The notes under the pieces: model-generated
The model's database searches: none
Seen by the model: the letters and a program-made list of their open reading frames with translations, nothing else
What the model was told of the DNA's origin: nothing
Part shown: piece by piece, positions 1 through 64,000 of the stretch
How positions within the stretch are numbered: position 1 is the first letter of the stretch
Layout of the letters: every line of letters starts with the position of its first letter
Position numbers and translations under genes: made by a program
From: Cryobacterium sp. GrIS_2_6
GTDB taxonomy: Bacteria > Actinomycetota > Actinomycetes > Actinomycetales > Microbacteriaceae
DNA length: 64,000 nt
Assembly: GCF_035984545.1 (NCBI RefSeq)
Contig: NZ_JAXCHP010000001.1
Span: 4,030,001 to 4,094,000 of the forward strand
Direction of reading: 5' to 3'

Positions 1-1
1 C

Positions 2-637
2 GCCGTCATCGAAGCCATCGACGCCGAGATCCCGCTGCTCGTCATCATCACAGAGGGCGTCCCGGTTCAGGACTCCGCCGAGTTCTGGGCATACGCCAAG
101 GCCAAGGGCAACAAGACCCGCATCATCGGGCCGAACTGCCCCGGCATCATCACGCCCGGCGAAGCGCTCGTCGGCATCACGCCGGCGAACATCACCGGCA
201 AGGGCCCGGTCGGCCTCGTCTCCAAGTCGGGCACCCTGACCTACCAGATGATGTACGAACTGCGCGACCTGGGCTTCTCGACCGCGATCGGCATCGGCGG
301 CGACCCGATCATCGGCACCACGCACATCGACGCCCTCGAGGCCTTCGAGAACGACCCGGAGACCCTCGCGATCGTGATGATCGGCGAGATCGGCGGCGAC
401 GCGGAGGAGAAGGCGGCGGACTACATCCGGGCGCACGTCACCAAGCCCGTCGTCGGCTACGTCGCGGGCTTCACGGCGCCGGAGGGCAAGACCATGGGCC
501 ACGCCGGGGCGATCGTCTCCGACGGCGCAGGCACCGCCCAGGGCAAGAAGGAGGCCCTCGAGGCCGCAGGGGTCAAGGTCGGCAAGACGCCGAGCGAGAC
601 CGCGACCCTGCTGCGCGAGGTTCTCGCCGCACTGTAG
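2..637 (+). CDS. sucD: Succinyl-CoA ligase (ADP-forming) alpha subunit, 3' part
   Basis: This is the C-terminal 211 residues of the alpha subunit of succinyl-CoA synthetase, the TCA-cycle enzyme that couples succinyl-CoA hydrolysis to nucleotide triphosphate formation. The reading frame is open from base 2, so the N-terminal CoA-binding part lies before the window. Visible family features are the ITEGVP and [10 protein letters not shown] segments, the SKSGTLTYQ stretch, and MGHAGAIV, whose His (codon 500-502) is the residue phosphorylated during catalysis. The beta subunit gene sucC is expected just upstream, outside the window. A strong intrinsic terminator follows 29 bases after the stop. 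Confidence 0.97.
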
Positions 638-665
638 CCCGGCATCCGCTCGCAGAGCCCGAAGA

Positions 666-701
666 GGGGGCCCGCCACCACGGCGGGCCCCCCTTTTTTT
701 T
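666..701 (+). terminator. Rho-independent terminator of sucD
   Basis: A perfect 11-bp GC stem (GGGGGCCCGCC, 666-676, with GGCGGGCCCCC, 682-692) and a 5-nt loop are followed by a run of eight T. This is the most canonical terminator in the window and isolates sucD from the membrane-protein gene downstream. Confidence 0.95.
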
Positions 702-759
702 CGCGCGTCACGGCGGGGGCGCGCGGGCCGGTCAGGCGGGCGAGGTAGGCTCCCACCGG

Positions 760-2172
760 ATGAACCGCTTAACGACAGCCCTGCTCGCCGCACTCGAGGC
801 GCTCATTGTCGTAGCCATCGGAGTGGGCGTCTCCCTCGTACCCCTGACCATCCTGTGGGCCACCCAGTACGGCCTCGCGGTCGACTGGCTCGTCTTCTGG
901 CGTGCTTCGGTCACGGTCTGGCTGCTCGGCAACGGCGTCGACCTCGCCGTCCAGCTCGACCCCACCGTCGTCGCCGCGCTCGGTCTGCCCGGCGCCGAGG
1001 CGCCGTTCTCCCTCACGATCGCGCTCCTCGGCTTCGCCGTGCTCGCCCTGTTCCTCGGCAGGCACACCGGCCGCCGCGCGGCGGACTCGCCGCACCGCTG
1101 GACCGGCGTCCTGACCGCGATCCCCGTCTACGGGCTGCTCGCGACCCTGCTCACCCTCACCGTCGGCACGGATGCCCTGCAGCCGTCGATCCCGCAGGGC
1201 GTGCTCCTGCCCACGGCCGTGTTCGCCGCCGGGGTGTTCATCGGCGCCCGCCACCGGACCGAGTCGCCAGAGCATCCGGTTGCCGGCCAGGCGCCTCACC
1301 CGCAGGGAGCCTCCGCTCACCCGGCTCCGGCTCACCCGGCTCACCCGGCTCCTGGTCGCCCGGCAACCGGCCGTCCGGCCTGGCTGCGCGCCCTTCCCGC
1401 GCTCCCGGCCCTTCCACGACTGCCCCGGCTCCCCGACGTGGCCGCCGAATGGCGCTCGGTTCTTGCCGGAGCCCTCCGTGCCGGCTTCGGCGCCGCGACC
1501 GGAACGGTCGGCGTCGCGGCCCTCGCCGTCTTCGTGCTGATCCTCGGCAACTTCGCGACGATCATCGGCCTCTACGAGACCGTGCAGGCCGGGGTGATGG
1601 GCGGCATCACCCTGACGATCGCCCAGCTCGCGCTCATCCCCAACCTGGTGATCTGGGCGGCAGCCTGGTTCGTCGGGCCCGGCATCGCCGTCGGCCTCGG
1701 GTCGAGCGTGTCCCCGGTCGGCACCGTCCTCGGCCCGGTACCCGGCCTGCCGCTGCTCGGCGTGCTCCCGCACGGCAGCCTCGCCTTCGGGTTCCTCGGG
1801 CTGCTCGTGCCCGTTCTGATCGGCTACCTCACGGCTTTCGCAACCCGGCAGCGCCAGCACCGTGTGGGCGAGGCAGGCGCCGATCGCGGCCGGCTGGCTC
1901 TCACCGGAGCACTGGCCGGTGTCGTCGCCGGCATTGTCCTCGGATTACTGGCCTGGTGGTCCGGAGGGGCCCTCGGTCCAGGCCGGCTCGTGGACGTCGG
2001 ACCGAACCCGTTGCTGGTCGGCGCTTTCGCAGCGCTCGAGGTCGGCGTCGCCGCTGTTCTCGGAATGCTGACGCCCCCGATCCGCCGGCTCGGAGCGTCC
2101 TCCGCCGCCGCCGCCGCAGCCGCCGCCACGGCCCCTGCCGCGGCATCACCGGCGAAGACCGGCAAACGATAG
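760..2172 (+). CDS. DUF6350-type polytopic membrane protein
   Basis: 470-residue integral membrane protein of the DUF6350 type, often labelled cell-division protein PerM in Microbacteriaceae; its biochemical role is not established. Hydrophobic segments are spread along the protein, interrupted by a Pro/His/Ala-rich cytoplasmic-looking loop at about residues 165-215, and the C-terminus is a poly-Ala tail. The ATG at 760 has no Shine-Dalgarno sequence; a TAGGCT box ends 8 nt before it, as expected for a leaderless transcript. The TAG stop (2170-2172) is itself the first half of the TAGGCT box of purN. The place between sucD and purN is a recurring neighbourhood in this family (recollection, not checked). 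Confidence 0.75.
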   Translation: MNRLTTALLAALEALIVVAIGVGVSLVPLTILWATQYGLAVDWLVFWRASVTVWLLGNGVDLAVQLDPTVVAALGLPGAEAPFSLTIALLGFAVLALFLGRHTGRRAADSPHRWTGVLTAIPVYGLLATLLTLTVGTDALQPSIPQGVLLPTAVFAAGVFIGARHRTESPEHPVAGQAPHPQGASAHPAPAHPAHPAPGRPATGRPAWLRALPALPALPRLPRLPDVAAEWRSVLAGALRAGFGAATGTVGVAALAVFVLILGNFATIIGLYETVQAGVMGGITLTIAQLALIPNLVIWAAAWFVGPGIAVGLGSSVSPVGTVLGPVPGLPLLGVLPHGSLAFGFLGLLVPVLIGYLTAFATRQRQHRVGEAGADRGRLALTGALAGVVAGIVLGLLAWWSGGALGPGRLVDVGPNPLLVGAFAALEVGVAAVLGMLTPPIRRLGASSAAAAAAAATAPAAASPAKTGKR

Positions 2173-2181
2173 GCTCGTCCA

Positions 2182-2775
2182 GTGCTGTCATTGGTCGTAT
2201 TGATCTCCGGCGGGGGATCCAACCTCCGTTCCCTCCTGGAAGCGTGCCAGGACGCCGAGTACCCGGCGCGGGTCGTCGCGATCGGCGCCGACAGGGACGC
2301 GGACGGCCTCGACCTCGGTGAAGAGTTCGGTGTGTCCACCTTTACGGTGCCATACAGCTCGTTCGCGTCCCGCGAGGAGTGGGGCGATGAACTGCTCGCC
2401 GTGATCCGGCAGTGGTCGCCGGATCTCGTCGTACTCAGCGGCTTCATGCGTCTCCTGCCCGCCAGGGTCGTCGCCGCACTGACCCCGAACCTGCTCAACA
2501 CGCATCCGGCCTACCTGCCGGAGTTCCCCGGAGCCCACGGGGTGCGCGACGCGCTCGCCGCCGGCGTCCCCGAGACCGGAGCTAGCCTGATCGTCGTCGA
2601 CACCGGTGTCGACGACGGGCCCATCGTCGCGCAGGAGCGGGTGCCGGTGCTTCCGGACGACACAGAGGACTCCCTGCACGCCAGGATCAAGATCGTCGAA
2701 CGGCGCCTGCTCGTGCAGGCCGTTCTCGACATCGCCAACGGAAACACGAACCTCAAGGAGCACTCCCAGATATGA
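2182..2775 (+). CDS. purN: Phosphoribosylglycinamide formyltransferase
   Basis: Transfers the formyl group of 10-formyl-THF to glycinamide ribonucleotide, the third step of de novo purine synthesis. 197 residues, the usual size. The N-terminal glycine-rich LISGGGSNL (about 7-15) binds phosphate. The catalytic triad is present: Asn106 and His108 in [17 protein letters not shown], and Asp144 in DTGVDDGP, at the same numbers as the E. coli enzyme. The start is GTG at 2182, 6 nt after a TAGGCT box (2170-2175) that shares its TAG with the stop of the preceding gene, so this gene probably has its own leaderless promoter. The stop overlaps the purH start (ATGA), so the two are translationally coupled. 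Confidence 0.96.
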
Positions 2776-4448
2776 GCGGGCACAGCAACGACCAGAGCCT
2801 TTACCGCGAACGCGATGTCGTCCAGGTTCGGCGGGCGCTCATCTCGGTGAGCGACAAGACCGGCCTGGTCGAGCTCGCGGCTGCCCTCGTGGCGACCGGC
2901 GTCGAAATCGTGTCGACGGGGTCCACCGCGGCGAGCATCCGTGCCGCGGGCTTCGCCGTGACCGATGTCGCCGCCGTCACGGGATTCCCGGAATCCCTCG
3001 ACGGCCGGGTCAAAACCCTGCACCCCGGAGTGCACGCCGGCATCCTCGCCGACCTGCGGCTCGCCGCCCACGAGGCCCAGCTCACCGAGCTCGGCATCGC
3101 GCCCTTCGAGCTCGTCGTGGTGAACCTCTACCCCTTCGTCGAGACCGTGAATTCCGGCGCCCCCGCTGCCGAGGTCATCGAGCAGATCGACATCGGCGGC
3201 CCCGCACTCGTGCGCGCCGCGGCGAAGAACCACCCGAACGTCGCGATCGTGGTTGACCCGGAGAACTACGGCGAGATCGTCACCGCCGTCTCCGCAGGGG
3301 GAACGACGCTCGAGCTGCGCCGCAAGCTCGCCTCGCTCGCCTTCGAGCACACGGCCGGCTACGACCTGAGCGTCTCCGCGTGGTTCACCGAGAACGTCTA
3401 CGACCAGTGGCAGGACGACACCGAGGCCCTCGATGAGGCCATCCTCGACGAGTTCGACGCCGTGATCGGCACCGCCTTCGACGACGAGGGCCCCTTCCCC
3501 GGAACCCTCGCGATCGAGGCCACCCGCGGCAGCGTGTTGCGCTACGGCGAGAACTCGCACCAGGCCGCCGCGCTCTACCTCGGCGAAGGCGGAGAGGGCA
3601 TCGCCCAGGCGGTGCAGCGCCACGGCAAGGAGATGTCGTACAACAACTACGTCGACGCCGATGCCGCCGTGCGCGCTGCCTTCGACTTCGCCGAACCCGC
3701 CGTCGCCATCATCAAGCACGCCAACCCGTGCGGCATCGCCGTGGCCAACCCCAAGGCACCGGATGCGATCGCCTCGGCCCACAAGCGGGCTCACGACTGC
3801 GACCCCGTCTCCGCATTCGGCGGGGTCATCGCGGCCAACCGCATCGTGACCCTCGGCATGGCCGAGACCGTCAGCCAGATCTTCACCGAGGTGCTCGTCG
3901 CGCCCGGCTTCGAACCGGCCGCGTTCGAACTGCTCAGCCAGAAGAAGAACATCCGCCTGCTCGAGCTTCCGGAGAACTACCACCGTTCCTCGCTCGAGCT
4001 TCGCCAGATCTCCGGCGGGTTGCTCGTGCAGGAGACCGACTCGTTCGAAGACTTCGACTCTTCGACCTGGACCCTTGCCGCCGGCGAGGAAGTCGACGCG
4101 GCCACCCGCGCAGACCTCGAGTTCGCGTGGAAGGCGTGCCGGTCCGTGAAGTCGAACGCGATCCTGCTCGCCCGCTCCGGCGCATCCGTCGGCGTGGGCA
4201 TGGGCCAGGTCAACCGGGTCGACTCGTGCCACCTCGCCGTGCTGCGCGCCGGGGACAGGGCCGCCGGCTCCGTGGCAGCCTCCGACGCGTTCTTCCCGTT
4301 CGCCGACGGCCTGCAGGTCCTCCTCGAGGCCGGGGTCACCGCGGTCGTACAGCCCGGAGGTTCGGTACGCGACCCCGAGGTCATCGCCGCTGCCGCAGAG
4401 GCCGGCGTCGCGATGTACTTCACCGGAGAGCGCCACTTCTTCCACTGA
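2772..4448 (+). CDS. purH: Bifunctional AICAR transformylase / IMP cyclohydrolase
   Basis: Catalyses the last two steps of IMP synthesis: formylation of AICAR with 10-formyl-THF, then ring closure. 558 residues. The N-terminal third is an MGS-like cyclohydrolase domain ([15 protein letters not shown], then [13 protein letters not shown] and [18 protein letters not shown]). The rest is the AICARFT domain, with the KHANPCG motif near residue 315 carrying the catalytic Lys-His pair, and [11 protein letters not shown] and [13 protein letters not shown] further on. It follows purN with a 4-base overlap. No ZTP riboswitch was seen upstream; the one in this window is in front of glyA. A palindromic repeat split by an IS begins a few bases after the stop. 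Confidence 0.97.
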
Positions 4449-4552
4449 CCCGTTTCCCCTGACCAATTCGACGGACTTTTTGAGTTTTCGGAACGTGGGA
4501 GCGTGATTTAAGCGCTTTCCGCTCGATGTCAAGCTGTGTGGAGTCACGTGGG

Positions 4553-5509
4553 CTAGCTTTTGACAGTTTCCTTGGGGATGTTGATTCCAACGGTGCCGGC
4601 TGGTGCGGGTGTAGTCGGCCGCGAGTGGAATCGTTCCGGGTGGTTCTGGTGGTAGGTCTGCAGTGCCATGTCGCGGATGCGGTGGGCCTGCTTCCAGGAG
4701 CCGTCGTGGACTTGCTGGGGCGTGAATAACGCGATGCCGGAATGCTTGTGGGTCGTGTTGTACCAAGGCACGTACTCGGCCAGGTGGTCGCGGGCGGCCT
4801 GAAGACTCTCGAACGTTCCGGGGTAGTTGGGCCGGTACTTCATTGTGCGAAATTCAGACTCGGAGAACGGGTTGTCGTTGGACACATAGGGCCGGTTGTG
4901 GGTTTTAGTCACCTTGTGCTCGGCGAGGAGATCGGCCAGAGCGCCCGAACGCATCGCGGGCCCGGAATCGGCGTGCACGAACTTGGGGGTGCCGTATTGG
5001 TCGAACGCGCTCTGGAACATCTCCACGGCGAGGTGGTCGCTCTCGCGTTCCTCGACCCGCCAGCCGACGATCGTGCGCGAGTAGATATCGATGATGGAAT
5101 ACGCCTTGAACGTTGTGCCCCGCCACGGGCAGCGGAGGTCGGTGATGTCCCAGGACCACACCTGCCCAGGCCCGGTCGCTACCAGCACCGGCTTCTGGCG
5201 GGGTGTTCGAGACCCACGCCCGGTGGGCACGACGGGGCGGGTGCTCTGATCGGTGAGGTCGGCGGCGATCCGCCACCAGGACCGGCGCCCGGCGAGCATC
5301 ACACCCTGGTCCCAGACGCTCGCAAAGGTGTGATCGACGGAATGCCCCGCCGTCCACCCCGTCGTGATCTGTTCCGCGATCACCTTCCGATCCGTCGTGG
5401 GGATCCGGGACAAGTACGCGCGGTCTTTCTGCGCGATGGGTTCGGGCACCCGGGCGCGGGGCTTCTGCCGGTACTGCCACGTTGAGCGGGCCACGCCCGC
5501 GAGGACCAA
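4553..5509 (-). CDS. IS3-family transposase OrfB (DDE integrase domain)
   Basis: 318 residues from a TTG. The same frame stays open upstream past 5572 and overlaps the end of orfA in the -1 frame, so the working product is probably an OrfAB fusion made by programmed frameshifting near 5570-5590. The rve integrase core is complete: first Asp in WSWDITDLRCP, second Asp in FVHADSGPAMRS, and the Glu in SNDNPFSESEFRTMKYRP, with the spacing usual for DDE enzymes. The helical HTH_21-type region precedes it (DRAYLSRIPTTDRKVIAEQ). No stop codon or frameshift was found inside the catalytic domain. Confidence 0.92.
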   Translation of the reverse strand: MVLAGVARSTWQYRQKPRARVPEPIAQKDRAYLSRIPTTDRKVIAEQITTGWTAGHSVDHTFASVWDQGVMLAGRRSWWRIAADLTDQSTRPVVPTGRGSRTPRQKPVLVATGPGQVWSWDITDLRCPWRGTTFKAYSIIDIYSRTIVGWRVEERESDHLAVEMFQSAFDQYGTPKFVHADSGPAMRSGALADLLAEHKVTKTHNRPYVSNDNPFSESEFRTMKYRPNYPGTFESLQAARDHLAEYVPWYNTTHKHSGIALFTPQQVHDGSWKQAHRIRDMALQTYHQNHPERFHSRPTTPAPAGTVGINIPKETVKS

Positions 5510-5568
5510 AGCGCGGCGTTGCGACCCCGTTAAACGCGTCAGGTCACCGACGAGCGTGTTCTCGAGCT

Positions 5569-5973
5569 TCAGGAACCGGACGGATCGGATGTCGTCGGGG
5601 TGGGTGCGGGCTCTTCCTCGCTCATCGCGTGCAAGAGCCCGATAGCTTTCCCCAGCGTGTTGTTCGTGTCCTCCAACTCGCGCACCCGCGCGCTCAGTTT
5701 CGCAACCTCAGCCGCGTGCGCCGCGCGCTCAGCGGCCCGTGATTTCTCCAGCGCCGTGCGCTTACGAGGGGGAACAGTCATAGCCCTACCCTCTCGCGGA
5801 ACCAGACCCCGGTCCAGATCACCGCCATACACCGCGGCGCTCCACCGCGTCAGCATCGCATGCGAGACCGGCTGTCCCGCTAACCAGGCACCTTTCTGAC
5901 CATGCGGTTGCCGGTGATACTCATGAACAAACTCGCGGATCTCCACCACAGTGAACCCTGGACTAATCGACAT
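5569..5973 (-). CDS. IS3-family transposase OrfA (helix-turn-helix)
   Basis: 134 residues. The N-terminal half has an HTH-like region (WLAGQPVSHAMLTRWSAAVY), followed by a basic stretch and a heptad-repeat coiled coil (ALEKSRAAERAAHAAEVAKL onwards, about residues 75-110) that in IS3 elements acts as the leucine zipper for OrfA-OrfAB dimerisation. It ends at a TGA whose first base is one nucleotide downstream of an orfB codon start, consistent with a -1 frameshift. No A-rich slippery heptamer is obvious. Start ATG 5973 lies close to the inside of the right inverted repeat, where the IS promoter is expected. Confidence 0.88.
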   Translation of the reverse strand: MSISPGFTVVEIREFVHEYHRQPHGQKGAWLAGQPVSHAMLTRWSAAVYGGDLDRGLVPREGRAMTVPPRKRTALEKSRAAERAAHAAEVAKLSARVRELEDTNNTLGKAIGLLHAMSEEEPAPTPTTSDPSGS

Positions 5974-6144
5974 TCCTCTGACTCCTACTGATCGTGAACT
6001 GACTCACAACCAGCTTGACGCAGAGGGTTCCGGGAAGAATCTCCGTCGAATTGGTGAAGCGGGCCGCGGAGGCTCCTGCCAGCGGGGTCTGGCACGATGG
6101 AAGGGTCCGGTTCGCTAGTCGGCGGTCCGGTCGAAGGGACACCC

Positions 6145-7344
6145 GTGCCGCTGCTCGACGGTTTCATCGAACCCACCTTTCTGATCGCGCTCGTCGTCGC
6201 GGTGATAAGCGCCTTTGTGATCACCGCGATCGCCGCGTTCGTCTTCCGGATGGCCGCGCGTAAGCGGGCCTGGGCGCGCGCGTTCATCCGCCTGTGCCGG
6301 CGTCCGTTCCGGATCGTGATCCTGATCGGCGCCCTCTGGATCGTGACGTCCGTGTACCTGACGACGACGCCGGATCTGACCCTCGCGGTCGACTTCAGCA
6401 TGCGCGCCCTGTTCATCGCGGCGGCGACCTGGCTCGTCGCGGCGCTGATGTACTTCTTCGAGGAAGTCATCGCCGCGCGGTACCGCATCGACGTGCGGGA
6501 CAACCGGGTGGCGCGGCGGGTCCGCACCCAGCTGCGGATGCTCCGCCGGATCAGCGTCGTCGTGGTCATCGTCTGCGCGATCGGCACGGTGCTGCTCAGC
6601 ATCCCAGGGGCCGCTGCGGTCGGGGCGAGCCTCTTCGCCTCGGCGGGACTCCTGAGCGTCGTCGCCGGCCTTGCCGCCCAGTCCAGCCTTGCCAACGTCT
6701 TCGCCGGCATGCAGCTCTCCTTCAGTAACGCCCTGCGCGTCGACGACGTCGTCATCGTCGAGAACGAGTGGGGCCGGATCGAGGAGATCACCCTCACCTA
6801 CATCGTCGTGCACATCTGGGACGACCGCAGGATGGTACTGCCCTCGACCTATTTCACGACGACGCCGTTCCAGAACTGGACCCGCCGCACGAGCGAACTG
6901 CTCGGCTCCGTCGAGTTCGACGTCGACTGGCGGGTCAGCACCGGGGCCATGCGCGAGGAACTGAACCGGATCGTCGCACAGACGGAGCTCTGGGACCGGC
7001 GCGTCGCCGTACTGCAGGTGACGGATGCCGTCGGCGGCTTCGTCCGCATCCGCGTTCTGGTCTCGGCCGGGGACGCCGCGATGCTCTGGGACCTGCGCTG
7101 CATCGTGCGGGAGAACCTCGTCGAGTGGCTCGTCGCCGAGAACCCGGAAGCCCTCCCGCTCGGCCGCGTCGAGGTTCGGCAGCCGGCCCGCCGCCCCACT
7201 ACGTCGGCCACGAGCGCCGCGAGGGGACAACGCCCCGTCACAGAGGCACCCGGCCTGTTCTCCGGAGACTCCGAGGCCGTGCACCGCGGCGAGGAATTCA
7301 CCCGCTCGATGCCGATCCAGGAGATCAACGACCAGAAGCTCTGA
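6145..7344 (+). CDS. mscS: Small-conductance mechanosensitive channel, MscS family
   Basis: Osmotic safety valve of the cytoplasmic membrane. The GTG at 6145 is chosen because AAGGGA lies 6 nt upstream; an ATG at 6097 in the same frame has no such signal. From 6145 the product is 399 residues. Three hydrophobic segments precede the Gly/Ala-rich pore helix (ASAGLLSVVAGLAAQSSLAN), which runs into FAGMQLSFSNALRVDDVVIV, the start of the beta domain. WGRIEEITLTYIVVHIWD and PSTYFTTTPFQNWTRR are typical MscS features. The C-terminal tail after about residue 345 is polar and variable. The start is only about 120 bp from the IS end, so the IS could affect its expression. Confidence 0.92.
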   Translation: MPLLDGFIEPTFLIALVVAVISAFVITAIAAFVFRMAARKRAWARAFIRLCRRPFRIVILIGALWIVTSVYLTTTPDLTLAVDFSMRALFIAAATWLVAALMYFFEEVIAARYRIDVRDNRVARRVRTQLRMLRRISVVVVIVCAIGTVLLSIPGAAAVGASLFASAGLLSVVAGLAAQSSLANVFAGMQLSFSNALRVDDVVIVENEWGRIEEITLTYIVVHIWDDRRMVLPSTYFTTTPFQNWTRRTSELLGSVEFDVDWRVSTGAMREELNRIVAQTELWDRRVAVLQVTDAVGGFVRIRVLVSAGDAAMLWDLRCIVRENLVEWLVAENPEALPLGRVEVRQPARRPTTSATSAARGQRPVTEAPGLFSGDSEAVHRGEEFTRSMPIQEINDQKL

Positions 7345-7404
7345 CCGCGGGGCACCTGCGAGCGGCCGGCGAAGCCGCACCCGTCGAGCCCATACACTGT
7401 CGGG

Positions 7405-8193
7405 ATGGACATCCCCGCACTCGACCCCGCCGCTCGCCGGATCGCCCTGGTCCGTCGCCCCGCCGACAACCTCGCTGAGGGCCAGCTCACGCACATCGAG
7501 CGCGTCCCCGTCGACCTCGGGCTGGCCCGCACCCAGTGGGCCGGCTACGTCGCCGCTCTCGCCGCGGAGGGTTGGGACGTGATCGAGGTCGAACCGGCTC
7601 CGCTGCTCCCTGACTCGGTCTTCATCGAGGATGCCGTGATCTCCTTCGGCGACATCGCCGTGCTGACCAGCCCGGGAGCCCCGAGCCGCCGGGACGAGAC
7701 CGCGGGGGCGGAGGCCGCCGTCCGCGGCCTCGGCATCCCGGTGCGCCACCTCGCGCTGCCCGGCACCCTCGACGGCGGCGACGTGCTCAAGATCGGCCGG
7801 ACCGTGTACGTCGGCCGCAGCCTGCGCACGAACGACGCCGGCATCGACCAGCTCCGCGCCATCCTGGTCCCGCGCGGCTACACCGTCGTCGCGGTCCCGA
7901 TCAGCAAGGTGCTGCACCTCAAGTCCGCCGTCACCGCGCTTCCCGACGCGACCGTGATCGGCTACCCACTCCTCGTCGACGACTCCACGGTGTTCGAACC
8001 CTTCCTCCCCGTCCCGGAGGAGTACGGCACCGCCGTCGTCGTGCTCGCCCCGGACGCGGTGCTGATGTCGAGCGCGGCCCCGCGCTCGGCTGCCCTGTTC
8101 GCCGCCCGCGGCTACCGCGTCGTCACCGTCGACATCTCCGAATTCGAGAAGCTCGAGGGCTGCGTCACCTGCCTGAGCGTCCGCATCCGCTGA
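7405..8193 (+). CDS. ddaH: Dimethylarginine dimethylaminohydrolase (dimethylargininase)
   Basis: Guanidine-modifying enzyme of the DDAH/arginine deiminase superfamily; hydrolyses methylated arginine (or a related amidine) to citrulline and methylamine. 262 residues, typical length. Catalytic elements are visible: His171 in SKVLHLKSAVT, the C-terminal nucleophile Cys256 in EGCVTCLSVRIR, and substrate-binding acids in LPDSVFIEDAV and GTLDGGDVLK. The start ATG follows a TACACT box by exactly 6 nt without a ribosome site, suggesting a leaderless message. The true physiological substrate cannot be read from the sequence. Confidence 0.92.
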   Translation: MDIPALDPAARRIALVRRPADNLAEGQLTHIERVPVDLGLARTQWAGYVAALAAEGWDVIEVEPAPLLPDSVFIEDAVISFGDIAVLTSPGAPSRRDETAGAEAAVRGLGIPVRHLALPGTLDGGDVLKIGRTVYVGRSLRTNDAGIDQLRAILVPRGYTVVAVPISKVLHLKSAVTALPDATVIGYPLLVDDSTVFEPFLPVPEEYGTAVVVLAPDAVLMSSAAPRSAALFAARGYRVVTVDISEFEKLEGCVTCLSVRIR

Positions 8194-8228
8194 CCGGGGG
8201 CCCGTCCACCTGACCCTCAAAGAGGTGC

Positions 8229-8258
8229 TTGCGCCGACGAAGGGTGTGGCCGTAGTCT
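8229..8258 (+). promoter_or_regulatory. Putative sigma-70-type promoter for the ABC exporter leader
   Basis: TTGCGC (8229-8234), an 18-nt spacer and TAGTCT (8253-8258). Transcription from here would give a leader of roughly 340 nt before the exporter gene, with a well-formed small ORF inside it. The assignment rests on box similarity and position only. Confidence 0.4.
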
Positions 8259-8315
8259 GGAAGGCTGCCTGACACGGGGAGCACAACGAGGATTCGACGC
8301 GCTCAGGAGGCCGAC

Positions 8316-8402
8316 ATGACACAGACAGCACAGCCACAGCTCGCTTGGAATGCGATCACCGGCGCTGGCTCTGCCGTGGGCGTCCACGACAACGCGGCCT
8401 AG
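8316..8402 (+). CDS. Small leader ORF (28 aa) upstream of the ABC exporter
   Basis: ATG at 8316 is preceded by CAGGAGG (8304-8310) at a 5-nt spacing, one of the best ribosome sites in the window. The peptide begins MTQTAQPQLAWNAITG, contains one Trp, ends VHDNAA and has no hydrophobic segment. It resembles no family I recognise. The remaining 205 bases up to the exporter start are GC-rich and hold only a second mini-ORF (8585-8611, MYPNRLHS) whose TGA overlaps the exporter GTG. A translated leader before a drug-type ABC exporter could serve as an attenuator, but this is inference. Confidence 0.5.
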   Translation: MTQTAQPQLAWNAITGAGSAVGVHDNAA

Positions 8403-8607
8403 CCACTCCATCCGCACCGCGCGCCGGCCAGCACCCCGCCCTTAACCCGTAGCCCGCGACCGGCGTCCCGCCGTCGCGACCGTATGGAAGCGCCCAGCTT
8501 CCCGCCCCACTGTCGAACGCGACTCCGACGCGACTTCTTCGACTGCTCGACGCCCAGCGCACCCCGCTGGCGTCCATCGGCACCATGTATCCGAACAGGC
8601 TCCACTC

Positions 8608-10593
8608 GTGACCCAGATCACACCACCCACTCCCATCGAAACCACACCACCCACTCCCATGGACACGACTCCGAACCCACCGACCGCCTCGACGACACCC
8701 ACCACACCTGCTGTCACGCCGGCTGCGGCCCATGAGCAGCCCCGGAAGCGCGCGAGCACGCTGCGCATCCTGTTGCGCCTCTTTCCCTACGTGCGGCCCG
8801 CGTTGCCCCGGCTCGTGCTGGGCATGATCGCCGCGCTCCTGGCCGCGGTCGTCGCCCTCGCGATCCCGCAAGTTTTGCAGGGCCTCGTCGACGGCGCCCT
8901 GTCCCGTCAGGACCCCGCCGGGATCTGGCCCGCTGTGCTGGTCGTCCTCGGCCTCGGCGTGCTCGAGGCCATCCTGATCGCCCTCCGCCGCTGGTTCGTG
9001 CTGGTCCCGGGCACCCACGTGGAGGCGAGCATGCGCAACGCGCTTTTCGCGCGCCTCCAGGACCTGCCGGTCTCCTTCCACGATCGCTGGCCGAGCGGAC
9101 AGCTCCTGTCCCGCGCGGTGAGCGACCTGAACCTGATCCGGCGGTGGATCTCCTTCGGTCTGGTCCTCCTGGTCGTCAATATCGTCACGATCGTGATCGG
9201 CGCCGCCGTGCTGGTCTCCATGAACTGGATCCTGGGCGTCGTCTTCATCGCCTGCTCGATTCCGCTCTGGATCGTCGGGTACCTGTTCGAGGAGAAGTAC
9301 TCCGTCGTGGCCCGGCGCAGCCAGGACCAGGCCGGCGACCTCGCGACGGCCGTCGAGGAGTCCGTGCACGGAATTCGCGTGCTCAAGGCGTTCGGGCGCG
9401 GCGGTTTCGCGCTCAAGAACTTCTCGCAGCAGGCGGAAGACCTCCGCGGAACCGAGATCGAGAAGGCGCGCGCAATCGCCGGCATCTGGCTCTGGCTCCT
9501 GATGGTGCCCGATATCGCGTTCGCGCTCTGTCTCGTGGTCGGAGTCTGGCTCGCCGCCCAGGGTGAACTCAGCGTAGGTGGCCTCGTCGCGTTCTTCGCG
9601 ACGGCGACGGTGCTGCGCTGGCCGGTCGAATCGATCGGGTTCCTGCTATCGATGACGTTCGACGCCCGCACGGCGACCGACCGGTATTTCGACGTGCTCG
9701 ACGCCCCGAACAGCATCACGGACCCAGACAGGCCCGTCACGCTCGCCGAGCCGCGCGGCCGGCTTGCATTCGAGGACGTGCACTTCCGCTACCCCGACTC
9801 GCCGGCGCGCTTCCCCGACCTGCTCGACGGCGTCAACCTCGTGCTGCAGCCGGGGGAGACCATGGCCCTCGTCGGACTGACCGGCTCGGGCAAGTCCACC
9901 CTCACCGCACTCACCACCCGCCTCTACGACGTCACCCAGGGCGCGGTCACGCTCGACGGTGTCGACGTGCGCTCGCTCGGCCGCGAAGACCTGCGCGGCC
10001 ACCTCGCGATGGCGTTCGAGGATGCGACGCTGTTCTCGGCATCCGTGCGCGACAACGTGCTGCTCGGCAGGCCGGAGTTCGCCGAGCGGTCGGCGGCAGC
10101 GGATGCCGCGCTCGAGGAGGCCCTGCAGGTCGCGCAGGCCGGCTTCGTGCGTGACCTGCCCGACGGCGTCGACACCCTCGTCGGCGAGGAGGGCATGAGC
10201 CTTTCCGGCGGCCAGCGCCAACGGATCGCGCTCGCCCGTGCGGTCGCGGCGAAGCCGGCGGTGCTCGTGCTCGACGACCCGCTTTCCGCGCTCGACGTGG
10301 ACACCGAGTCCCTCGTCGAGGCCGCCCTCCGCGAGGTGCTCGCCTCGACGACGGCGCTCATCGTCGCGCACAGGCCGTCGACGGTCACCCTCGCCGACCG
10401 GGTCGCCCTGCTCGAGGACGGCCGGATCACCGCGGTCGGCCGGCACTCCGAGCTCCTGCGCACCAACGAGCACTACCGGTTCGTCATCTCGAGCCTCGAA
10501 GACGAAGAACGGCGCGACGCCACCAGACAGGTTGCCAGGGACGAATCGGCCGCACGGACAGAACAGACCGAGCGAGAGGAGGCCGCACGATGA
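8608..10593 (+). CDS. ABC exporter half-transporter, degenerate-site subunit
   Basis: 661-residue TMD-NBD half exporter. The first 50 residues are a Thr/Pro-rich tail encoded partly by an 18-bp direct repeat (8619-8636 and 8643-8660), so translation might also begin at ATG 8659. Six transmembrane helices follow, then the nucleotide-binding domain: Walker [10 protein letters not shown] (about 423), signature LSGGQ (about 532), Walker [13 protein letters not shown] (about 552) and H-loop VAHRPST. The residue after the Walker B Asp is Asp, not the catalytic Glu, marking this as the non-hydrolytic-site subunit of a heterodimer. It overlaps the next gene by 4 bases (ATGA), its presumed partner. 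Substrate unknown; multidrug or lipid export is possible. Confidence 0.9.
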
Positions 10594-12395
10594 GCGTCAC
10601 CGGAGTCGAAGGCGAAGAACGCAACAATTTCACCGCATCCGAAAGCAAGCAGATCCGGGCGCGCTCGTTGCGCCTGCTCGGTTCCCTCCTCCGCCCGGTG
10701 CGCTGGCGGGTCACCGCGGCGATGCTCGTCGTGGTGCTCTCGACCGCGGCCCAGGTCGCCGGTCCCGCCCTCATCGCGTTCGGGATCGACAAAGGGCTGC
10801 CTGCCCTCCTTGCCCTGGACTGGCTTCCGCTCGCGGCGACCGGCGGGGTCTACCTCCTCACCGGCGTGATCGGGGCGATCCTGATCGCCTGGTACACGAT
10901 GATGTCGGCCAGGATCAGCCAGGCAGTACTGATCGACCTCCGCAAGCGGGTGTTCCTGCAGACCCAGCGGCTCAGCCTCGAGTTCCACGAGTCGTATACC
11001 TCCGGGCGGATCATCTCCCGGCAGACCAGCGACCTCGACGCGATCCGGGAACTGCTCGACTCTGGTATCAACCAGCTCGTGCAGGGCGTGTTGTACATGG
11101 CCTTCACGGCGATCGCGCTCGTCAGCCTCGACGGCGTCAGCGGGCTGGTGCTGCTCGGGTCCCTGGTGCCGCTGTTCGCGCTCACCCGCTGGTTCCAGGT
11201 GCGCTCGCAGACGTTGTTCCGCCGGTCGAGGACCGCATCGGCGAGCCTCATCGTGAAGTTCGTCGAGACCATGACGGGCATCCGCGCCGTCAAGGCGTTC
11301 CGGGCGGAGAGACGCAACGAGGAGGTCTTCGGCGAGCTCGTCGAGGACTACCGAAAGGTGAACAGCCGGGTGATCCAGCTGTTCGGCATCTTCGACCCCG
11401 GCCTCATCCTGATCGGCAACGTCGCGGTCGCCGTCGTGCTCCTGCTCGGCGGATTCCGCGTCGTCGACGGGCAGCTCGCGATCGGTGCGCTCCTCGCGGC
11501 TCTGCTCTACACCCGGCGGTTCTTCGACCCGATGGAGGAGATGGCGATGTTCTACAACTCGTACCAGTCCGCCGCGGCGGCGCTCGAGAAGATCTCCGGC
11601 GTGCTCGAGGAACTCCCCGGCGTGCCGGACCCGGTTGCCCCCGTCGACCTGTGGGAGGCGCGCGGCGCCGTCACCTTCACCGGGGTGCGTTTCGAGTACC
11701 AGTCCGACCGGGTGGTTCTGCCCACCTTCGACCTCGCGATTCCCGCCGGGCAGACCATCGCCCTCGTCGGCTCGACCGGGGCAGGCAAGTCGACGCTCGC
11801 CAAGCTCATGGCGCGGTTCTACGACCCCACCGACGGCCAGGTACTGCTCGACGCGGTGGACCTGCGCCGACTGCACCCCAAGGACCTCCGTCGCGCCATC
11901 GTGATGGTCACCCAGGAGGCGTACCTGTTCAGCGGTTCGGTCGCCGACAACATCGCGATCGGCAAACCGGACGCCTCTCCCGCCGAGATCGTGGCGGCGG
12001 CGCGTGCCGTCGGCGCGCACGAGTTCATCGAGAACCTTCCCGGCGGGTACGACACGGACGTGAACAAACGCGGCGGCAGGGTGTCCGCCGGGCAGCGCCA
12101 GCTGATCTCGTTCGCGAGGGCCTTCCTCGCCGACCCGGCGGTGCTGATCCTCGACGAGGCGACGTCCTCGCTCGACATCCCGAGCGAGCGGCTCGTGCAG
12201 CAGGCGCTGCAGACCCTGCTCGCCGACCGCACGGCCGTCATCATCGCGCACCGGCTGTCCACGGTCGCGATCGCCGACCGGGTGCTCGTGATGGAGCACG
12301 GGATCATCGTCGAGGACGGCGCCCCCGACGACCTGATCGACGGCACCGGACGGTTCGCCCTGCTGCACGCGGCCTGGCGGGAATCACTCGTGTAG
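10590..12395 (+). CDS. ABC exporter half-transporter, catalytic-site subunit
   Basis: 601-residue partner of the preceding gene. The transmembrane domain occupies about residues 40-330. The NBD has Walker [10 protein letters not shown] (about 394), Walker [13 protein letters not shown] with a proper catalytic Glu (about 518-524) and H-loop IAHRLST. Its signature is VSAGQ, not LSGGQ, so the altered signature here and the altered Walker B in the partner fall in the same composite ATP site. This is the known architecture of asymmetric heterodimeric exporters such as TM287/288. ATG overlaps the upstream stop (ATGA). Two hairpins follow the stop. Confidence 0.92.
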
Positions 12396-12396
12396 C

Positions 12397-12483
12397 GGCA
12401 TCCGCACGATTTACGGCGGATGCCGGTCCGCGAGAAGACAGGAATGGCCCGTTCGCTGTGCGCGAGGGGCCATTTCTCTGTCT
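12397..12483. terminator. Two hairpins between convergent transcription units
   Basis: The first hairpin pairs GGCATCCGC (12397-12405) with GCGGATGCC (12416-12424). The second is longer, pairing the bases at 12436-12450 with 12467-12483 (AGACAG...CTGTCT outer stem, GGCCC/GGGCC inner). They sit between the ABC exporter operon (plus) and the PTS IIA gene (minus) and probably stop both. Neither is followed by a long T-run. Confidence 0.65.
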
Positions 12484-12498
12484 CGCGAACCTGACAGG

Positions 12499-12993
12499 TC
12501 AGGATATGACGGTGAGGAAGAGGTCGCCGCTGGCAAGCTCCGCGCCCGCAGTGACGGCGTCGGCGAGGTCGATGTTCTCGTGTGCGCGCTCGAGGATGAT
12601 GACCGGCACGATGGGATTGCGTCCGCCCGCCTCGACGGCCGCGGAGTCCCAGGTCACGATCACGTCGCCGGCTGCGACCTCATCGCCCTGCTTCGCCCGC
12701 AGGGTGAAGCCCTCGCCGCGGAGCTCGACGGTGTCGATGCCGAGGTGGACGAGGACGCCGATCCCGTCGGGGGAGAGGATCACAAAGGCGTGCGGGAAGA
12801 CCTTGAGCAGCCTGCCGCTGATCGGCGCGATCGCGTCGACCATGCCCCGCGGCGGGTCGATCGCGGCGCCGGGACCCACGATCGCCTGGGCGAACGTGGG
12901 ATCGGGGACCTCGGCGAGGCTGACGGCGCGACCGGGGACGGGCGCGAGGACGATGACGGGCGTCACGAGAACGACGGGAGCCCCACGGCTCAC
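12499..12993 (-). CDS. PTS EIIA component, glucose/N-acetylglucosamine (Crr) type
   Basis: 164 residues, cytoplasmic phosphocarrier that receives phosphate from HPr and passes it to EIIB. It has the EIIA-Glc signature: His in FPHAFVILSPDG and the phosphorylated His in VLVHLGIDTVELRGEGF. The start is GTG 12993, overlapping the stop of the EIIB gene by four bases (GTGA), which rules out the much longer open frame upstream. The C-terminus ends SGDLFLTVIS. EIIA, EIIB and EIIC are separate polypeptides here; the EIIC gene lies across the divergent promoter. Confidence 0.9.
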   Translation of the reverse strand: MSRGAPVVLVTPVIVLAPVPGRAVSLAEVPDPTFAQAIVGPGAAIDPPRGMVDAIAPISGRLLKVFPHAFVILSPDGIGVLVHLGIDTVELRGEGFTLRAKQGDEVAAGDVIVTWDSAAVEAGGRNPIVPVIILERAHENIDLADAVTAGAELASGDLFLTVIS

Positions 12994-13223
12994 AGGAGGT
13001 CTTCGATGTCTTCGGCGAGGTTGTCGGCCTCTGGTCCGACAACGACCTGGACGATGGTGCCGGACCGGAAGACGCCGTGGGCGCCGGCCGCCTTGAGCGC
13101 AGGCTCGTTCACGAGGGCGGGGTCCTTCACCTCGGTGCGCAGTCGGGTGATGCACGCCTCGATCTCGACGAGGTTGCCTGATCCGCCGAGGCCGGCGAGG
13201 ATTTGCTCCGCTTTGGTGCTCAT
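12990..13223 (-). CDS. PTS EIIB component, glucose/N-acetylglucosamine type
   Basis: 77-residue stand-alone EIIB. The phosphocysteine lies in EIEACITRLRTEVKD, the hallmark CITRLR motif of the glucose/GlcNAc superfamily. The ATG at 13223 is preceded by a GGAGGAAAC ribosome site. Co-transcribed with the EIIA gene by a 4-base overlap. Its divergent neighbours are nagB, nagA and an EIIC, which points to N-acetylglucosamine (or glucosamine) as the sugar. Confidence 0.92.
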   Translation of the reverse strand: MSTKAEQILAGLGGSGNLVEIEACITRLRTEVKDPALVNEPALKAAGAHGVFRSGTIVQVVVGPEADNLAEDIEDLL

Positions 13224-13362
13224 GGTGTTTCCTCCAGTGATGGTGGGCCGGGAACCGGCTGCAGCGGCCGGGATGCGCGCGAAGCGTTCCGGCCGTGAGC
13301 CAAGTCTGCGCCCTGTCTGATTCGGTTCGGGTGTTCTCGGAGAACCCGAGCGGCTGGGGGTC

Positions 13363-13449
13363 TTGACAAGCAGGGTGCCGCGGCTTCATCATCGAACTAT
13401 TGGATCGTACCAGTACAGACCAGAAAGCGAAAGTGGTCCTATGCTGGTA
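13363..13449. promoter_or_regulatory. Divergent amino-sugar promoter region with GntR-type operator-like sites
   Basis: TTGACA at 13363-13368 is a good -35 for the plus-strand nag genes, though no strong -10 follows. Two imperfect sites resemble the DasR/NagR consensus with TGGTC half sites: CTGGTCTGTACTGGTA read on the minus strand (13408-13423), and AGTGGTCCTATGCTGGTA on the plus strand (13432-13449). Both lie just before the regulator gene. The 260-nt region also carries the EIIB promoter on the other strand. Which protein binds is inferred from the neighbouring GntR gene. Confidence 0.45.
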
Positions 13450-13483
13450 TCTACACACCCCAACTTCCGGAGGACGCAGCGAG

Positions 13484-14219
13484 ATGACCGACATCGATGA
13501 GGTCCCGGTTCTGGAATCAGGACCGGTCTCCAAGCACGCCCAGCTGCGGTCAGCTGGTCGGGACCAGCCTGGCTCCCCACGCCGCGATCCCGCCGGAGCG
13601 GAAGCTCATGACGCGCTACGGCGTCAGTCGCTCGACCGTGCGCGAAGCGATCAGGCAGCTCGTCGAGGAGGGTGTGCTCTACCGGGTGCAGGGCAAGGGC
13701 ACCTTCGTTGCCGGCGAACGCGTGCAGAGCGACCTGCACCTCGCGTCCTTCACGGAGGACATGCGCCGGCGCGGCCTCGTCCCCGCGACGATCGTGCGTT
13801 CGTCCCGGTTGGTCGAAGCGCCCCTCGCGGTACGGGCCGCCCTCGGACTCGGCGCCGGCGCCCAGGTACTGGAGATCGAACGACTCCGGCTCGCCGACGG
13901 GGTGCCGATGGCACTCGAACGCGGCTTCTACCCGGCAGAGCTGCTCCCCGACCTCGGCGCCAAGGACCTGACCCGGTCCCTGTACGCGACGTTCGCGACC
14001 GAATACGGCCTGCGGATCGACAACGCGGAGCAGGCCGTCTGGGCGGAGGGCGCCGACGACCTGCTCGCCGCCACCCTCGGCATCGCCGCCAACGCCCCCG
14101 TAATGGTCTTCCGTCGGACGTCGTCCGCCGGGGCCGCCTTCCTCGAACACGTCACCTCGTGGTATCGCGGCGACCGCTACCAGATCCACATGACGCTCAA
14201 CCTGCAGCACCAGCCCTGA
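13484..14219 (+). pseudogene. nagR: GntR/HutC regulator of amino-sugar genes (NagR/DasR-like), frameshifted
   Basis: The N-terminus (MTDIDEVPVLESGPVSKHAQ) reads from ATG 13484, with GGAGG upstream. The rest (LVGTSLAPHAAIPPERKLM, the recognition segment RYGVSRSTVREAIRQLVEEG, wing VQGKGTFVAGERV and a full UTRA effector domain) is in another frame. Removing one T at about 13550 joins them into a normal GntR protein of about 245 residues. As it stands, an in-frame ATG at 13497 could give a 240-residue protein with a wrong first 18 residues and most of the winged helix, so partial function is possible. It would sense glucosamine-6-P or GlcNAc-6-P. Sequencing error is the main alternative. Confidence 0.75.
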
Positions 14220-14275
14220 CCCTCAGACCATCCACGCACCATCCATACCGACAACGCACCACCAGGAGGAAATCA

Positions 14276-15520
14276 ATGTCCAGCATCACCGTAGACGCCG
14301 GGACGAAACGGCCGTTCCCCGGCCTCGCGCAACTTCAACGAGTCGGTCGCAGCCTCATGCTGCCGATCGCGGCACTGCCCGCTGCCGGCCTTTTGCTCCG
14401 CCTCGGCCAGCCCGACCTGCTCGGGCGCATCCCGGGCTTCGAAACCGGAGCGGCCGTGATCGCCTCGGCGGGCGGCGCCCTCTTCGACGCGCTGCCGCTG
14501 CTCTTCGCGGTCGGCGTCGCGATCGGCTTCGCGAAGAAGTCCGACGGATCGACAGCCCTCGCCGCCGTCGTCGGGTACCTCGTCTTCTCCAAGGTCGGCG
14601 AGGCGATGTCGCCCCTGGTCCTGGGCCTTCCCGCAGCGGGCGGGAAGCAGGTGCTGGTCAATTACAGTGTCCTCGGCGGCATCCTGATCGGTATCACCTC
14701 CGCCTTGCTCTGGCAGCGCTTCCACCGGATCTCCCTGCCGAGCTACCTGGCCTTCTTCGGCGGTCGCCGGTTCGTTCCGATCGTCACCGCCGGCACGGCA
14801 CTCGTTCTCGGCGTCCTGCTGGCCTTCGTCTACCCCGCCTTCGCGACCGGTCTCTCCGGCTTCGGCGAGTTCGTCTCCTCCAACAACATCTGGGGCGGTT
14901 TCCTCTACGGCACGACCAACCGGCTGCTGATCCCGGTCGGGCTGCACCACATCCTCAACTCGGTGATGTGGTTCGTGATCGGCGACTTCAACGGCGCGCA
15001 CGGTGACATCGCCCGGTTCTTCGCCGGCGACCCGACCGCCGGCTCCTTCATGACCGGGTTCTTCCCGATCATGATGTTCGCGCTGCCGGCCGGCGCCCTC
15101 GCCATCTGGCAGGAAGCCAAGCCGTCCCAGAAGAAGATCGTCGGCGGCATCATGCTCTCCGGTGCGCTCACCGCCATGCTCACCGGCGTCACGGAGCCCC
15201 TCGAGTTCTCCTTCATGTTCGTCGCTTTCCCGCTCTACCTCATCCACGCGGTGCTGACCGGTTCCTCGCTCGCCCTCGTGAACGCCCTCGGGATTAGGGA
15301 CGGGTTCACCTTCAGCGCAGGCACGTTCGACTACGTGCTCAACTTCGGCCTGGCCGAAAAGCCGCTGCTGCTCATCCCGATCGGGCTCGCATACGGGGCC
15401 ATCTACTACTTCCTGTTCCGCTTCGTGATTCGCAAGTGGAACCTGAAGACCCCCGGTCGCGGCGAGGACGAGGTCCCCGACGCGACCGTGGCCGACTCCG
15501 CTTCGTCCACGACGGTCTAA
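14276..15520 (+). CDS. PTS EIIC permease, N-acetylglucosamine/glucose type
   Basis: 414-residue membrane permease that moves the sugar across the membrane while EIIB phosphorylates it. ATG 14276 has AGGAGGAAA 5-6 nt upstream. Family motifs include QRVGRSLMLPIAALPAAGLL at the N-terminus, GLHHILNSVMWF, SFMTGFFPIMMFALPAGALA and the TGVTEPLEFSFMF loop that binds substrate. It lacks fused EIIB and EIIA domains, which are supplied by the divergent pair. Operon order regulator, EIIC, nagB, nagA supports GlcNAc uptake and catabolism. Confidence 0.92.
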   Translation: MSSITVDAGTKRPFPGLAQLQRVGRSLMLPIAALPAAGLLLRLGQPDLLGRIPGFETGAAVIASAGGALFDALPLLFAVGVAIGFAKKSDGSTALAAVVGYLVFSKVGEAMSPLVLGLPAAGGKQVLVNYSVLGGILIGITSALLWQRFHRISLPSYLAFFGGRRFVPIVTAGTALVLGVLLAFVYPAFATGLSGFGEFVSSNNIWGGFLYGTTNRLLIPVGLHHILNSVMWFVIGDFNGAHGDIARFFAGDPTAGSFMTGFFPIMMFALPAGALAIWQEAKPSQKKIVGGIMLSGALTAMLTGVTEPLEFSFMFVAFPLYLIHAVLTGSSLALVNALGIRDGFTFSAGTFDYVLNFGLAEKPLLLIPIGLAYGAIYYFLFRFVIRKWNLKTPGRGEDEVPDATVADSASSTTV

Positions 15521-15603
15521 TCCCACCAACGCCGGGGTCGCGGGCGAGCCCGTGACCCCGGCAGCACCACCACGCACCATCATTGTGAAACTGGAGCAGA
15601 ACA

Positions 15604-16389
15604 TTGGCTGAAGTAATCGTCCTCGACACCGAGACCGCAGCGGGAACGCTTGCTGCGGCATCCATCCGTGCCCTGATCATGCGCAAGCCGGATGCCGTCC
15701 TCGGCCTGGCCACAGGGTCCACGCCGCTCTCCGTGTACGCGGCGCTCGCGGCCTCCCTCGCGGAGGAACCCCTCGACATGTCCCGCGTGCGCGGCTTCGC
15801 CCTCGACGAATACGTCGGGCTGCCCGCAGGGCACCCGGAGAGCTACCGCGCCGTCATCACCCGCGACGTCGTCGTGCCCCTTGGTCTCGACCCCGCGAAC
15901 ATCCGTACCCCGAACGGCGACGTGGCCACCCTCGAGACCGCCGGACTCGACTACGAGGCCGCCATCGTCGCGGCCGGCGGCGTCGACGTGCAAATCCTCG
16001 GTATCGGGCAGACCGGTCACGTCGGTTTCAACGAGCCAGGTTCCTCCTTCGCGTCCGTCACCCGGATCAAGACCCTGACCGAGAAGACCCGGATCGACAA
16101 CGCGCGCTTCTTCGCCACTGCCGACGACGTGCCGATCCACTGCATGACCCAGGGCCTCGGCACGATTCGCCGCGCCAGGCACCTCATCCTGCTCGCGTTC
16201 GGCGAAGAGAAAGCGGATGCGATCGCGTCCGCCGTCGAGGGACCGGTCTCGTCGAGCAAGCCCGGTTCGGTCATCCAGCTTCACCCGCACGTGACCGTCC
16301 TCGTCGACGAGGCTGCGGCATCCCGCCTCGCCAACCGGGACTACTACGCATACGCATACGCCCACAAGTACGCCTGGCAGGGAATCTAA
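15604..16389 (+). CDS. nagB: Glucosamine-6-phosphate deaminase
   Basis: Converts glucosamine-6-P to fructose-6-P and ammonia. 261 residues beginning at TTG 15604, with GGAGC upstream. Conserved features: phosphate loop GLATGSTPLSVY, catalytic Asp in FALDEYVGL (about residue 68), and GIGQTGHVGFNEPGSSF with the ring-opening His139 and Glu144. It ends four bases before nagA. The order nagB-nagA behind the PTS permease gives a complete route from extracellular GlcNAc to glycolysis. Confidence 0.96.
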   Translation: MAEVIVLDTETAAGTLAAASIRALIMRKPDAVLGLATGSTPLSVYAALAASLAEEPLDMSRVRGFALDEYVGLPAGHPESYRAVITRDVVVPLGLDPANIRTPNGDVATLETAGLDYEAAIVAAGGVDVQILGIGQTGHVGFNEPGSSFASVTRIKTLTEKTRIDNARFFATADDVPIHCMTQGLGTIRRARHLILLAFGEEKADAIASAVEGPVSSSKPGSVIQLHPHVTVLVDEAAASRLANRDYYAYAYAHKYAWQGI

Positions 16390-16393
16390 CCCC

Positions 16394-17530
16394 GTGGCCG
16401 ACTCGATTCTGCTCAGCGCCGGCACGGTCGTCGCCGCGGACGCCGTGTACACCCCGGGCTGGGTCGAGGTCAGGGCCGGACGGATCGTCGCCGTCGGCGC
16501 AGGCGACCCGCCGCGCGTCGCCGATGTCCGCTACCCGGACGGGATCCTCGCCCCCGGGTTCGTCGACGTGCACAATCACGGCGGCGGCGGATTCAGCTTC
16601 AACGATGCCGACACGGAGATCGCGGCGGCCGGGATCGCGGCGACCCACCGGGAACACGGCACGACGACGCTGATGGCGAGCCTCGTCACGGCACCGCTCG
16701 ACGAGATGGAACGCCTGGTGGCCGGCCTCGCCGACCTCGTCGATTCCGGCCTGCTCGCAGGCATCCACCTCGAAGGACCCTGGCTGAGCCCGATCCATCG
16801 GGGCGCCCATACGGCGGAGCTGCTCCGGGTGCCCGACAGGGACAGCATCGACCGCCTCATGCGTGCCGGCCACGGCACGGTGCGCATGGTCACGATCGCC
16901 CCGGAACTCCCGGGCGGGCTCGACGCCGTCCGGCGGGTCGTCGGATACGGCGCGGTCGCCGCGATCGGCCACACCGACGCCAACGACGACATGACCAGGC
17001 AGGCGATCCAGGCGGGGGCCACGGCGGGCACGCACCTCTTCAACGCGATGCGTCCCCTGCACCATCGGGAACCCGGGCCTTCGCTCGCGCTGCTCGAGAA
17101 CCCCGCCGTGTTCGCCGAACTGATCGCAGACGGGGTGCACCTGCATCCTGCGGTCGTCCGCTTCATCACGCAGAGCCCGTCGCGACCGGTGTTCGTGACC
17201 GACGCGATGGCCGCGGCCGGCGCGGACGAGGGCGAGTACACCCTCGGCGGCCTCCCCGTCAGCGTGCTGGACGGTGAAGCGCGCCTCGCGGACGGGACGA
17301 TCGCCGGGAGTGTCCTCACCCTGAGCGAGGCCGTTCGGTTCGCCGTGCACACGGCTGGGGTCGACCTCGCCACCGCGGTGCGAGCGGCCACGCAGAACCC
17401 GGCCGACATGATCGGCCTCACCGACTGTGGCCGCCTCGCCGTGGGGCAGCCGGCCGACCTGATCGTCCTCGATGCCGGACTCTACGTCACCGCGACCATG
17501 CGGTCAGGCGACTGGCGCCTGCCGGCCTGA
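16394..17530 (+). CDS. nagA: N-acetylglucosamine-6-phosphate deacetylase
   Basis: Amidohydrolase that deacetylates GlcNAc-6-P ahead of NagB. 378 residues from GTG 16394. Metal and substrate residues are present: VDVHNHGGGGFSFND, GIHLEGPWLSPIHRGAH, AAIGHTDAN, THLFNAMRPLHHREPG and the catalytic Asp in VTDAMAAAGADEGEYTLGG. The first HxH is HNH, as in many actinobacterial NagA. The stop codon lies in the loop of a 9-bp hairpin that probably terminates the operon. Confidence 0.95.
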   Translation: MADSILLSAGTVVAADAVYTPGWVEVRAGRIVAVGAGDPPRVADVRYPDGILAPGFVDVHNHGGGGFSFNDADTEIAAAGIAATHREHGTTTLMASLVTAPLDEMERLVAGLADLVDSGLLAGIHLEGPWLSPIHRGAHTAELLRVPDRDSIDRLMRAGHGTVRMVTIAPELPGGLDAVRRVVGYGAVAAIGHTDANDDMTRQAIQAGATAGTHLFNAMRPLHHREPGPSLALLENPAVFAELIADGVHLHPAVVRFITQSPSRPVFVTDAMAAAGADEGEYTLGGLPVSVLDGEARLADGTIAGSVLTLSEAVRFAVHTAGVDLATAVRAATQNPADMIGLTDCGRLAVGQPADLIVLDAGLYVTATMRSGDWRLPA

Positions 17531-17539
17531 GCCGGCAGG
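17518..17539. terminator. Hairpin at the end of nagA
   Basis: CCTGCCGGC (17518-17526) and GCCGGCAGG (17531-17539) enclose the tetraloop CTGA, which contains the nagA stop. It is positioned between nagA (plus) and a minus-strand gene ending at 17550, so it may act on both. No T-run. Confidence 0.55.
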
Positions 17540-17549
17540 GGAGACCAGC

Positions 17550-17987
17550 CTAGGCGAAGCCCCAGGCCTTCTCCTCGTCGCTCGAGGCGTCCGACAACGG
17601 GATGCCGATCAAGGGGCGCGGCGCCGGCCCGAGCGGGTGCAGGCTGGGATCGGGGGCCCGCACGGCCTGTTCCTTGAGCTCGACGAAGATCGCGTGGGTC
17701 GGCGTGGTGCCGATGTTCACGCCGGCGTGTTCCTGGGCGGGGAGCCAGGCGGTTTCGCCGGCCGGGAGTTCGACGTCGACCTCCCTGCCCTCGAAGGAGA
17801 ACCTCCGGGCGTATGCGCTCAGCGTGATCATCACACTGTCGGGATGCTCGTGCGGGTTGGTGGTGTCGCCGGGAGCATCGAGGAATTCGAGCACGCGAAC
17901 GCGGTCGTTTTCGAGCAATACCCGGTAGACGCCGGGATCCGTCACGAGCGGATCGAGGGACTGTGTGGCGTTCTGTTCACTGGACAT
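17550..17987 (-). CDS. Cupin-like small protein, intact paralogue
   Basis: 145 residues from ATG 17987. The middle part looks like a single cupin barrel: NPHEHPDSVMITLS carries the paired His of cupin motif 1, and PAGETAWLPAQEHAGVNIGTTPTHAIFVELKE corresponds to motif 2 with another His. The C-terminus is a Pro/Ser-rich tail ending AWGFA. Enzymatic role unknown; similar proteins are annotated as cytoplasmic or cupin-domain proteins. A TAGCGT box 5 nt upstream of the start suggests a leaderless transcript. The following gene is a diverged tandem copy. Confidence 0.7.
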   Translation of the reverse strand: MSSEQNATQSLDPLVTDPGVYRVLLENDRVRVLEFLDAPGDTTNPHEHPDSVMITLSAYARRFSFEGREVDVELPAGETAWLPAQEHAGVNIGTTPTHAIFVELKEQAVRAPDPSLHPLGPAPRPLIGIPLSDASSDEEKAWGFA

Positions 17988-18019
17988 GCCGCACGCTAAC
18001 ACCGTTTGCCTGCGACGCG

Positions 18020-18438
18020 CTAGGAGAAGCCCCAGACGTTCGCCTCATCGTCGGTGTCCGGCGCCGACGGCGTGGCGGACTGCGGCCCGAGCGGCCGCTC
18101 GTCCGTGCGCCCGCGGGGATGCCGCGCCGGCTCCTTGAGCTCGATGAAGATCGAGTGCGTGTCGGTATCGCCGGTGTTCGCACCGGTGTGTTCCTGGGCG
18201 GGAAGCCACCGCGCGACCCCGGCGGGAAGCTCGACGTCGACGGCGCGGCCGTTCGACGAGATCCGCCGGCTGAACTCGCTCAGGGTGACCATGACGCTGT
18301 CCGGATGCCGGTGCGGCGCGGTCGCGGCACCGGGCGTGTCCCGGTATTCGAGGACGCGTACCCGCTCATTCTCGAGGATCACCCGGTAGAGGCCGGGATT
18401 GGGACGACGGGATCCTGAAAGCCTTCTTCACTGTCCAT
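18020..18438 (-). pseudogene. Cupin-like small protein, second tandem copy, frameshifted
   Basis: Paralogue of the gene ending at 17550: LENERVRVLEY, PHRHPDSVMVTLS and VELPAGVARWLPAQEHTG match it closely, and the tail ends VWGFS. The expected start MDSEEGFQDPVVP (ATG 18438, with TACGGT 6 nt upstream) is in a different frame from NPGLYRVILENERVRV. A single missing base near 18400 explains this. Without it only a 120-residue product from a GTG at 18382 could be made, which still contains most of the cupin barrel. A sequencing error is possible. Confidence 0.65.
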
Positions 18439-18481
18439 GCGGGCACCGTACCCGGTGCCGGCTTCGCCCGCGAGGGGCAGG

Positions 18482-18805
18482 TCAGGTCGGTGACCAGCGC
18501 GCGGCCGGGTAGTCGACCCGGTAGCCGGACTCCGCGGTGCGCAGGAGGACGAGCGGGGTGCCCTCTTCCCGGTAGTGCGGCAGCGCCCTGGCCTCGTGCA
18601 GGGCCGGCGGGTGGCCGCCGGCGCGGATCACCCGCCACCAGGGGACATCCGCCCCATAGTGCGCCATGATCTGGCCGACGACACGGGCGCCGCGAGAACC
18701 GAGCACCGCCGCGACGTCGCCGTAGGTCATCACCCGCCCGGCGGGAATCGAGTCGACGATGCCGAGGACATGCGTGACGAAGTCGCTGTCGGGGGCGAGG
18801 CGCAT
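18482..18805 (-). CDS. Alkyltransferase-like (ATL) DNA-binding protein
   Basis: 107 residues corresponding to only the DNA-binding domain of O6-methylguanine-DNA methyltransferase. The helix-turn-helix region (MTYGDVAAVLGSRGARVVGQIMA) and the Arg finger are present, but the active-site PCHRV is PWWRV (Trp56 in place of Cys), so the protein cannot transfer alkyl groups. ATL proteins instead bind O6-alkylguanine tightly and hand it to nucleotide-excision repair (known for S. pombe Atl1 and bacterial homologues). It starts 22 bases after the stop of a GNAT gene on the same strand and is probably co-transcribed with it. Confidence 0.88.
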   Translation of the reverse strand: MRLAPDSDFVTHVLGIVDSIPAGRVMTYGDVAAVLGSRGARVVGQIMAHYGADVPWWRVIRAGGHPPALHEARALPHYREEGTPLVLLRTAESGYRVDYPAARWSPT

Positions 18806-18827
18806 GGCCAGCGGGACCGTCTGGCCG

Positions 18828-19280
18828 CTACAGCTTGAGCGAACCGATCATCTCGCCGTATACCGTCTCGCCGATGTCGACGAAGCCGATCCGGTGGAAG
18901 AACGACTCCGGTCCTTCTTCGCCGGGTTCCCAGATCACGGTGATGTGGTCGAAGCCCCGCTTCCTGGCCTCCTGGGCGAGTGACTCTGCTGCGAATTTGC
19001 CGACGCCCTTGCCCTGGGCGCTCGCGTCGACGTTGATCCTCCAGATGCAGGCCCGGAATTCCTCGTGCTCCGAATCCGGGTCGAAGTTGCCGTGGATGAA
19101 CCCGGCCACCTCGCCGTCGAGCAACACGACGCGCTGCCACGCGGTCGCGGGATTGATCACGGAAGCCGCCACCGCATAGGAGACGGGAGCGATGTACAGC
19201 TCCTGGCCCGGTTTGAGACTGAGGCTATTGGCCGCAACAATGTTGCGTGCGGACAGTTCTTCCAGACGTAGTTCACCCAT
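18828..19280 (-). CDS. GNAT-family N-acetyltransferase
   Basis: 150-residue single GNAT domain. Beta4 runs into the acetyl-CoA pyrophosphate loop at INVDASAQGKGVGKFAAES (Q/R-x-x-G-x-G/A motif), and the C-terminal FFHRIGFVDIGETVYGEM is the usual Tyr/Phe-rich end with the GF turn. It has the feel of spermidine/spermine-type GNATs, but the substrate cannot be assigned. ATG 19280 follows a TAGCCT box by 6 nt and has no ribosome site, so it looks leaderless. Upstream of the ATL gene on the same strand. Confidence 0.85.
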   Translation of the reverse strand: MGELRLEELSARNIVAANSLSLKPGQELYIAPVSYAVAASVINPATAWQRVVLLDGEVAGFIHGNFDPDSEHEEFRACIWRINVDASAQGKGVGKFAAESLAQEARKRGFDHITVIWEPGEEGPESFFHRIGFVDIGETVYGEMIGSLKL

Positions 19281-19350
19281 GGCAACAGGCTAACCTGCGG
19301 CCGACCGGCGTGGTAGTCGGGTTTTGTGCGCTGGGCAGAACCGGACCGAA

Positions 19351-19374
19351 AACTGTCTCGATGTCGAGACAGTT
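19351..19374. promoter_or_regulatory. Perfect palindromic operator-like site before icd
   Basis: AACTGTCTCGA-TG-TCGAGACAGTT: 11-bp perfect arms with a 2-nt centre, ending 59 bases before the icd start codon. Such size and symmetry are typical of a dimeric HTH regulator site (for example MarR or TetR types). No regulator gene is adjacent, so it is probably controlled in trans. Not a terminator: no transcript is expected to end here, as the GNAT gene runs away from it. Confidence 0.65.
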
Positions 19375-19433
19375 GCGGGGGCCTTGTAGAATTGACTCGG
19401 CCACGTGGCCGGTACCATTCTGAGGAGAATTCA

Positions 19434-20648
19434 TTGGCGAAGATCAAGGTTGAAGGCACTGTCGTCGAGCTCGACGGGGACGAGATGACGCGCATCATCT
19501 GGCAGGCCATCAAGGACACGCTCATTCACCCGTACCTCGACATCGACCTCGAGTACTACGACCTGTCGATCCAGAAACGCGATGAGACCGACGACCAGAT
19601 CACGATCGACGCGGCCCACGCCATCCAGAAGCACGGCGTCGGCGTGAAGTGCGCGACCATCACCCCGGACGAGGCCAGGGTCGAGGAATTCGGCCTCAAG
19701 AAGATGTGGGCGTCTCCCAACGGCACGATCCGCAACATTCTCGGCGGCACGATCTTCCGTGAGCCGATCATCATTTCCAACATCCCGCGCCTGGTTCCCG
19801 GCTGGAACAAGCCGATCATCATCGGACGCCACGCCTTCGGCGACCAGTACCGCGCCACGAACTTCCGCTTCGAGGGTGAGGGCACGCTCAGCATGACCTT
19901 CACACCGAAGGACGGCTCGGAGGCACAGACCTTCGAGGTCTTCCAGTCCCCGGGCAGCGGTGTCGCGATGGGCATGTACAACCTCGACAGCTCGATCCGT
20001 GACTTCGCCCGTGCCTCGCTCAACTACGGCCTCGTGCGGAACTACCCGGTCTACCTGTCGACCAAGAACACCATCCTCAAGGCATACGACGGCCGGTTCA
20101 AGGACATCTTCCAGGAGATCTTCGACACCGAGTTCAAGGCCCGCTACGAGGCTGCCGGCCTCACCTACGAGCACCGCCTGATCGACGACATGGTCGCATC
20201 CGCCATGAAGTGGGAAGGCGGCTACGTCTGGGCCTGCAAGAACTACGACGGCGACGTGCAGTCGGACACCGTCGCGCAGGGCTTCGGCTCGCTCGGCCTG
20301 ATGACGAGCGTGCTCTCGACTCCCGATGGCAAGGTCGTTGAGGCAGAGGCAGCCCACGGCACCGTGACCCGCCACTACCGCCAGCACCAGCAGGGCAAGC
20401 CCACCTCGACGAACCCGATCGCCTCGATCTATGCCTGGACCCGCGGCCTCTCGCACCGGGCGAAGCTCGACGGCAACCCGGCGCTCGCCGAGTTCGCCGA
20501 AACCCTCGAGGACGTCGTCATCACAACCGTCGAAAGCGGCCAGATGACCAAGGACCTCGCGTTGCTGGTCGGCCCGGAGCAGGGCTACCAGACGACCGAG
20601 GAATTCCTCGCGGCCATCGCGACCAACCTGCAGACGCGCCTGGCCTAA
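19434..20648 (+). CDS. icd: NADP-dependent isocitrate dehydrogenase
   Basis: TCA-cycle enzyme making 2-oxoglutarate, CO2 and NADPH. The product starts at TTG 19434 ([20 protein letters not shown]) with GAGGAGA upstream; the frame is open further up but has no better start. 404 residues, matching the homodimeric eukaryote-like subfamily and not the 740-residue monomeric form found in many actinobacteria. Substrate-binding [19 protein letters not shown], the metal-binding Asp region [31 protein letters not shown] and the NADP loop [12 protein letters not shown] are all present. A large palindrome lies in its promoter region. Confidence 0.97.
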
Positions 20649-21485
20649 CCGGGCCCGCTCGTCAGGGAGAGGCCCTCGACCTCTGGGGTCGGGGGCCTCA
20701 CCCGTGTGCCGATCACAACGGTTCCGTCGACGTCCTCGTGGTGCGCGGTACGGGGGAGCAGGCCGTTCCTGGCGAACAACGCGCTCGTCACAGGCGCCTG
20801 GCGCGCACTCGTCTCGATCATGAGATGGCCGCCGGGGGCGAGCCAGCCTGCCGCAGCCGCCGCGACCCTTCGCTGCACGTCGAGCCCGTCCGAACCGCCG
20901 TCGAGCGCCAGCCGGTGTTCGTGCACCCGGGCCTCTGGCGGCATCCATTCGATGGAGCCGGTCGGCACGTAGGGCGCGTTGACGAGCAGGAGCGCGATCC
21001 GGCCGCGTAAGGCCAGGGGCAGGGGGGGCGAAAAGATCGCCCTCGACCACGGGTCGTCCCGGGAGGTTGACGCGGGCGCAGCGGACTGCGACCGGGTCGA
21101 GGTCCGCCGCCAGGAGGTCGAGTCCCAGCCCCGGCAGGGCCGAGAGCAGGGCGGCGCCGACGGCTCCCGTGCCGCAGCAGAGGTCGACGACGATCGCACC
21201 ACGACCGGCGAGCCCGGCGGCCTCGCGCACGAGCGCCTCTGTGCGTCGCCGCGGCACGAAGACCCCGGGTTCGACGTGCACCCGCAGCCCGCAGAACAGC
21301 GCCCAGCCGAGGACGTATTCGAGCGGCTCCCCGCCCACCCTGCGCTCCAGCAGGTCCTCGAGCTCGTCCGCCGACCGAGCCTCGCCGAGGAGGAGCTCCG
21401 CTTCCTCCTCGGCGAAGACGCATCCCGCCGCGCGGAGGCGTTCGACGACGCCGGGGAAGGACGAGGCGGGATCGACAGGGGACAT
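20645..21485 (-). pseudogene. PrmC/HemK-like protein N5-glutamine methyltransferase, frameshifted in a G7 tract
   Basis: SAM-dependent methyltransferase of the HemK family, the actinobacterial paralogue often called putative protein N(5)-glutamine methyltransferase. ATG 21485 opens MSPVDPASSFPG; the frame runs through the SAM-binding VDLCCGTGAVGAALL to VVEGDLFAP. The rest, LALRGRIALLLVNAPYVPTG (the NPPY-type catalytic motif, here NAPY) to GTVVIGTRVRPPTP, is in another frame. Dropping one base in the run of seven G at 21022-21028 restores a normal protein of about 279 residues. Homopolymer slippage, real or in sequencing, is the likely cause. Convergent with icd, ending over its stop. Confidence 0.8.
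20669..20699. terminator. Hairpin between icd and the methyltransferase gene
   Basis: GAGGCCCTCGACC (20669-20681) pairs with GGTCGGGGGCCTC (20687-20699) with one mismatch and a 5-nt loop. It lies 20 bases past the icd stop and inside the 3' end of the opposing methyltransferase frame. No clear T-run follows. Confidence 0.55.
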
Positions 21486-21650
21486 CGGAACCTTTCGGGT
21501 ATTGCGCGCGGCATGCGCACGGGAGTCGAATGCCCATAAAATCAGTGTGGAGACATAGTTTCTCACCTGGACGAGAAAGCGGCGCGGTATGGCACCTGAC
21601 TGGCATTCGGTGTCCCGCACGCGACCCTCGCGTCTGATGCGGCGCCGCGG

Positions 21651-22190
21651 ATGAACGCCATGGAACGGATCATCGACGAGGGCCTCCTGATCGCCCTCTC
21701 CGCGGTGCGGATGGCTGTGAAGAACCACATCATCGTCGGTGCTCTCCGCGAGCACGACAACTTCGACGAATCGTCCTACCAGACGGTCGCGCGCGAAGAA
21801 CTGCTCCTTCTTGCGGTGCAGAACGAAGAGGATGCCGCCCGCGTCGCGCAGGAAAGACGGGAACTTGCGTCCCGGCGCTGGTCGCAGGGCTTCACAGAGG
21901 ATGAGCGGCTCGACATCGGCAGGCTCGCCCGCCGTCGTCGCGCCCACAACGGGCTCGCCCTCATCCTGCACGCGGTCGCGGACGACGACGAGAAACTGGC
22001 CGCGATCGTCGAGAACGCGCAACACGACGCGAGTTACGAGATCCGGAAGGCCCTTGCCGCACGCCTGATCCGCCAGACGATCGACGGCCACGCCCCCGGC
22101 TACGCGCGGATGCGCGAGGAGCGGATCAAATACCTGCTCGCGATCGACTTCGCGATGCTTCGGGACCGGACATCCGGAACGAATCCATAG
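21651..22190 (+). CDS. Conserved hypothetical helical protein
   Basis: 179 residues, highly charged and predicted mostly helical: LLIALSAVRMAVKNHIIVGA near the N-terminus, then runs of Glu/Arg (ERRELASRRWSQGFTEDER, LARRRRAHNG). No catalytic motif or membrane segment. I do not recognise a function, though related proteins appear to occur in other Microbacteriaceae. The frame is open upstream as far as a TGA near 21598 and encodes SDAAPR directly before the ATG at 21651, so the real start could be earlier; a second ATG lies at 21660. Codon use is normal for the window, supporting a real gene. Confidence 0.6.
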   Translation: MNAMERIIDEGLLIALSAVRMAVKNHIIVGALREHDNFDESSYQTVAREELLLLAVQNEEDAARVAQERRELASRRWSQGFTEDERLDIGRLARRRRAHNGLALILHAVADDDEKLAAIVENAQHDASYEIRKALAARLIRQTIDGHAPGYARMREERIKYLLAIDFAMLRDRTSGTNP

Positions 22191-22314
22191 CGATTCTTCG
22201 GTTTTCATTCTGGCGGCTCACCGAGGATTGAAACAAATCAGGTCGTCGCTCTTGCTCCATTTTTTTCCGCCCGATTTCCCGTCCGGGATGCGCCTCAGGT
22301 CGACGATCATAGGT

Positions 22315-23185
22315 CATCGCACGGGAACGCGCACTATGCCGACCCGATTGTGCTCTGCCGGCCGCTTGAGATCGACGAGATCCACCTGCTCGTCCGGCGC
22401 TTCGGCGAAGCCGCAGCCCGCGCCGGCGACGCTGGGATGGATGCGATCGACATCCACGGCCACACGGGCTACCTGATCGACCAGTTCATGAGCGCCTGGT
22501 GGAACCGCCGCACGGATGTCTACGGCGGCAGTGTCGAGAACCGCTGCCGGTTCGCGACCGAGATCATCGCCGCCGTCAAGGCCAACGCGCCTGGCCTGCC
22601 CGTCAGCTTCCGCCTCTCGGTCAACCACCGTTTCGCCGGGGGCCGCACGACGGCGGAGGGCCAGGCCATCGCCGTCGTGCTCGCCGTGGCAGGGCTCGAC
22701 CTCATCATCGCCGACGACGGGTCATACGCCGACGACGGGTCATACGAAACCATGGACTACGTCTTCCCGCCGTACCACCTCGGCGACGCGTGCAGGGTCC
22801 CGGCGGCCCGCGCACTCAAGGACGTCGTCTCCGTCCCCGTGATGGCCGTCGGCAACCACACCCCGGAGAACGCGGAGGCCGCCCTCGCCGCGGGCGACGC
22901 CGACTTCGCCGGCCTCGGGCCCGAACTCACCGAGAAGAGCGTCCGGATCCTCACCGCGCACACCGTCACGTCCGTCGACGCCGACGGCCTCACCGCGACC
23001 GGCCAGGACGGCGCCGTGCACGTCATCGTGTCCACGGTGATCGCGGCCTTCGGGGTGCGTCCGGACACGGCGCTCACGCAGCGCTCGAAGGGCGCGACAA
23101 CGTGCATCAGCTCGGCGACTGCGTGCACCCGGCCAAGGTCGGCGAGGCCATCAAGGCGGCCTTCCTGACCGCGCTCGTGCTCTGA
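22315..23185 (+). pseudogene. Remnant of an Old-Yellow-Enzyme / 2-enoate-reductase-type flavin oxidoreductase
   Basis: Starts mid-domain at LEIDEIHLLVRRFGEAAARA and keeps the FMN-barrel motifs HGHTGYLIDQF, WWNRRTDVYGGSVENR and AVGNHTPENAEAAL. It then jumps at GLGPELTEKSVRILT straight into the end of the FAD/NAD(P) domain (STVIAAFGVRPDTALTQ). The final segment EGRDNVHQLGDCVHPAKVG is in another frame (lesion near 23081). The N-terminal third and most of the C-terminal domains are missing, roughly 285 of about 650 residues being left. An 18-bp unit is duplicated in tandem near 22720-22745 (YADDGS twice). The gene cannot make a working enzyme. Confidence 0.85.
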
Positions 23186-23202
23186 GACGACCGCCCTCGA
23201 GA

Positions 23203-23237
23203 CGGATGCCCGGCGCGCGTCGTCGGCCGGGCATCCG
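23203..23237. terminator. Hairpin after the flavin oxidoreductase remnant
   Basis: A perfect 12-bp stem CGGATGCCCGGC / GCCGGGCATCCG with an 11-nt loop, between the pseudogene and the P-type ATPase gene. It probably survived as the terminator of the former gene. No T-run. Confidence 0.55.
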
Positions 23238-23298
23238 CCCCTGACAGGCGAGCCTCACCTTGCTGGCGGTGGACGGGGGACGGGACGAGACTTGAAGC

Positions 23299-25200
23299 AT
23301 GTCCCGTCTGCTCGCCGCCGTACGGCGGTATCCGCTTGTCGCCGCGACCATCGTGCTCGGGCTGGTCGGGATCGGGCTCGCCCTCGCCGGCTTCGCCGAC
23401 TCCCTGGCCTGGCTGTTCGGCGGCTTCGGCCTGTTCGTCGCCGCAATCTCGGCCGTGGGCATGGTCAAGCAGCTGCGCCACGGCAGCTTCGGCGTTGACC
23501 TGCTCGCGATCACCGCCATCGTCGCAACGGTGCTCGTCGGCGAGTACGTCGCGACCATCCTGATCGTGCTGATGCTCACCGGGGGAGCAGCCCTCGAGGA
23601 CTTCGCCGTGAACCGCGCCAAGCGGGAACTCAACGCGCTGCTGAACCGGGCACCGCAGATCGCGCATCGCCTGAACGGTGCCGGCGACCCGGCGGACGTC
23701 GACGACGTGCCCGTGACGGAGGTGCAGCCGGGAGACCTGCTTCTGGTGCGTCCGGCGGAGATCGTCCCCGTCGACGGCGAACTCGTTTCCGCGAGCGCCG
23801 CCTTCGACGAGTCGTCCCTCACCGGGGAGAGCCTGCCGGTGGAGCGGAGCGCCGGAGACGGCATCCTCTCGGGGTCGATCAACGGCCAGGCGGCCGCGAC
23901 GATCCGCGCAACGGCGACCGCGGCGAAAAGCCAGTACCAGCAGATCGTCGCCCTCGTCGAGGAGGCCTCCGCGAGCAAGGCTCCCGTCGTGCGGCTCGCC
24001 GACCGCTACGCGGTGCCGTTCACCGCGGTCGCGCTGGCCGTCGCGGGTCTCGCCTGGCTGCTCACCGGGGATCCGGTGCGCTTCGCCGAGGTGCTCGTCG
24101 TCGCCACACCGTGCCCGCTGCTCATCTCGGCGCCGATCGCCTTCATGGGTGGCATGAGCCGTGCGGCCCGCAACGGCATCATCGTCAAGGGCGGCGGAGT
24201 GCTCGAGACTCTCTCGACCGCCCGGACCGTCGTCTTCGACAAGACCGGGACGCTGACGCACGGCACCCCAACGATCGCCCGGGTGCTGCCCGCCGGCGGG
24301 TTCGACGCTGACGAGGTGCTGGCGCTCGCCGCGTCGGCCGAGCAGTACTCGTCGCACGTGCTCGCGGCATCCATCATCGCTGCGGCCAGGGCCAAAGACC
24401 TCGAACTCACCGCGAGCGACACGGCGAGCGAGGTGCCCGCCCACGGCGTCGTCGCCACGCTCGACGGCCGTGAGGTCGCCGTCGGCAAGTTCTCCTACAT
24501 CGCAGCGAAGGCGCCGGACGCCGCAGCGACCCCGCTCGACGGCGGCGAACTCGCCATCTATGTCGCCGTCGACGGGCACTTCGCCGGGAGCATCGTCGCG
24601 AGCGACCGGCTGAGGGGCAACGCCCGCCAGACGATCGGGGAGCTCGCAGACCTCGGCATCCACAATGCGATCATGCTCACCGGTGACGCCCGGCCGACGG
24701 CCGAGCACATCGCCGGTCTCGTGGGCATCGAGAACGTGCAGGCCGACTGCCTGCCGGTCGACAAGGTCAACGCAGTGCGCGGGATCGACAAGCGACCGGT
24801 GATCATGGTCGGCGACGGGGTCAACGACGCGCCCGTGCTCGCGGTGGCGGATGTCGGGATCGCAATGGGTGCCCGTGGCGCGACCGCTGCGAGCGAGTCC
24901 GCCGATGTCGTCATCCTGATCGACGACCTCTCGCGCACGGCCCGGGCGGTCGTGATCGGGCAGGACACCATCCGGATCGCGCTGCAGAGCATCTGGCTCG
25001 GCATCGCGCTGAGCCTGGTCCTGATGGGCCTCGCCGCGTTCGGGCTGATCCCGGCGACGATCGGGGCGCTCCTCCAGGAGCTCGTCGACCTCGCGACGAT
25101 CCTCAACGCGCTCCGGGCCATCGGCGGGCGGCGGGATGCCGCGATCGCTGCCGGGAGCGCACCGGTACGCCCCGAACCGGCGAGTGTGCTCGTGAGCTGA
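23299..25200 (+). CDS. P1B-type heavy-metal-translocating ATPase (TPC motif)
   Basis: 633-residue metal pump of the cytoplasmic membrane. It has the actuator SLTGESLPVE, the intramembrane TPCPLLI motif (Cys272), the phosphorylation site DKTGTLT (Asp314) and hinge MVGDGVNDAPVLA. There is no N-terminal HMA or His-rich metal-binding domain: the protein begins directly with membrane helices. The nucleotide-domain HP motif normally read as SEHPLA is SSHVLA (His353, Val354). TPC in place of CPC or SPC sets it apart from the well-studied Cu and Co pumps, so the metal is uncertain. ATG 23299; single gene, not obviously in an operon. Confidence 0.88.
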   Translation: MSRLLAAVRRYPLVAATIVLGLVGIGLALAGFADSLAWLFGGFGLFVAAISAVGMVKQLRHGSFGVDLLAITAIVATVLVGEYVATILIVLMLTGGAALEDFAVNRAKRELNALLNRAPQIAHRLNGAGDPADVDDVPVTEVQPGDLLLVRPAEIVPVDGELVSASAAFDESSLTGESLPVERSAGDGILSGSINGQAAATIRATATAAKSQYQQIVALVEEASASKAPVVRLADRYAVPFTAVALAVAGLAWLLTGDPVRFAEVLVVATPCPLLISAPIAFMGGMSRAARNGIIVKGGGVLETLSTARTVVFDKTGTLTHGTPTIARVLPAGGFDADEVLALAASAEQYSSHVLAASIIAAARAKDLELTASDTASEVPAHGVVATLDGREVAVGKFSYIAAKAPDAAATPLDGGELAIYVAVDGHFAGSIVASDRLRGNARQTIGELADLGIHNAIMLTGDARPTAEHIAGLVGIENVQADCLPVDKVNAVRGIDKRPVIMVGDGVNDAPVLAVADVGIAMGARGATAASESADVVILIDDLSRTARAVVIGQDTIRIALQSIWLGIALSLVLMGLAAFGLIPATIGALLQELVDLATILNALRAIGGRRDAAIAAGSAPVRPEPASVLVS

Positions 25201-25252
25201 GCCGTGGCATCCGCCGCACGCCGACCCCACCCGGACGGCCTAGCCTGAGTAG

Positions 25253-26479
25253 ATGCGCCTCTTCCGCCCCCGCACGCCGTCCACTGGGGCGGATGCGCAG
25301 CCGCGACTCTCCCGGGACGTGCTCGTCCTCGGCGGGATCGCCTTCTTCGTCATGGTCGGTTTCGGCGTCGTCGTCCCCGTGCTTCCGGTCTACGTGCGCA
25401 GCTTCGGCGTCGGCAACCTCGAGATCGGCGCGGTCGTCTCCGCGTTCGCGCTGATGCGGTTCGTTGCGAGCCCCTTCTGCGGGCGCCTGATCGACTGGGC
25501 GGGGGAGCGGACCATCCTCGCGGCGGGCATCGGCATCGTCGCGCTCTCGAGCGGGCTCGCGGGCATCGCCCAGAACTACCCGCAGTTGCTCCTGTTGCGC
25601 GGGGCAGGGGGCATCGGCTCCGCGATGTTCACCGTCTCGGCGATGACGCTCCTGCTCGGCGCGACCGCTCCGGGCATCCGCGGCCGCGCCATCGGCTTCT
25701 ACCAGGGCGGGTTCCTCCTCGGCGGCATGGCCGGCCCCGCCCTCGGCGGCCTGCTCGCGACGATCTCCCTCACCGCGCCGTTCTTCTTCTACGCAGGCAC
25801 TCTCGCGATCGCCGGTGTGCTCGGGCTGCTGCTGCTGAGCCCCGGCTATCGCAACGCGCCGGCTGATGCCTCCGGCGGGTCGGCGCCCCGGGTCCTGTTC
25901 CGCACGGTGCTCGCCGACCCCCGGTTCCGGGCCGCGTGCCTGGCCAACTTCGCGCAGGGCTGGACCTCGTTCGGTGTGCGCAACGCGCTGATCCCTGTGC
26001 TCGTCGTCGAGGTGTTGCGCGGACCGAGCTCGTGGACCGGTGTTGCCTTCGCCGTCGCGGCGGTCGCCCAGACGCTCGCACTCGCGCCGGCTGCCCGCTT
26101 CGTCGACACCGTCGGACGCCGCCCGGCGATCATCGGAGCATGCCTGCTCGCGGCCGTGACCATTTTCGCCGTGCCGTTCGCGCCCAACATCATGGTGCTG
26201 ACCGTTCTGCTCTGCGTGTACGGGGTCGCGTCGGCGTTCCTCGGTACGGCTCCGGCCGCCGCGGTCGGCGACGCAGCGGGGGCCGGCGGCGGACGCCCGG
26301 TCGCGGTCTTCTCGATGTTCTCTGACTTTGGGGCGATCATCGGCCCGCTCGCGGCGGGCCTGCTCGCAGACTCCGTCTCGTACCCGGTCGCGTTCGGTGT
26401 CGGTGCGGTGTTCTTCCTCGCGACGAGCGCCTTCGCCGTGCGGATGCCGCGGGAGACTCGCGCGGTCCGTCCCGCCTGA
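25253..26479 (+). CDS. MFS transporter (drug:H+ antiporter-like)
   Basis: 408 residues with about 12 membrane segments. The loop between helices 2 and 3 reads FCGRLIDWAGERTILAAG, the MFS motif A equivalent, and helix 5 has GFLLGGMAGPALGGLLA, resembling the motif C of exporters. Substrate unknown. ATG 25253 comes 6 nt after TAGCCT, with no ribosome site (leaderless type). Convergent with the DUF2568 gene; a near-perfect hairpin separates them. Confidence 0.85.
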   Translation: MRLFRPRTPSTGADAQPRLSRDVLVLGGIAFFVMVGFGVVVPVLPVYVRSFGVGNLEIGAVVSAFALMRFVASPFCGRLIDWAGERTILAAGIGIVALSSGLAGIAQNYPQLLLLRGAGGIGSAMFTVSAMTLLLGATAPGIRGRAIGFYQGGFLLGGMAGPALGGLLATISLTAPFFFYAGTLAIAGVLGLLLLSPGYRNAPADASGGSAPRVLFRTVLADPRFRAACLANFAQGWTSFGVRNALIPVLVVEVLRGPSSWTGVAFAVAAVAQTLALAPAARFVDTVGRRPAIIGACLLAAVTIFAVPFAPNIMVLTVLLCVYGVASAFLGTAPAAAVGDAAGAGGGRPVAVFSMFSDFGAIIGPLAAGLLADSVSYPVAFGVGAVFFLATSAFAVRMPRETRAVRPA

Positions 26480-26528
26480 CTGTTGCCGTTTCGGACAGCT
26501 GCGTCCGGCGCACCGGTAACAGTTGTCC

Positions 26529-26554
26529 GTTCCGGCGACAGTTGTCGACGGAAC
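26529..26554. terminator. Bidirectional hairpin between MFS and DUF2568 genes
   Basis: GTTCCGGCGACA (26529-26540) pairs with TGTCGACGGAAC (26543-26554), one mismatch, 2-nt loop. It sits in the 80-nt gap between convergent genes. A weaker CTGTTGCCG/CGGTAACAG pair lies just before it. Confidence 0.6.
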
Positions 26555-26559
26555 GGCCG

Positions 26560-26916
26560 CTAGCGGAGTTCGGCGCGACCGGAGAGGACGCCGCTGAACG
26601 TCGCGACGACCGCGAAGACGCCGCCGATGATCGGCAGGCCCATGTCCCACCACGCGATCGCGGCAGCGCCGAACACGGCGATCTCGATGATCGCCTTGCC
26701 GAACGCGTCGAGCCGGAAGACGGCCTTCGGCGACCGGAACAGCGCCCAGAGGATGATCGCGAATGCGGGGGCGACGATACCGACGAGCAGCGCGGGCCAC
26801 GGGAACGGCCAGGTCGTGAAGCCCCACACCGCGAGCGAAATGAACGCGAACAATTCGAGCAGGAACCGCAGAACGTCGTTGAACCCGATCTTCGGCAGGG
26901 CACGGGAGTCAGTCAC
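26560..26916 (-). CDS. DUF2568 (YrdB-like) small membrane protein
   Basis: 118 residues with four hydrophobic helices: FLLELFAFISLAVWGF, ALLVGIVAPAFAIILWALF, AIIEIAVFGAAAIAWW and IIGGVFAVVATFSGVL. FRSPKAVFRL between helices 2 and 3 is a recurrent DUF2568 segment. Function unknown. The start is GTG 26916, 6 nt downstream of TAGAGT and without a ribosome site. A long palindrome separates it from purU, so it is probably an independent unit. Confidence 0.78.
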   Translation of the reverse strand: MTDSRALPKIGFNDVLRFLLELFAFISLAVWGFTTWPFPWPALLVGIVAPAFAIILWALFRSPKAVFRLDAFGKAIIEIAVFGAAAIAWWDMGLPIIGGVFAVVATFSGVLSGRAELR

Positions 26917-26942
26917 CCGCCAACTCTACCGTTCCGCGAGGT

Positions 26943-26998
26943 TCACCTTTCCGGTCGAGAGTGCCCGGTGGAACGGTCGCCCTCGACCGGAAAGGTGA
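26943..26998. terminator. Long hairpin between DUF2568 and purU
   Basis: A perfect 17-bp stem: TCACCTTTCCGGTCGAG (26943-26959) with CTCGACCGGAAAGGTGA (26982-26998), loop 22 nt. It follows the purU stop (minus strand) by 14 bases. Its length exceeds what a terminator needs, so it may be another palindromic intergenic repeat used as one. Confidence 0.6.
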
Positions 26999-27011
26999 CG
27001 GATGCCGGCGG

Positions 27012-27884
27012 CTACTTGAAGATGATCGTACGGGCCCCATCGAGCAGCACCCGGTGCTCGGCGAACCAGGTCACCGCCTGCGTGAGGGTACGGCTCTCCT
27101 CGTCCTGGCCGATCGCGACGAGCTCGGCCGGCGTGCGGGAGTGGTCCACACGGACCACGTTCTGCTCGATGATCGGTCCCTCGTCGAGGTCGCTCGTCAC
27201 GAAGTGAGCGGTCGCCCCGATCAGCTTGACCCCGCGCGCGTGGGCCTGCTTGTACGGGTTCGCGCCCTTGAACCCCGGCAGGAACGAGTGGTGGATGTTG
27301 ATGGCCCGGCCCTCGAGGACCGCGCACAGCTCAGGGGACAGGATCTGCATGTACCGCGCGAGCACGACGAGCTCGATGTCGTTGTCCTCGATCGCCTGGA
27401 TGACCCGGGCTTCGAAGGCGGCCTTGCTCGCGGCATCCGTGATGGGGAGCGATTCGAACGGCACCCCGTAGAAGCCGACGAGGTCGCGCAGGGTGCCGTG
27501 GTTGCTCAGCACCAGCGGGATCTCGATCGGCACCTGGCCGCCCCGGTGCCGGAAGAGCAGGTCGTTCACGCAGTTGCCCGCCGTCGAGGCGAGCACGAGG
27601 GTGCGGAGCGGGCGGCCGACGACGTCGATCACCGACGTCATCGCGTAGCGCTCGGCGACGGGTGCGAGCGCCGCCGTGAGCTCCTCGCGTGAGGCGGGAG
27701 TCTCGATCTGGAGTCGCATGAAGAACCGGCCGGTGTCGGCGCTCGTGAACTGCTGGCTCTCGGTGATGTTGCCGTGAGCCAGCACGATGGCGCCGCTCAC
27801 GGCGTGGACGATGCCCGGCTGGTCGACGCAGACGAGGGCGATGACCCAGTGGTGGTGTGCGGGCAGCGGAGTGGAACTAGTCAT
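27012..27884 (-). CDS. purU: Formyltetrahydrofolate deformylase
   Basis: Hydrolyses 10-formyl-THF to THF and formate, balancing the one-carbon pool. 290 residues: an N-terminal ACT domain (VIALVCVDQPGIVHAVSGAI, about 14-90), then a PurN-like formyltransferase fold. The catalytic triad is present: Asn and His in INIHHSFLPGFKGANPY and Asp in TSDLDEGPIIEQNVVRVDH. ATG 27884 follows TAGCCT by 6 nt (leaderless type). Together with purN, purH, glyA and folD in the same 42 kb it sets the formyl-THF level that the glyA riboswitch indirectly reads. Confidence 0.95.
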   Translation of the reverse strand: MTSSTPLPAHHHWVIALVCVDQPGIVHAVSGAIVLAHGNITESQQFTSADTGRFFMRLQIETPASREELTAALAPVAERYAMTSVIDVVGRPLRTLVLASTAGNCVNDLLFRHRGGQVPIEIPLVLSNHGTLRDLVGFYGVPFESLPITDAASKAAFEARVIQAIEDNDIELVVLARYMQILSPELCAVLEGRAINIHHSFLPGFKGANPYKQAHARGVKLIGATAHFVTSDLDEGPIIEQNVVRVDHSRTPAELVAIGQDEESRTLTQAVTWFAEHRVLLDGARTIIFK

Positions 27885-27927
27885 CCGTCTAGGCTATCGG
27901 CTGCTGTCGGGCTGTCGGTTAGGCTGG

Positions 27928-28032
27928 ATGCGGCCGGCACAAGCGACAGGCCCCGGGCGCGCACGCTGCGCGCACACGATCCGGCTGGCGCCGGCCTCGC
28001 CCCGCGCGGGCTGCAGGCCCAGCCCTCTGTGA
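27928..28032 (+). CDS. Possible 34-aa leader ORF coupled to an MFS gene
   Basis: ATG 27928 (beginning MRPAQATGPGRARCAHT) runs to a TGA that overlaps the downstream GTG start (GTGA at 28029-28032). A TAGGCT box lies 2 nt upstream of the ATG. The composition is Arg/Pro/Ala-rich as expected for random GC-rich sequence, so it may not be a functional peptide; the precise stop-start overlap is the only positive evidence. Confidence 0.3.
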   Translation: MRPAQATGPGRARCAHTIRLAPASPRAGCRPSPL

Positions 28033-29453
28033 GCACACCGATGTCCCTGACTTCGCCGATCGAGCTGCCCCGCTTCGATCCCGCCAACACCGCCACGGCG
28101 CACTCCGACCGCCCCCGCACCGGCTCGGTCGCCTCGACGCCTCCGGCCCGCTTCCCCTGGATCGGGCTGCTCGCCCTCTCCGGTGCCGTGTTCCTCTCCG
28201 TCACCAGCGAGATGCTGCCGACCGGCCTGCTCCCGGAGATGAGCGGATCGCTCGGAGTGCCGCAGTCGCAGACCGGCCTGCTCGTGAGCTGGTTCGCGTT
28301 CACCGTCGTGCTCACGAGCACCCCGCTGGCCCTGCTCACGAAACGACTGCCCCGGCACGGACTGATCGTGTTCGTGCTCCTCGTCTTCGCGCTCAGCAAC
28401 GTGCTCACCGCGCTCGCCCCCAGCTACGAACTCGTCGTCGCCACCCGGGTGCTCGGCGGCCTCGCCCATGGCCTGTTCTGGGGCGTCGTCGGCGCGTACT
28501 CAGCCCACCTCGTGCCCAAGGAACAGATCGGCCGGGCGATCTCGATCACGATCTCCGGCGGCACCCTCGCCTTCGTTTTCGGCGTGCCGCTCGGGACGGC
28601 GGCCGGGCATGCGCTCGGCTGGCGCCTGTCCTTCGTCCTGCTCGCCGTGCTCATGCTCATTGGCGCGGCCCTCGTCTGGCGGTTCCTCCCGAAGGTTGAG
28701 CACTACGTCTCCCCGCCGCGCGGCGACCGGGGTGCGCCGGGGCAGGTAGCGGATGCCGCGGCATCCGCCCTCGACGCCTCGGACGCGAGCGCGGCGCCGG
28801 TCGAGACCACGTCAGCATCCGTGACCGACCCGGCAGCCGTGACCGACCCGGCCCCGCGCCCCCAGGCGCCAGAGCTCCGGGACCCGACGATCGCTCCCGT
28901 CGCTCTGATCTGCGTCATCGCAGCCCTGATCATGATCGGTCACTATTCCTTCTACACGTACATCGCGCCGTTCCTGATCGACGGCCTCGGGGTCGATCCG
29001 TCCACGATCGCTCCGTTCCTCTTCGCTTATGGGATCGCCGGTGCCGTCGGACTGCTCCTGAGCGGCACGGTGTTCGCCGCCCGGCCCCAGCTCGGCCTCG
29101 TGCTCGGCCTCGTCGTGAGCGCGGTCAGTGTGTCGGCGCTGAGCATCTGGAGCGGCCTGCTCCCGGTCGCCATCATCGCGTTCCTGCTCTGGGGCATCGC
29201 GTTCGGCGCCCTCCCCGCCCTCCTGCAGACCCGGCTGATGCACACCGCCTCCCGTCGCATCCGCGACACCGCGAGCGCTTTCTACACGACCGCGTTCAAC
29301 ACCGGGATCGGCGGCGGCGCCCTCCTCGGCGGGATCCTCCTCGAACGCTCAGGCATCACCTCCGTGCCGTTCGTCTACGTCGGTATCCTCGTCGCCGCGC
29401 TCGTGCTCGTGCTCGTGAGCCAGCTGGTGATCCGGCGCCGCTCGGCCGGGTAA
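28029..29453 (+). CDS. MFS transporter, AraJ/DHA1-like
   Basis: About 474 residues from GTG 28029 (ATG 28041 is an alternative). Twelve helices; helix 1 reads LLALSGAVFLSVTSEMLPTG, typical of the AraJ/YdhP sugar-or-drug efflux group, and motif C-like FGVPLGTAAGHALGWR lies in helix 5. The central loop between helices 6 and 7 is unusually long and low-complexity (Ala/Asp/Thr/Pro, about residues 230-290), including a repeated VTDPA. Substrate unknown. It diverges from purU, sharing about 140 bp of upstream DNA. Confidence 0.85.
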   Translation: MSTPMSLTSPIELPRFDPANTATAHSDRPRTGSVASTPPARFPWIGLLALSGAVFLSVTSEMLPTGLLPEMSGSLGVPQSQTGLLVSWFAFTVVLTSTPLALLTKRLPRHGLIVFVLLVFALSNVLTALAPSYELVVATRVLGGLAHGLFWGVVGAYSAHLVPKEQIGRAISITISGGTLAFVFGVPLGTAAGHALGWRLSFVLLAVLMLIGAALVWRFLPKVEHYVSPPRGDRGAPGQVADAAASALDASDASAAPVETTSASVTDPAAVTDPAPRPQAPELRDPTIAPVALICVIAALIMIGHYSFYTYIAPFLIDGLGVDPSTIAPFLFAYGIAGAVGLLLSGTVFAARPQLGLVLGLVVSAVSVSALSIWSGLLPVAIIAFLLWGIAFGALPALLQTRLMHTASRRIRDTASAFYTTAFNTGIGGGALLGGILLERSGITSVPFVYVGILVAALVLVLVSQLVIRRRSAG

Positions 29454-29481
29454 CGGGAGCCTCGCGCGTCTCGGTACCCTG

Positions 29482-29898
29482 TCAGCGGCGCGGTGGCGAC
29501 GGTGAAGGTGAAGGTGATGGCTGCGCGGGCGATCCCTCCGGGGGCTGCGTGGAGTGCCGTGGAGGATGCCGCGAGGGCTGCCGAGCCGGGGACCTGGCCG
29601 AATTCCGGGCCGAGTGCATTCCAGCGTGAACGCGCGCCTGCGGCTGTGCAGGCGGCGAATCCACCCCGTAGATGCTCCGGGCCGTGGCCCGACGGTTCCT
29701 GCCCCTGATCAGATCGGTCAGGTAGATTTTCGGCAGGATCTTGGTCACTGCGAGCGCAACGTAGATGACCGTATTGATCCCGACGAACGCTCAAAAGATC
29801 GCGAAGAATGTCGAGGCCAGGACCGAATCCGGCAACAGGATGCCGGTCGGCATCGCCAGGGGCGGCGTGAGCGCCTGCAGGGTGAGGAGTGATGACAT
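29482..29898 (-). pseudogene. Small membrane protein after the glycosyltransferase, split by an in-frame TGA
   Basis: The frame opens MSSLLTLQALTPPLAMPTG 5 bases after the glycosyltransferase stop. It runs into a hydrophobic helix STFFAIF, meets TGA at 29791-29793, and continues without shift as AFVGINTVIYVALAVTKIL and IYLTDLIRGRNRRATARSIY before a low-complexity Ser/Pro/Arg tail. The hydrophobic segment spans the stop, so a sense-to-TGA change (for example from TGG) inside one small membrane protein is the simplest reading. No SECIS or other recoding signal was seen. Function unknown; its position suggests a partner of the glycosyltransferase. Confidence 0.6.
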
Positions 29899-29903
29899 CG
29901 GAA

Positions 29904-31331
29904 TCAGCTGGCCCCCACGTTTCGTGTCTTGATTGTTGCGTGCTCCCAGCCGGCCTGACGGCCGAGAGTGATGTCGATGATGCCCTTGACGTAGACCGCA
30001 TTCAGGAACATGTCGAAGCAGAGTTCGGGGAGGACGGTGAGCGCGAGCAGCCGGGCCCACCACCCGCCCTCCCACACGGTGACGACGCGCTCGACGATGA
30101 AGATCGTCCCGAGACCGAGCCAGAACGGGAACCAGATCCAGGTGCTCGCGGCGAGCAGGGTGACCAGGATCAAGGTCAGGAACGAGGTCAGGGCAATGAC
30201 GCTGTACCCGATGCCGAGCTGCTGCGCCCAGTAGCGCAGGGTCGCCGGGGTCAGCCCGTACGCGCCGATGTTCTCGAGGGCGCCGCGTTGCCAGCGCAGG
30301 CGCTGCTGCCAGAGGGCGGGGAGTGTCGGCATCAGCTCGGTCACCACGGTGCACGCGGCGGGGGAGGTGATCAGGGCACCGAGGGACTTCAACGCGAGGG
30401 TCAGCTCGTTGTCCTCGGTGAGCGCGTGTGTGTCGTAGACGTCGCCGGGCACCTCGGGGATCGCGAGACCGCGGTTCTCGGCGATGTAGCGCAGCGCGAG
30501 TGGCCGGAACAACGATGCCGTCCCGGTCAGGACGAAGACGCGGCCGCGCCGCCTGGCGAGTTCTCGGGAATAACGCACGTATTCGTTGCGCTGCAGGAGT
30601 CCGAGCAGGCCGAACCCCGGTTCCCCGTAGAAGAGGCCCCCGATCGCCATCAGGGCGCGGTCGCTCTCGAATCGGGCAACGGCCGCGGCGAGGAAGCCGT
30701 CGTCGAGCGCGGTGTCAGCGTCCATGATCATGACGACGTCGTTGTCGAGCTGGCCGGGAAGCACCCGCTTGAGTGCCTGGTTGAGCGCGCCGGCCTTCTT
30801 CTGGGTGTTGTCCACGGATTCGAACAACTTGACGCCGTGTCCGCGGGCGATGGCGACGGTGGAGTCGGTGCAGTTGTCCGCCACGACGATCACACGTTCC
30901 GGCGGATGCGACTGGGCGAAGAGAGAGGCCAGGGTCGCGGGCAGCGACAGGGCCTCGTTGTGAGCGGGGATCAGCACGGTCACCGTGACGGGGCCGGTGA
31001 AGACGCCCCCGTTCCTGGCCATGACGATCTTCGGCGCGAGCGGGTGGCGGCTTGCGTTGGAGGACCTGCGGGACTTGTTCGTCGTCCGGCTTTCGAGGAG
31101 GCCGATGCCGGCGGCGAAGAGTATGGCGAGGGCGATGGCGCCGAGGATCGCTCGGAGCGCTGGTGCGCTCGGGTCGTAGAACACCGGGAGCACACCGAAG
31201 ACCAGGTACTCGAACGGGGCTGCACTACCCGTCGGATTCCCGGCTGCGACGATGAACCAGAGCAGGCTCGCCGCGCTAAGGTCGAGTCCCGCGATGACCA
31301 GACCGACCCATCGCCCCAGTTGCGCCCCCAT
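29904..31331 (-). CDS. Family 2 processive-type membrane glycosyltransferase
   Basis: 475 residues. Two N-terminal helices are followed by a GT-A domain: TVLIPAHNEALSLPATLAS (nucleotide-sugar binding), VIVVADNCTDST, the DxD metal site in MIMDADTALDDGF, the catalytic Asp region LTEDNELTLALKSLG and QQRLRWQRGALENI, the QxxRW motif of processive enzymes such as cellulose and hyaluronan synthases. Three further membrane helices follow. The polymer is unknown; no PilZ domain is present. ATG 31331 has AGGAGGTC upstream. A broken small membrane-protein gene follows directly, which may be its accessory subunit. Confidence 0.88.
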   Translation of the reverse strand: MGAQLGRWVGLVIAGLDLSAASLLWFIVAAGNPTGSAAPFEYLVFGVLPVFYDPSAPALRAILGAIALAILFAAGIGLLESRTTNKSRRSSNASRHPLAPKIVMARNGGVFTGPVTVTVLIPAHNEALSLPATLASLFAQSHPPERVIVVADNCTDSTVAIARGHGVKLFESVDNTQKKAGALNQALKRVLPGQLDNDVVMIMDADTALDDGFLAAAVARFESDRALMAIGGLFYGEPGFGLLGLLQRNEYVRYSRELARRRGRVFVLTGTASLFRPLALRYIAENRGLAIPEVPGDVYDTHALTEDNELTLALKSLGALITSPAACTVVTELMPTLPALWQQRLRWQRGALENIGAYGLTPATLRYWAQQLGIGYSVIALTSFLTLILVTLLAASTWIWFPFWLGLGTIFIVERVVTVWEGGWWARLLALTVLPELCFDMFLNAVYVKGIIDITLGRQAGWEHATIKTRNVGAS

Positions 31332-31483
31332 GGCTGATGACCTCCTGAATTATGCTATCTCACGGCAGGCGCAGGAGGAGCGGAGGGCGCCCGTTCCACC
31401 GCGACGCTGGTCCGGGTAGCGACTCGCCTGGTACGCCGGAGGCCAGGCCCGTCGGCTACGACTGCTCCGTGTCGGGTGGCGTG

Positions 31484-33097
31484 CTAGCGGCGACGCGTCC
31501 CGGTCCCGTTCTCGTCGGCGAGCGGCCGGTTGGCCTTGATCGGGAAGGCCCCTGTCTTGCCGTCGCGGGCGAGCGCGATCTGCAGGATCCGGCCGCGGCA
31601 GGCATACCAGCCGACCACGAGCGCCGGAATGATCACGATCAGGGAACTGATCGTGAGCGTGCCGACCGGCCAGTCGAAGGCCATTAGCACGAGAACCGTC
31701 GCCAGGAATCCGAGGCTCGCATAACCGGTGTACGGCGCGCCGAACAGGCGGAACGCCGGCCGTTTCAAGATCCCGCGCTTCGCCCATGCCTGCAGGCGCA
31801 GCTGGCAGAGCACGATCATCCCCCACGCGCTGATGATCCCGATCGCCGCCATGTTGAGCACGATCTCGAACGCCTCGTCCGGCACGATCGCATTGAGGCC
31901 GACGCCGAGCAGGGTGACGACGCCGGTCAGGAGGATGCCGCCGAACGGCACCCCGGTCCGGCTCACCTTTCCGGCGAAGCGCGGCGCCGATCCCGCGAGC
32001 GACATCGACCGGAGGATCCGTCCCGTCGAGTAGAGGCCGGCATTGAGCGAGGACAGCGCTGCGGTCAGCACGACGAGATTCATGAGCACGTCGACCCCGC
32101 CGACGCCGATGCTGCCGAAGAATGTCACGAACGGGCTGACGCCCGCCTGGTACGCGGTGTACGGCAGCAGCAGCGAGAGCAGCAGGATCGAGCCGACGTA
32201 GAAGACCGCGATGCGCACGATCACGGTGTTGATCGCCTTCGGCATCACCGTCTCGGGGTGTGCGGTCTCGCCCGCGGTCGTGCCGACGAGTTCGATCGAG
32301 GCGTAGGCGAAGACGACGCCCTGCACGACGACGATCGAGGCGAGCACCCCGTTCGGGAACCAGCCGCCGTTGTCCGCGATCAGGCTGAAGCCGGCCTCCT
32401 GGCCGGGGATCGGGGTGCCGAAGATCACCATCCAGGTTCCGACCAGCAGGAAGGACACGATCGCGACGACCTTGATCAGTGCGAACCAGAACTCGAGCTC
32501 GCCGAACACGCTCACCGACAGGAGGTTGAGGCACAGCACGACCGCGAGGGCCGTCAGTGCGTAGAGCCACTGCGGCACGCTCCCGAAGGGCGCCCAATAC
32601 TTGGCGAAGAAATTCATGTACAGCGCGACGGCGGTGACGTCGACGATCGCGGTCATCACCCAGTTGATCCAGTACAGCCAGCCGGTGACGAACGCGGCCT
32701 TCTCGCCGAAGAACTCACGGGCATACGACACGAACGATCCGGAAGAGGGGCGGTGCAGCACGAGCTCGCCGAGGGCCCGCAGGATCAGGAACGCGAAGAA
32801 CCCGCAGATCGCGTAGACGAAGACGAGGGAGGGACCCGCTGACGCCAGCCGGCCGCCGGCACCGAGGAACAGCCCGGTGCCGATTGCGCCGCCGATGGCG
32901 ATCATCTGCACCTGGCGGGCCTTGAGTCCCTTGTGCAGGCCGGCATCCTCGTGCACGCTCGTCGCGTCGTGGATGTGCTCGAGCGGCGTCTCGACGGGCA
33001 GGCCGTGGTGCCCGTGCTCGTGAGGCTCCTCTGGCTCTGCCTCAGCCCCTGACCCGGTCGGATCGGGGCGTTGCGGCCCCCGGATGGCACTCGTCAT
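31484..33097 (-). CDS. Amino-acid permease, APC family (AnsP/GabP-like)
   Basis: 537 residues, 12 membrane helices. The start ATG 33097 gives [15 protein letters not shown], followed by an unusual His/Glu-rich soluble N-terminus ([20 protein letters not shown]) of about 55 residues. Helix 1 carries the substrate-binding [21 protein letters not shown], and [15 protein letters not shown] and [20 protein letters not shown] are strong family signatures. The closest well-known relatives are the L-asparagine and GABA permeases; the substrate is not fixed by sequence. Transcribed away from mrp, with a 137-bp shared promoter region. Confidence 0.9.
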
Positions 33098-33234
33098 GGG
33101 GGGCACTTCCGATCCAGTTGCTTTCGCCCACCCTACCCGCGGGGCGCCTGCGCCCCCTAACGGGGTTCGTCCACGGGGCACTCGGTAGACTGTTTTTCCA
33201 TACCCCTGACCCGAGAAACAGAGCCGGAGGCCAC

Positions 33235-36207
33235 ATGACGACGATCCTGCTCGCCTTCCTGGCGCTGTCCGTCCTGACGCCGGCACTCACCCGCGTGCTG
33301 TCGACCAGGGTGTTCTACCTGATTGCGCTTCTGCCTGCGGCGGCGTTCGTCTTCACGCTCACCCAGACCGCGACGGTCACGCGCGGAGGGTCGGAAACCT
33401 CGACCATTCCGTGGATCCCGCAGCTCGGCGTCGCGCTGTCCTTCCGCGTCGACACCCTCGCCTGGCTGCTCGCCCTCGTCGTGACCGGCGTCGGCGCCCT
33501 CGTGCTCGTGTACTGCGCCCGCTACTTCGACGCGGACGAACCGGCGCTCGGCCGCTTCGCAGCCTGCCTCCTCGCCTTCGCCGGCACCATGTACGGGCTC
33601 GTGACCGCGGACGACGTGGTCGTGATGTTCATGTTCTGGGAGATCACGAGCGTGCTCTCCTACCTGTTGATCGGCCATTACACCTTCCGCAGGGAGAGCA
33701 GGGGCGCCGCGCTCCAGGCCCTGATCGTGACGACCTTCGGCGGACTCGTCATGCTCGTCGGCGTCGTGATGCTCAGCGTCGAGGCAGGGACGACCTCGCT
33801 CGCCCTGCTCGTCGCCCAACCCGTCACCGGCCCGGTCGCGACCTGGGCGATCCTGCTCATCCTCGTCGGGGCCCTGTCCAAGTCGGCTCTCGTCCCCTTC
33901 CACTTCTGGCTCCCCGCCGCCATGGCCGCCCCCACCCCGGTCAGCGCCTACCTGCACGCCGCAGCCATGGTCAAGGCCGGCATCTACCTCGTCGCCCGTC
34001 TCGCCCCCGGGTACGCAGACACCGAGGGGTGGATGCCGGTGCTCGTCACGATCGGCGTCTGGACCATGCTCGTGGGCGCCTGGCGTTCCCTGCGGCAGCA
34101 CGACCTCAAGCTCGTGCTCGCTTACGGAACCGTGAGCCAGCTCGGCTTCATCATGGTCGTCGTCGGTTTCGGCACCCGCGACGCGGCGCTCGCCGGGGCC
34201 GCGCTCCTCCTCGCCCACGCGCTCTACAAGGCGGCGCTCTTCCTCGTCGTGGGGATCATCGACCACCGCGCGGGCACCCGCGACCTCCGGAAGCTTTCCG
34301 GAATCGGCCGCAGCGACCCGGCGCTCGCCGTGATCGCGCTCGTCGCCGTGGCGTCAATGGCCGGCCTTCCGCCCCTGCTCGGATTCGTCGCCAAGGAGGC
34401 CGTCTTCACGGCATTCCTCGAGGCGGCACTGCGCGGCGACGGCTGGGGCTGGGTGGCGCTCGTCGGCACGGCGGTGGGCTCCCTGCTGACCGTGGCGTAC
34501 AGCATCCGCTTCTTCCACGGCGCGTTCGGAACGAGGCCGGCGCTGGCGCAAACGGCCCTGCACCCGAGCCGCTGGGACATTCTGATCGCCCCTGGACTAC
34601 TCGCCGTCGCGACGATCGCGCTCGGCCCGCTGGCCAACCGGCTCGACCCGCTGCTCACGCCGTACGCGGACACCGTCCCCGGCGGCGGGCACGCGCACCT
34701 CGCCCTTTGGCACGGATTCGAACCCGCCCTGGGCATCACCGGTGTCGTGCTCACTCTCGGCGCCGCGATGTTCTGGAAGCGTCGCAGGGTCGCGGTGCTG
34801 CAGGAGCGAGTTCCCGGCACCGTCGACGCCGGTCGTGGCTACGGGCTTCTCGTGCGCAGCGTCGATCGCACCGCGGCGAGGCTCACCCATTTCGCGCAGC
34901 GCGGCGGGCTGCCCCAGTACCTCGGCACGATCCTCGTGGTCTTCGTGCTCGCGCTCGGCTTCGCCGCCCTGGTCAACCGCACCTGGCCGGACTCGGTCGT
35001 GCTCTGGGACTACCCCGGCCAGGTCATCATCGCCGTGATCATGGGCGTTGCGGCGATCGCGGCGTCCCGGTCCGGGCAGCGGATGACGTCGGTGCTGCTC
35101 GCGGGAGTCACCGGTTATGGCCTCGTGGCCCTGTTCGCGTTCCACGGCGCACCCGACCTCGCCCTGACCCAGGCGCTCGTGGAGACGATGACCCTCGTGG
35201 TCTTCGTGCTCGTGCTGCGCCGGCTGCCGGCGACGGTCACCCGGCCGAACGCGCCGTTGCATCGCAGGCGCCGCGCCCTGATCGGGGTGCTCGTCGGGGC
35301 GACGATGGGCACCATCGCGGTGATCGCCCTCGGCGCCCGGCAGGCGCCGAGCATCGCGCTCGAGCTGCCGCGCCTGACGCTCGATGCGCATGGCACCAAC
35401 ATCGTCAACGTCGCACTCGTCGACATCCGGGCCTGGGACACGATGGGAGAGGTGTCCGTGCTCATCGTCGTCGCGACCGGCGTCGCGAGCCTGCTCTTCG
35501 TGTCCGGGCGTACCGAGACCCTGCCGCGTCTGAAGGGCTCCCGAACCCAACGGTCTCCGCGCAACCGTCGCCGCGTCGTCGCCGACCCGCAGGCATCCTC
35601 GGCCGGCCACGCCGTCACCCGACAGTCCTGGCTGCTCGCCGGGCGCACGATCAAGCCGGAGGACCGATCGATCCTGATCGAGGTCATCGTGCGGCTTCTC
35701 TTCCACCCCGCGATCGTCGTGTCGGTGTTCCTGCTCTTCGCCGGGCACAACGCGCCAGGGGGCGGATTCGCCGGCGGGCTCCTTGCCGGGCTCGCCCTCG
35801 TCGCCCGCTACCTCGCCGGAGGACGCTACGAACTCGGCGAAGCCGCCCCGATCGACCCGGGCAAGATCCTCGGCCTCGGCGTGATCCTCGCCGTCGGCAT
35901 CGCGGTCGCCTCACTGTTCGTCACGGGGATCCCCCTGCAATCGGCGTACGCGAGCGTCGACGTTCCCGTGCTCGGGCACCTCTCCTTCGGCACCTCCACT
36001 GTTTTCGACATCGGCGTCTACCTCGTCGTGATCGGCCTGGCACTCGACATCCTCCGCAGCCTCGGCAGCGAGATCGACCGGCAGAGCGAGGCCGGTGAGG
36101 CTCCGCCCGCCGGGTCCGACGCATCCGCGACCGGTTCCGGCTCCGATGCCGCGGGTGCCCCGGTGCCAGGACCCGGCGCCGTGCCGGTGCCGGAGGTAGT
36201 CCCGTGA
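33235..36207 (+). CDS. mrpA: Multisubunit Na+/H+ antiporter subunit A fused to subunit B
   Basis: 990 residues from ATG 33235, with GGAGG upstream. Domains in order: NuoL/MrpA-type proton channel (about 1-500) with the lysine-bearing helix [21 protein letters not shown] and the Glu of [18 protein letters not shown]; the hydrophobic MrpA-specific and DUF4040 region; and a C-terminal MrpB domain (about 800-950) with [20 protein letters not shown]. The fusion explains the absence of a separate mrpB. Exchanges cytoplasmic Na+ for H+ for pH and salt homeostasis. First gene of a tightly overlapped operon; the tail is Ala/Pro/Gly-rich. Confidence 0.95.
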
Positions 36208-36722
36208 GCGCCTCCCTGACCCTCGTCGTCGTCATGGCCGTGCTCTATGCGGCCGGCGTCTACATCATGCTCGAGCGCAGCCTGACCCGGGTGCTGATCG
36301 GGTTCGTGCTCGTCGGGAACGCGACCAACCTGCTGATCTTCATCATGAGCGGCCGGCCCGGCAGCTCGCCGATCATCACCGGAACCGCGAGCGACGCCGG
36401 CATGGTCGATCCCGTGCCGCAGATCCTGATGCTGACCGCGATCGTGATCAATTTCGGCGTGACCGCCCTCATCCTCGCCCTGGTCTACCGCGCCTGGTGG
36501 CTCGCCCAGCTCGGCGACGAGGGCGACACGCTCACCGACGAGCACGCTGCGGAGACCGCATCCTCCGCGGAGCAGGACTTCCGGTCCTCCGCAGACGATG
36601 ACGCGGCCGTGCGCGCCTCCCTCGACGCGAGCGATCATGACGACCCCGACGATCACGACGACCCGGACGACTACGACGACGGAGCGCCCGCCCGCCCCGG
36701 GGACACGGATGCCGCCCGATGA
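36204..36722 (+). CDS. mrpC: Na+/H+ antiporter subunit C
   Basis: NuoK-like subunit of the Mrp complex, 172 residues. The three-helix core is the first 105 residues (VVMAVLYAAGVYIMLERSLT, LIGFVLVGNATNLLIFIMSG, DPVPQILMLTAIVINFGVTA). The remaining 65 residues form an acidic tail ending in a DDPDDHDDPDDYDD-type Asp repeat not needed for the fold. GTG 36204 overlaps the mrpA stop (GTGA) and the stop overlaps mrpD (ATGA). Confidence 0.95.
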   Translation: MSASLTLVVVMAVLYAAGVYIMLERSLTRVLIGFVLVGNATNLLIFIMSGRPGSSPIITGTASDAGMVDPVPQILMLTAIVINFGVTALILALVYRAWWLAQLGDEGDTLTDEHAAETASSAEQDFRSSADDDAAVRASLDASDHDDPDDHDDPDDYDDGAPARPGDTDAAR

Positions 36723-38287
36723 ACCTTGCGACCATCCTCGTCCCCCTCGTCGTCGCCATCCCGCTGCTCGGCAGCGCGATCACGCTCGCCCTCGGCCGGC
36801 GCACCGTGACCCAGATCGCTGTCGGCGTCGCCTCGCTGACCGCGGTCGCCCTGATCAGCGCCACGCTCCTCGTTCTCGTCGACCAGCAGGGACCCGCCGT
36901 CGTGTACGTCGGCGGCTGGCAGGCGCCGTGGGGGATCGTGCTCGTCGTGGACCGACTCTCCGCTCTGATGCTGCTCGTCTCGGCCGTGATGCTCCTCGGC
37001 GTGCTGCTCTTCGCCGTCGGCCAGGGCATCATCGACGGCGACAGGGAAACCCCCGTCTCGATCTTCCACCCGACCTACCTCGTGCTCGCCGCAGGACTGT
37101 TCAACGCGTTCATCGCCGGGGACCTGTTCAACCTCTACGTCGGCTTCGAGATGCTGCTCTCGGCCAGCTACGTGCTGCTCACCCTCGGCGGCACCGGTGC
37201 GCGCATCCGTGCCGGGGTCACCTACTTCGTCGTCAGCCTGGTCTCCTCGATCCTTTTCCTCAGCTCGATCGCCCTGATCTACGGCGCGACCGGGACTGTG
37301 ACCCTCGCACTCCTCGCCGAACGCATCCCCGCTCTGCCCGGAGACGTGCAGGGCATCCTCGGGCTGATGCTCCTCCTCGCGTTCTCGGTGAAGGCCGCCG
37401 TGTTCCCGCTCTCGTTCTGGCTTCCGGATTCCTACCCGACCGCACCCGCCCCGGTCACGGCGGTCTTCGCGGGCCTGCTCACCAAGGTCGGCGTCTACGC
37501 GATCCTCCGCACCCAGACCCTGCTCTTCCCGAGCAACCCGTTCCAGGTGCCGCTGCTCATCGTCGCCGCGCTCACGATGCTGATCGGCATTCTCGGCGCG
37601 CTCGCCCAGGCCGACATCAAGAGGCTGCTGTCCTTCACCCTGGTCAGCCATATCGGCTACCTGATCTTCGGCATCGCGATCGGCACCCCGCTCGCGCTCG
37701 CCGCGACGATCTTCTACGTCGTGCACCACATCAGCGTCCAGACCACCCTGTTCCTCTCGGCCGGGCTCATCGAGCGCGTTGGCGGCACGACCTCCCTCGC
37801 CCGGCTGGGCGGCATGCTCAAGGCCGCTCCCGTTGTCGCGGTGCTGTTCTTCATCGGGGCGATGAACCTCGGCGGCATCCCGCCGTTCTCCGGCTTCCTC
37901 GGCAAGTTCGCGCTGTTCCAGGCCGGGGCCCAGCTCGGCACCCCGCTCGCATGGGCCGTGATCGGCGCGGGGGCCGCGACGTCGCTCCTGACCCTCTACG
38001 CACTCGCCCGGGCGTGGAACATGGCCTTCTGGCGACCGCGCCGCGAGGTCGAGGACTACGACTCGCCCATGCTCGACCGCCTGACCGACGACCCGCACGA
38101 CGACGGCACGGTCGTGACCAAGACCGTCTCACGGCTCATGGTCGGCGCGACCGCCGGGCTGCTCGTGCTGACCATCGGACTCACGGTCTTCGCGGGTCCC
38201 GTGTTCGACTTCGCCGCGCGGGCCGCCGCCGACATCGAAGCCCCGACCGACTATGTCGACGCGGTCTTCCCGGGCGGCACACCGTGA
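36719..38287 (+). CDS. mrpD: Na+/H+ antiporter subunit D
   Basis: NuoN/NuoM-like proton-channel subunit, 522 residues and about 14 helices. The key charged helices are visible: the Glu in NLYVGFEMLLSASYVLLTLG, the Lys in LAFSVKAAVFPLSFWLPDSY, and DIKRLLSFTLVSHIGYLIFG. Pairs with MrpA in the complex. Overlaps both neighbours by 4 bases. Confidence 0.95.
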   Translation: MNLATILVPLVVAIPLLGSAITLALGRRTVTQIAVGVASLTAVALISATLLVLVDQQGPAVVYVGGWQAPWGIVLVVDRLSALMLLVSAVMLLGVLLFAVGQGIIDGDRETPVSIFHPTYLVLAAGLFNAFIAGDLFNLYVGFEMLLSASYVLLTLGGTGARIRAGVTYFVVSLVSSILFLSSIALIYGATGTVTLALLAERIPALPGDVQGILGLMLLLAFSVKAAVFPLSFWLPDSYPTAPAPVTAVFAGLLTKVGVYAILRTQTLLFPSNPFQVPLLIVAALTMLIGILGALAQADIKRLLSFTLVSHIGYLIFGIAIGTPLALAATIFYVVHHISVQTTLFLSAGLIERVGGTTSLARLGGMLKAAPVVAVLFFIGAMNLGGIPPFSGFLGKFALFQAGAQLGTPLAWAVIGAGAATSLLTLYALARAWNMAFWRPRREVEDYDSPMLDRLTDDPHDDGTVVTKTVSRLMVGATAGLLVLTIGLTVFAGPVFDFAARAAADIEAPTDYVDAVFPGGTP

Positions 38288-38958
38288 CGACCCGCGCGGA
38301 ACGCCGCGGCGCCGTCCTGAACCAGCTCCCGCTCTGGCTCGGGCTCGTGCTGCTCTGGATGCTGCTCTGGGGTAGCTTCTCCTGGCTCAACCTCGTGACC
38401 GGCGCCTTGCTCGCCGCGCTCGTCTCCGTCGTGTTCTACCTGCCCGCCGTGCAGCTGAGCGGCCGGATCAGCCCGGCAGGCGCCCTCGCCTTCCTGCTGC
38501 GGCTGTTTGTCGACATCGTGCGCGCGTCCGTGCAGGTCGCCTGGCTGGCCCTCAGGCCCGTCCGGAGGCCCGCCGGTCCGGACAGCGCGATCATCGCGGT
38601 GCCGCTGGGCACCCGGAGCGACCTCATCCTGACCTGGACGGCCGTTGCGACCTCGATCGTGCCAGGATCGATCGTCATCGACACCGACCGGGTGAGCTCA
38701 ACGCTCTACCTGCACGTGCTGAACGTGCGCACGCCCGCCCAGATCGACCGGTTCCGGATGAGCGTGCTCGCGACCGAGCGGCGCATCGTGCGCGCCTTCG
38801 GCTCGCGCGAAGACCTCGAAAGACTCGCCCTCGGCGACGCCGTGGCCGCCGTTGCGGCGGCAACGGGCGCCGTGGCCGGGGACGCGCGCCCGGCATCCGC
38901 TCGGAATGACGACGACAGGGACCGCCGGAACCTGGACGACACGGGAAAGGAAACCTGA
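38284..38958 (+). CDS. mrpE: Na+/H+ antiporter subunit E
   Basis: 224 residues from GTG 38284 (overlapping the mrpD stop). Two N-terminal helices (LWLGLVLLWMLLWGSFSWLN, VTGALLAALVSVVFYLP), then the soluble MrpE domain with GTRSDLILTWTAVATSIVPG, the conserved TPGT-like turn (here VPGS), and LYLHVLNVRTP. The last 50 residues are an Ala-rich then Asp/Arg-rich tail longer than in most MrpE proteins. Stop and next start share one base. Confidence 0.93.
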   Translation: MTTRAERRGAVLNQLPLWLGLVLLWMLLWGSFSWLNLVTGALLAALVSVVFYLPAVQLSGRISPAGALAFLLRLFVDIVRASVQVAWLALRPVRRPAGPDSAIIAVPLGTRSDLILTWTAVATSIVPGSIVIDTDRVSSTLYLHVLNVRTPAQIDRFRMSVLATERRIVRAFGSREDLERLALGDAVAAVAAATGAVAGDARPASARNDDDRDRRNLDDTGKET

Positions 38959-39221
38959 TGGGAGTCGTCGTGATCGTAGCCGCCGTGCTCTTCGGCGCCG
39001 GGGGACTGTGCGCGGTGTACCGCATCATTCGCGGCCCCTCTGTTCTCGACCGCGTGATCGCCTCCGACGTGCTCGTCGCGACCGTGATCTGCGCGCTCGG
39101 CGCGGAGATGGCGATCAACCGGCACGTCGACACCCTGCCGGTGCTGCTCGTGCTCGCCCTGTTCGCGGTGCTCGGCTCGCTCGCCGTCGGCCGCTTCCTC
39201 GGCGGGAAGGAGCGCTCGTGA
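38958..39221 (+). CDS. mrpF: Na+/H+ antiporter subunit F
   Basis: 87 residues, three helices; YRIIRGPSVLDRVIASDVL is the family signature between helices 1 and 2. The shortest subunit of the operon, at the usual size. Start overlaps the mrpE stop by one base; the stop overlaps mrpG by four. Confidence 0.94.
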   Translation: MGVVVIVAAVLFGAGGLCAVYRIIRGPSVLDRVIASDVLVATVICALGAEMAINRHVDTLPVLLVLALFAVLGSLAVGRFLGGKERS

Positions 39222-39574
39222 CCGCAGTGATCGGCGACGTGGTGACGGCGGTGCTCGTGCTCTCCGCCGCCCTGATGTGCCTCGCGGCCGGCGTCGGCCT
39301 GCTGCGTTTTCCCGACGTCCTCAGCAGGCTGCACGCGGCGACCAAGCCGCAGATCTTCGGCCTCATCGCCGTGACGGTGGATGTCGCGGTCAATAACTTC
39401 ACCCTCGGCACCGTCACGCTCTCGGTCGCGATCGTGGCCTTCCAGGCGCTGACCGCACCGATGGCCGCGCACCTCATCGCGAGGGTCGCGCACGACACCG
39501 ACCGGTTCCGGCCGGAACTGCTCGTCGTCGACGAGCTCGGACGCGCGAACCGCCGCGGGGACCGCGGTGCCTGA
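39218..39574 (+). CDS. mrpG: Na+/H+ antiporter subunit G
   Basis: 118 residues from GTG 39218. Contains LLRFPDVLSRLHAATKPQ, the MrpG/MnhG signature with its conserved Arg and His, and a helix FGLIAVTVDVAVNNF, followed by a third helix and a polar tail. Last gene of the operon. Only about 10 bases separate its stop from the ZTP riboswitch of glyA, and no clear terminator was seen between them. Confidence 0.94.
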   Translation: MTAVIGDVVTAVLVLSAALMCLAAGVGLLRFPDVLSRLHAATKPQIFGLIAVTVDVAVNNFTLGTVTLSVAIVAFQALTAPMAAHLIARVAHDTDRFRPELLVVDELGRANRRGDRGA

Positions 39575-39582
39575 TAGGATTT

Positions 39583-39668
39583 GCGTGTCGCAACTGGCGT
39601 AGCACGAAAGATGGGTCACCATCGGGGAGCGACTGACACGGTTAGTGGCCGCACGCCTGGGCCACGAC
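39583..39668 (+). ncRNA. ZTP riboswitch (pfl motif) in the glyA leader
   Basis: The conserved pfl blocks appear in order: GTGTCGCAACTGGCG (39585-39599), TCACCATCGGGGAGCG (39616-39631), and after a variable linker CCGCACGCCTGGGC (39649-39662), the family's strongest signature near the pseudoknot. pfl RNAs bind ZTP/ZMP, which build up when 10-formyl-THF is short, and are known upstream of glyA, folD and purH. The glyA ribosome site GAGGAG and GTG start follow within about 30 nt, so control of translation initiation or of early termination is plausible. Confidence 0.85.
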
Positions 39669-39694
39669 GATTAATTCAAAGTCTGAGGAGACCC

Positions 39695-40993
39695 GTGTCC
39701 GAATCTGTGCCTGGTACCACGCTGCATTCCACCTTCAACGAGCCGCTCGAGGTCGTCGACCCCGAGATCGCCGCAGTCCTCGAACTCGAACTGGGTCGCC
39801 AGCGCGACTACCTCGAGATGATCGCGAGCGAGAACTTCGTGCCGCGCGCCATCCTGCAGTCGCAGGGCTCCGTGCTCACCAACAAGTACGCCGAGGGCTA
39901 CCCGGGGCGCCGCTACTACGGCGGATGCGAGTTCGTCGACGTCGCAGAGGAGCTCGCGATCGCGCGGGCGAAATCCCTCTTCGGCGCAGCATACGCGAAC
40001 GTGCAGCCGCACTCCGGTGCCACCGCGAATGCCGCTGTGCTCTCCGCGATCGCAACGCCCGGCGATACCATCCTCGGCCTCGAGCTCGCCCACGGCGGCC
40101 ACCTCACCCACGGCATGAAGCTCAACTTCTCCGGCAAGCTCTACAACCCGGTCGCGTACGGCGTCGACCCGGACACCTTCCTCGTCGACATGGACGTCGT
40201 CCGCGACAAGGCCCTCGAGCACAAGCCGAAGGTCATCATCGCCGGCTGGTCGGCATACCCCCGCCACCTCGACTTCGCCGCGTTCCGTGCGATCGCCGAC
40301 GAGGTCGGCGCCCTGCTCTGGGTCGACATGGCGCACTTCGCCGGGCTCGTCGCCGCCGGCCTGCACCCGTCACCGGTGCCGCACGCCGACGTTGTGTCCT
40401 CGACCGTGCACAAGACCCTCGCCGGCCCCCGGTCCGGCTTCATCCTGTCCCGTGACACCGCGCTCGCGAAGAAGCTCAACTCGAACGTGTTCCCCGGGCA
40501 GCAGGGCGGCCCGCTCATGCACGTCATCGCCGCCAAGGCGACCGCGTTCAAGCTCGCGGCCGAGCCGGAATTCAAGGAACGCCAGGAGCGCACCCTGCGC
40601 GGGGCCAGCATCCTCGCCGCCCGCCTGACGGCAGACGACTCGCGCGCCGCCGGCGTCGACGTGCTCACCGGCGGCACCGACGTGCACCTCGTGCTCGCCG
40701 ACCTGCGCCACTCCGAGATCAACGGACAGCAGGCCGAGGACGCCCTCCACGACGTGGGCATCACGGTCAACCGCAACTCGGTGCCGTTCGATCCGCGCCC
40801 GCCGATGGTCACGAGCGGCCTGCGGATCGGCACGCCCGCACTCGCGACCCGCGGCTTCGGCGACGCCGAGTTCACCGTCGTGTCCGACGTCATCGCGGAG
40901 GCCCTCAAGCCAGGCGCCGACGTGCAGGCGCTCCGTGCCAGGGTCAAGACGCTCACCGAGGCCTTCCCGCTGTACCCCGGCCTGCACCAGTAG
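39695..40993 (+). CDS. glyA: Serine hydroxymethyltransferase
   Basis: PLP enzyme converting serine and THF to glycine and methylene-THF, the main one-carbon source. 432 residues from GTG 39695 with GAGGAG upstream. [20 protein letters not shown], the PLP-stacking His region [11 protein letters not shown], and the Schiff-base Lys240 in [14 protein letters not shown] are all present, along with [20 protein letters not shown]. Expression is predicted to rise when ZTP binds the leader. folD follows 170 bases downstream, with a palindromic repeat between. Confidence 0.97.
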
Positions 40994-41027
40994 CGCACGC
41001 CGCTCATCCTGCACCACCACCCCCTGA

Positions 41028-41110
41028 CGAATTCGACGGAGTTTTTGGGAAAAAAGTACCTGGGAGGCCCGTTTTCGGGGTTTTCGACCAGAAACTCCGT
41101 CGAATTGGTT
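41028..41110. repeat. Intact REP-like palindromic repeat after glyA
   Basis: Perfect 15-bp arms AATTCGACGGAGTTT (41030-41044) and AAACTCCGTCGAATT (41092-41106) around a 47-nt centre with T- and A-rich patches. The arm and the bases before it match the IS-split element at 4463-6054. As RNA it would form a long stem after the glyA stop and could act as a partial terminator or 3'-end stabiliser between glyA and folD. Confidence 0.8.
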
Positions 41111-41163
41111 CGGCGAGCGCGGGGGTCAACCGCGCACGAAAGCACCAAACGATTGGATCACGC

Positions 41164-42045
41164 ATGACGGCAATCACCCTCGACGGAGTCGCGACCGCGT
41201 CCGCCGTGAAGACCGAACTCATCGCCCGTGTCACCGAGCTGCGTGCGCACGGGATCGTTCCCGGGCTCGGCACCCTGCTCGTCGGCGATGACCCGGGTTC
41301 ACGTTCGTACGTCGCGGGCAAGCACCGCGACTGCGCCGAAGTCGGCATCGAGTCGATCCGCATCGACCTGCCCGCATCGGCGACGACGGCGGATGTCCGC
41401 GCCGCGATCAAGGACCTGAACTCCAGCCGCGAGGTCACCGGCTATATCATCCAGTTGCCGCTTCCCGTCGGCCACAACGAGAACGCCATGCTTGAACTGA
41501 TCGACCCGGCCAAGGACGCGGACGGCCTGCACCCGACCAACCTCGGCCGGCTCGTCCTGGGCATCGAAGGCAAGCTCAGCTCGCCGCTGCCGTGCACGCC
41601 GGCTGGAATCGTCGAGCTGCTGCGCCGCTACGATGTGCCGATCGTCGGCCGCAAGGTCGTCGTGATAGGCCGCGGGCTCACCGTCGGACGGCCGCTCGGC
41701 CTGCTCTTCACCCGCAAGGGCCTCGATGCGACCGTCACACTCACCCACTCGCGCACCGTCGACCTGCCGGAGGAGGTCCGCCGCGCGGACATCGTCGTGG
41801 CCGCGGTCGGTGTGCCGCACCTGGTCCAGGCCGACTGGATCAAGCCGGGCGCCGCAGTTCTCGACGTGGGCATCACCCGCCTGGTCGACCCGGTCACCGG
41901 CAAGGGCGTCCTCACCGGCGACGTGCACCCCGACGTCGCAGAGGTCGCCGGCCACCTCTCCCCGAACCCCCGCGGCGTCGGACCGATGACCCGCGCCATG
42001 CTGCTCGGCAACGTGGTCAAGGCCGCCGAGCGCGCCCTGCTCTAA
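41164..42045 (+). CDS. folD: Bifunctional methylene-THF dehydrogenase / methenyl-THF cyclohydrolase
   Basis: Interconverts methylene-, methenyl- and 10-formyl-THF. 293 residues. Active-site Tyr and Lys lie in [17 protein letters not shown], followed by [20 protein letters not shown] and the [17 protein letters not shown] signature. The Rossmann segment [19 protein letters not shown] binds NADP. The start ATG 41164 lacks a strong ribosome site. The neighbourhood with glyA gives the complete route serine to 10-formyl-THF, feeding PurN and PurH. Confidence 0.97.
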
Positions 42046-42089
42046 CCACCCCCAGGGCATCCCGCCACAGCGTCGCGAAGCGGGAAACG

Positions 42090-42155
42090 CTCAGGTGATC
42101 GCTGAGGTGTCGCCTATCTGCCTTCGCGTCGGCGCTTGACGTCGATATGCGACAC
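42090..42155. terminator. Hairpins between convergent folD and carbonic-anhydrase genes
   Basis: A small CTCAG/CTGAG stem (42090-42106) is followed by GTGTCGCCTATC (42107-42118) pairing with GATATGCGACAC (42144-42155), one mismatch, 25-nt loop. No T-run. Likely bidirectional stop; the remaining bases of this 142-nt gap show no gene. Confidence 0.45.
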
Positions 42156-42187
42156 GTCACGGACCCGGTCTGGCCGTGCGCTGCGGA

Positions 42188-42724
42188 TCAGGCGAGGGCG
42201 GAAGCGTGCAGGGCGGCGTGGTCGAGGTAGTTCGCGGCATTCTGACGGATGCCGGCGACCTCGGCATCCGTCAGGGGTCGGCGCACCTTGGCCGGGACCC
42301 CGGCGACGAGCGAATACGGCGGCACGATCGTGCCTTCGAGCACGACGGCCCCGGCCGCGACGAGGGAACCCGTCCCGATCACGGCGCCGTTCAGAACGGT
42401 CGCCCTCATGCCGATCAGGGCGCCGTCCTCGACGACGCAGCCGTGCAGCACCGCGCCGTGCCCGACGGAGACGTCCCGGCCCACGATGAGCGGGAACCCG
42501 TGGTCGACGTGGCAGGAGACGTTGTCCTGCAGGTTCGAGCCCGCGCCGATCCGGATCGGTTCCGCCTCCGCGCGCAGCACCGAGTTGTACCAGACGCTTG
42601 CGTGTTCGGCGAGAATCACATGCCCCACGAGCACCGCACCAGGGGCGACGAACGCCGAGTCCGCGATGCTCGGCCCCGGCCGGTCGGGAAGGGTGATGAT
42701 GCGGGCGGCGCTGTCTGCAGTCAT
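42188..42724 (-). CDS. Gamma-class carbonic anhydrase-like protein (left-handed beta-helix)
   Basis: 178 residues from ATG 42724. Imperfect hexapeptide repeats build a left-handed beta-helix: PGAVLVGHVILAEHASVW, IGAGSNLQDNVSCHVDHGFP, VGRDVSVGHGAVLHGCVVED, GALIGMRATVLNGAVIG. The three metal-binding His are expected in CHVDHG and VGHGAVLHG. It resembles YrdA/CaiE-type proteins whose anhydrase activity is often unproven. TAGGCT lies 7 nt before the start, so the transcript is probably leaderless. Confidence 0.88.
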   Translation of the reverse strand: MTADSAARIITLPDRPGPSIADSAFVAPGAVLVGHVILAEHASVWYNSVLRAEAEPIRIGAGSNLQDNVSCHVDHGFPLIVGRDVSVGHGAVLHGCVVEDGALIGMRATVLNGAVIGTGSLVAAGAVVLEGTIVPPYSLVAGVPAKVRRPLTDAEVAGIRQNAANYLDHAALHASALA

Positions 42725-42751
42725 ACGCGCCAGCCTAATGCTCCGTCCCTT

Positions 42752-42846
42752 GGCATAACTCCTGCACATTCCTCGGACGGAATCCGGCTGCCCAGTGTTT
42801 CAGTGGCCTCCCGTCCCCGCCGCAAGGCATGTGCAGGAGTCATGCC
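42752..42846. repeat. Palindromic repeat, copy 1, before ybaK
   Basis: Arms GGCATAACTCCTGCAC (42752-42767) and GTGCAGGAGTCATGCC (42831-42846) pair with one mismatch. The interior has CCGGCTGCCCAGTGTT and a small inner hairpin. A second copy with the same outer arms and the same CCCAGTGTT core is at 43371-43463. Overall about 95 bp, intergenic. Confidence 0.8.
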
Positions 42847-42888
42847 TTGGGCCGGGTGGGAAGCGGATGCCGCAGCTAGGCTGTGCGG

Positions 42889-43377
42889 ATGGTGAACACC
42901 GCACACCCCGCCGTCGACCGTGTGCGGGAGGCGCTCGCCGCCTTCGGGCTCGCGCCGGACATCCGCTGGCTCGATGAGGCGGCGACGACCGCGCAGCAGG
43001 CCGCCGACGCCCTCGGCATCGAGCCGGGCGCGATCGCCAACTCCCTCGTCTTCACCATCGACGGCGAGCCGTTGCTCGTGCTGACCTCTGGAGCTCACCG
43101 CGTCGACACGCAGTGGCTTGGCGAGATGCTCGGCGGCACGATCGGCCGGGCGTCGAAGGAACTCGTCACGAGCGCGACCGGGCAGGTCATCGGCGGCGTT
43201 GCGCCGGTCGGGCATCCGAGGCCGCTCCGCACCCTCGTCGACGTCGACCTGGACGGGTATCCCGAAGTGTGGGCGGCTGCCGGCCACGCCCACACCGTCT
43301 TCCCGACCAGCTTTGCCGAATTGCTCCGCATCACCGCAGGAACGGCCACGCCCGTCACCCCGCCCGAATCGGCATAA
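42889..43377 (+). CDS. YbaK/EbsC-family aminoacyl-tRNA deacylase
   Basis: 162 residues of the YbaK/ProX editing-domain family, which hydrolyses wrongly charged tRNAs (typically Cys-tRNA-Pro). Conserved pieces: LGIEPGAIANSLVFTIDGEP, LVLTSGAHRVD and GGVAPVGHPRPLRTLVDVDL. ATG 42889 is preceded by TAGGCT at 6 nt and no ribosome site (leaderless type). Its TAA stop is part of the left arm of the downstream palindromic repeat, and another copy of that repeat ends 42 bases before the start, so the gene is bracketed by the pair. Confidence 0.88.
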   Translation: MVNTAHPAVDRVREALAAFGLAPDIRWLDEAATTAQQAADALGIEPGAIANSLVFTIDGEPLLVLTSGAHRVDTQWLGEMLGGTIGRASKELVTSATGQVIGGVAPVGHPRPLRTLVDVDLDGYPEVWAAAGHAHTVFPTSFAELLRITAGTATPVTPPESA

Positions 43378-43463
43378 CTCCTGCAGATTCCCGGCCGGCT
43401 GCCGCGCCGCCCAGTGTTCTACTGGCAGCGCCGCAGCGGCCGGACCGACGTGCAGGAGTTATG
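43371..43463. repeat. Palindromic repeat, copy 2, after ybaK
   Basis: Left arm GGCATAACTCCTGCA (43371-43385) includes the ybaK stop; the right arm TGCAGGAGTTATG is at 43451-43463. The core CCCAGTGTTCTACTGG is shared with copy 1 (CCCAGTGTTTCAGTGG). Same orientation as copy 1, 619 bp apart start to start. It lies between ybaK and the convergent galK. Confidence 0.8.
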
Positions 43464-43487
43464 AAGGGGAAGCCGGGGAGGGAAGGG

Positions 43488-44648
43488 TCAGCCCTCGCGG
43501 CCGGCCCCGGCTGCCGCGCGGACAACGAAGGTGTCCGGGGCGCTGAACCCGGCATCCGCGAACGCGGACCGGACCGCAGCGGTGACCGCGGGGATCAGCT
43601 CATGCGGCGTGAGCGCGATCGCGGCACCGCCGAAGCCGCCTCCCGTCATCCGCGCGCCGAGGGCACCCGCGCCGCGCGCTGCGACGACCGCGAGGTCGAG
43701 TTCGGGAACCGAGATCTCGAAGTCGTCGCGCATCGAGGTGTGCGAGGCGTCGAGGAGCGCGCCGATCGCGGCCGGGCCGGACTCGCGCAGCGTGCGCACG
43801 GTGTCGAGCACCCGCTGGTTCTCGGTGATCACGTGCCGCACCCGGCGGAACGTCTCGTCGTCGAGCAGTTCAGCGGCACGCGCGAGGTCGACGACCCCGA
43901 GGTCGCGGAGCGAGTCGACGCCGAGCAGCCGGGCGCCGAGCTCGCAGGATGCCCGGCGCAAGGCATACCCGCCCGTCGAGTGCTCGTGGCTCACCTTCGT
44001 GTCGATGATCAGCAGCTCGAGTCCCGCGGTGTCGAAGCCGAGCGGAACGACCTCGGACTCGAGCGTGCGGCAGTCGAGGAACACCGCGGAGTCGGCCTCG
44101 CCGAGCAGGGACGCGGACTGGTCCATGATGCCCGTCGGAGCCCCGACGGCGCGGTTCTCGGCGAGCTGGCCTACCCGGGCGAGTGTGCGCCGGTCGAAGC
44201 CGAGCCCCCAGACGTCGTTGAGGGCGACCGCGATCGCACTCTCGATCGCCGCCGACGACGACAGGCCGGCCCCGATCGGCACGTCCGAGACGATGTACAC
44301 GTCGAAACCGGGCACCGTCGACAGCGGCGCCCCGAATTCGCCGAGCGCCCAGGCGACTCCGAGCGGGTACGCCGACCAGCCCGAGAGGATGTCGGGGGTC
44401 AGCCCATCGAGCGAGACCTCGACGATCTCGTCGGAGAACGAGCTCGCCACCCGCATCAACCGGTCGCTCCGCGCAGCCAGCGCGATCACGGTGCGCCGGT
44501 CGATCGCGAACGGCAGCACGAAGCCGTCGTTGTAGTCGGTGTGCTCCCCGATCAGGTTCACCCGTCCGGGCGCCGCCCAGAGGCCGTCCGGCTCGCCGGT
44601 GAAGCGCTTGGCGAAACCGGCGGTCGCTGCGGAATCGAGGGCGCTCAT
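43488..44648 (-). CDS. galK: Galactokinase
   Basis: GHMP kinase phosphorylating galactose at C1. 386 residues. Signature APGRVNLIGEHTDYNDGFVL (about 27-46) binds the sugar; the ATP loop is VPIGAGLSSSAAIE; the catalytic Asp is in GIMDQSASLLGE; and GARMTGGGFGGAAIAL is the third GHMP motif. ATG overlaps the galT stop by four bases, so galT and galK form one operon read galT first. Confidence 0.96.
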   Translation of the reverse strand: MSALDSAATAGFAKRFTGEPDGLWAAPGRVNLIGEHTDYNDGFVLPFAIDRRTVIALAARSDRLMRVASSFSDEIVEVSLDGLTPDILSGWSAYPLGVAWALGEFGAPLSTVPGFDVYIVSDVPIGAGLSSSAAIESAIAVALNDVWGLGFDRRTLARVGQLAENRAVGAPTGIMDQSASLLGEADSAVFLDCRTLESEVVPLGFDTAGLELLIIDTKVSHEHSTGGYALRRASCELGARLLGVDSLRDLGVVDLARAAELLDDETFRRVRHVITENQRVLDTVRTLRESGPAAIGALLDASHTSMRDDFEISVPELDLAVVAARGAGALGARMTGGGFGGAAIALTPHELIPAVTAAVRSAFADAGFSAPDTFVVRAAAGAGREG

Positions 44649-45817
44649 GCGCTGGCCTCGCTCGCGGCATCCGCTTTCAGCGCCCGTTCGACGGCGGCAC
44701 GGATGCCCGCAGCCGCCTGCTCAGGAGTGACGTCGCCGATCCACGCACCCATCGCAGCCTCCGATCCGGCGAGATATTTCAGCTTGTCCTCTGCCCGGCG
44801 CGGGCTCGTGACCTGCAGCATCAGGCGGATGTCGTCCCGGTGGGTGTGCACAGGGGCCTGGTGCCAGGCCGCGATGTACGGCGTCGGCGTCGAGTAGATC
44901 GCGTCGATGCCGCGCAGGAGTCGCCGGTAGAGCACCGCGAGTTCGTCGCGTTCGGCGAGGCTCGTCGCCGCGAAGTCGGGGATCTGGCGGTGCGGCAGCA
45001 TGTGCACTTCGATGGGCCAGCGGGCCGCGAAGGGCACGAATGCGGACCAGTGCTCACCGCGGATGATGACCCGGTCGGCGGCCTGTTCGCTTGCGAGCAC
45101 GTCGGCGAAGAGAGTGGGACCGTAGGTGTCGATCGATGCGATCACGCGCTGGGTGCGCGGGGTGACGTACGGGTACGAGTAAATCTGCCCGTGCGGATGC
45201 CGCAGCGTCACGCCGATCGCCTCGCCCCGGTTCTCGAAGGGGAACACCTGCTGGATGCCCGGCAGCTGCGAGAGCACGTGGGTGCGCTCGGCCCATGCCT
45301 CGATCACGGTGCGGGCCCGGGTGACGGAGAGGCTCGCGAAGGAGCCCTCGTTCTCGGGGCTGAAGCAGACGACCTCGCAGCGGCCGACCGAGGTGCGGGT
45401 GCGCCCGAGGCCGATCTCGGCGAGCTCGGCAAGGCCTGCCGGGGCGTTCGGGTCCGTCAGCAGCGGGCCGAAGGAGGGCGACTTGTTCTCGAACACGGCG
45501 ACGTCGTAGTTGCTCGGCACCTCGCTCGGGTTCTCCGGCGTCGACGGCGCGAGGGGATCGAGGTTCGCCGGCGGCAGGAACACCCGGTTCTGGCGTGCGG
45601 AGGCGATCGAGACCCATTCGCCGCTGAGCGGGTCCTGCCGCATGCTCGCCGTCGGTGGGCGCGGGTCGAGCTGGCGGGTGTCGGCGGCGCGTTCCGGCGG
45701 AAGCAGCGTGTCCGGGTCGTCGAAGTAGATGAGGTCCCGGCCGTCGGCCAGGGTGTGGTGGTGACGGGTGATTCCGGGTGCGGCGACGAAGCCTGCGCTG
45801 TCCATGACGGTGTCCAT
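44645..45817 (-). CDS. galT: Galactose-1-phosphate uridylyltransferase
   Basis: Swaps UDP between UDP-glucose and galactose-1-P. About 390 residues from ATG 45817 (ATG 45805 is possible; the longer open frame upstream crosses the promoter). Contains DPLSGEWVSIASARQNRVF, FENKSPSFGPL, and the active-site TLRHPHGQIYSYPYV with the uridylylated His. Later His residues in PIEVHMLPHRQIPDF and WHQAPVHTHRDD fit the metal sites. Divergent from a DeoR-type regulator with an 85-bp gap. Confidence 0.95.
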   Translation of the reverse strand: MDTVMDSAGFVAAPGITRHHHTLADGRDLIYFDDPDTLLPPERAADTRQLDPRPPTASMRQDPLSGEWVSIASARQNRVFLPPANLDPLAPSTPENPSEVPSNYDVAVFENKSPSFGPLLTDPNAPAGLAELAEIGLGRTRTSVGRCEVVCFSPENEGSFASLSVTRARTVIEAWAERTHVLSQLPGIQQVFPFENRGEAIGVTLRHPHGQIYSYPYVTPRTQRVIASIDTYGPTLFADVLASEQAADRVIIRGEHWSAFVPFAARWPIEVHMLPHRQIPDFAATSLAERDELAVLYRRLLRGIDAIYSTPTPYIAAWHQAPVHTHRDDIRLMLQVTSPRRAEDKLKYLAGSEAAMGAWIGDVTPEQAAAGIRAAVERALKADAASEASA

Positions 45818-45849
45818 AACCCTCACCACGTTAGCGGATCTGCGCAACC

Positions 45850-45864
45850 GAAACCAGCGGTTTC
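45850..45864. promoter_or_regulatory. Operator-like palindrome in the galT / deoR divergent promoter
   Basis: GAAACC-AGC-GGTTTC, 6-bp perfect arms, midway between the two divergent starts. The adjacent stretch ATTGATAACGAAAAGAAAGT (45867-45886) is AT-rich, unlike the rest of the window, as expected for a promoter/operator. Binding by the adjacent DeoR protein is inferred. Confidence 0.5.
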
Positions 45865-45902
45865 TAATTGATAACGAAAAGAAAGTAAGCGAAGATGGGG
45901 TT

Positions 45903-46730
45903 ATGACATTCGAGACGCCGGCAGACCGCGAGCTGCTCCCGCAGCACCAGCGCAGGGAGCAGATCCGCCGGCTCGTCGACGAGCGCGGCTTCGTGCGGGT
46001 GAGTGAGCTGCGCGAGGCCTTCGGCATGTCCGGGGTCACCGCGCGCGCCGACCTCGACGCCCTCGAGACGGAGGGGCTCGTGCACCGGGTGCACGGGGGA
46101 GCGGTGCCCGCGCTGGCCCAGGGTTCGACGCTCGCCGCGGACACCGAGCCCTCTTTCGAAGAGTCGCTCGGGGCATCCGTGATACCGAAGCAGCAGATCG
46201 GCGCGCTCGCAGCATCCCTCGTCGTGAGCGGGCAGAGCGTGATCCTCGACGTCGGCACGACCAACCTCGCCATCGCCCGTGCCCTGCTCGCCCGTACGGA
46301 GCTGAGCGACGTCGTCGTGATCACCAACGGGCTCAGCATCGCCCTCGAGCTCGAGCCCGCCATCCCGCGCTTCACCGTGATCGTCACGGGCGGTTCGCTC
46401 AGGCCGTTGCAGCACTCCCTCGTCGAGCCGCTCGCCGCGACCGTGCTCAGCCAGGTCCACGCCGACCTCGCCTTCATCGGCTGCAACGGCGTCGACGCTG
46501 CAGGCGGGGTCACGAACATCAACCTGCCGGAAGCCGGCGTCAAGACCCTCATGCTCCAGGCGGCGACCCGGGCGATCGTGGTCGCGGAGGGCTCCAAGCT
46601 CGGCCGGGTGCACCTCGGCCGGGTCGGCCCCCTCGGTGCCTTCGATTCCCTGCTGACGGATGCCGCAGCGCACCCCGATGCGCTGGCCCGGCTCCGCGAG
46701 GCCGGACTGACCGTGCTTCAGGGCGAATAG
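45903..46730 (+). CDS. DeoR-family regulator of galactose genes
   Basis: 275 residues from ATG 45903. N-terminal HTH: QHQRREQIRRLVDERGFVRV then SELREAFGMSGVTARADLDA, followed by LETEGLVHRVHGGAVP, the DeoR consensus. The C-terminal DeoR sensor (ISOCOT-like) domain starts near residue 90, with VILDVGTTNLAIARAL and FIGCNGVDAAGGVTNINLPE, and usually binds a sugar phosphate. Its position divergent to galTK and upstream of galM suggests control of the Leloir genes. The TAG stop forms the first three bases of the galM TAGGCT box. Confidence 0.9.
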   Translation: MTFETPADRELLPQHQRREQIRRLVDERGFVRVSELREAFGMSGVTARADLDALETEGLVHRVHGGAVPALAQGSTLAADTEPSFEESLGASVIPKQQIGALAASLVVSGQSVILDVGTTNLAIARALLARTELSDVVVITNGLSIALELEPAIPRFTVIVTGGSLRPLQHSLVEPLAATVLSQVHADLAFIGCNGVDAAGGVTNINLPEAGVKTLMLQAATRAIVVAEGSKLGRVHLGRVGPLGAFDSLLTDAAAHPDALARLREAGLTVLQGE

Positions 46731-46739
46731 GCTGGTCCC

Positions 46740-47678
46740 ATGCGCGCAGCCACCGGAACCCAGCACGAACTGACACACGAGACCCCGAACGGGCGGGCCA
46801 CGGCGACGATCACCGAGGTCGCCGCCGGGATCCGGGCTTATGCCCTGAACCGCATAGACCTCGTGGAGACCTTCGCTGCGGCAGTCGAGCCGCCGATGTC
46901 CGCGGGCATCGTGCTCGTGCCGTGGCCCAACCGCATCCGCGACGGGATCTGGCGGCACGGCGAGGACTGGCAGCAGCTGAGCATCACCGAGCCCCTCCTG
47001 AACAATGCCATCCACGGGCTCCTCCGCTTCACCCCGTATCGACTGGTCGAACGGGACGCTGCGGCAGTGACCCTCGCCGCGACCGTGTTCCCCCAGTCCG
47101 GCTTCCCGTTCCAGCTCGACACGACCGTGACCTATGCCCTCACCGACACGGGCCTCGAGGTCACCCACACCGTGCACAACGTCGGCACGGAGAACGCCCC
47201 CGTGGCCATCGGCGTGCACCCCTACCTCAAGATCGGCGACGTCCCCACCGAGGACCTCGTGCTGCGAGTCGACGCGGCCACGCACCTCGAAGTGGATGCC
47301 CGGCTCAATCCGACCGGTGTCGACACCCCGGTCGACGGCACCGGCTACGACCTGCGTGCCGGCGTGCGCGTCGCCGATCTCGCGCTCGACGACGCCTTCG
47401 GCGGCGCCGGACGCGAGCATTCCCTCACCGCGCCGGACGGCCGCAGGGTCACCGTCTGGGGCGACGAGAATATGCGGTACGTGCAGGTTTTCACGCCCAC
47501 CGAGTTTCCGGTCACGGCGAGCGATGGCGCGAGCCCCCTGCCCGGCCGTGCCGTCGCGATCGAGCCGATGACCGCGCCCGCCGACGCCTTCAACTCGGGG
47601 GCCGGCCTCCGCTGGCTCGCGCCGGACGAGTCCTGGACCGTGCGCTGGGCCATCCGCCCGACCGGATTCCAGGCCTAG
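46740..47678 (+). CDS. galM: Aldose 1-epimerase (galactose mutarotase)
   Basis: Interconverts the anomers of galactose or glucose, feeding GalK with the alpha form. 312 residues. Conserved pieces: VPWPNRIRDGIWRHG, NNAIHGLLRFTPYRL (catalytic His), THTVHNVGTENAPVAIGVHPYLKIG (second His) and near the C-terminus AIEPMTAPADAFNSG (catalytic Glu). ATG 46740 is 6 nt after TAGGCT, which begins in the deoR stop codon, so galM may have its own leaderless promoter besides read-through. The stop in turn starts the next TAGGCT box. Confidence 0.92.
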   Translation: MRAATGTQHELTHETPNGRATATITEVAAGIRAYALNRIDLVETFAAAVEPPMSAGIVLVPWPNRIRDGIWRHGEDWQQLSITEPLLNNAIHGLLRFTPYRLVERDAAAVTLAATVFPQSGFPFQLDTTVTYALTDTGLEVTHTVHNVGTENAPVAIGVHPYLKIGDVPTEDLVLRVDAATHLEVDARLNPTGVDTPVDGTGYDLRAGVRVADLALDDAFGGAGREHSLTAPDGRRVTVWGDENMRYVQVFTPTEFPVTASDGASPLPGRAVAIEPMTAPADAFNSGAGLRWLAPDESWTVRWAIRPTGFQA

Positions 47679-47688
47679 GCTCGCATCC

Positions 47689-49029
47689 ATGGCGCTGACG
47701 CGCGAGCCGACGCCCGGCGGACCGACGCCCGGCGGACCGACGCCCGGCGGCACCCGGCGTCGCCGCACCGCCGTGCTCAGCCCCGCAGACGCGGCCCGGC
47801 TGGTGGCCCTGGTCAGGATGAAGCGGCTCGCCCTCGCGCTGCTCCTTCTGATGGCGCTCGTCTTCGCCGTCTCGTTTGCGCTGCAGGATCGTATTCCCGC
47901 TCTGCACTACGTCAGGGCCGCCGCCGAGGGCGGCATGGTCGGCGCCCTCGCCGACTGGTTCGCCGTGACCGCGCTGTTCCGGTATCCGCTCGGCCTGCGC
48001 ATCCCGCACACCAACATCATCGCGAGTCGTAAGGACGAGATCGGCGCGAGCCTCGGCGAATTCGTGGGCACCAACTTCCTCTCCGAGCAGGTCGTCCGTG
48101 GCAAGCTCGACTCCATCGGGGTGTCCAGGAGGCTCGGCACCTGGTTGAAGCAGCCCGACAACGCCCGCAGGCTCACCGAGGAAATCTCCGTCGCCGGCAC
48201 CGGGCTGCTCACTCTCCTCAGTGACGACGCGATCAAGGATCTCATCGAGACCGTGGCGCGCGAGCACCTCGTGCGCCCGGAGTGGGCGCCGCCGATCGGC
48301 AGGGTCGGCGCGCGCCTGGTCGCCTCCGGACAGCAGCACGCGGTCGTCGACCTGCTCCTGGACCGGGCGGAGGCCTGGCTCGAAGCCCACCCGGAGGCCT
48401 TCGGCAAGGCCGTGTCAGCTCGGCTGCCCGGCTGGCTGCCCGGCTTCGTCGACCGCCTCGTCGACGACAGGGCGCACCGCGAGGTGCTCGGGTTCGTCGC
48501 CGCCGTGCGGACGGATGCCGCGCATCCGCTTCGTGAGGCCATCGACCGTTACCTCGTCGAGCTGGCCGACGACCTCGAGCACGACCCTGCCATGATCAAC
48601 CGGGTCGAGACCCTGAAGCTCGAGCTCCTGGACAGTGCCCGCTTGCGCGAGTTCGCGAGCGAGACCTGGGAGGCCGTGAAGGTGTCCCTCGTGGCGTCGC
48701 TGGGCGACCCGTCGAGCGACCTGAGGGACGGCATCCGTGCGACCGTGATCGAGGTGGGTGGGCGGCTGGCCGGCGACGGCGCGCTCGGAGGGCGCATCGA
48801 TCGCTGGATCGCCGACTCGGTCACGTACCTCGTGCGGACCTACCGGGACGAGATCGCCGGTGTCATCACCGAGACGGTCGAACGCTGGGATGCCGCGGAG
48901 ACGAGCGAGAAGATCGAGCTGCAGGTCGGACGCGACCTCCAGTACATCCGGATCAACGGCACCGTCGTCGGGTCCCTTGCGGGGCTCGCGATCTTCGCCG
49001 TCGCCCAGGCTGCCGTCACCCTCCTCTAA
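47689..49029 (+). CDS. DUF445 membrane protein
   Basis: 446 residues. A short Pro/Gly-rich N-terminus contains three tandem 12-bp units (PTPGG repeats, 47710-47745), followed by a membrane helix (LALALLLLMALVFAVSFAL), the DUF445 signature AAAEGGMVGALADWFAVTALFR-like region and NIIASRKDEIGASLGEFVG, a long helical soluble part, and a C-terminal helix (SLAGLAIFAVAQAAVTLL). Function unknown; bacterial members are YheB-like. TAGGCT 7 nt before ATG 47689 overlaps the galM stop. A strong hairpin follows. Confidence 0.85.
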   Translation: MALTREPTPGGPTPGGPTPGGTRRRRTAVLSPADAARLVALVRMKRLALALLLLMALVFAVSFALQDRIPALHYVRAAAEGGMVGALADWFAVTALFRYPLGLRIPHTNIIASRKDEIGASLGEFVGTNFLSEQVVRGKLDSIGVSRRLGTWLKQPDNARRLTEEISVAGTGLLTLLSDDAIKDLIETVAREHLVRPEWAPPIGRVGARLVASGQQHAVVDLLLDRAEAWLEAHPEAFGKAVSARLPGWLPGFVDRLVDDRAHREVLGFVAAVRTDAAHPLREAIDRYLVELADDLEHDPAMINRVETLKLELLDSARLREFASETWEAVKVSLVASLGDPSSDLRDGIRATVIEVGGRLAGDGALGGRIDRWIADSVTYLVRTYRDEIAGVITETVERWDAAETSEKIELQVGRDLQYIRINGTVVGSLAGLAIFAVAQAAVTLL

Positions 49030-49071
49030 GCCGAGCGTCCGAACAGGGCGGAGCCTCCGCGGCCCGACGTG

Positions 49072-49109
49072 GCGAGGCCCCGACCGGTATGACTCGGTCG
49101 GGGCCTCGC
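49072..49109. terminator. Bidirectional terminator between DUF445 and a hexapeptide-repeat gene
   Basis: Perfect 15-bp stem GCGAGGCCCCGACCG (49072-49086) / CGGTCGGGGCCTCGC (49095-49109), 8-nt loop, between convergent genes. No T-run, but very stable. Confidence 0.75.
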
Positions 49110-49126
49110 CCGGTCACGGTCGCTGC

Positions 49127-49588
49127 TCAGGCGGCGCGGCGCAAGCGGGCCGGCGCTTCCGCATCGAGCGGATGCCGCGCCCCGGCCGGTCGTGCCTGCG
49201 CGCGTGCCGCGGCGGTCACGATGCCGCCCTGCGGGATCCGGATGTCCCGGTCGAGGACGGCTCCGCTCTGTACCCGGGCGCCGTCGCCGATCCGGGAGTG
49301 GCTTCCGAGACGGGCGGCCGCGCCGATCACGGCGTCAACGCCGACGTGCACGTTCTGCCCGATGAAGGCCCGCGCTCCGACGAGGGCGTTGTGGTCGATC
49401 CAGCTGCCCGGTCCGATCCAGGCCTCCGCACCCACCTTGGCTCCGCTCTCGACGTATGCCGTTCCAGAGATGAAGGCGGACGGGTCGACCCGCGCCCCGC
49501 CGGAGACCAGCCCGCGTCCGTTCGCGTGCCGGCGGTACTTTTCGATGGTGCCGGTTTCGATCTCGACTTCTTCGTTAATTCTTTCCAC
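49127..49588 (-). CDS. Hexapeptide-repeat (left-handed beta-helix) protein
   Basis: 153 residues. After a short charged start, at least seven hexapeptide turns follow: ARVDPSAFISGTAYVESGAK, VGAEAWIGPGSWIDHNALVG, ARAFIGQNVHVGVDAVIGAA. The C-terminal 30 residues are Ala/Arg-rich and unlike an acyltransferase domain. No catalytic His or acyl-acceptor motif stands out, so it could be structural or a polymer-associated protein. Distinct from the gamma-carbonic anhydrase at 42 kb. ATG 49588 has AAGGAGGTCGC upstream, a very strong ribosome site. Confidence 0.75.
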   Translation of the reverse strand: MERINEEVEIETGTIEKYRRHANGRGLVSGGARVDPSAFISGTAYVESGAKVGAEAWIGPGSWIDHNALVGARAFIGQNVHVGVDAVIGAAARLGSHSRIGDGARVQSGAVLDRDIRIPQGGIVTAAARAQARPAGARHPLDAEAPARLRRAA

Positions 49589-49790
49589 GTGCGACCTCCT
49601 TGAATTGTCGCGTCACCCCGCAGCTCCCGCTCCGCTGTGTGCCCGCAGCGCGCGTGGCGCGACTGCGGAGCAATAAGTCTGGCGGCTGAGCCCGAGTGCT
49701 GACCGTGTCAACGCTGTGTGCTCCCCGGGAATTCCCCGGGCGATCGCCCGGCCCCGGTCCGCCCGCCGCCCCGAGTCGCGCGCCCATTGC

Positions 49791-49826
49791 GCCGCTCCGC
49801 GCCAGGCGTGCCTGGCGCGGAACGGC
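49791..49826. terminator. Hairpin after the cation/proton antiporter gene
   Basis: TCCGCGCCAGGC (49796-49807) and GCCTGGCGCGGA (49810-49821) with a 2-nt loop, extended by a GCCG/CGGC pair after one mismatch. It lies 36 bases past the antiporter stop on the minus strand. The rest of the 273-nt gap 49589-49861 contains no gene I can support. Confidence 0.6.
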
Positions 49827-49861
49827 GCACATGGCGCGTGAGCGGCGCCATCCGCTCAGGG

Positions 49862-51040
49862 TCAGGCGGGTGCGGCCGGCCCGGCGGACGCCCCTGGTGC
49901 TGCGGGGGACCCGCCGGCCTGCCGCCTGGAGGCGACGCCCGCAGCCACGGTCGCGACACCGATCGTGATCAGGGCGCCGAGGATCAGCGCGGCCGCCTCG
50001 CCAGGCGCAAGCAGGTTCAGCTGGGTCCCGATCGTCGCCGCCGCAACCGGCACGCCGAGCTGTGCGGCCGCAAGCAGGCCGTACGGCAGTGGCAGGCCGA
50101 GCAGCCGGGCCGAGGCATGCGCCACGACGGCGCCGAGACCGAGGACGAGACCGAGCAGGATCATTCCGGGCCGGGTCAGGAGGTCGAGTACGTTGAGCGA
50201 GGCGCCGAGCCACACGTAGAAGAGCGGCCCGAGGAAGCCGTCGGCGATCGCGAACAGTTGCCGGGCAAGGCGCCTCGGCTCCCCGACCATCGCGACGGCC
50301 AGCCCGAAGGAGAACCCGGCGAGCATGATCGAGACGTGGCTCACCACCGCGAGGGCGGCGAACGCGAACAGGATCGTCAGCTGCACCCGCAGTTCGAGGG
50401 CGAACTTGCGGTCCTCGGACACCCGGTGCAGCCGGAGCCGGGCGCCGTTCCGTTCGAGACGCGACAGCACGAGATACAGCAGCACCGCAGATGCCGCGAC
50501 CGCTGTGGCGCCGAGCGCGGCCGAGCCTGCATTGGCCGGGTCGATCACGATCGGCAGGGCGACGATCGCAGCGACGTCGGCGATCGCGACCTGCGCGGTC
50601 ACCTGCAGCACCGACGGGCCGGTCAGTTTCAGCGAGTCGATCACCGGCAGCACGAGCGCCGCAGACGACGAGGCGAGCAGCACCGCGTACAGCGGCGCGT
50701 GGCTGGTACCGAAGAGCACCGCCGTCGCCACGCCGAGCACGATGGCGATGACGGCGGCAAGACCGGCCCGGGCCGTGCCCTTGCCGAGCGCCGAGCGGAT
50801 GCCGGTATCACGCACCGGGACGTGGGTGCCTGCCACGAACATGATCAGTGCGAACCCGACGTCAGCGAGCAGGGTCAGGGTCGGATCGCTCGAGTCGACG
50901 AGGCCGAGTCCGGTGTGGCCGACGAGGATTCCAGCGAGGAGCTCGCCGAGCATGACCGGAACCCGCCAGCGCTGTGGGGTCGCCAGCAGCGGGCCGAGCA
51001 GGCCGACCAGGGAGATGATCGCAAGGGTCTGGAACGTCAT
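49862..51040 (-). CDS. Cation/proton antiporter, CPA2-like
   Basis: 392 residues, about 12 helices. RWRVPVMLGELLAGILVGHTGLG and the following DVGFALIMFVAGTHVP are the start of the Na+/H+ exchanger domain. SSSAALVLPVIDSL and QVAIADVAAIVALPIVID hold the candidate ion-binding Asp residue. No C-terminal TrkA/RCK domain, only a Pro/Ala-rich tail. Na+ or K+ specificity cannot be told. ATG 51040; a monocistronic-looking gene. Confidence 0.85.
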   Translation of the reverse strand: MTFQTLAIISLVGLLGPLLATPQRWRVPVMLGELLAGILVGHTGLGLVDSSDPTLTLLADVGFALIMFVAGTHVPVRDTGIRSALGKGTARAGLAAVIAIVLGVATAVLFGTSHAPLYAVLLASSSAALVLPVIDSLKLTGPSVLQVTAQVAIADVAAIVALPIVIDPANAGSAALGATAVAASAVLLYLVLSRLERNGARLRLHRVSEDRKFALELRVQLTILFAFAALAVVSHVSIMLAGFSFGLAVAMVGEPRRLARQLFAIADGFLGPLFYVWLGASLNVLDLLTRPGMILLGLVLGLGAVVAHASARLLGLPLPYGLLAAAQLGVPVAAATIGTQLNLLAPGEAAALILGALITIGVATVAAGVASRRQAGGSPAAPGASAGPAAPA

Positions 51041-51082
51041 CGGGGTGTCCGGACAGGCAACCGGCCGTGCATCATGGCGCGG

Positions 51083-51466
51083 TTAGAGCGTCAGGTCCGC
51101 CAGCTGAACAGGGATGTCGGTGTTCTCGTTCGTGAGGTAGGTCGCGCAGACGCGGTGGTATCCATCCGCGATGTGCAGCGGAACGGCGGCAGGCAGATTG
51201 CCGCGCACGAGCAGGATCGGGCCCAGCCGACCTCCCTCGCGGATCAGCCTGAGGTAGTTGGCGACGTGCGGGTTCTCCGGCGTGAGCAGGGGAAGCCCGG
51301 CGGCGCGCAGGATGTCCTTGGCCTTGTGGAAGGTGATGGGCGCTGCCTCGAGGGCGAGCGAGGTCGCCTCGACCGCGTGCTCGTTCACGAGCAACCGCAG
51401 GTAGTCGGCCGCCTTCGGGTAGTTCTCCGGGATGGGCTCCTCGAGCCACTTGACCTTCTTGGGCAT
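51083..51466 (-). CDS. ParB/sulfiredoxin-like small protein
   Basis: 127 residues. The first half is helical (NYPKAADYLRLLVNEHAVEA). The second half contains LGPILLVRG and PLHIADGYHRVCATY, resembling the GxxR/HxxxA nucleotide-binding core (ADGYHRVCA) of ParB-like folds. Related stand-alone proteins are annotated only as hypothetical. ATG 51466 has a GAGGAG ribosome site. Not linked to a plasmid partition system here. Confidence 0.65.
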   Translation of the reverse strand: MPKKVKWLEEPIPENYPKAADYLRLLVNEHAVEATSLALEAAPITFHKAKDILRAAGLPLLTPENPHVANYLRLIREGGRLGPILLVRGNLPAAVPLHIADGYHRVCATYLTNENTDIPVQLADLTL

Positions 51467-51523
51467 TGCGACTCCTCGTGCCGGGCATCCGTTGGTGGGG
51501 CGATAGCCTGAGCGTAGTACGAA

Positions 51524-51757
51524 TGGGTGTGCCCATTCGAGCGACCCTGGCCGATGGCCTGAGGATCGGGAGAAGACACGTGAGGAGAGAGAGCGGTCAA
51601 ACCTTCGTGTTCTTCGCGGTGACCGCGCTGCAGATGGCGGTCTCGACTGCCCCGGTCCTGTCGGTGAACAACCTGGTGCTCCACCCGATGTCCGCCTGCT
51701 ATCTCGGCTGGTTCTACCGTCCGTTCGTGTCGCGGCTGGCGGTCGCGTTCGCGTTCG
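51524..51757 (+). other. Possible 5' fragment of a membrane-protein gene abutting the SDR remnant
   Basis: An open plus-strand frame begins MGVPIRATLADGLRIGRRHV, with a hydrophobic stretch FVFFAVTALQMAVSTAP, and loses coding character where the opposing SDR remnant begins. It looks like the first helix of a lost membrane protein, and the boundary looks like a deletion joint. The 7-bp inverted GAATGGG/CCCATTC at 51521-51538 lies at its start. Family not identified. Confidence 0.3.
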
Positions 51758-52474
51758 GGGCCGGCGAGGAACGCGACGGTCTCGGCGATGTCGGCGGGCT
51801 GGCCGAGCCTTTCCAGGGGGACGGCGCTGGCGAGGTTCGTGATCGTGGCCTCGTCCTTGCCGTTCAGGAACAGGGCGGTCGCGGTCGGGCCGGGGGCGAC
51901 CGCGTTGACGGTCACGTCCTTGCCGCGCAGTTCACGGGCGAGGATGAGCGTGATGCTCTCGACCGCGGCCTTGCTCGCCACGTATGCGCCGTAGCCGGGA
52001 AACTGGGTGCGGGTGACGGAGGTGGAGAAGTTGATGATCGCTCCGCCCGGGCGGACCCGGCGGGCCGCCTGCTGGGACCACGACGGTGCCGCGGCTGTTG
52101 GCGCGGTAGATCCGGTCGAGGTCAGCGAGATCGAGCGTCGCGATCGGCGAGAGGAGCATGATGCCTGCCGTGTTCACGACGACGTCGACCCCGCCGAACT
52201 CCGCCTCCACCGCGTCGAACGCGTCCGACATGGCTCCCTCCTCGGCGACGTCGTCGCCTACCGCAATCGCGCGACCGCCCGCGGCAAGGACCGCGGCAAC
52301 GGTCTCGTCGGCTTTCGCCTGGTTGCCGGCGTAGTGCACGCCGAGGGCGAACCCGTCTTCTGCAAGTCGCTCGACGACGGCGCGTCCGATGCCGCCGGAC
52401 CCGCCGGTGACGAGGGCGACCCGGGAGACCTGGATGGTGGGATCGGTGCCGATGGTGCTGCTCAGGGGGGATAC
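51757..52474 (-). pseudogene. Short-chain dehydrogenase/reductase, decayed
   Basis: The N-terminus VALVTGGSGGIGRAVVERLA (Rossmann GxxxGxG) and VVVNTAGIMLLSPIATLDL are in one frame. The catalytic part INFSTSVTRTQFPGYGAYVA (Ser and YxxxK) and NAVAPGPTATALFLNG are in another. Removing one C from the ccc near 52073 would read VVVQQAARRVRPGGAIINFS and join them. No normal start codon is found (the frame begins around CTG 52465 or GTA 52474), and the final strand with NGQ...GG is missing at 51757. Three lesions make this a real pseudogene, not a sequencing slip. Confidence 0.85.
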
Positions 52475-52608
52475 GCTTTCTGCTGCCCTGCGGTGGTAAG
52501 CGCCCGGTTTCGGGCGCGACGGATGACGCCCCGGCGGGGCGCATGAAGACCAGCGGTGGGGCGGCTGTCAGTCGGAGGGCGACGGGGACTGGATGCGCTC
52601 CAGCCATT

Positions 52609-53171
52609 TCATCGAGCAGCCCGGCCTCGCGGCCGGTGAAGAGAGCAGGGGGCAGCGCGGGAAGGCTCGTGCGGGGTGATCGCCGCAATGCGGCCGGATT
52701 CGCCGGCGTCCGGAGCAGGCGCGGTGTCGGCTACCAGCCCGCCGAGGACGATGTCACGCATCATCGACGATATGGCCGGATCCGGATAGAGCGCGGGGCG
52801 GAGGATCAGGGCGAGAGCGACTCCGGTGTTCGCCGCCATCACCACCCGTGCCGCGATCTCAGGAGCAACGTGCAGCCGTCCCTGCGCGGCCAGGCGTTCG
52901 AGCACGGACCGGAGGAGTCGCATGGCTTCGTTCGCTGATTCCGCCTTGGCGACGGACCCTGACCCGAACAGGAGCCGGTAGGCATTCGGCTGGGCGAGGG
53001 CGAACGCGTTGTGGCTGTCCCAGCCGGCCCTCAGGTCGCTCAACGGATCGGCGGATTCCTCGGCTGCTGGACTCCCGCAGCTTCGCACACGGCGCGCGTC
53101 GAGACGTTCCCGCTCGGGGACTGCGCCAGCAACTCGGCCGTCGCATCGAATGTCACTGATCGCGTGCTCAT
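52609..53171 (-). pseudogene. TetR-family regulator with internal deletion
   Basis: ATG 53171 starts MSTRSVTFDATAELLAQSPS and reaches EAAGVQQP, the turn of a TetR HTH. It then jumps, out of frame, to SADPLSDLRAGWDSHNAFAL and the ligand-binding domain (QPNAYRLLFGSGSVAKAE to ALYPDPAISSMMRDIVLGG). The recognition helix and the linker after it are deleted near 53050-53075. It precedes the broken SDR on the same strand, so the two were probably a regulator-enzyme operon that decayed together. Confidence 0.8.
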
Positions 53172-53240
53172 GTGACTCACGCCAACACGAGAGTGTTATC
53201 ACCACAACCGCCACGCGGCGTACTGCTGCCAACACAAGAG

Positions 53241-53313
53241 TGGGCCCCGTCGGGCTCGAACCGACGACCCAAGGATTAAAAGTCCTTTGCTCTACCAACT
53301 GAGCTAGAGGCCC
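53241..53313 (-). tRNA. tRNA-Lys (anticodon UUU)
   Basis: 73 nt read on the minus strand. Acceptor GGGCCTC pairs with GGGGCCC (one G-T pair). The D arm GCTCAGTTGGTAGAGC and anticodon stem AAGGA/TCCTT hold the loop CTTTTAA with anticodon TTT. The T arm GTCGG-TTCGAGC-CCGAC is canonical. The discriminator base is A; CCA is not encoded. Confidence 0.95.
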
Positions 53314-53448
53314 GCGGTAAATAATCTACCGTGGATTCGGGCAAGGTTTTTTCTGGGTACCGTGGGGAGGGTTCCCCTCACGGACGGAATTGCCCCGCGA
53401 GACCCCACCAGACACGCACGAGTCACGAACGAGACACGGAGGATTCGA

Positions 53449-54093
53449 TTGGCAGAGGACTTCCACAAGCCCACCCAGTTCTCGGGCAGCAAGTTCGAAT
53501 CCTTCGAGGGTGGCCAGGATCCGGCGGCAATCAGCCGGGTCGCGCATGAGACGGCGCACGCGCTGCTCGCCCGGGTGCGGAACGACCCCGATCCCGACGT
53601 CGTCGAGCGCCTCGTCGCGTACACCGACGAACACGGCATCGACGCGGTCGCCGAACTGTGGTCGCGCGCAACGCCGCGCAGCCTGCCCGGCGCGCTCTGG
53701 CGGATCTACCTCGTCCGCCTGCTCATCCGCCAGGATCCTGAAGGCACGTCGTTCCTCTACCAGCGCGGCACCGAGGTCACCGTGGCGATCGACCCCGTCA
53801 TCGCCGGAGCCGCCGCGCCGACCGGCCCCGCCGAGATCATCGCCCTCGCCGACCAGATCCTCCGCGGCATCTTCACGGGCGACTTCGCCGTCGCGCTCGA
53901 CCGTGCCGCGGCGTTCTGCCGGGTCATCGCAAGCGGATGCGCGAGTGTCGCCGACGACCTTGACGCGACGGAACTCGCTGCATCCGGGGTGTCCCGCGCC
54001 TCGGAACTGACCACTCGCGCCCTGCGGTTCTCGACGACGGCCCAGGAGTTCGGATCGTGCGCCCGGTTGTGGCGCAGCGATTCGCTCGACTAG
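53449..54093 (+). CDS. Conserved hypothetical protein (Microbacteriaceae type)
   Basis: 214 residues from TTG 53449, with ACGGAGGA upstream. Begins MAEDFHKPTQFSGSKFESFE; HETAHALLARVRNDPDPDVV and ELWSRATPRSLPGALWRIYL suggest an all-helical protein. Two similar helical halves may be present (LIRQDP..., GIFTGDFAVALDRAAAFCRV). I recall close relatives in this family being annotated as an RNA polymerase beta subunit, which the sequence does not support. No membrane segment. Its stop codon overlaps the ECF-type promoter that follows. Confidence 0.6.
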   Translation: MAEDFHKPTQFSGSKFESFEGGQDPAAISRVAHETAHALLARVRNDPDPDVVERLVAYTDEHGIDAVAELWSRATPRSLPGALWRIYLVRLLIRQDPEGTSFLYQRGTEVTVAIDPVIAGAAAPTGPAEIIALADQILRGIFTGDFAVALDRAAAFCRVIASGCASVADDLDATELAASGVSRASELTTRALRFSTTAQEFGSCARLWRSDSLD

Positions 54094-54117
54094 GAATAAA
54101 CATCCGTCTTCGTCGTT
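54093..54117 (+). promoter_or_regulatory. ECF-sigma-type promoter upstream of sigK
   Basis: GGAAT (54093-54097), a 16-nt spacer and CGTT (54114-54117): the classic -35/-10 pair of group IV (ECF) sigma factors. ECF genes are often autoregulated from such promoters, and sigK lies 178 bases downstream. Transcription from here would include the structured RNA at 54131-54221 in the sigK leader. Confidence 0.6.
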
Positions 54118-54130
54118 TACACTGGATGCT

Positions 54131-54221
54131 GGTCGGGCCGCAGTAACCCCGGGCTCCAATATTCGCCGCTCTGAGCGGCCTCGCGCCGAGAGGCGTTCTG
54201 CGGCCCGGCCTTCAGCTTTTT
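54131..54221 (+). ncRNA. Structured RNA element in the sigK leader
   Basis: A 13-bp closing stem, GGTCGGGCCGCAG (54131-54143) with CTGCGGCCCGGCC (54198-54210), encloses two smaller hairpins: GCCGCT-CTG-AGCGGC (54165-54179), and CGCC-GAGA-GGCG (54184-54195) with a GNRA tetraloop. A single-stranded stretch TAACCCCGGGCTCCAATATT (54144-54163) stays on the 5' side. Five T follow at 54217-54221. It could be a small RNA, an attenuator or a riboregulator. It matches no RNA family I recognise. Confidence 0.5.
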
Positions 54222-54294
54222 CTGACCAATCCATTTCGTGTTCGGCGCCGAACACTAGTCATGGAACGGGATAAGACCTGACATGCTGGTTCTC

Positions 54295-54879
54295 ATGACT
54301 GCTGACTTCGCCGCTGACACCGAGTCGACAGCGCCGCCCTCAAAAGAGGAGCTGCTAACCCGGGTCGCCACTGGCGACCAGGCGGCCTTCGGGGAACTGT
54401 ACGACCAGATGGCCCCTCGGGTGCTCGGTCTGGTCAAGCGCCTGCTCATCGACCACGCCCAGTCGGAAGAAGTGACCCAGGAGATCTTCCTGGAGATCTG
54501 GCAGTCGGCGACGCGGTACGAGCCGGCGCGTGGCGGGGCTTCCACCTGGATCATGACCATGGCGCACCGACGTGCGGTCGACCGGATCAGGTCGTCCCAG
54601 GCCGGCCGCGACCGGGACACGAAAATCGGCATCCGCGACCTCGCGGTTGCCTACGACGACGTGTCCGAGACCGTAGAAACACGAATCGAGCATGAAAGGG
54701 TGGAGAGGGCGATGTCCAGACTGACCGAACTGCAACGCCAGGCGATCGGTCTTGCCTACTACGGGGGCTTCAGTCAGAGCGAAGTCGCCGCCCAACTGCA
54801 TATCCCGCTCGGGACCGTGAAGACGAGACTCAGGGACGGGCTCATCCGCCTTCGCGACGAACTGGGCGTGGCATCATGA
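54295..54879 (+). CDS. sigK: ECF RNA polymerase sigma factor, SigK type
   Basis: 194 residues from ATG 54295 (ATG 54283 is an alternative). Region 2: AFGELYDQMAPRVLGLVKRL and SEEVTQEIFLEIWQSATRYE, the core-binding and -10 recognition helices. Region 4: LTELQRQAIGLAYYGGFSQS then VAAQLHIPLGTVKTRLRDGL, the -35 recognition HTH. It overlaps the anti-sigma gene by four bases. In Mycobacterium, SigK is held by RskA and released by regulated proteolysis. Confidence 0.9.
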   Translation: MTADFAADTESTAPPSKEELLTRVATGDQAAFGELYDQMAPRVLGLVKRLLIDHAQSEEVTQEIFLEIWQSATRYEPARGGASTWIMTMAHRRAVDRIRSSQAGRDRDTKIGIRDLAVAYDDVSETVETRIEHERVERAMSRLTELQRQAIGLAYYGGFSQSEVAAQLHIPLGTVKTRLRDGLIRLRDELGVAS

Positions 54880-55781
54880 CCGGCACCGAGAACACCGGCA
54901 CCCCGGAGCGCAACCCCGGTGAGCTGTCCGGCGCCTACGCGCTCAACGCCCTTGAGGCCAGGGAGCGCGCCGCCTTCGAGGCGCACCTGAAGTCCTCCGA
55001 AGAAGCCCGAATCGAGTCCGCCGAACTGAGCGACACCGCGGTGGCCCTCGGCCTCGCGACCGCCCCCGTGCAGCCCTCAGCCGCCCTCAAAGCCTCGCTG
55101 ATGGCCAAACTCTCCTCGACCCCGCAACTCGCCCCCCTCGCCGGGCCGGCGAGCACCCGGACAACCGCACCGACAGGGGATGCCGCCCCCGCGGCTCCCG
55201 GCCTCGCCGCCGTCCCGCCCGTTCCCCCGTCCGCAGCCGGCACGGGCACCCGCTCGGGTTCCGGCGCGAGCGCCGCAGAGCGGGCCAGAAAGCGCTGGTT
55301 CCAGCGCCCCGCGAGCCTCTTGCTCGCCGCGGCCGCCGCGGTCGCATTGTTCATCGGCGGTACGTTCGTCGGCCTCGGACTGGCCGGCACCTCGGGCACG
55401 TCCGATTCCTTCGCGGCCCAGCAGGCGGCATCCCTCGCCCAGCTCAACGCGGCACCCGACGTGCAGCGCGCCTCGGCGACGACAGCGGACGGCCACCAGG
55501 CAACCCTGGTCTGGTCCGATTCGAGCAGCCTTTCGGCGCTCGTCGTCGACGGCCTGCCCGCGCTTTCCGGCGACAAGGACTACCAGCTCTGGTACATCGG
55601 GGCCGGGGGAGCGGTCTCGGCCGGTGTCCTCGATACGAGCGTCAGCGCGAGCGGCGGCACCGCCTGGCGGGTCCTCGACGGCAGCCTCACCACAGGCGAC
55701 ACGATCGGCATGACCGTGGAACCCAAGGGCGGCTCGAAGCAGCCCACCACGACGCCGATGGTGGCCATCCAGAGTTCCTGA
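54876..55781 (+). CDS. rskA: Anti-sigma-K factor (RskA-like)
   Basis: 301 residues, one membrane helix. The N-terminal cytoplasmic anti-sigma domain begins GELSGAYALNALEARERAAF, followed by a Pro/Ala-rich linker (85-130), a single helix at about 147-172 (PASLLLAAAAAVALFIGG), and an extracytoplasmic RskA domain with QATLVWSDSSSLSALVVDGL and YQLWYIGAGGAVSAGVLD. No Cys/His zinc site is visible in the anti-sigma part. It binds SigK and is presumably degraded in response to an envelope or redox signal. ATG overlaps the sigK stop. Confidence 0.9.
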   Translation: MTGTENTGTPERNPGELSGAYALNALEARERAAFEAHLKSSEEARIESAELSDTAVALGLATAPVQPSAALKASLMAKLSSTPQLAPLAGPASTRTTAPTGDAAPAAPGLAAVPPVPPSAAGTGTRSGSGASAAERARKRWFQRPASLLLAAAAAVALFIGGTFVGLGLAGTSGTSDSFAAQQAASLAQLNAAPDVQRASATTADGHQATLVWSDSSSLSALVVDGLPALSGDKDYQLWYIGAGGAVSAGVLDTSVSASGGTAWRVLDGSLTTGDTIGMTVEPKGGSKQPTTTPMVAIQSS

Positions 55782-55801
55782 TCCGCAACTAGGCTCGGGG
55801 C

Positions 55802-56689
55802 ATGACGCTGCCATTCACCCTTCTGATCGACCCGGAGCCCGCCGATTCCGCCCAGGCGGACTTTGCGGGCACCTTCCACGAGATGGATTCGGCCGCTCCG
55901 GCTCTCCGGGTGGGGGAGCTGAGCACCCAGCGCGGTGACGGCATCTTCGAGACCCTCAGCGTCGTCGACGGACACCCGCAGGAGGTCGAGGCGCACATCA
56001 CGCGCCTGCGGCACTCGGCGGAGATCTGCGACCTCCCGGTGCCGAACCCGGCGCAATGGCGAGAGGCCATCGCCTACGCGGTGGCGCGGGTGCCGCACGA
56101 GGGCGAGCTCGCGCTCAAATTCGTGCTCAGCCGCGGCGTCCAGTCCGGGCCTGCGCCGACCGCGTGGCTGCACGCGACCCGCGCGCCGGACCACTCCGCC
56201 GCGCGCGAGAACGGGGTGCGGGCGATCACCCTCGACCGCGGGTACCCGCGCGGGGTCGCCGAGGTCGCGCCGTGGCTGCTGATGGGTGCGAAGACACTCA
56301 GTTACGCGATCAACATGGCCGCCCTCCGCGAGGCACGGCGTCGTGGGGCCGACGACACGATCTTCCTCACGCACGACGGCTACGTCATGGAGGGCCCGAC
56401 GTCGAGCGTGGTCATCCGGTCGAACGGCGTCTACGTCACGCCGGCGCCGAGCGGTGCGATCCTGCACGGCACCACCCAGCAGAGCCTCTTCGAGCACCTC
56501 AGGGAGGAGGGCGAACCGGTGGAGTACCGCGACATCACGGTCGCGGAGCTGCGGGCAGCGGATGCCGTCTGGCTGTTGTCGAGCATCCGCCTGGTCGTCG
56601 CCGTGACCGAACTCGACGGCCTGCCGCTCGCGACCGACCGGCCGCGCACCCGCGTCTTCAACGAGTACCTGCTCGGCCGCACCGACTAG
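55802..56689 (+). CDS. pabC: Aminodeoxychorismate lyase (class IV aminotransferase fold)
   Basis: 295-residue PLP enzyme. The PLP Lys164 lies in LLMGAKTLSYAINMAALREA and Glu197 in GYVMEGPTSSVVI, as in fold-type IV aminotransferases and PabC. LSTQRGDGIFETLSVVDGHP marks the N-terminal domain and GAILHGTTQQSLFEHL the substrate loop. PabC makes p-aminobenzoate for folate, consistent with the folate genes nearby, but a D-amino-acid or branched-chain aminotransferase is possible. TAGGCT 6 nt before ATG 55802 suggests a leaderless transcript. Confidence 0.8.
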   Translation: MTLPFTLLIDPEPADSAQADFAGTFHEMDSAAPALRVGELSTQRGDGIFETLSVVDGHPQEVEAHITRLRHSAEICDLPVPNPAQWREAIAYAVARVPHEGELALKFVLSRGVQSGPAPTAWLHATRAPDHSAARENGVRAITLDRGYPRGVAEVAPWLLMGAKTLSYAINMAALREARRRGADDTIFLTHDGYVMEGPTSSVVIRSNGVYVTPAPSGAILHGTTQQSLFEHLREEGEPVEYRDITVAELRAADAVWLLSSIRLVVAVTELDGLPLATDRPRTRVFNEYLLGRTD

Positions 56690-56703
56690 ACCGCCGAAGC
56701 GGT
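56690..56703. terminator. Short hairpin between pabC and pstB
   Basis: ACCGC-CGAA-GCGGT, 5-bp stem with a 4-nt loop, between convergent stops. Weak; listed because it is the only structure in the 30-nt gap. Confidence 0.35.
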
Positions 56704-56719
56704 CGGGGCAGGCGCGGGT

Positions 56720-57499
56720 TTAGCCGAAGCGGCCGGAGACGTAGTCCTCGGTCGCCTGTACCGACGGGTTCGAGAAGATCGTCGTGGTGTCGTTGTACTC
56801 GATGAGCTTGCCCGGCTTGCCGGTGCCGGCGATGTTAAAGAAGCCGGTGCGGTCGGAGACCCGGGATGCCTGCTGCATGTTGTGCGTGACGATGACGATC
56901 GTGTATTCGGCCTTCATCTCCTCGATGAGGTCCTCGATCGCGAGGGTGGAGATCGGGTCGAGGGCCGAGCACGGCTCGTCCATCAGGATCACGTCGGGCT
57001 GCACGGCGATCGCACGGGCGATGCAGAGCCGCTGCTGCTGGCCGCCGGAGAGGCTCGAGCCTGGCTTGTCGAGGCGGTCCTTGACCTCGTTCCAGAGGTT
57101 GGCGCCCTGGAGGGACTTCTCGATGAGGGCATCCGCGTCCGGCTTGGAGATGCGGCGGTTGTTGAGCTTCACGCCGGCAAGGACGTTGTCGCCGATCGAC
57201 ATGGTCGGGAACGGGTTCGGCCGCTGGAACACCATGCCGACCTGGCGGCGCACGAGCACCGGGTCGACGCCGGGGCCGTAGAGGTTGTTGCCGTCGATGA
57301 GCACCTCGCCCGTGACGTAGGCGCCGGGGATGACTTCGTGCATCCGGTTCAGGGTGCGGAGGAAGGTGGACTTACCGCACCCGCTCGGCCCGATCAGGGC
57401 GGTCACCGTGCGGGGCTCGATCGTCAGCGTGACGTTTTCGACAGCGAGGAACTTGCTGTAATAGACGTTGAGGTCGTTGACTTCAATGCGCTTGGACAT
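56720..57499 (-). CDS. pstB: Phosphate ABC transporter ATP-binding protein
   Basis: ATPase of the high-affinity phosphate importer, 259 residues. Walker [10 protein letters not shown] (37-45), Q-loop [17 protein letters not shown], signature [17 protein letters not shown], Walker [15 protein letters not shown] and H-loop [13 protein letters not shown] are complete. Last gene of pstSCAB, 37 bases after pstA. Confidence 0.97.
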
Positions 57500-57536
57500 G
57501 TGATCCTTCGAGTTGCGGCCAGCGGCCGGGTGGAGC

Positions 57537-58637
57537 CTAGCGGCCGAGCTTGGGGGAGAAGATTTTGGCGATGAGCCTCGCGAGGCCGTTCAGGAGCATG
57601 ACGATGAGCACCAGGGTGAGTGCGCCGGCCCAGGCCCTGTCGAGATACGCCTGGGTGTCCGTGCCCTGGTTCGCGTACTGGGTGTACACGAACACCGGGA
57701 GGGTCATCATCCGCTGGCTGAACAGGTCGTAGTTCATGCTCGCCGTGAAGCCGGAGATGATCAGCAGCGGGGCCGTCTCGCCGATGACCCGGGAGATCGA
57801 GATCATGATGCCCGTGACGATGCCGGCGATCGAGGTCGGAAGCACCACCTTGAGAATGGTCAGCCACTTCGGCACGCCGAGGGCGTATGCGGCCTCGCGC
57901 AGTTCGTTCGGCACGAGTTTGAGCATTTCCTCGCTCGAGCGCACCACGACCGGGATCATCAGCACCGAGAGAGCGATGGCACCGCCGAAGCCGAAGCGGA
58001 TGCCCGCATCCTGGAACAGCAGGGAGAAGAAGGCGAAGGCGAACAGGCCGGCCACGATCGAGGGGATGCCGGTCATCACGTCCACGAAGAAGGTGATCGC
58101 CTGGGAAAGCCGGCCGCGTCCGTACTCGGTGAGGTAGATCGCGGCGAGCAGGCCGATCGGCACCGAGATGATAGTGGCGACGCCGGTGATCTCGAGTGTG
58201 CCCATGATGGCGTGCAGGGCGCCGCCGCCAGCGCCGACGACGTTGCGCTGCGACTCGGTGAAGAACGTCGGGGTGAGGAAGGCCGGCAGCCCGTTGACGA
58301 CCGTCGTGAAGACCAGCGAGATCAGCGGCAGCAGTGCGACCACGAAGGCGGCGGTGACGAGGGCGGTGACGAGGCGGTCCTTCGCCCGGCGCACGCCTTC
58401 GACGGCGTACGAGAGCGCGTAGATGGCGACGCAGTAGAGCACGGTGCCGAAGAAGACCGTGCCGACGATGTTGAAGCCGGAGGTGGCCCCCGACAGCTGG
58501 AGCACCAGGAATACCGCCCCTGTGACGATCCAGCTCGCGAGCAGCACATAGAGCGTGGAGTTCCGGGGCAGTTTGCCGGCGGCGTATGCGTTGGCCTGGG
58601 GCGTGTTCGCGGCCCGGGTGGCGGTCGTGCTGCTCAT
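57537..58637 (-). CDS. pstA: Phosphate ABC transporter permease PstA
   Basis: 366 residues, longer than E. coli PstA because of an N-terminal extension with extra helices ([20 protein letters not shown] and an [20 protein letters not shown] stretch). The permease domain has the EAA-type loop [26 protein letters not shown]. The start shares one base with the pstC stop. Partner of PstC in the membrane. Confidence 0.94.
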
Positions 58638-59581
58638 CAGTTCGCTCCCGAGAAGGCCTTGCGGCGGTTGATGATGTAGCGGGCGATCATGTTGACCGCG
58701 AGGGTGATGACGAAGAGGATCAGGCCGGTGGCGAGCAGGATGTTCACGCCGACGCCGTGTGCCTCAGGAAAGTTCAGGGCGATGTTCGCGGCGATGGTCG
58801 TCGGGTTCTGCGAGGTCAGCAGTTGGAAGAGCACCGTCGGGCTCGGCGAGAGCACCATCGCGACCGCCATCGTCTCGCCGAGGGCGCGGCCGAGGCCGAG
58901 CATCGAGGCGGAGATGATGCCGGAGCGGCCGAAGGGAAGCACCGCCATCGAGATCATCTCCCAGCGGGTGGCGCCGAGGGCAAGGGAGGCCTCCTCGTAG
59001 AGCACCGGGGTCTGCAGGAAGATCTCCCGGCAGAGCGCGGTGATGATCGGAAGCACCATCACCGCGAGCACGATGGCGACGGTCAGGATGGTGCGACCGG
59101 TGCCGGAGACCGGTCCGGCGAAGAGCGGGAACCAGCCGAACCAGTCGACGAGGTTCGCATAGAACGGCTGGACGAGCGGGGCCAGCACGCCGATGCCCCA
59201 CAGGCCGAAGACCACGGACGGCACGGCGGCGAGGAGGTCGATGACGTAGCCCAGGCCCTGGGCGATCCGCCGGGGAGCGTAGTGCGAGATGAAGAGGGCG
59301 ATGCCGATCGCGAGCGGGATCGCGATGATCATTGCCAGGAGTGCCGACCAGAGCGTGCCGAAGGCGAGAGGCCAGACGTAGGCCCAGAAGTTGGTGAAGC
59401 CGCCGGTGAAATCGGCGGGCGCCGCGACGAAGGCCGGCAGGCTCTGGATGAGCAGGAACCCGGCGACGGCGGCGAGCACGGCGAGGATCAGGCTGCCGGC
59501 GACGACGGTCGCCGTTGAGAAGATCACATCGCCGGGACGCTGCGGGGCGCGGATTCGATCGCGGGCAACTACGGAGGTCAT
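58637..59581 (-). CDS. pstC: Phosphate ABC transporter permease PstC
   Basis: 314 residues from ATG 59581 (MTSVVARDRIRAPQRPGDVI), preferred to a TTG-like start at 59623 because of the hairpin upstream. It has six helices; the cytoplasmic loop CREIFLQTPVLYEEASLALG with RWEMISMAVLPFGRSG is the binding site for PstB. Second gene of the operon. Confidence 0.94.
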   Translation of the reverse strand: MTSVVARDRIRAPQRPGDVIFSTATVVAGSLILAVLAAVAGFLLIQSLPAFVAAPADFTGGFTNFWAYVWPLAFGTLWSALLAMIIAIPLAIGIALFISHYAPRRIAQGLGYVIDLLAAVPSVVFGLWGIGVLAPLVQPFYANLVDWFGWFPLFAGPVSGTGRTILTVAIVLAVMVLPIITALCREIFLQTPVLYEEASLALGATRWEMISMAVLPFGRSGIISASMLGLGRALGETMAVAMVLSPSPTVLFQLLTSQNPTTIAANIALNFPEAHGVGVNILLATGLILFVITLAVNMIARYIINRRKAFSGAN

Positions 59582-59649
59582 GCCGGGCGTCTCCCTGAGG
59601 TTCGGGTGGTGGAGCGAAAACAATGCGCGGTCCGGGGGCCGTACACCCC

Positions 59650-59701
59650 AGTCTGCCCGGTCCGGGCCGCTGATACGACGCGGGCCCGGGCCGGGCAGAC
59701 T
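59650..59701 (-). terminator. Intercistronic hairpin between pstS and pstC
   Basis: Outer arms AGTCTGCCCGG (59650-59660) and CCGGGCAGACT (59691-59701) pair perfectly, with a further inner CCGGGC/GCCCGG stem. Such a structure after pstS usually gives partial termination or mRNA protection, so that the binding protein is made in excess over the permease. Confidence 0.65.
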
Positions 59702-59743
59702 TCGGTGGAGCTGGTAGTGCGGGTGTTGCCGGTGAAACGGGTG

Positions 59744-60841
59744 TTACTTGACGGTCGCGAGAACCTTGGCGACCTTGTCGGCCAGGTCGGTCGAGAGCGG
59801 CGCGGCGCCGCCGGCGGATGCGGCGACCTTCTGGCCGTCAGCACTGGCCATGTACGTCACGTACGCCTTGACGAGCTCGCCCTGGGCGGGCTTGGCGTAT
59901 TCGGTGCAGACGATCGCGTAGCTGACCAGCACGAGCGGGTAGTGCGTCGCGTCGGTCGTGGTGCGGTTGATCTTGATGGCGAGGTCGCTCGCGTCGCGGC
60001 CCGTGACGAGCGGGGACTCTGCGACGACGGCGGCCGCGGCTTCTGCGGTGTAGCCGACGAAAGCGTCGCCGACCTTGATCTTCGCAACGCCGAGCTTGCC
60101 GGCCTTGGATGCGTCCGCGTAGCCGATCGTGCCGACGCCGTTGGTCACGGCGTCAACGACACCGGAGGTGCCCTTGGCGCCTTCGCCGCCCTGGATCGGG
60201 AATGCGTCGGCTGCCTTGTCGGTCCACACGGTCGGTGCGGTCTGGAAGAGGTAGTCGGTGAAGTTCTTCGTGGTGCCCGAGTCGTCCGAGCGGTGCACCG
60301 CGGTGATCGCCGTTGCCGGAAGGGTCACGCCGGAGTTGAGCGCGGCGATGGCCGGGTCGTTCCAGGTCGTGATCTCGCCGCGGAAGATATGCGCGAGGGT
60401 TGCGGAGTCGAGCTTGAGGTCCGTAACGCCGGCGACGTTGAAGATGACCGCGATCGGGGAGATGTAGACGGGCAGGTCGACGGCCTTGGCGCCGGCGGCG
60501 CAGGACGCGAACGTTCCGGCGAGCTCGGTGTCGTTGAGCGCGGAGTCGCTGCCGGCGAAGTCGGAGCCGCCCGCGATGAAGGTGGAGCGGCCCGCGCCGG
60601 AGCCGGACGGGTCGTAGTTGACCGTGACGTTCGGGTTGGAGGTCTGGAACGCTGCGATCCAGGCTTCCTGGGCGGAGCCCTGTGCGGACGAGCCGGCGCC
60701 GGTGAGCGTTCCGGTGAGGGTGCTGGTTGTCGCTGCGGTGGTGCTCGAGCCGGTACCGGCTTCGTTGGAGGCACACGAGGACAGTGCGAGAGCGGCGGCG
60801 ACGGCGATGACTGCGGGTCGGCCAAAACGCTTGAGATTCAC
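59744..60841 (-). CDS. pstS: Phosphate-binding lipoprotein PstS
   Basis: 365 residues. The lipoprotein signal MNLKRFGRPAVIAVAAALAL is followed by a lipobox with Cys23 (LALSSCAS). Mature-protein phosphate-binding loops are visible: TGAGSSAQGSAQEAWI, SGSGAGRSTFIAGGSDFAGS, HRSDDSGTTKNFTDYL and GVGTIGYADAS. Anchored outside the membrane, it delivers phosphate to PstCA. First gene of the operon, with a PHO box about 105 bases upstream. Confidence 0.96.
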   Translation of the reverse strand: MNLKRFGRPAVIAVAAALALSSCASNEAGTGSSTTAATTSTLTGTLTGAGSSAQGSAQEAWIAAFQTSNPNVTVNYDPSGSGAGRSTFIAGGSDFAGSDSALNDTELAGTFASCAAGAKAVDLPVYISPIAVIFNVAGVTDLKLDSATLAHIFRGEITTWNDPAIAALNSGVTLPATAITAVHRSDDSGTTKNFTDYLFQTAPTVWTDKAADAFPIQGGEGAKGTSGVVDAVTNGVGTIGYADASKAGKLGVAKIKVGDAFVGYTAEAAAAVVAESPLVTGRDASDLAIKINRTTTDATHYPLVLVSYAIVCTEYAKPAQGELVKAYVTYMASADGQKVAASAGGAAPLSTDLADKVAKVLATVK

Positions 60842-60945
60842 GAATTTTCCCTTTCGAGGGTTGACAGCAGTGAAACTGACTGCGGGGCGGGGCCGGTGCT
60901 GGCCCCGGTCAGACGATAATCCGACGGCTTAACGACACCCCCTCC

Positions 60946-60973
60946 GGAAGATGAACGGAAGGTTAACGTGAAC
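60946..60973 (-). promoter_or_regulatory. PHO box (PhoP-binding direct repeats) of pst
   Basis: On the minus strand: GTTCAC, GTTAACCTTCC, GTTCATCTTCC. The last two are 11-bp direct repeat units matching the actinobacterial PhoP consensus (GTTCACC with 11-nt period). Placed upstream of pstS, with an AT-rich GATTAT stretch downstream as possible -10. Predicts induction under phosphate starvation by PhoR-PhoP. Confidence 0.8.
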
Positions 60974-60999
60974 GGGCTGTTCGACGGGCCGGCTGGCCC

Positions 61000-61950
61000 T
61001 CAGACGCTCGGTCGGTAGGTCTCGATGGCGAGGATTCCGGCGCTCGGGTTCTCGCGGGTCAGGTGCACGACGGAGAACGAGCCGATGTCAAGGTGGGAAG
61101 CCTCCTCGATGTACAGGCCGAAGGTGCTCCCGGTGGCGAGCGCGATTTCGTGCAGGATCTCGGGCAGCACCGGTCCGTGGCTGCAGATGACGGCGGTCTT
61201 GCGGGAGCGAATGCGCTTGCCGATGCCGGCGCGGACATCCGCTACGCCCTGTTCGAAGGCGTCCTGGCTGAAGAGCTCCGTGCGCTTGATCGGGATGCCG
61301 GTCGCGGCCGCGAGCGGGGCGACGGTCGTGATGCACCGGGTGGCCGTGCTCGAAACGATGCGGCGCGGGCGCCACGCCGCCACGGTCGGCACGAGTTCGA
61401 CGGCCTGGGCGACGCCGCGTTCGGTGAGGGGGCGGGTGCTGTCGGGGCCGGCCCAGCTTGAACCGGTGACGGCCTTGCCGTGCCGGAGAGCGATGAGGGC
61501 GAAGGTCGTCGTCACGCCCCTGTCGACGAGTTCGGCGAAGGCGTCGATGATCTCGACGTCCTGCGCGTAGCTGAGATAGCTGCGTGCCTTCTTGATCGTG
61601 ACCCATTCGATGGCCGCGATCTCGCTGTTCGGCACGAAGGTCGAGCGCTGGATCTCCTCGGGGTGCACCTCGGCGGCCCAGTACTGCACGACCTTCTCCC
61701 TGCCGTTGCCGAGCGAGTACCGCGATTCGCCGAGCGGCACGCCCAGGGCGACCGCGAGTCCGGTTTCTTCCTCGATCTCCCGCACGGCCGTCTGCGGCAG
61801 GGTCTCGCCGGGGTCGACCTTCCCCTTGGGGATGGTGACGTCGCCGTAGACCGTGCGGTGCACGAGCAGGACGTTCATCTTGCCGTCGATCAGGCGCCAG
61901 CAGACCGCACCGGCAGCGTGGATCGCCCCGTTCGGAAGGATCGCACTCAT
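61000..61950 (-). CDS. mutT1: Nudix hydrolase fused to a histidine phosphatase (MutT1-like)
   Basis: 316 residues, two domains. The N-terminal Nudix domain carries the full box [20 protein letters not shown] (43-62) leading into TGL. The C-terminal histidine-phosphatase domain has ALRHGKA (Arg156-His157-Gly158) and a later catalytic His in [11 protein letters not shown]. Mycobacterial MutT1 with this architecture hydrolyses 8-oxo-dGTP and diadenosine polyphosphates. ATG overlaps the ppk1 stop by four bases, so it is co-translated with polyphosphate kinase. Confidence 0.92.
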
Positions 61951-64000
61951 CGGCGACCCGTCGGCCGAACGCGTCGGGAGATCTGCTGCATCAATCGGTC
62001 CTGCATGTCGTCGAGCGGCTTTCCGGAGTCATCGAGGTGGTGGCGGGTCCATTCGCCGGTTCTGTCGAGCCACCAGGATGCCGTGCGGTCGTCCATGGCG
62101 CGGTTGAACAGCCCATCGATCTCCGTGAGGTGATCGGGGTCGACGAGGCGCACGAGGGCCTCAACGCGTCGGTCGAGGTTTCGGTGCATCATGTCGGCGC
62201 TGCCGATGTACACCTGGGTGTCCCCGCCGTTGTGGAAGGAGAAGATCCGGGAGTGCTCGAGGTAGCGGCCGAGGATCGACCGCACCTTGATCGTCTCGCT
62301 GACCCCGGGGATGCCCGGCGTCAGGCTGCAGATGCCGCGCACCCAGACCTCGACGGGGACCCTGGCCTGGCTGGCCCGGTAGAGCGCGTCGATGATGGCC
62401 TCGTCGACCATCGAGTTGACCTTGATGCGGATGCCGGAGGGCTTGCCGTCGAGGGCGGCCTGCGTCTCCAGGTTGATCGCCTTCAACAACCCGCGACGCA
62501 GGTGCAGGGGCGCTACGAGAAGCCGCTTGAACTTCTTCTCGATCGCGTACCCGGACAGCTCGTTGAACAGGCGGGTCAGGTCCTTGCCGACCTGGGGGTC
62601 CGCGGTCAGCAGGCCGAGGTCCTCATAGAGCCTGCTGGTCTTCGGGTTGTAGTTACCCGTGCCGATGTGGCTGTAGTGCCGCAGCACGCCGTTCTCGTTG
62701 CGCACGACGAGGGCGAGCTTGCAGTGCGTCTTGAGGCCGACGAGACCGTAGACGACGTGCACGCCGGACTTCTCGAGCTTGCGTGCCCAGGAGATGTTGG
62801 CCTGCTCGTCGAAGCGAGCCTTGATCTCGACGAGGGCGAGCACCTGCTTGCCGGATTCGGCGGCCGCGATGAGCGCCTCAACGATCGGGCTGTCGCCGGA
62901 GGTGCGGTACAGGGTCTGCTTGATCGCGAGAACGTCCGGGTCGGCGGCCGCCTGCTCGAGGAATGCCTGCACGCTCGTCGCGAAGGACTCGTACGGGTGG
63001 TGGAGCAGGATGTCGCGGCGCGCGATCGAGCTGAAGATATCGGGCTCGGCGTTCGGCTCTGGTGCGAGGAGCTGTACGGCCGTGGTCGGGACGTGCTTGA
63101 CGTAGCGCAGGTCCGGGCGGTCGACGCGCAGGTCGAACAGTCCGCCGAGGTCGAGTGGGGCGGGCAGCCGGTACACCTCCTGCTCGGTGACGTCGAGTTC
63201 GCGCACGAGCAGGCCGAGCGTGACCTCGTCCATGTCCTCGGTGATCTCGAGGCGGATGGGCGGGCCGAACCGGCGACGGAGAAGTTCCTTCTCAAGGGCC
63301 TTGATCAGGTTCTCGGTCTCGTCTTCCTCGATCTCGACGTCCTCGTTCCTGGTCACCCGGAAAACGTGGTGTTCGAGGATGTCCATGCCGGGGAACAGAT
63401 CGCCGAGGTGGTTGGCGATCAGGTCCTCGAGCATAATGAATCGCACATTGTCGAAGCCCTCGCGGCGGTCGACGCGCACGAAGCGCGGCAGCATCGTCGG
63501 CACCTTGAGCCTCGCGAATTCCTGCTTGCCGGTCTTCGAGTTGCGTACCCGGACGGCGAGGTTGAGGGAGAGGCCGGAGATGTAGGGAAACGGATGCACC
63601 GGGTCGACCGCGAGGGGCATCAGCACCGGGAAGATCTGGTTGGAGAAGTAGTCGCGGAGCGATCGGTGGTCGGCCTCGTCGAGGCTGTCCCAGGTCGCGA
63701 TGTGGATGCCGGCGGCCATCATGGCCGGGCTGACGAGGTCCTGGAAGGCGCGGGCGTGCCGGTCCTGGAGCACGTGCGCCATCGCCGAGATGTCGGAGAG
63801 GGCATCCTGCGGTGCGGTGCCGATGTTCGTCGGAACGGCGAGTCCGGTCAGGATACGGCGTTTGAGTCCCGCGACGCGGACCATGAAGAACTCGTCGAGG
63901 TTGCTCGAGAAGATGGCGAGGAAGTTCGCGCGCTCGAGAACCGGGAGCTGTGGGTCCTCGGCGAGTTCGAGCACCCTCTGGTTGAACGCGAGCCAGCTCA
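61947..64000 (-). CDS. ppk1: Polyphosphate kinase, 3' part
   Basis: About 683 C-terminal residues; the gene runs out of the window at 64000. N-domain [16 protein letters not shown] and [20 protein letters not shown], then the head domain and the two PLD-like catalytic domains. The phosphorylated-His regions are in [19 protein letters not shown] and [20 protein letters not shown] segments, with [20 protein letters not shown] between. Makes polyphosphate from ATP reversibly. It shares an operon with mutT1 and lies beside pst, a phosphate-handling cluster. Confidence 0.96.

Follow-up and report, generated by a model that had tools for sequence, protein, structure and literature searches.

A conserved, covarying structured RNA beside sigK of Cryobacterium, preceded in most lineages outside its order by a predicted SigR/SigH-type promoter

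In the genome of Cryobacterium sp. GrIS_2_6, the ECF sigma factor gene sigK (54283-54879, + strand; Pfam Sigma70_r2 and r4), itself followed by a gene matching RskA_C, has a candidate structured RNA as its upstream neighbour. Coordinates refer to the window, i.e., the 64,000-nt stretch of contig NZ_JAXCHP010000001.1 that was analysed. A preliminary description of this stretch saw an ECF-type promoter followed by a folded RNA, and left three options for the latter: an attenuator, a stand-alone small RNA (sRNA) made by SigK, or a sensor for the same stress. The locus raises the question of whether the RNA belongs to sigK or is a gene of its own, and if the latter, which sigma factor makes it and how it might act.

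Fold and conservation of the RNA

The structured core (54131-54210, +; delimited by covariance models R1 and R2, see below) is predicted to be closed by a stem, P1, whose 5′ strand (54131-54143, +) pairs with its 3′ strand (54198-54210, +) in 13 bp, one of them G·U. P1 encloses a C-rich single strand, J1/2 (54144-54164, +), a hairpin P2 (GCCGCT-CTG-AGCGGC; 54165-54179, +) and a hairpin P3 capped by a GNRA-type loop, GAGA (54184-54195, +). A run of five T (54217-54221, +), shared by only some relatives, follows and is possibly the U-tract of a terminator made by P1. The 13-bp closing stem, the two inner hairpins, one of them GAGA-capped, and the five T of the preliminary description match letter by letter, and its unpaired strand is present too, measuring 21 nt instead of the 20 nt given. 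By folding energy, the RNA stands out to a moderate degree (z = −2.44; 2 of 200 shuffles equally stable).

A blastn search with 54040-54400 returned matches in 189 of 199 relatives; in those listed matches that lie outside the genus but within the family, the aligned part is chiefly the RNA, at 81-99% identity. Covariance model R1, built from MAFFT alignment A1, matched 225 of 394 genomes of the class, and R2, rebuilt to include distant members, matched 243 of the 394, mostly with a single copy per genome. When a phylum-wide draw was searched, 22 of 296 genomes were matched, every one of them inside the class. The model spans 84 positions and its matches 82-126 nt; the core measures 84-92 nt in most copies, and P2 is longer in some families, whose matches reach 107-126 nt. 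One pattern scan of genome contigs, with the mycobacterial form as the pattern, added 54 stretches (L141-L194), which by title come from Mycobacterium or Mycolicibacterium (46), Rhodococcus (5), Nocardia (2) and one metagenome bin (Rhodobiaceae). Copies that we call Streptomyces-like (family f37) were so assigned from, among other features, a gene order of HelD-like, malic enzyme and HU-like genes, the HelD matches falling below curated cut-offs. In one genome (L139) the RNA occurs as tandem copies at 2892-2977 and 3074-3159, and a Streptomyces-like genome (L272) has two additional, longer and weaker copies about 3.5 kb apart beside the usual one.

Alignment A1 (65 sequences) was fitted to no structure, and 10 of the 23 predicted pairs in it are changed on both sides. 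Alignments A3 (61 rows, 60 distinct) and A4 (100 rows, 88 distinct) were fitted to the structure and are hence biased toward it; in A3, 98.5% of cells pair, compared with 84.1% after shuffling, and the covariation score of 0.414 (shuffled, 0.140) was reached by none of 500 shuffles, while versions of the A3 structure slid along the alignment drop to 32-47% paired. The corresponding values for A4 are 98.2% versus 80.0% and 0.450 versus 0.134. A further alignment, A2, was left out of the counts because of its weak reverse-strand matches. The ten outer P1 pairs of the model all show double changes, in both A3 and A4, and the second pair of P2 is CG in 38 and UA in 22 of the 60 distinct A3 sequences. 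The preliminary description had proposed a covariance model and a search for covarying pairs, with missing covariation as the outcome that would count against the element; covariation proved strong. Conservation and covariation, rather than folding energy, are what decides at the level of sequence comparison that the element is real: a conserved, covarying structured RNA across the class, with a predicted fold in which P1 encloses the C-rich strand, hairpin P2 and the GNRA-capped P3.

Predicted promoters of the RNA

Upstream of the RNA, GGAAT (54093-54097) and GTT (54115-54117) form a predicted ECF promoter of the SigR/SigH type, GGAAT-N17-GTT (54093-54117, +), the same letters that the preliminary description gave as GGAAT-N16-CGTT. 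Its −10 is overlapped by a sigma-A-like −10, TACACT (54118-54123, +), which that description lacked. GGAA-N16..19-GTT lies within 50 nt upstream of the RNA at 40 of 110 loci, compared with 8 of 2,200 random 50-mers, and is distributed as 20/30 in the genus, 5/51 at loci L031-L081, 1/9 at L082-L090 and 14/20 at L121-L140, so that few loci from other genera of the window's order (L031-L090) retain it. For TAnnnT at −20 to −9, the same four sets give 30/30, 49/51, 7/9 and 9/20, against 43 of 2,700 random positions.

Outside the window's order, GGAA-N18-GTT or its N19 form precedes the RNA at 88 of 95 distinct loci versus 11 of 2,850 random 60-mers, where 49 of the 95 loci stem from the pattern scan, are mostly mycobacterial and are not independent; with the pattern-fetched L141-L194 left out, the motif is present at 40 of 46 loci. 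Among the 88, the spacer is N18 in 81 and N19 in 7, and the motif stands 9 nt before P1 in 57. The 95-locus set results from 100 rows with identical ones merged; L180, whose upstream part is too short, was left out, and two families outside the order, f38 and f45, were counted separately. In these two, the ECF motif is found at 1 of 13 distinct loci (L134-L138 are among those without it) and TAnnnT at 10 of 13; the f38 copies carry neither promoter form. With both families included, the tally of copies with a predicted ECF promoter outside the order comes to 89 of 108 distinct ones.

GGAAT-N18-GTT is the consensus of SigR/SigH promoters; outside the order, most lineages have a predicted promoter of this form before the RNA, and the window's copy has N17. 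The Cryobacterium genome shows that form at its own sigR/sigH-like gene as well: it has one SigH/SigR-like gene above the NCBIfam cut-off, with GGAAT-N18-GTT upstream and, after it, an anti-sigma gene that looks RsrA-like when judged by eye. GGAATN16-18GTT occurs 194 times in this genome, compared with 41 occurrences of the reversed pattern, so a single instance is weak evidence, and it is the fixed position across loci that counts. A SigR/SigH-like sigma factor is present in 35 of 35 genomes tested, 20 of which have no RNA match, so the presence of the sigma factor is no predictor of the RNA. As an ECF promoter, the motif of the preliminary description stands; its type, judged by the GGAA-N18-GTT form in relatives, is that of SigR/SigH.

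In the window, where the ECF spacer is 17 nt, the sigma-A-like −10 may be the true one, and throughout the window's order a sigma-A-like −10 appears to overlie or replace the ECF promoter. Under thiol-oxidative or heat stress, a SigR/SigH-type factor would very probably transcribe the RNA wherever the ECF promoter is present, and in the window's order and in family f45 control of expression would have passed, in full or in part, to sigma-A.

Stretches similar to the RNA also lie on plasmids. The mycobacterial query found them on 42 Rhodococcus and Gordonia plasmid records, the Streptomyces-like query on 28 Rhodococcus plasmid records and the window query on 2 Arthrobacter plasmid records. All four Rhodococcus/Gordonia plasmid copies examined match R2 and carry GGAA(A/T)-N18-GTT (N19 in L200) in differing genomic contexts; no annotated feature lies under these four copies in the plasmid feature table, which carries no RNA genes. 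One Rhodococcus plasmid, NZ_CP021355.1, has five matching places. A scan of IMG/VR returned a single contig (L206), with the RNA at 12460-12543 (+), near the contig end; its promoter is sigma-A-like, and it is one of the seven loci among the 95 without the ECF motif. A record labelled bacteriophage (L205, MT835541.1) holds a similar stretch together with DUF47 and PiT genes and is, by these genes, probably bacterial chromosome. With this sole phage record looking chromosomal and IMG/VR giving one contig, a phage origin of the RNA was rejected.

Possible action of the RNA and its separation from neighbouring genes

The CCCCGG motif in J1/2 is kept in 120 and the P3 motif GCCGNGAGGYG in 117 of 123 distinct RNAs, while the sequence of P1 varies; these counts exclude loci fetched by a pattern containing the C-rich motif (with them, 150/153 and 147/153), and the conservation is partly built in, as the copies were found through models or similarity. 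An exposed C-rich strand could pair with the G-rich ribosome-binding regions of mRNAs, in the manner described for other actinobacterial sRNAs rich in C, and the retention of CCCCGG speaks for such a base-pairing sRNA, as does the use of C-rich loops by mycobacterial sRNAs. However, sites complementary to the 14-nt C-rich strand (at most 2 mismatches) number 48 in the window's own genome versus 44 for the reversed control, and 802 versus 772 over 20 genomes, the 802 including the complement of the RNA genes themselves; without an excess over the control, the idea of many antisense targets was rejected. The putative seed is, moreover, hardly better conserved than P2 and P3. Pairing through a short seed, or with one target only, is possible, and we regard base pairing as a possible but rather doubtful mode of action.

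Since P1 varies, the motifs are kept and complementary sites are not in excess, an RNA-protein complex is favoured over a large antisense regulon. In such a complex, the near-invariant C-rich strand, P2 and P3 would form the binding face, and the variable P1 would merely close the fold; RNA polymerase, the ribosome or an RNA-binding protein is the candidate partner, and the RNA would act in trans on this machinery during stress. We give a binding face of this kind, with action in trans under stress, an even chance.

One option of the preliminary description, the RNA as a leader or attenuator of sigK traversed by each sigK transcript, now seems very unlikely. It is true that sigK lies 71-134 nt 3′ of the RNA at 30 of 30 loci of the genus, and that the five-T terminator looks weak, which would permit read-through from the RNA promoter into sigK. 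However, the motif AATCC-N16-CGAA(C/T) lies between the RNA and sigK at 39 of 52 sigK loci, including 29 of the 30 from the genus, compared with 64 of 1,040 in a random control that included windows over the true motif. In 28 of the 29 genus loci it lies 55 or 56 nt ahead of the sigK start, and in the window it reads AATCC-N16-CGAAC (54228-54253, +). This is probably the promoter of sigK itself, and we take it to resemble ECF19 promoters. The RNA lies outside the transcript that would start there. In other genera, among 60 loci, some of whose fetched stretches stop at contig ends, sigK is downstream on the same strand at 21, divergent at 1 and absent from the fetched stretch at 38, i.e., 39 of 60 are without a same-strand sigK downstream; in other families the RNA adjoins unrelated genes. 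On the strength of these 39 loci and the separate sigK promoter motif, the leader reading was rejected, and comparison across loci shows the predicted RNA gene to be independent of sigK. The option of a stand-alone sRNA thus survives from the preliminary description, whereas synthesis by SigK gains no support, given the SigR/SigH form of the promoter before the RNA and the separate motif downstream, and neither does the idea that every round of SigK output passes the RNA, given the putative sigK promoter after it. A perfect 18-nt palindrome, GTGTTCGGCGCCGAACAC, at 54238-54255 covers the −10 of the predicted sigK promoter; its core, TCGGNNCCGA, recurs in many loci of the genus and is perhaps a repressor site.

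A gene without a Pfam or NCBIfam match (53449-54093, +) lies upstream of the RNA on the same strand at 80 of 90 loci of the window's order (L001-L090), an arrangement that would suit the RNA being the 3′ end or terminator of this gene, perhaps an sRNA processed from its mRNA, but this is extremely unlikely: the −10 TACACT sits between the two, outside the order the upstream genes differ and the RNA stays paired with the ECF promoter in most lineages, and a plain terminator is not expected to preserve CCCCGG and the loop sequences. The first two of these points led us to reject a terminator-only reading, and the generic 3′ terminator that the preliminary description had named as its refutation was not borne out, as outside the order the RNA stands beside unrelated genes with its own predicted promoter.

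The neighbours vary by lineage: a mycobacterium has WhiB, Streptomyces-like genomes have HelD-like and malic enzyme genes, and part of the window's order has DUF47 and PiT genes. Of the 25 largest neighbour clusters, not one extends over all lineages, and no conserved neighbour hints at a function. Phosphate transport genes (pstB, pstA; 56720-58637, −) lie near the RNA in the window, and DUF47 and PiT genes lie downstream near it in L079, L084-L087, L090 and L204, so phosphate transport recurs in the window's order.

At 16 of 30 folded loci, the RNA has within 64 nt on its 3′ side a hairpin whose stability none of the 15 shuffles attains, e.g., −30.9, −36.7 and −43.3 kcal/mol in L121, L219 and L223, with shuffled means of −10.7, −15.9 and −17.0. 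Clear terminator-like hairpins are seen in L121, L122, L124, L129, L130, L131, L208, L218, L219, L223, L225 and L232, and in L001 it is the palindrome at the sigK promoter that forms the downstream hairpin. The other 14 loci, L125 and L126 among them, have no outstanding downstream hairpin, nor do 4 of the 6 folded loci from the window's order.

Taken as a whole, these findings are probably best explained by a stand-alone sRNA gene, linked to SigR/SigH in most lineages, whose product works as an RNA-protein complex. The RNA core is kept nearly letter for letter across the class, in Mycolicibacterium, Rhodococcus, Nocardia, Streptomyces-like genomes and the window's family; this near-identity, the one type of stress promoter in most lineages and the plasmid copies together suggest that the RNA is probably important. 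If our reading is true, the SigR/SigH oxidative-stress response gains a conserved RNA component. More tentatively, at somewhat less than an even chance, we propose a new class-wide RNA family, a ribonucleoprotein RNA under stress-sigma control that would belong to the core of the actinobacterial thiol-stress response, act on the transcription or translation machinery, be copied by large plasmids for the same regulon, and be constitutive or under dual control with sigma-A in the window's order.

Comparison with known RNAs

In the main text of open-licence papers, we recognised no earlier description of this RNA family. The accessible part of a genome-wide structured-RNA search (PMC8632094) contains none of the actinobacterial terms looked for, and the Streptomyces motifs in the accessible part of PMC11109978 are leaders of named genes. 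In agreement with the preliminary description, which knew of no RNA family at this position, Rfam 15 has no family that matches the window's copy of the element, nor at gathering score in 16 homologous loci, and at E up to 1 none on the RNA in L121, L126 and L131; a known RNA family was rejected on this basis. Elsewhere in the window, a ZMP/ZTP riboswitch lies at 39580-39669 (+; 58.7 bits).

Several actinobacterial sRNAs invite comparison. 6C RNA likewise has C runs, but carries them in hairpin loops, whereas the RNA here holds them in a junction strand, and the Rfam model of 6C RNA did not match the element. Mycobacterial F6 is an sRNA that depends on an alternative sigma factor, as the RNA here would; for sigma-dependent sRNAs such as F6, both the class of sigma factor and the host range are different. 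Ms1/6S-like RNAs are also stand-alone actinobacterial RNAs with a closing stem, but they form a single long hairpin with a bubble, whereas the shorter RNA here combines two hairpins with a C-rich strand. According to the accessible parts of the sources, 200-300 nt is expected for Ms1 (PMC9130861) and about 160-300 nt for Ms1/6S-like RNAs in general (PMC11077062, PMC9130861), compared with the 82-126 nt of our model matches. Closer in size is scr0792 of S. coelicolor, described in the accessible part of PMC11077062 as bound to RNA polymerase and encoded between SCO0791 and SCO0792; at about 85 nt and actinobacterial, it resembles the RNA here. As far as that description goes, the Streptomyces-like copies, which lie between HelD-like and malic enzyme genes, would by gene content lie elsewhere.

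The name of another S. coelicolor sRNA, scr2952, puts it beside SCO2952, which we take to be the helicase. SCO2951 is malic enzyme in the accessible part of PMC7494193, and in L121 and L281 the RNA lies between HelD-like and malic enzyme genes, consistent with the Streptomyces-like copy occupying the interval expected for scr2952. The accessible part of PMC8388888 says that expression of scr2952 was confirmed, reports its conservation in more than half of the tested Streptomyces and states that it is in Rfam, although L121-L124 have no Rfam match. As described there, scr2952 is a Streptomyces RNA given without a SigR-type promoter, fold or function, and it is by interval that the two are likened. 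The RNA described here may account for this Streptomyces sRNA, so far listed without a function.
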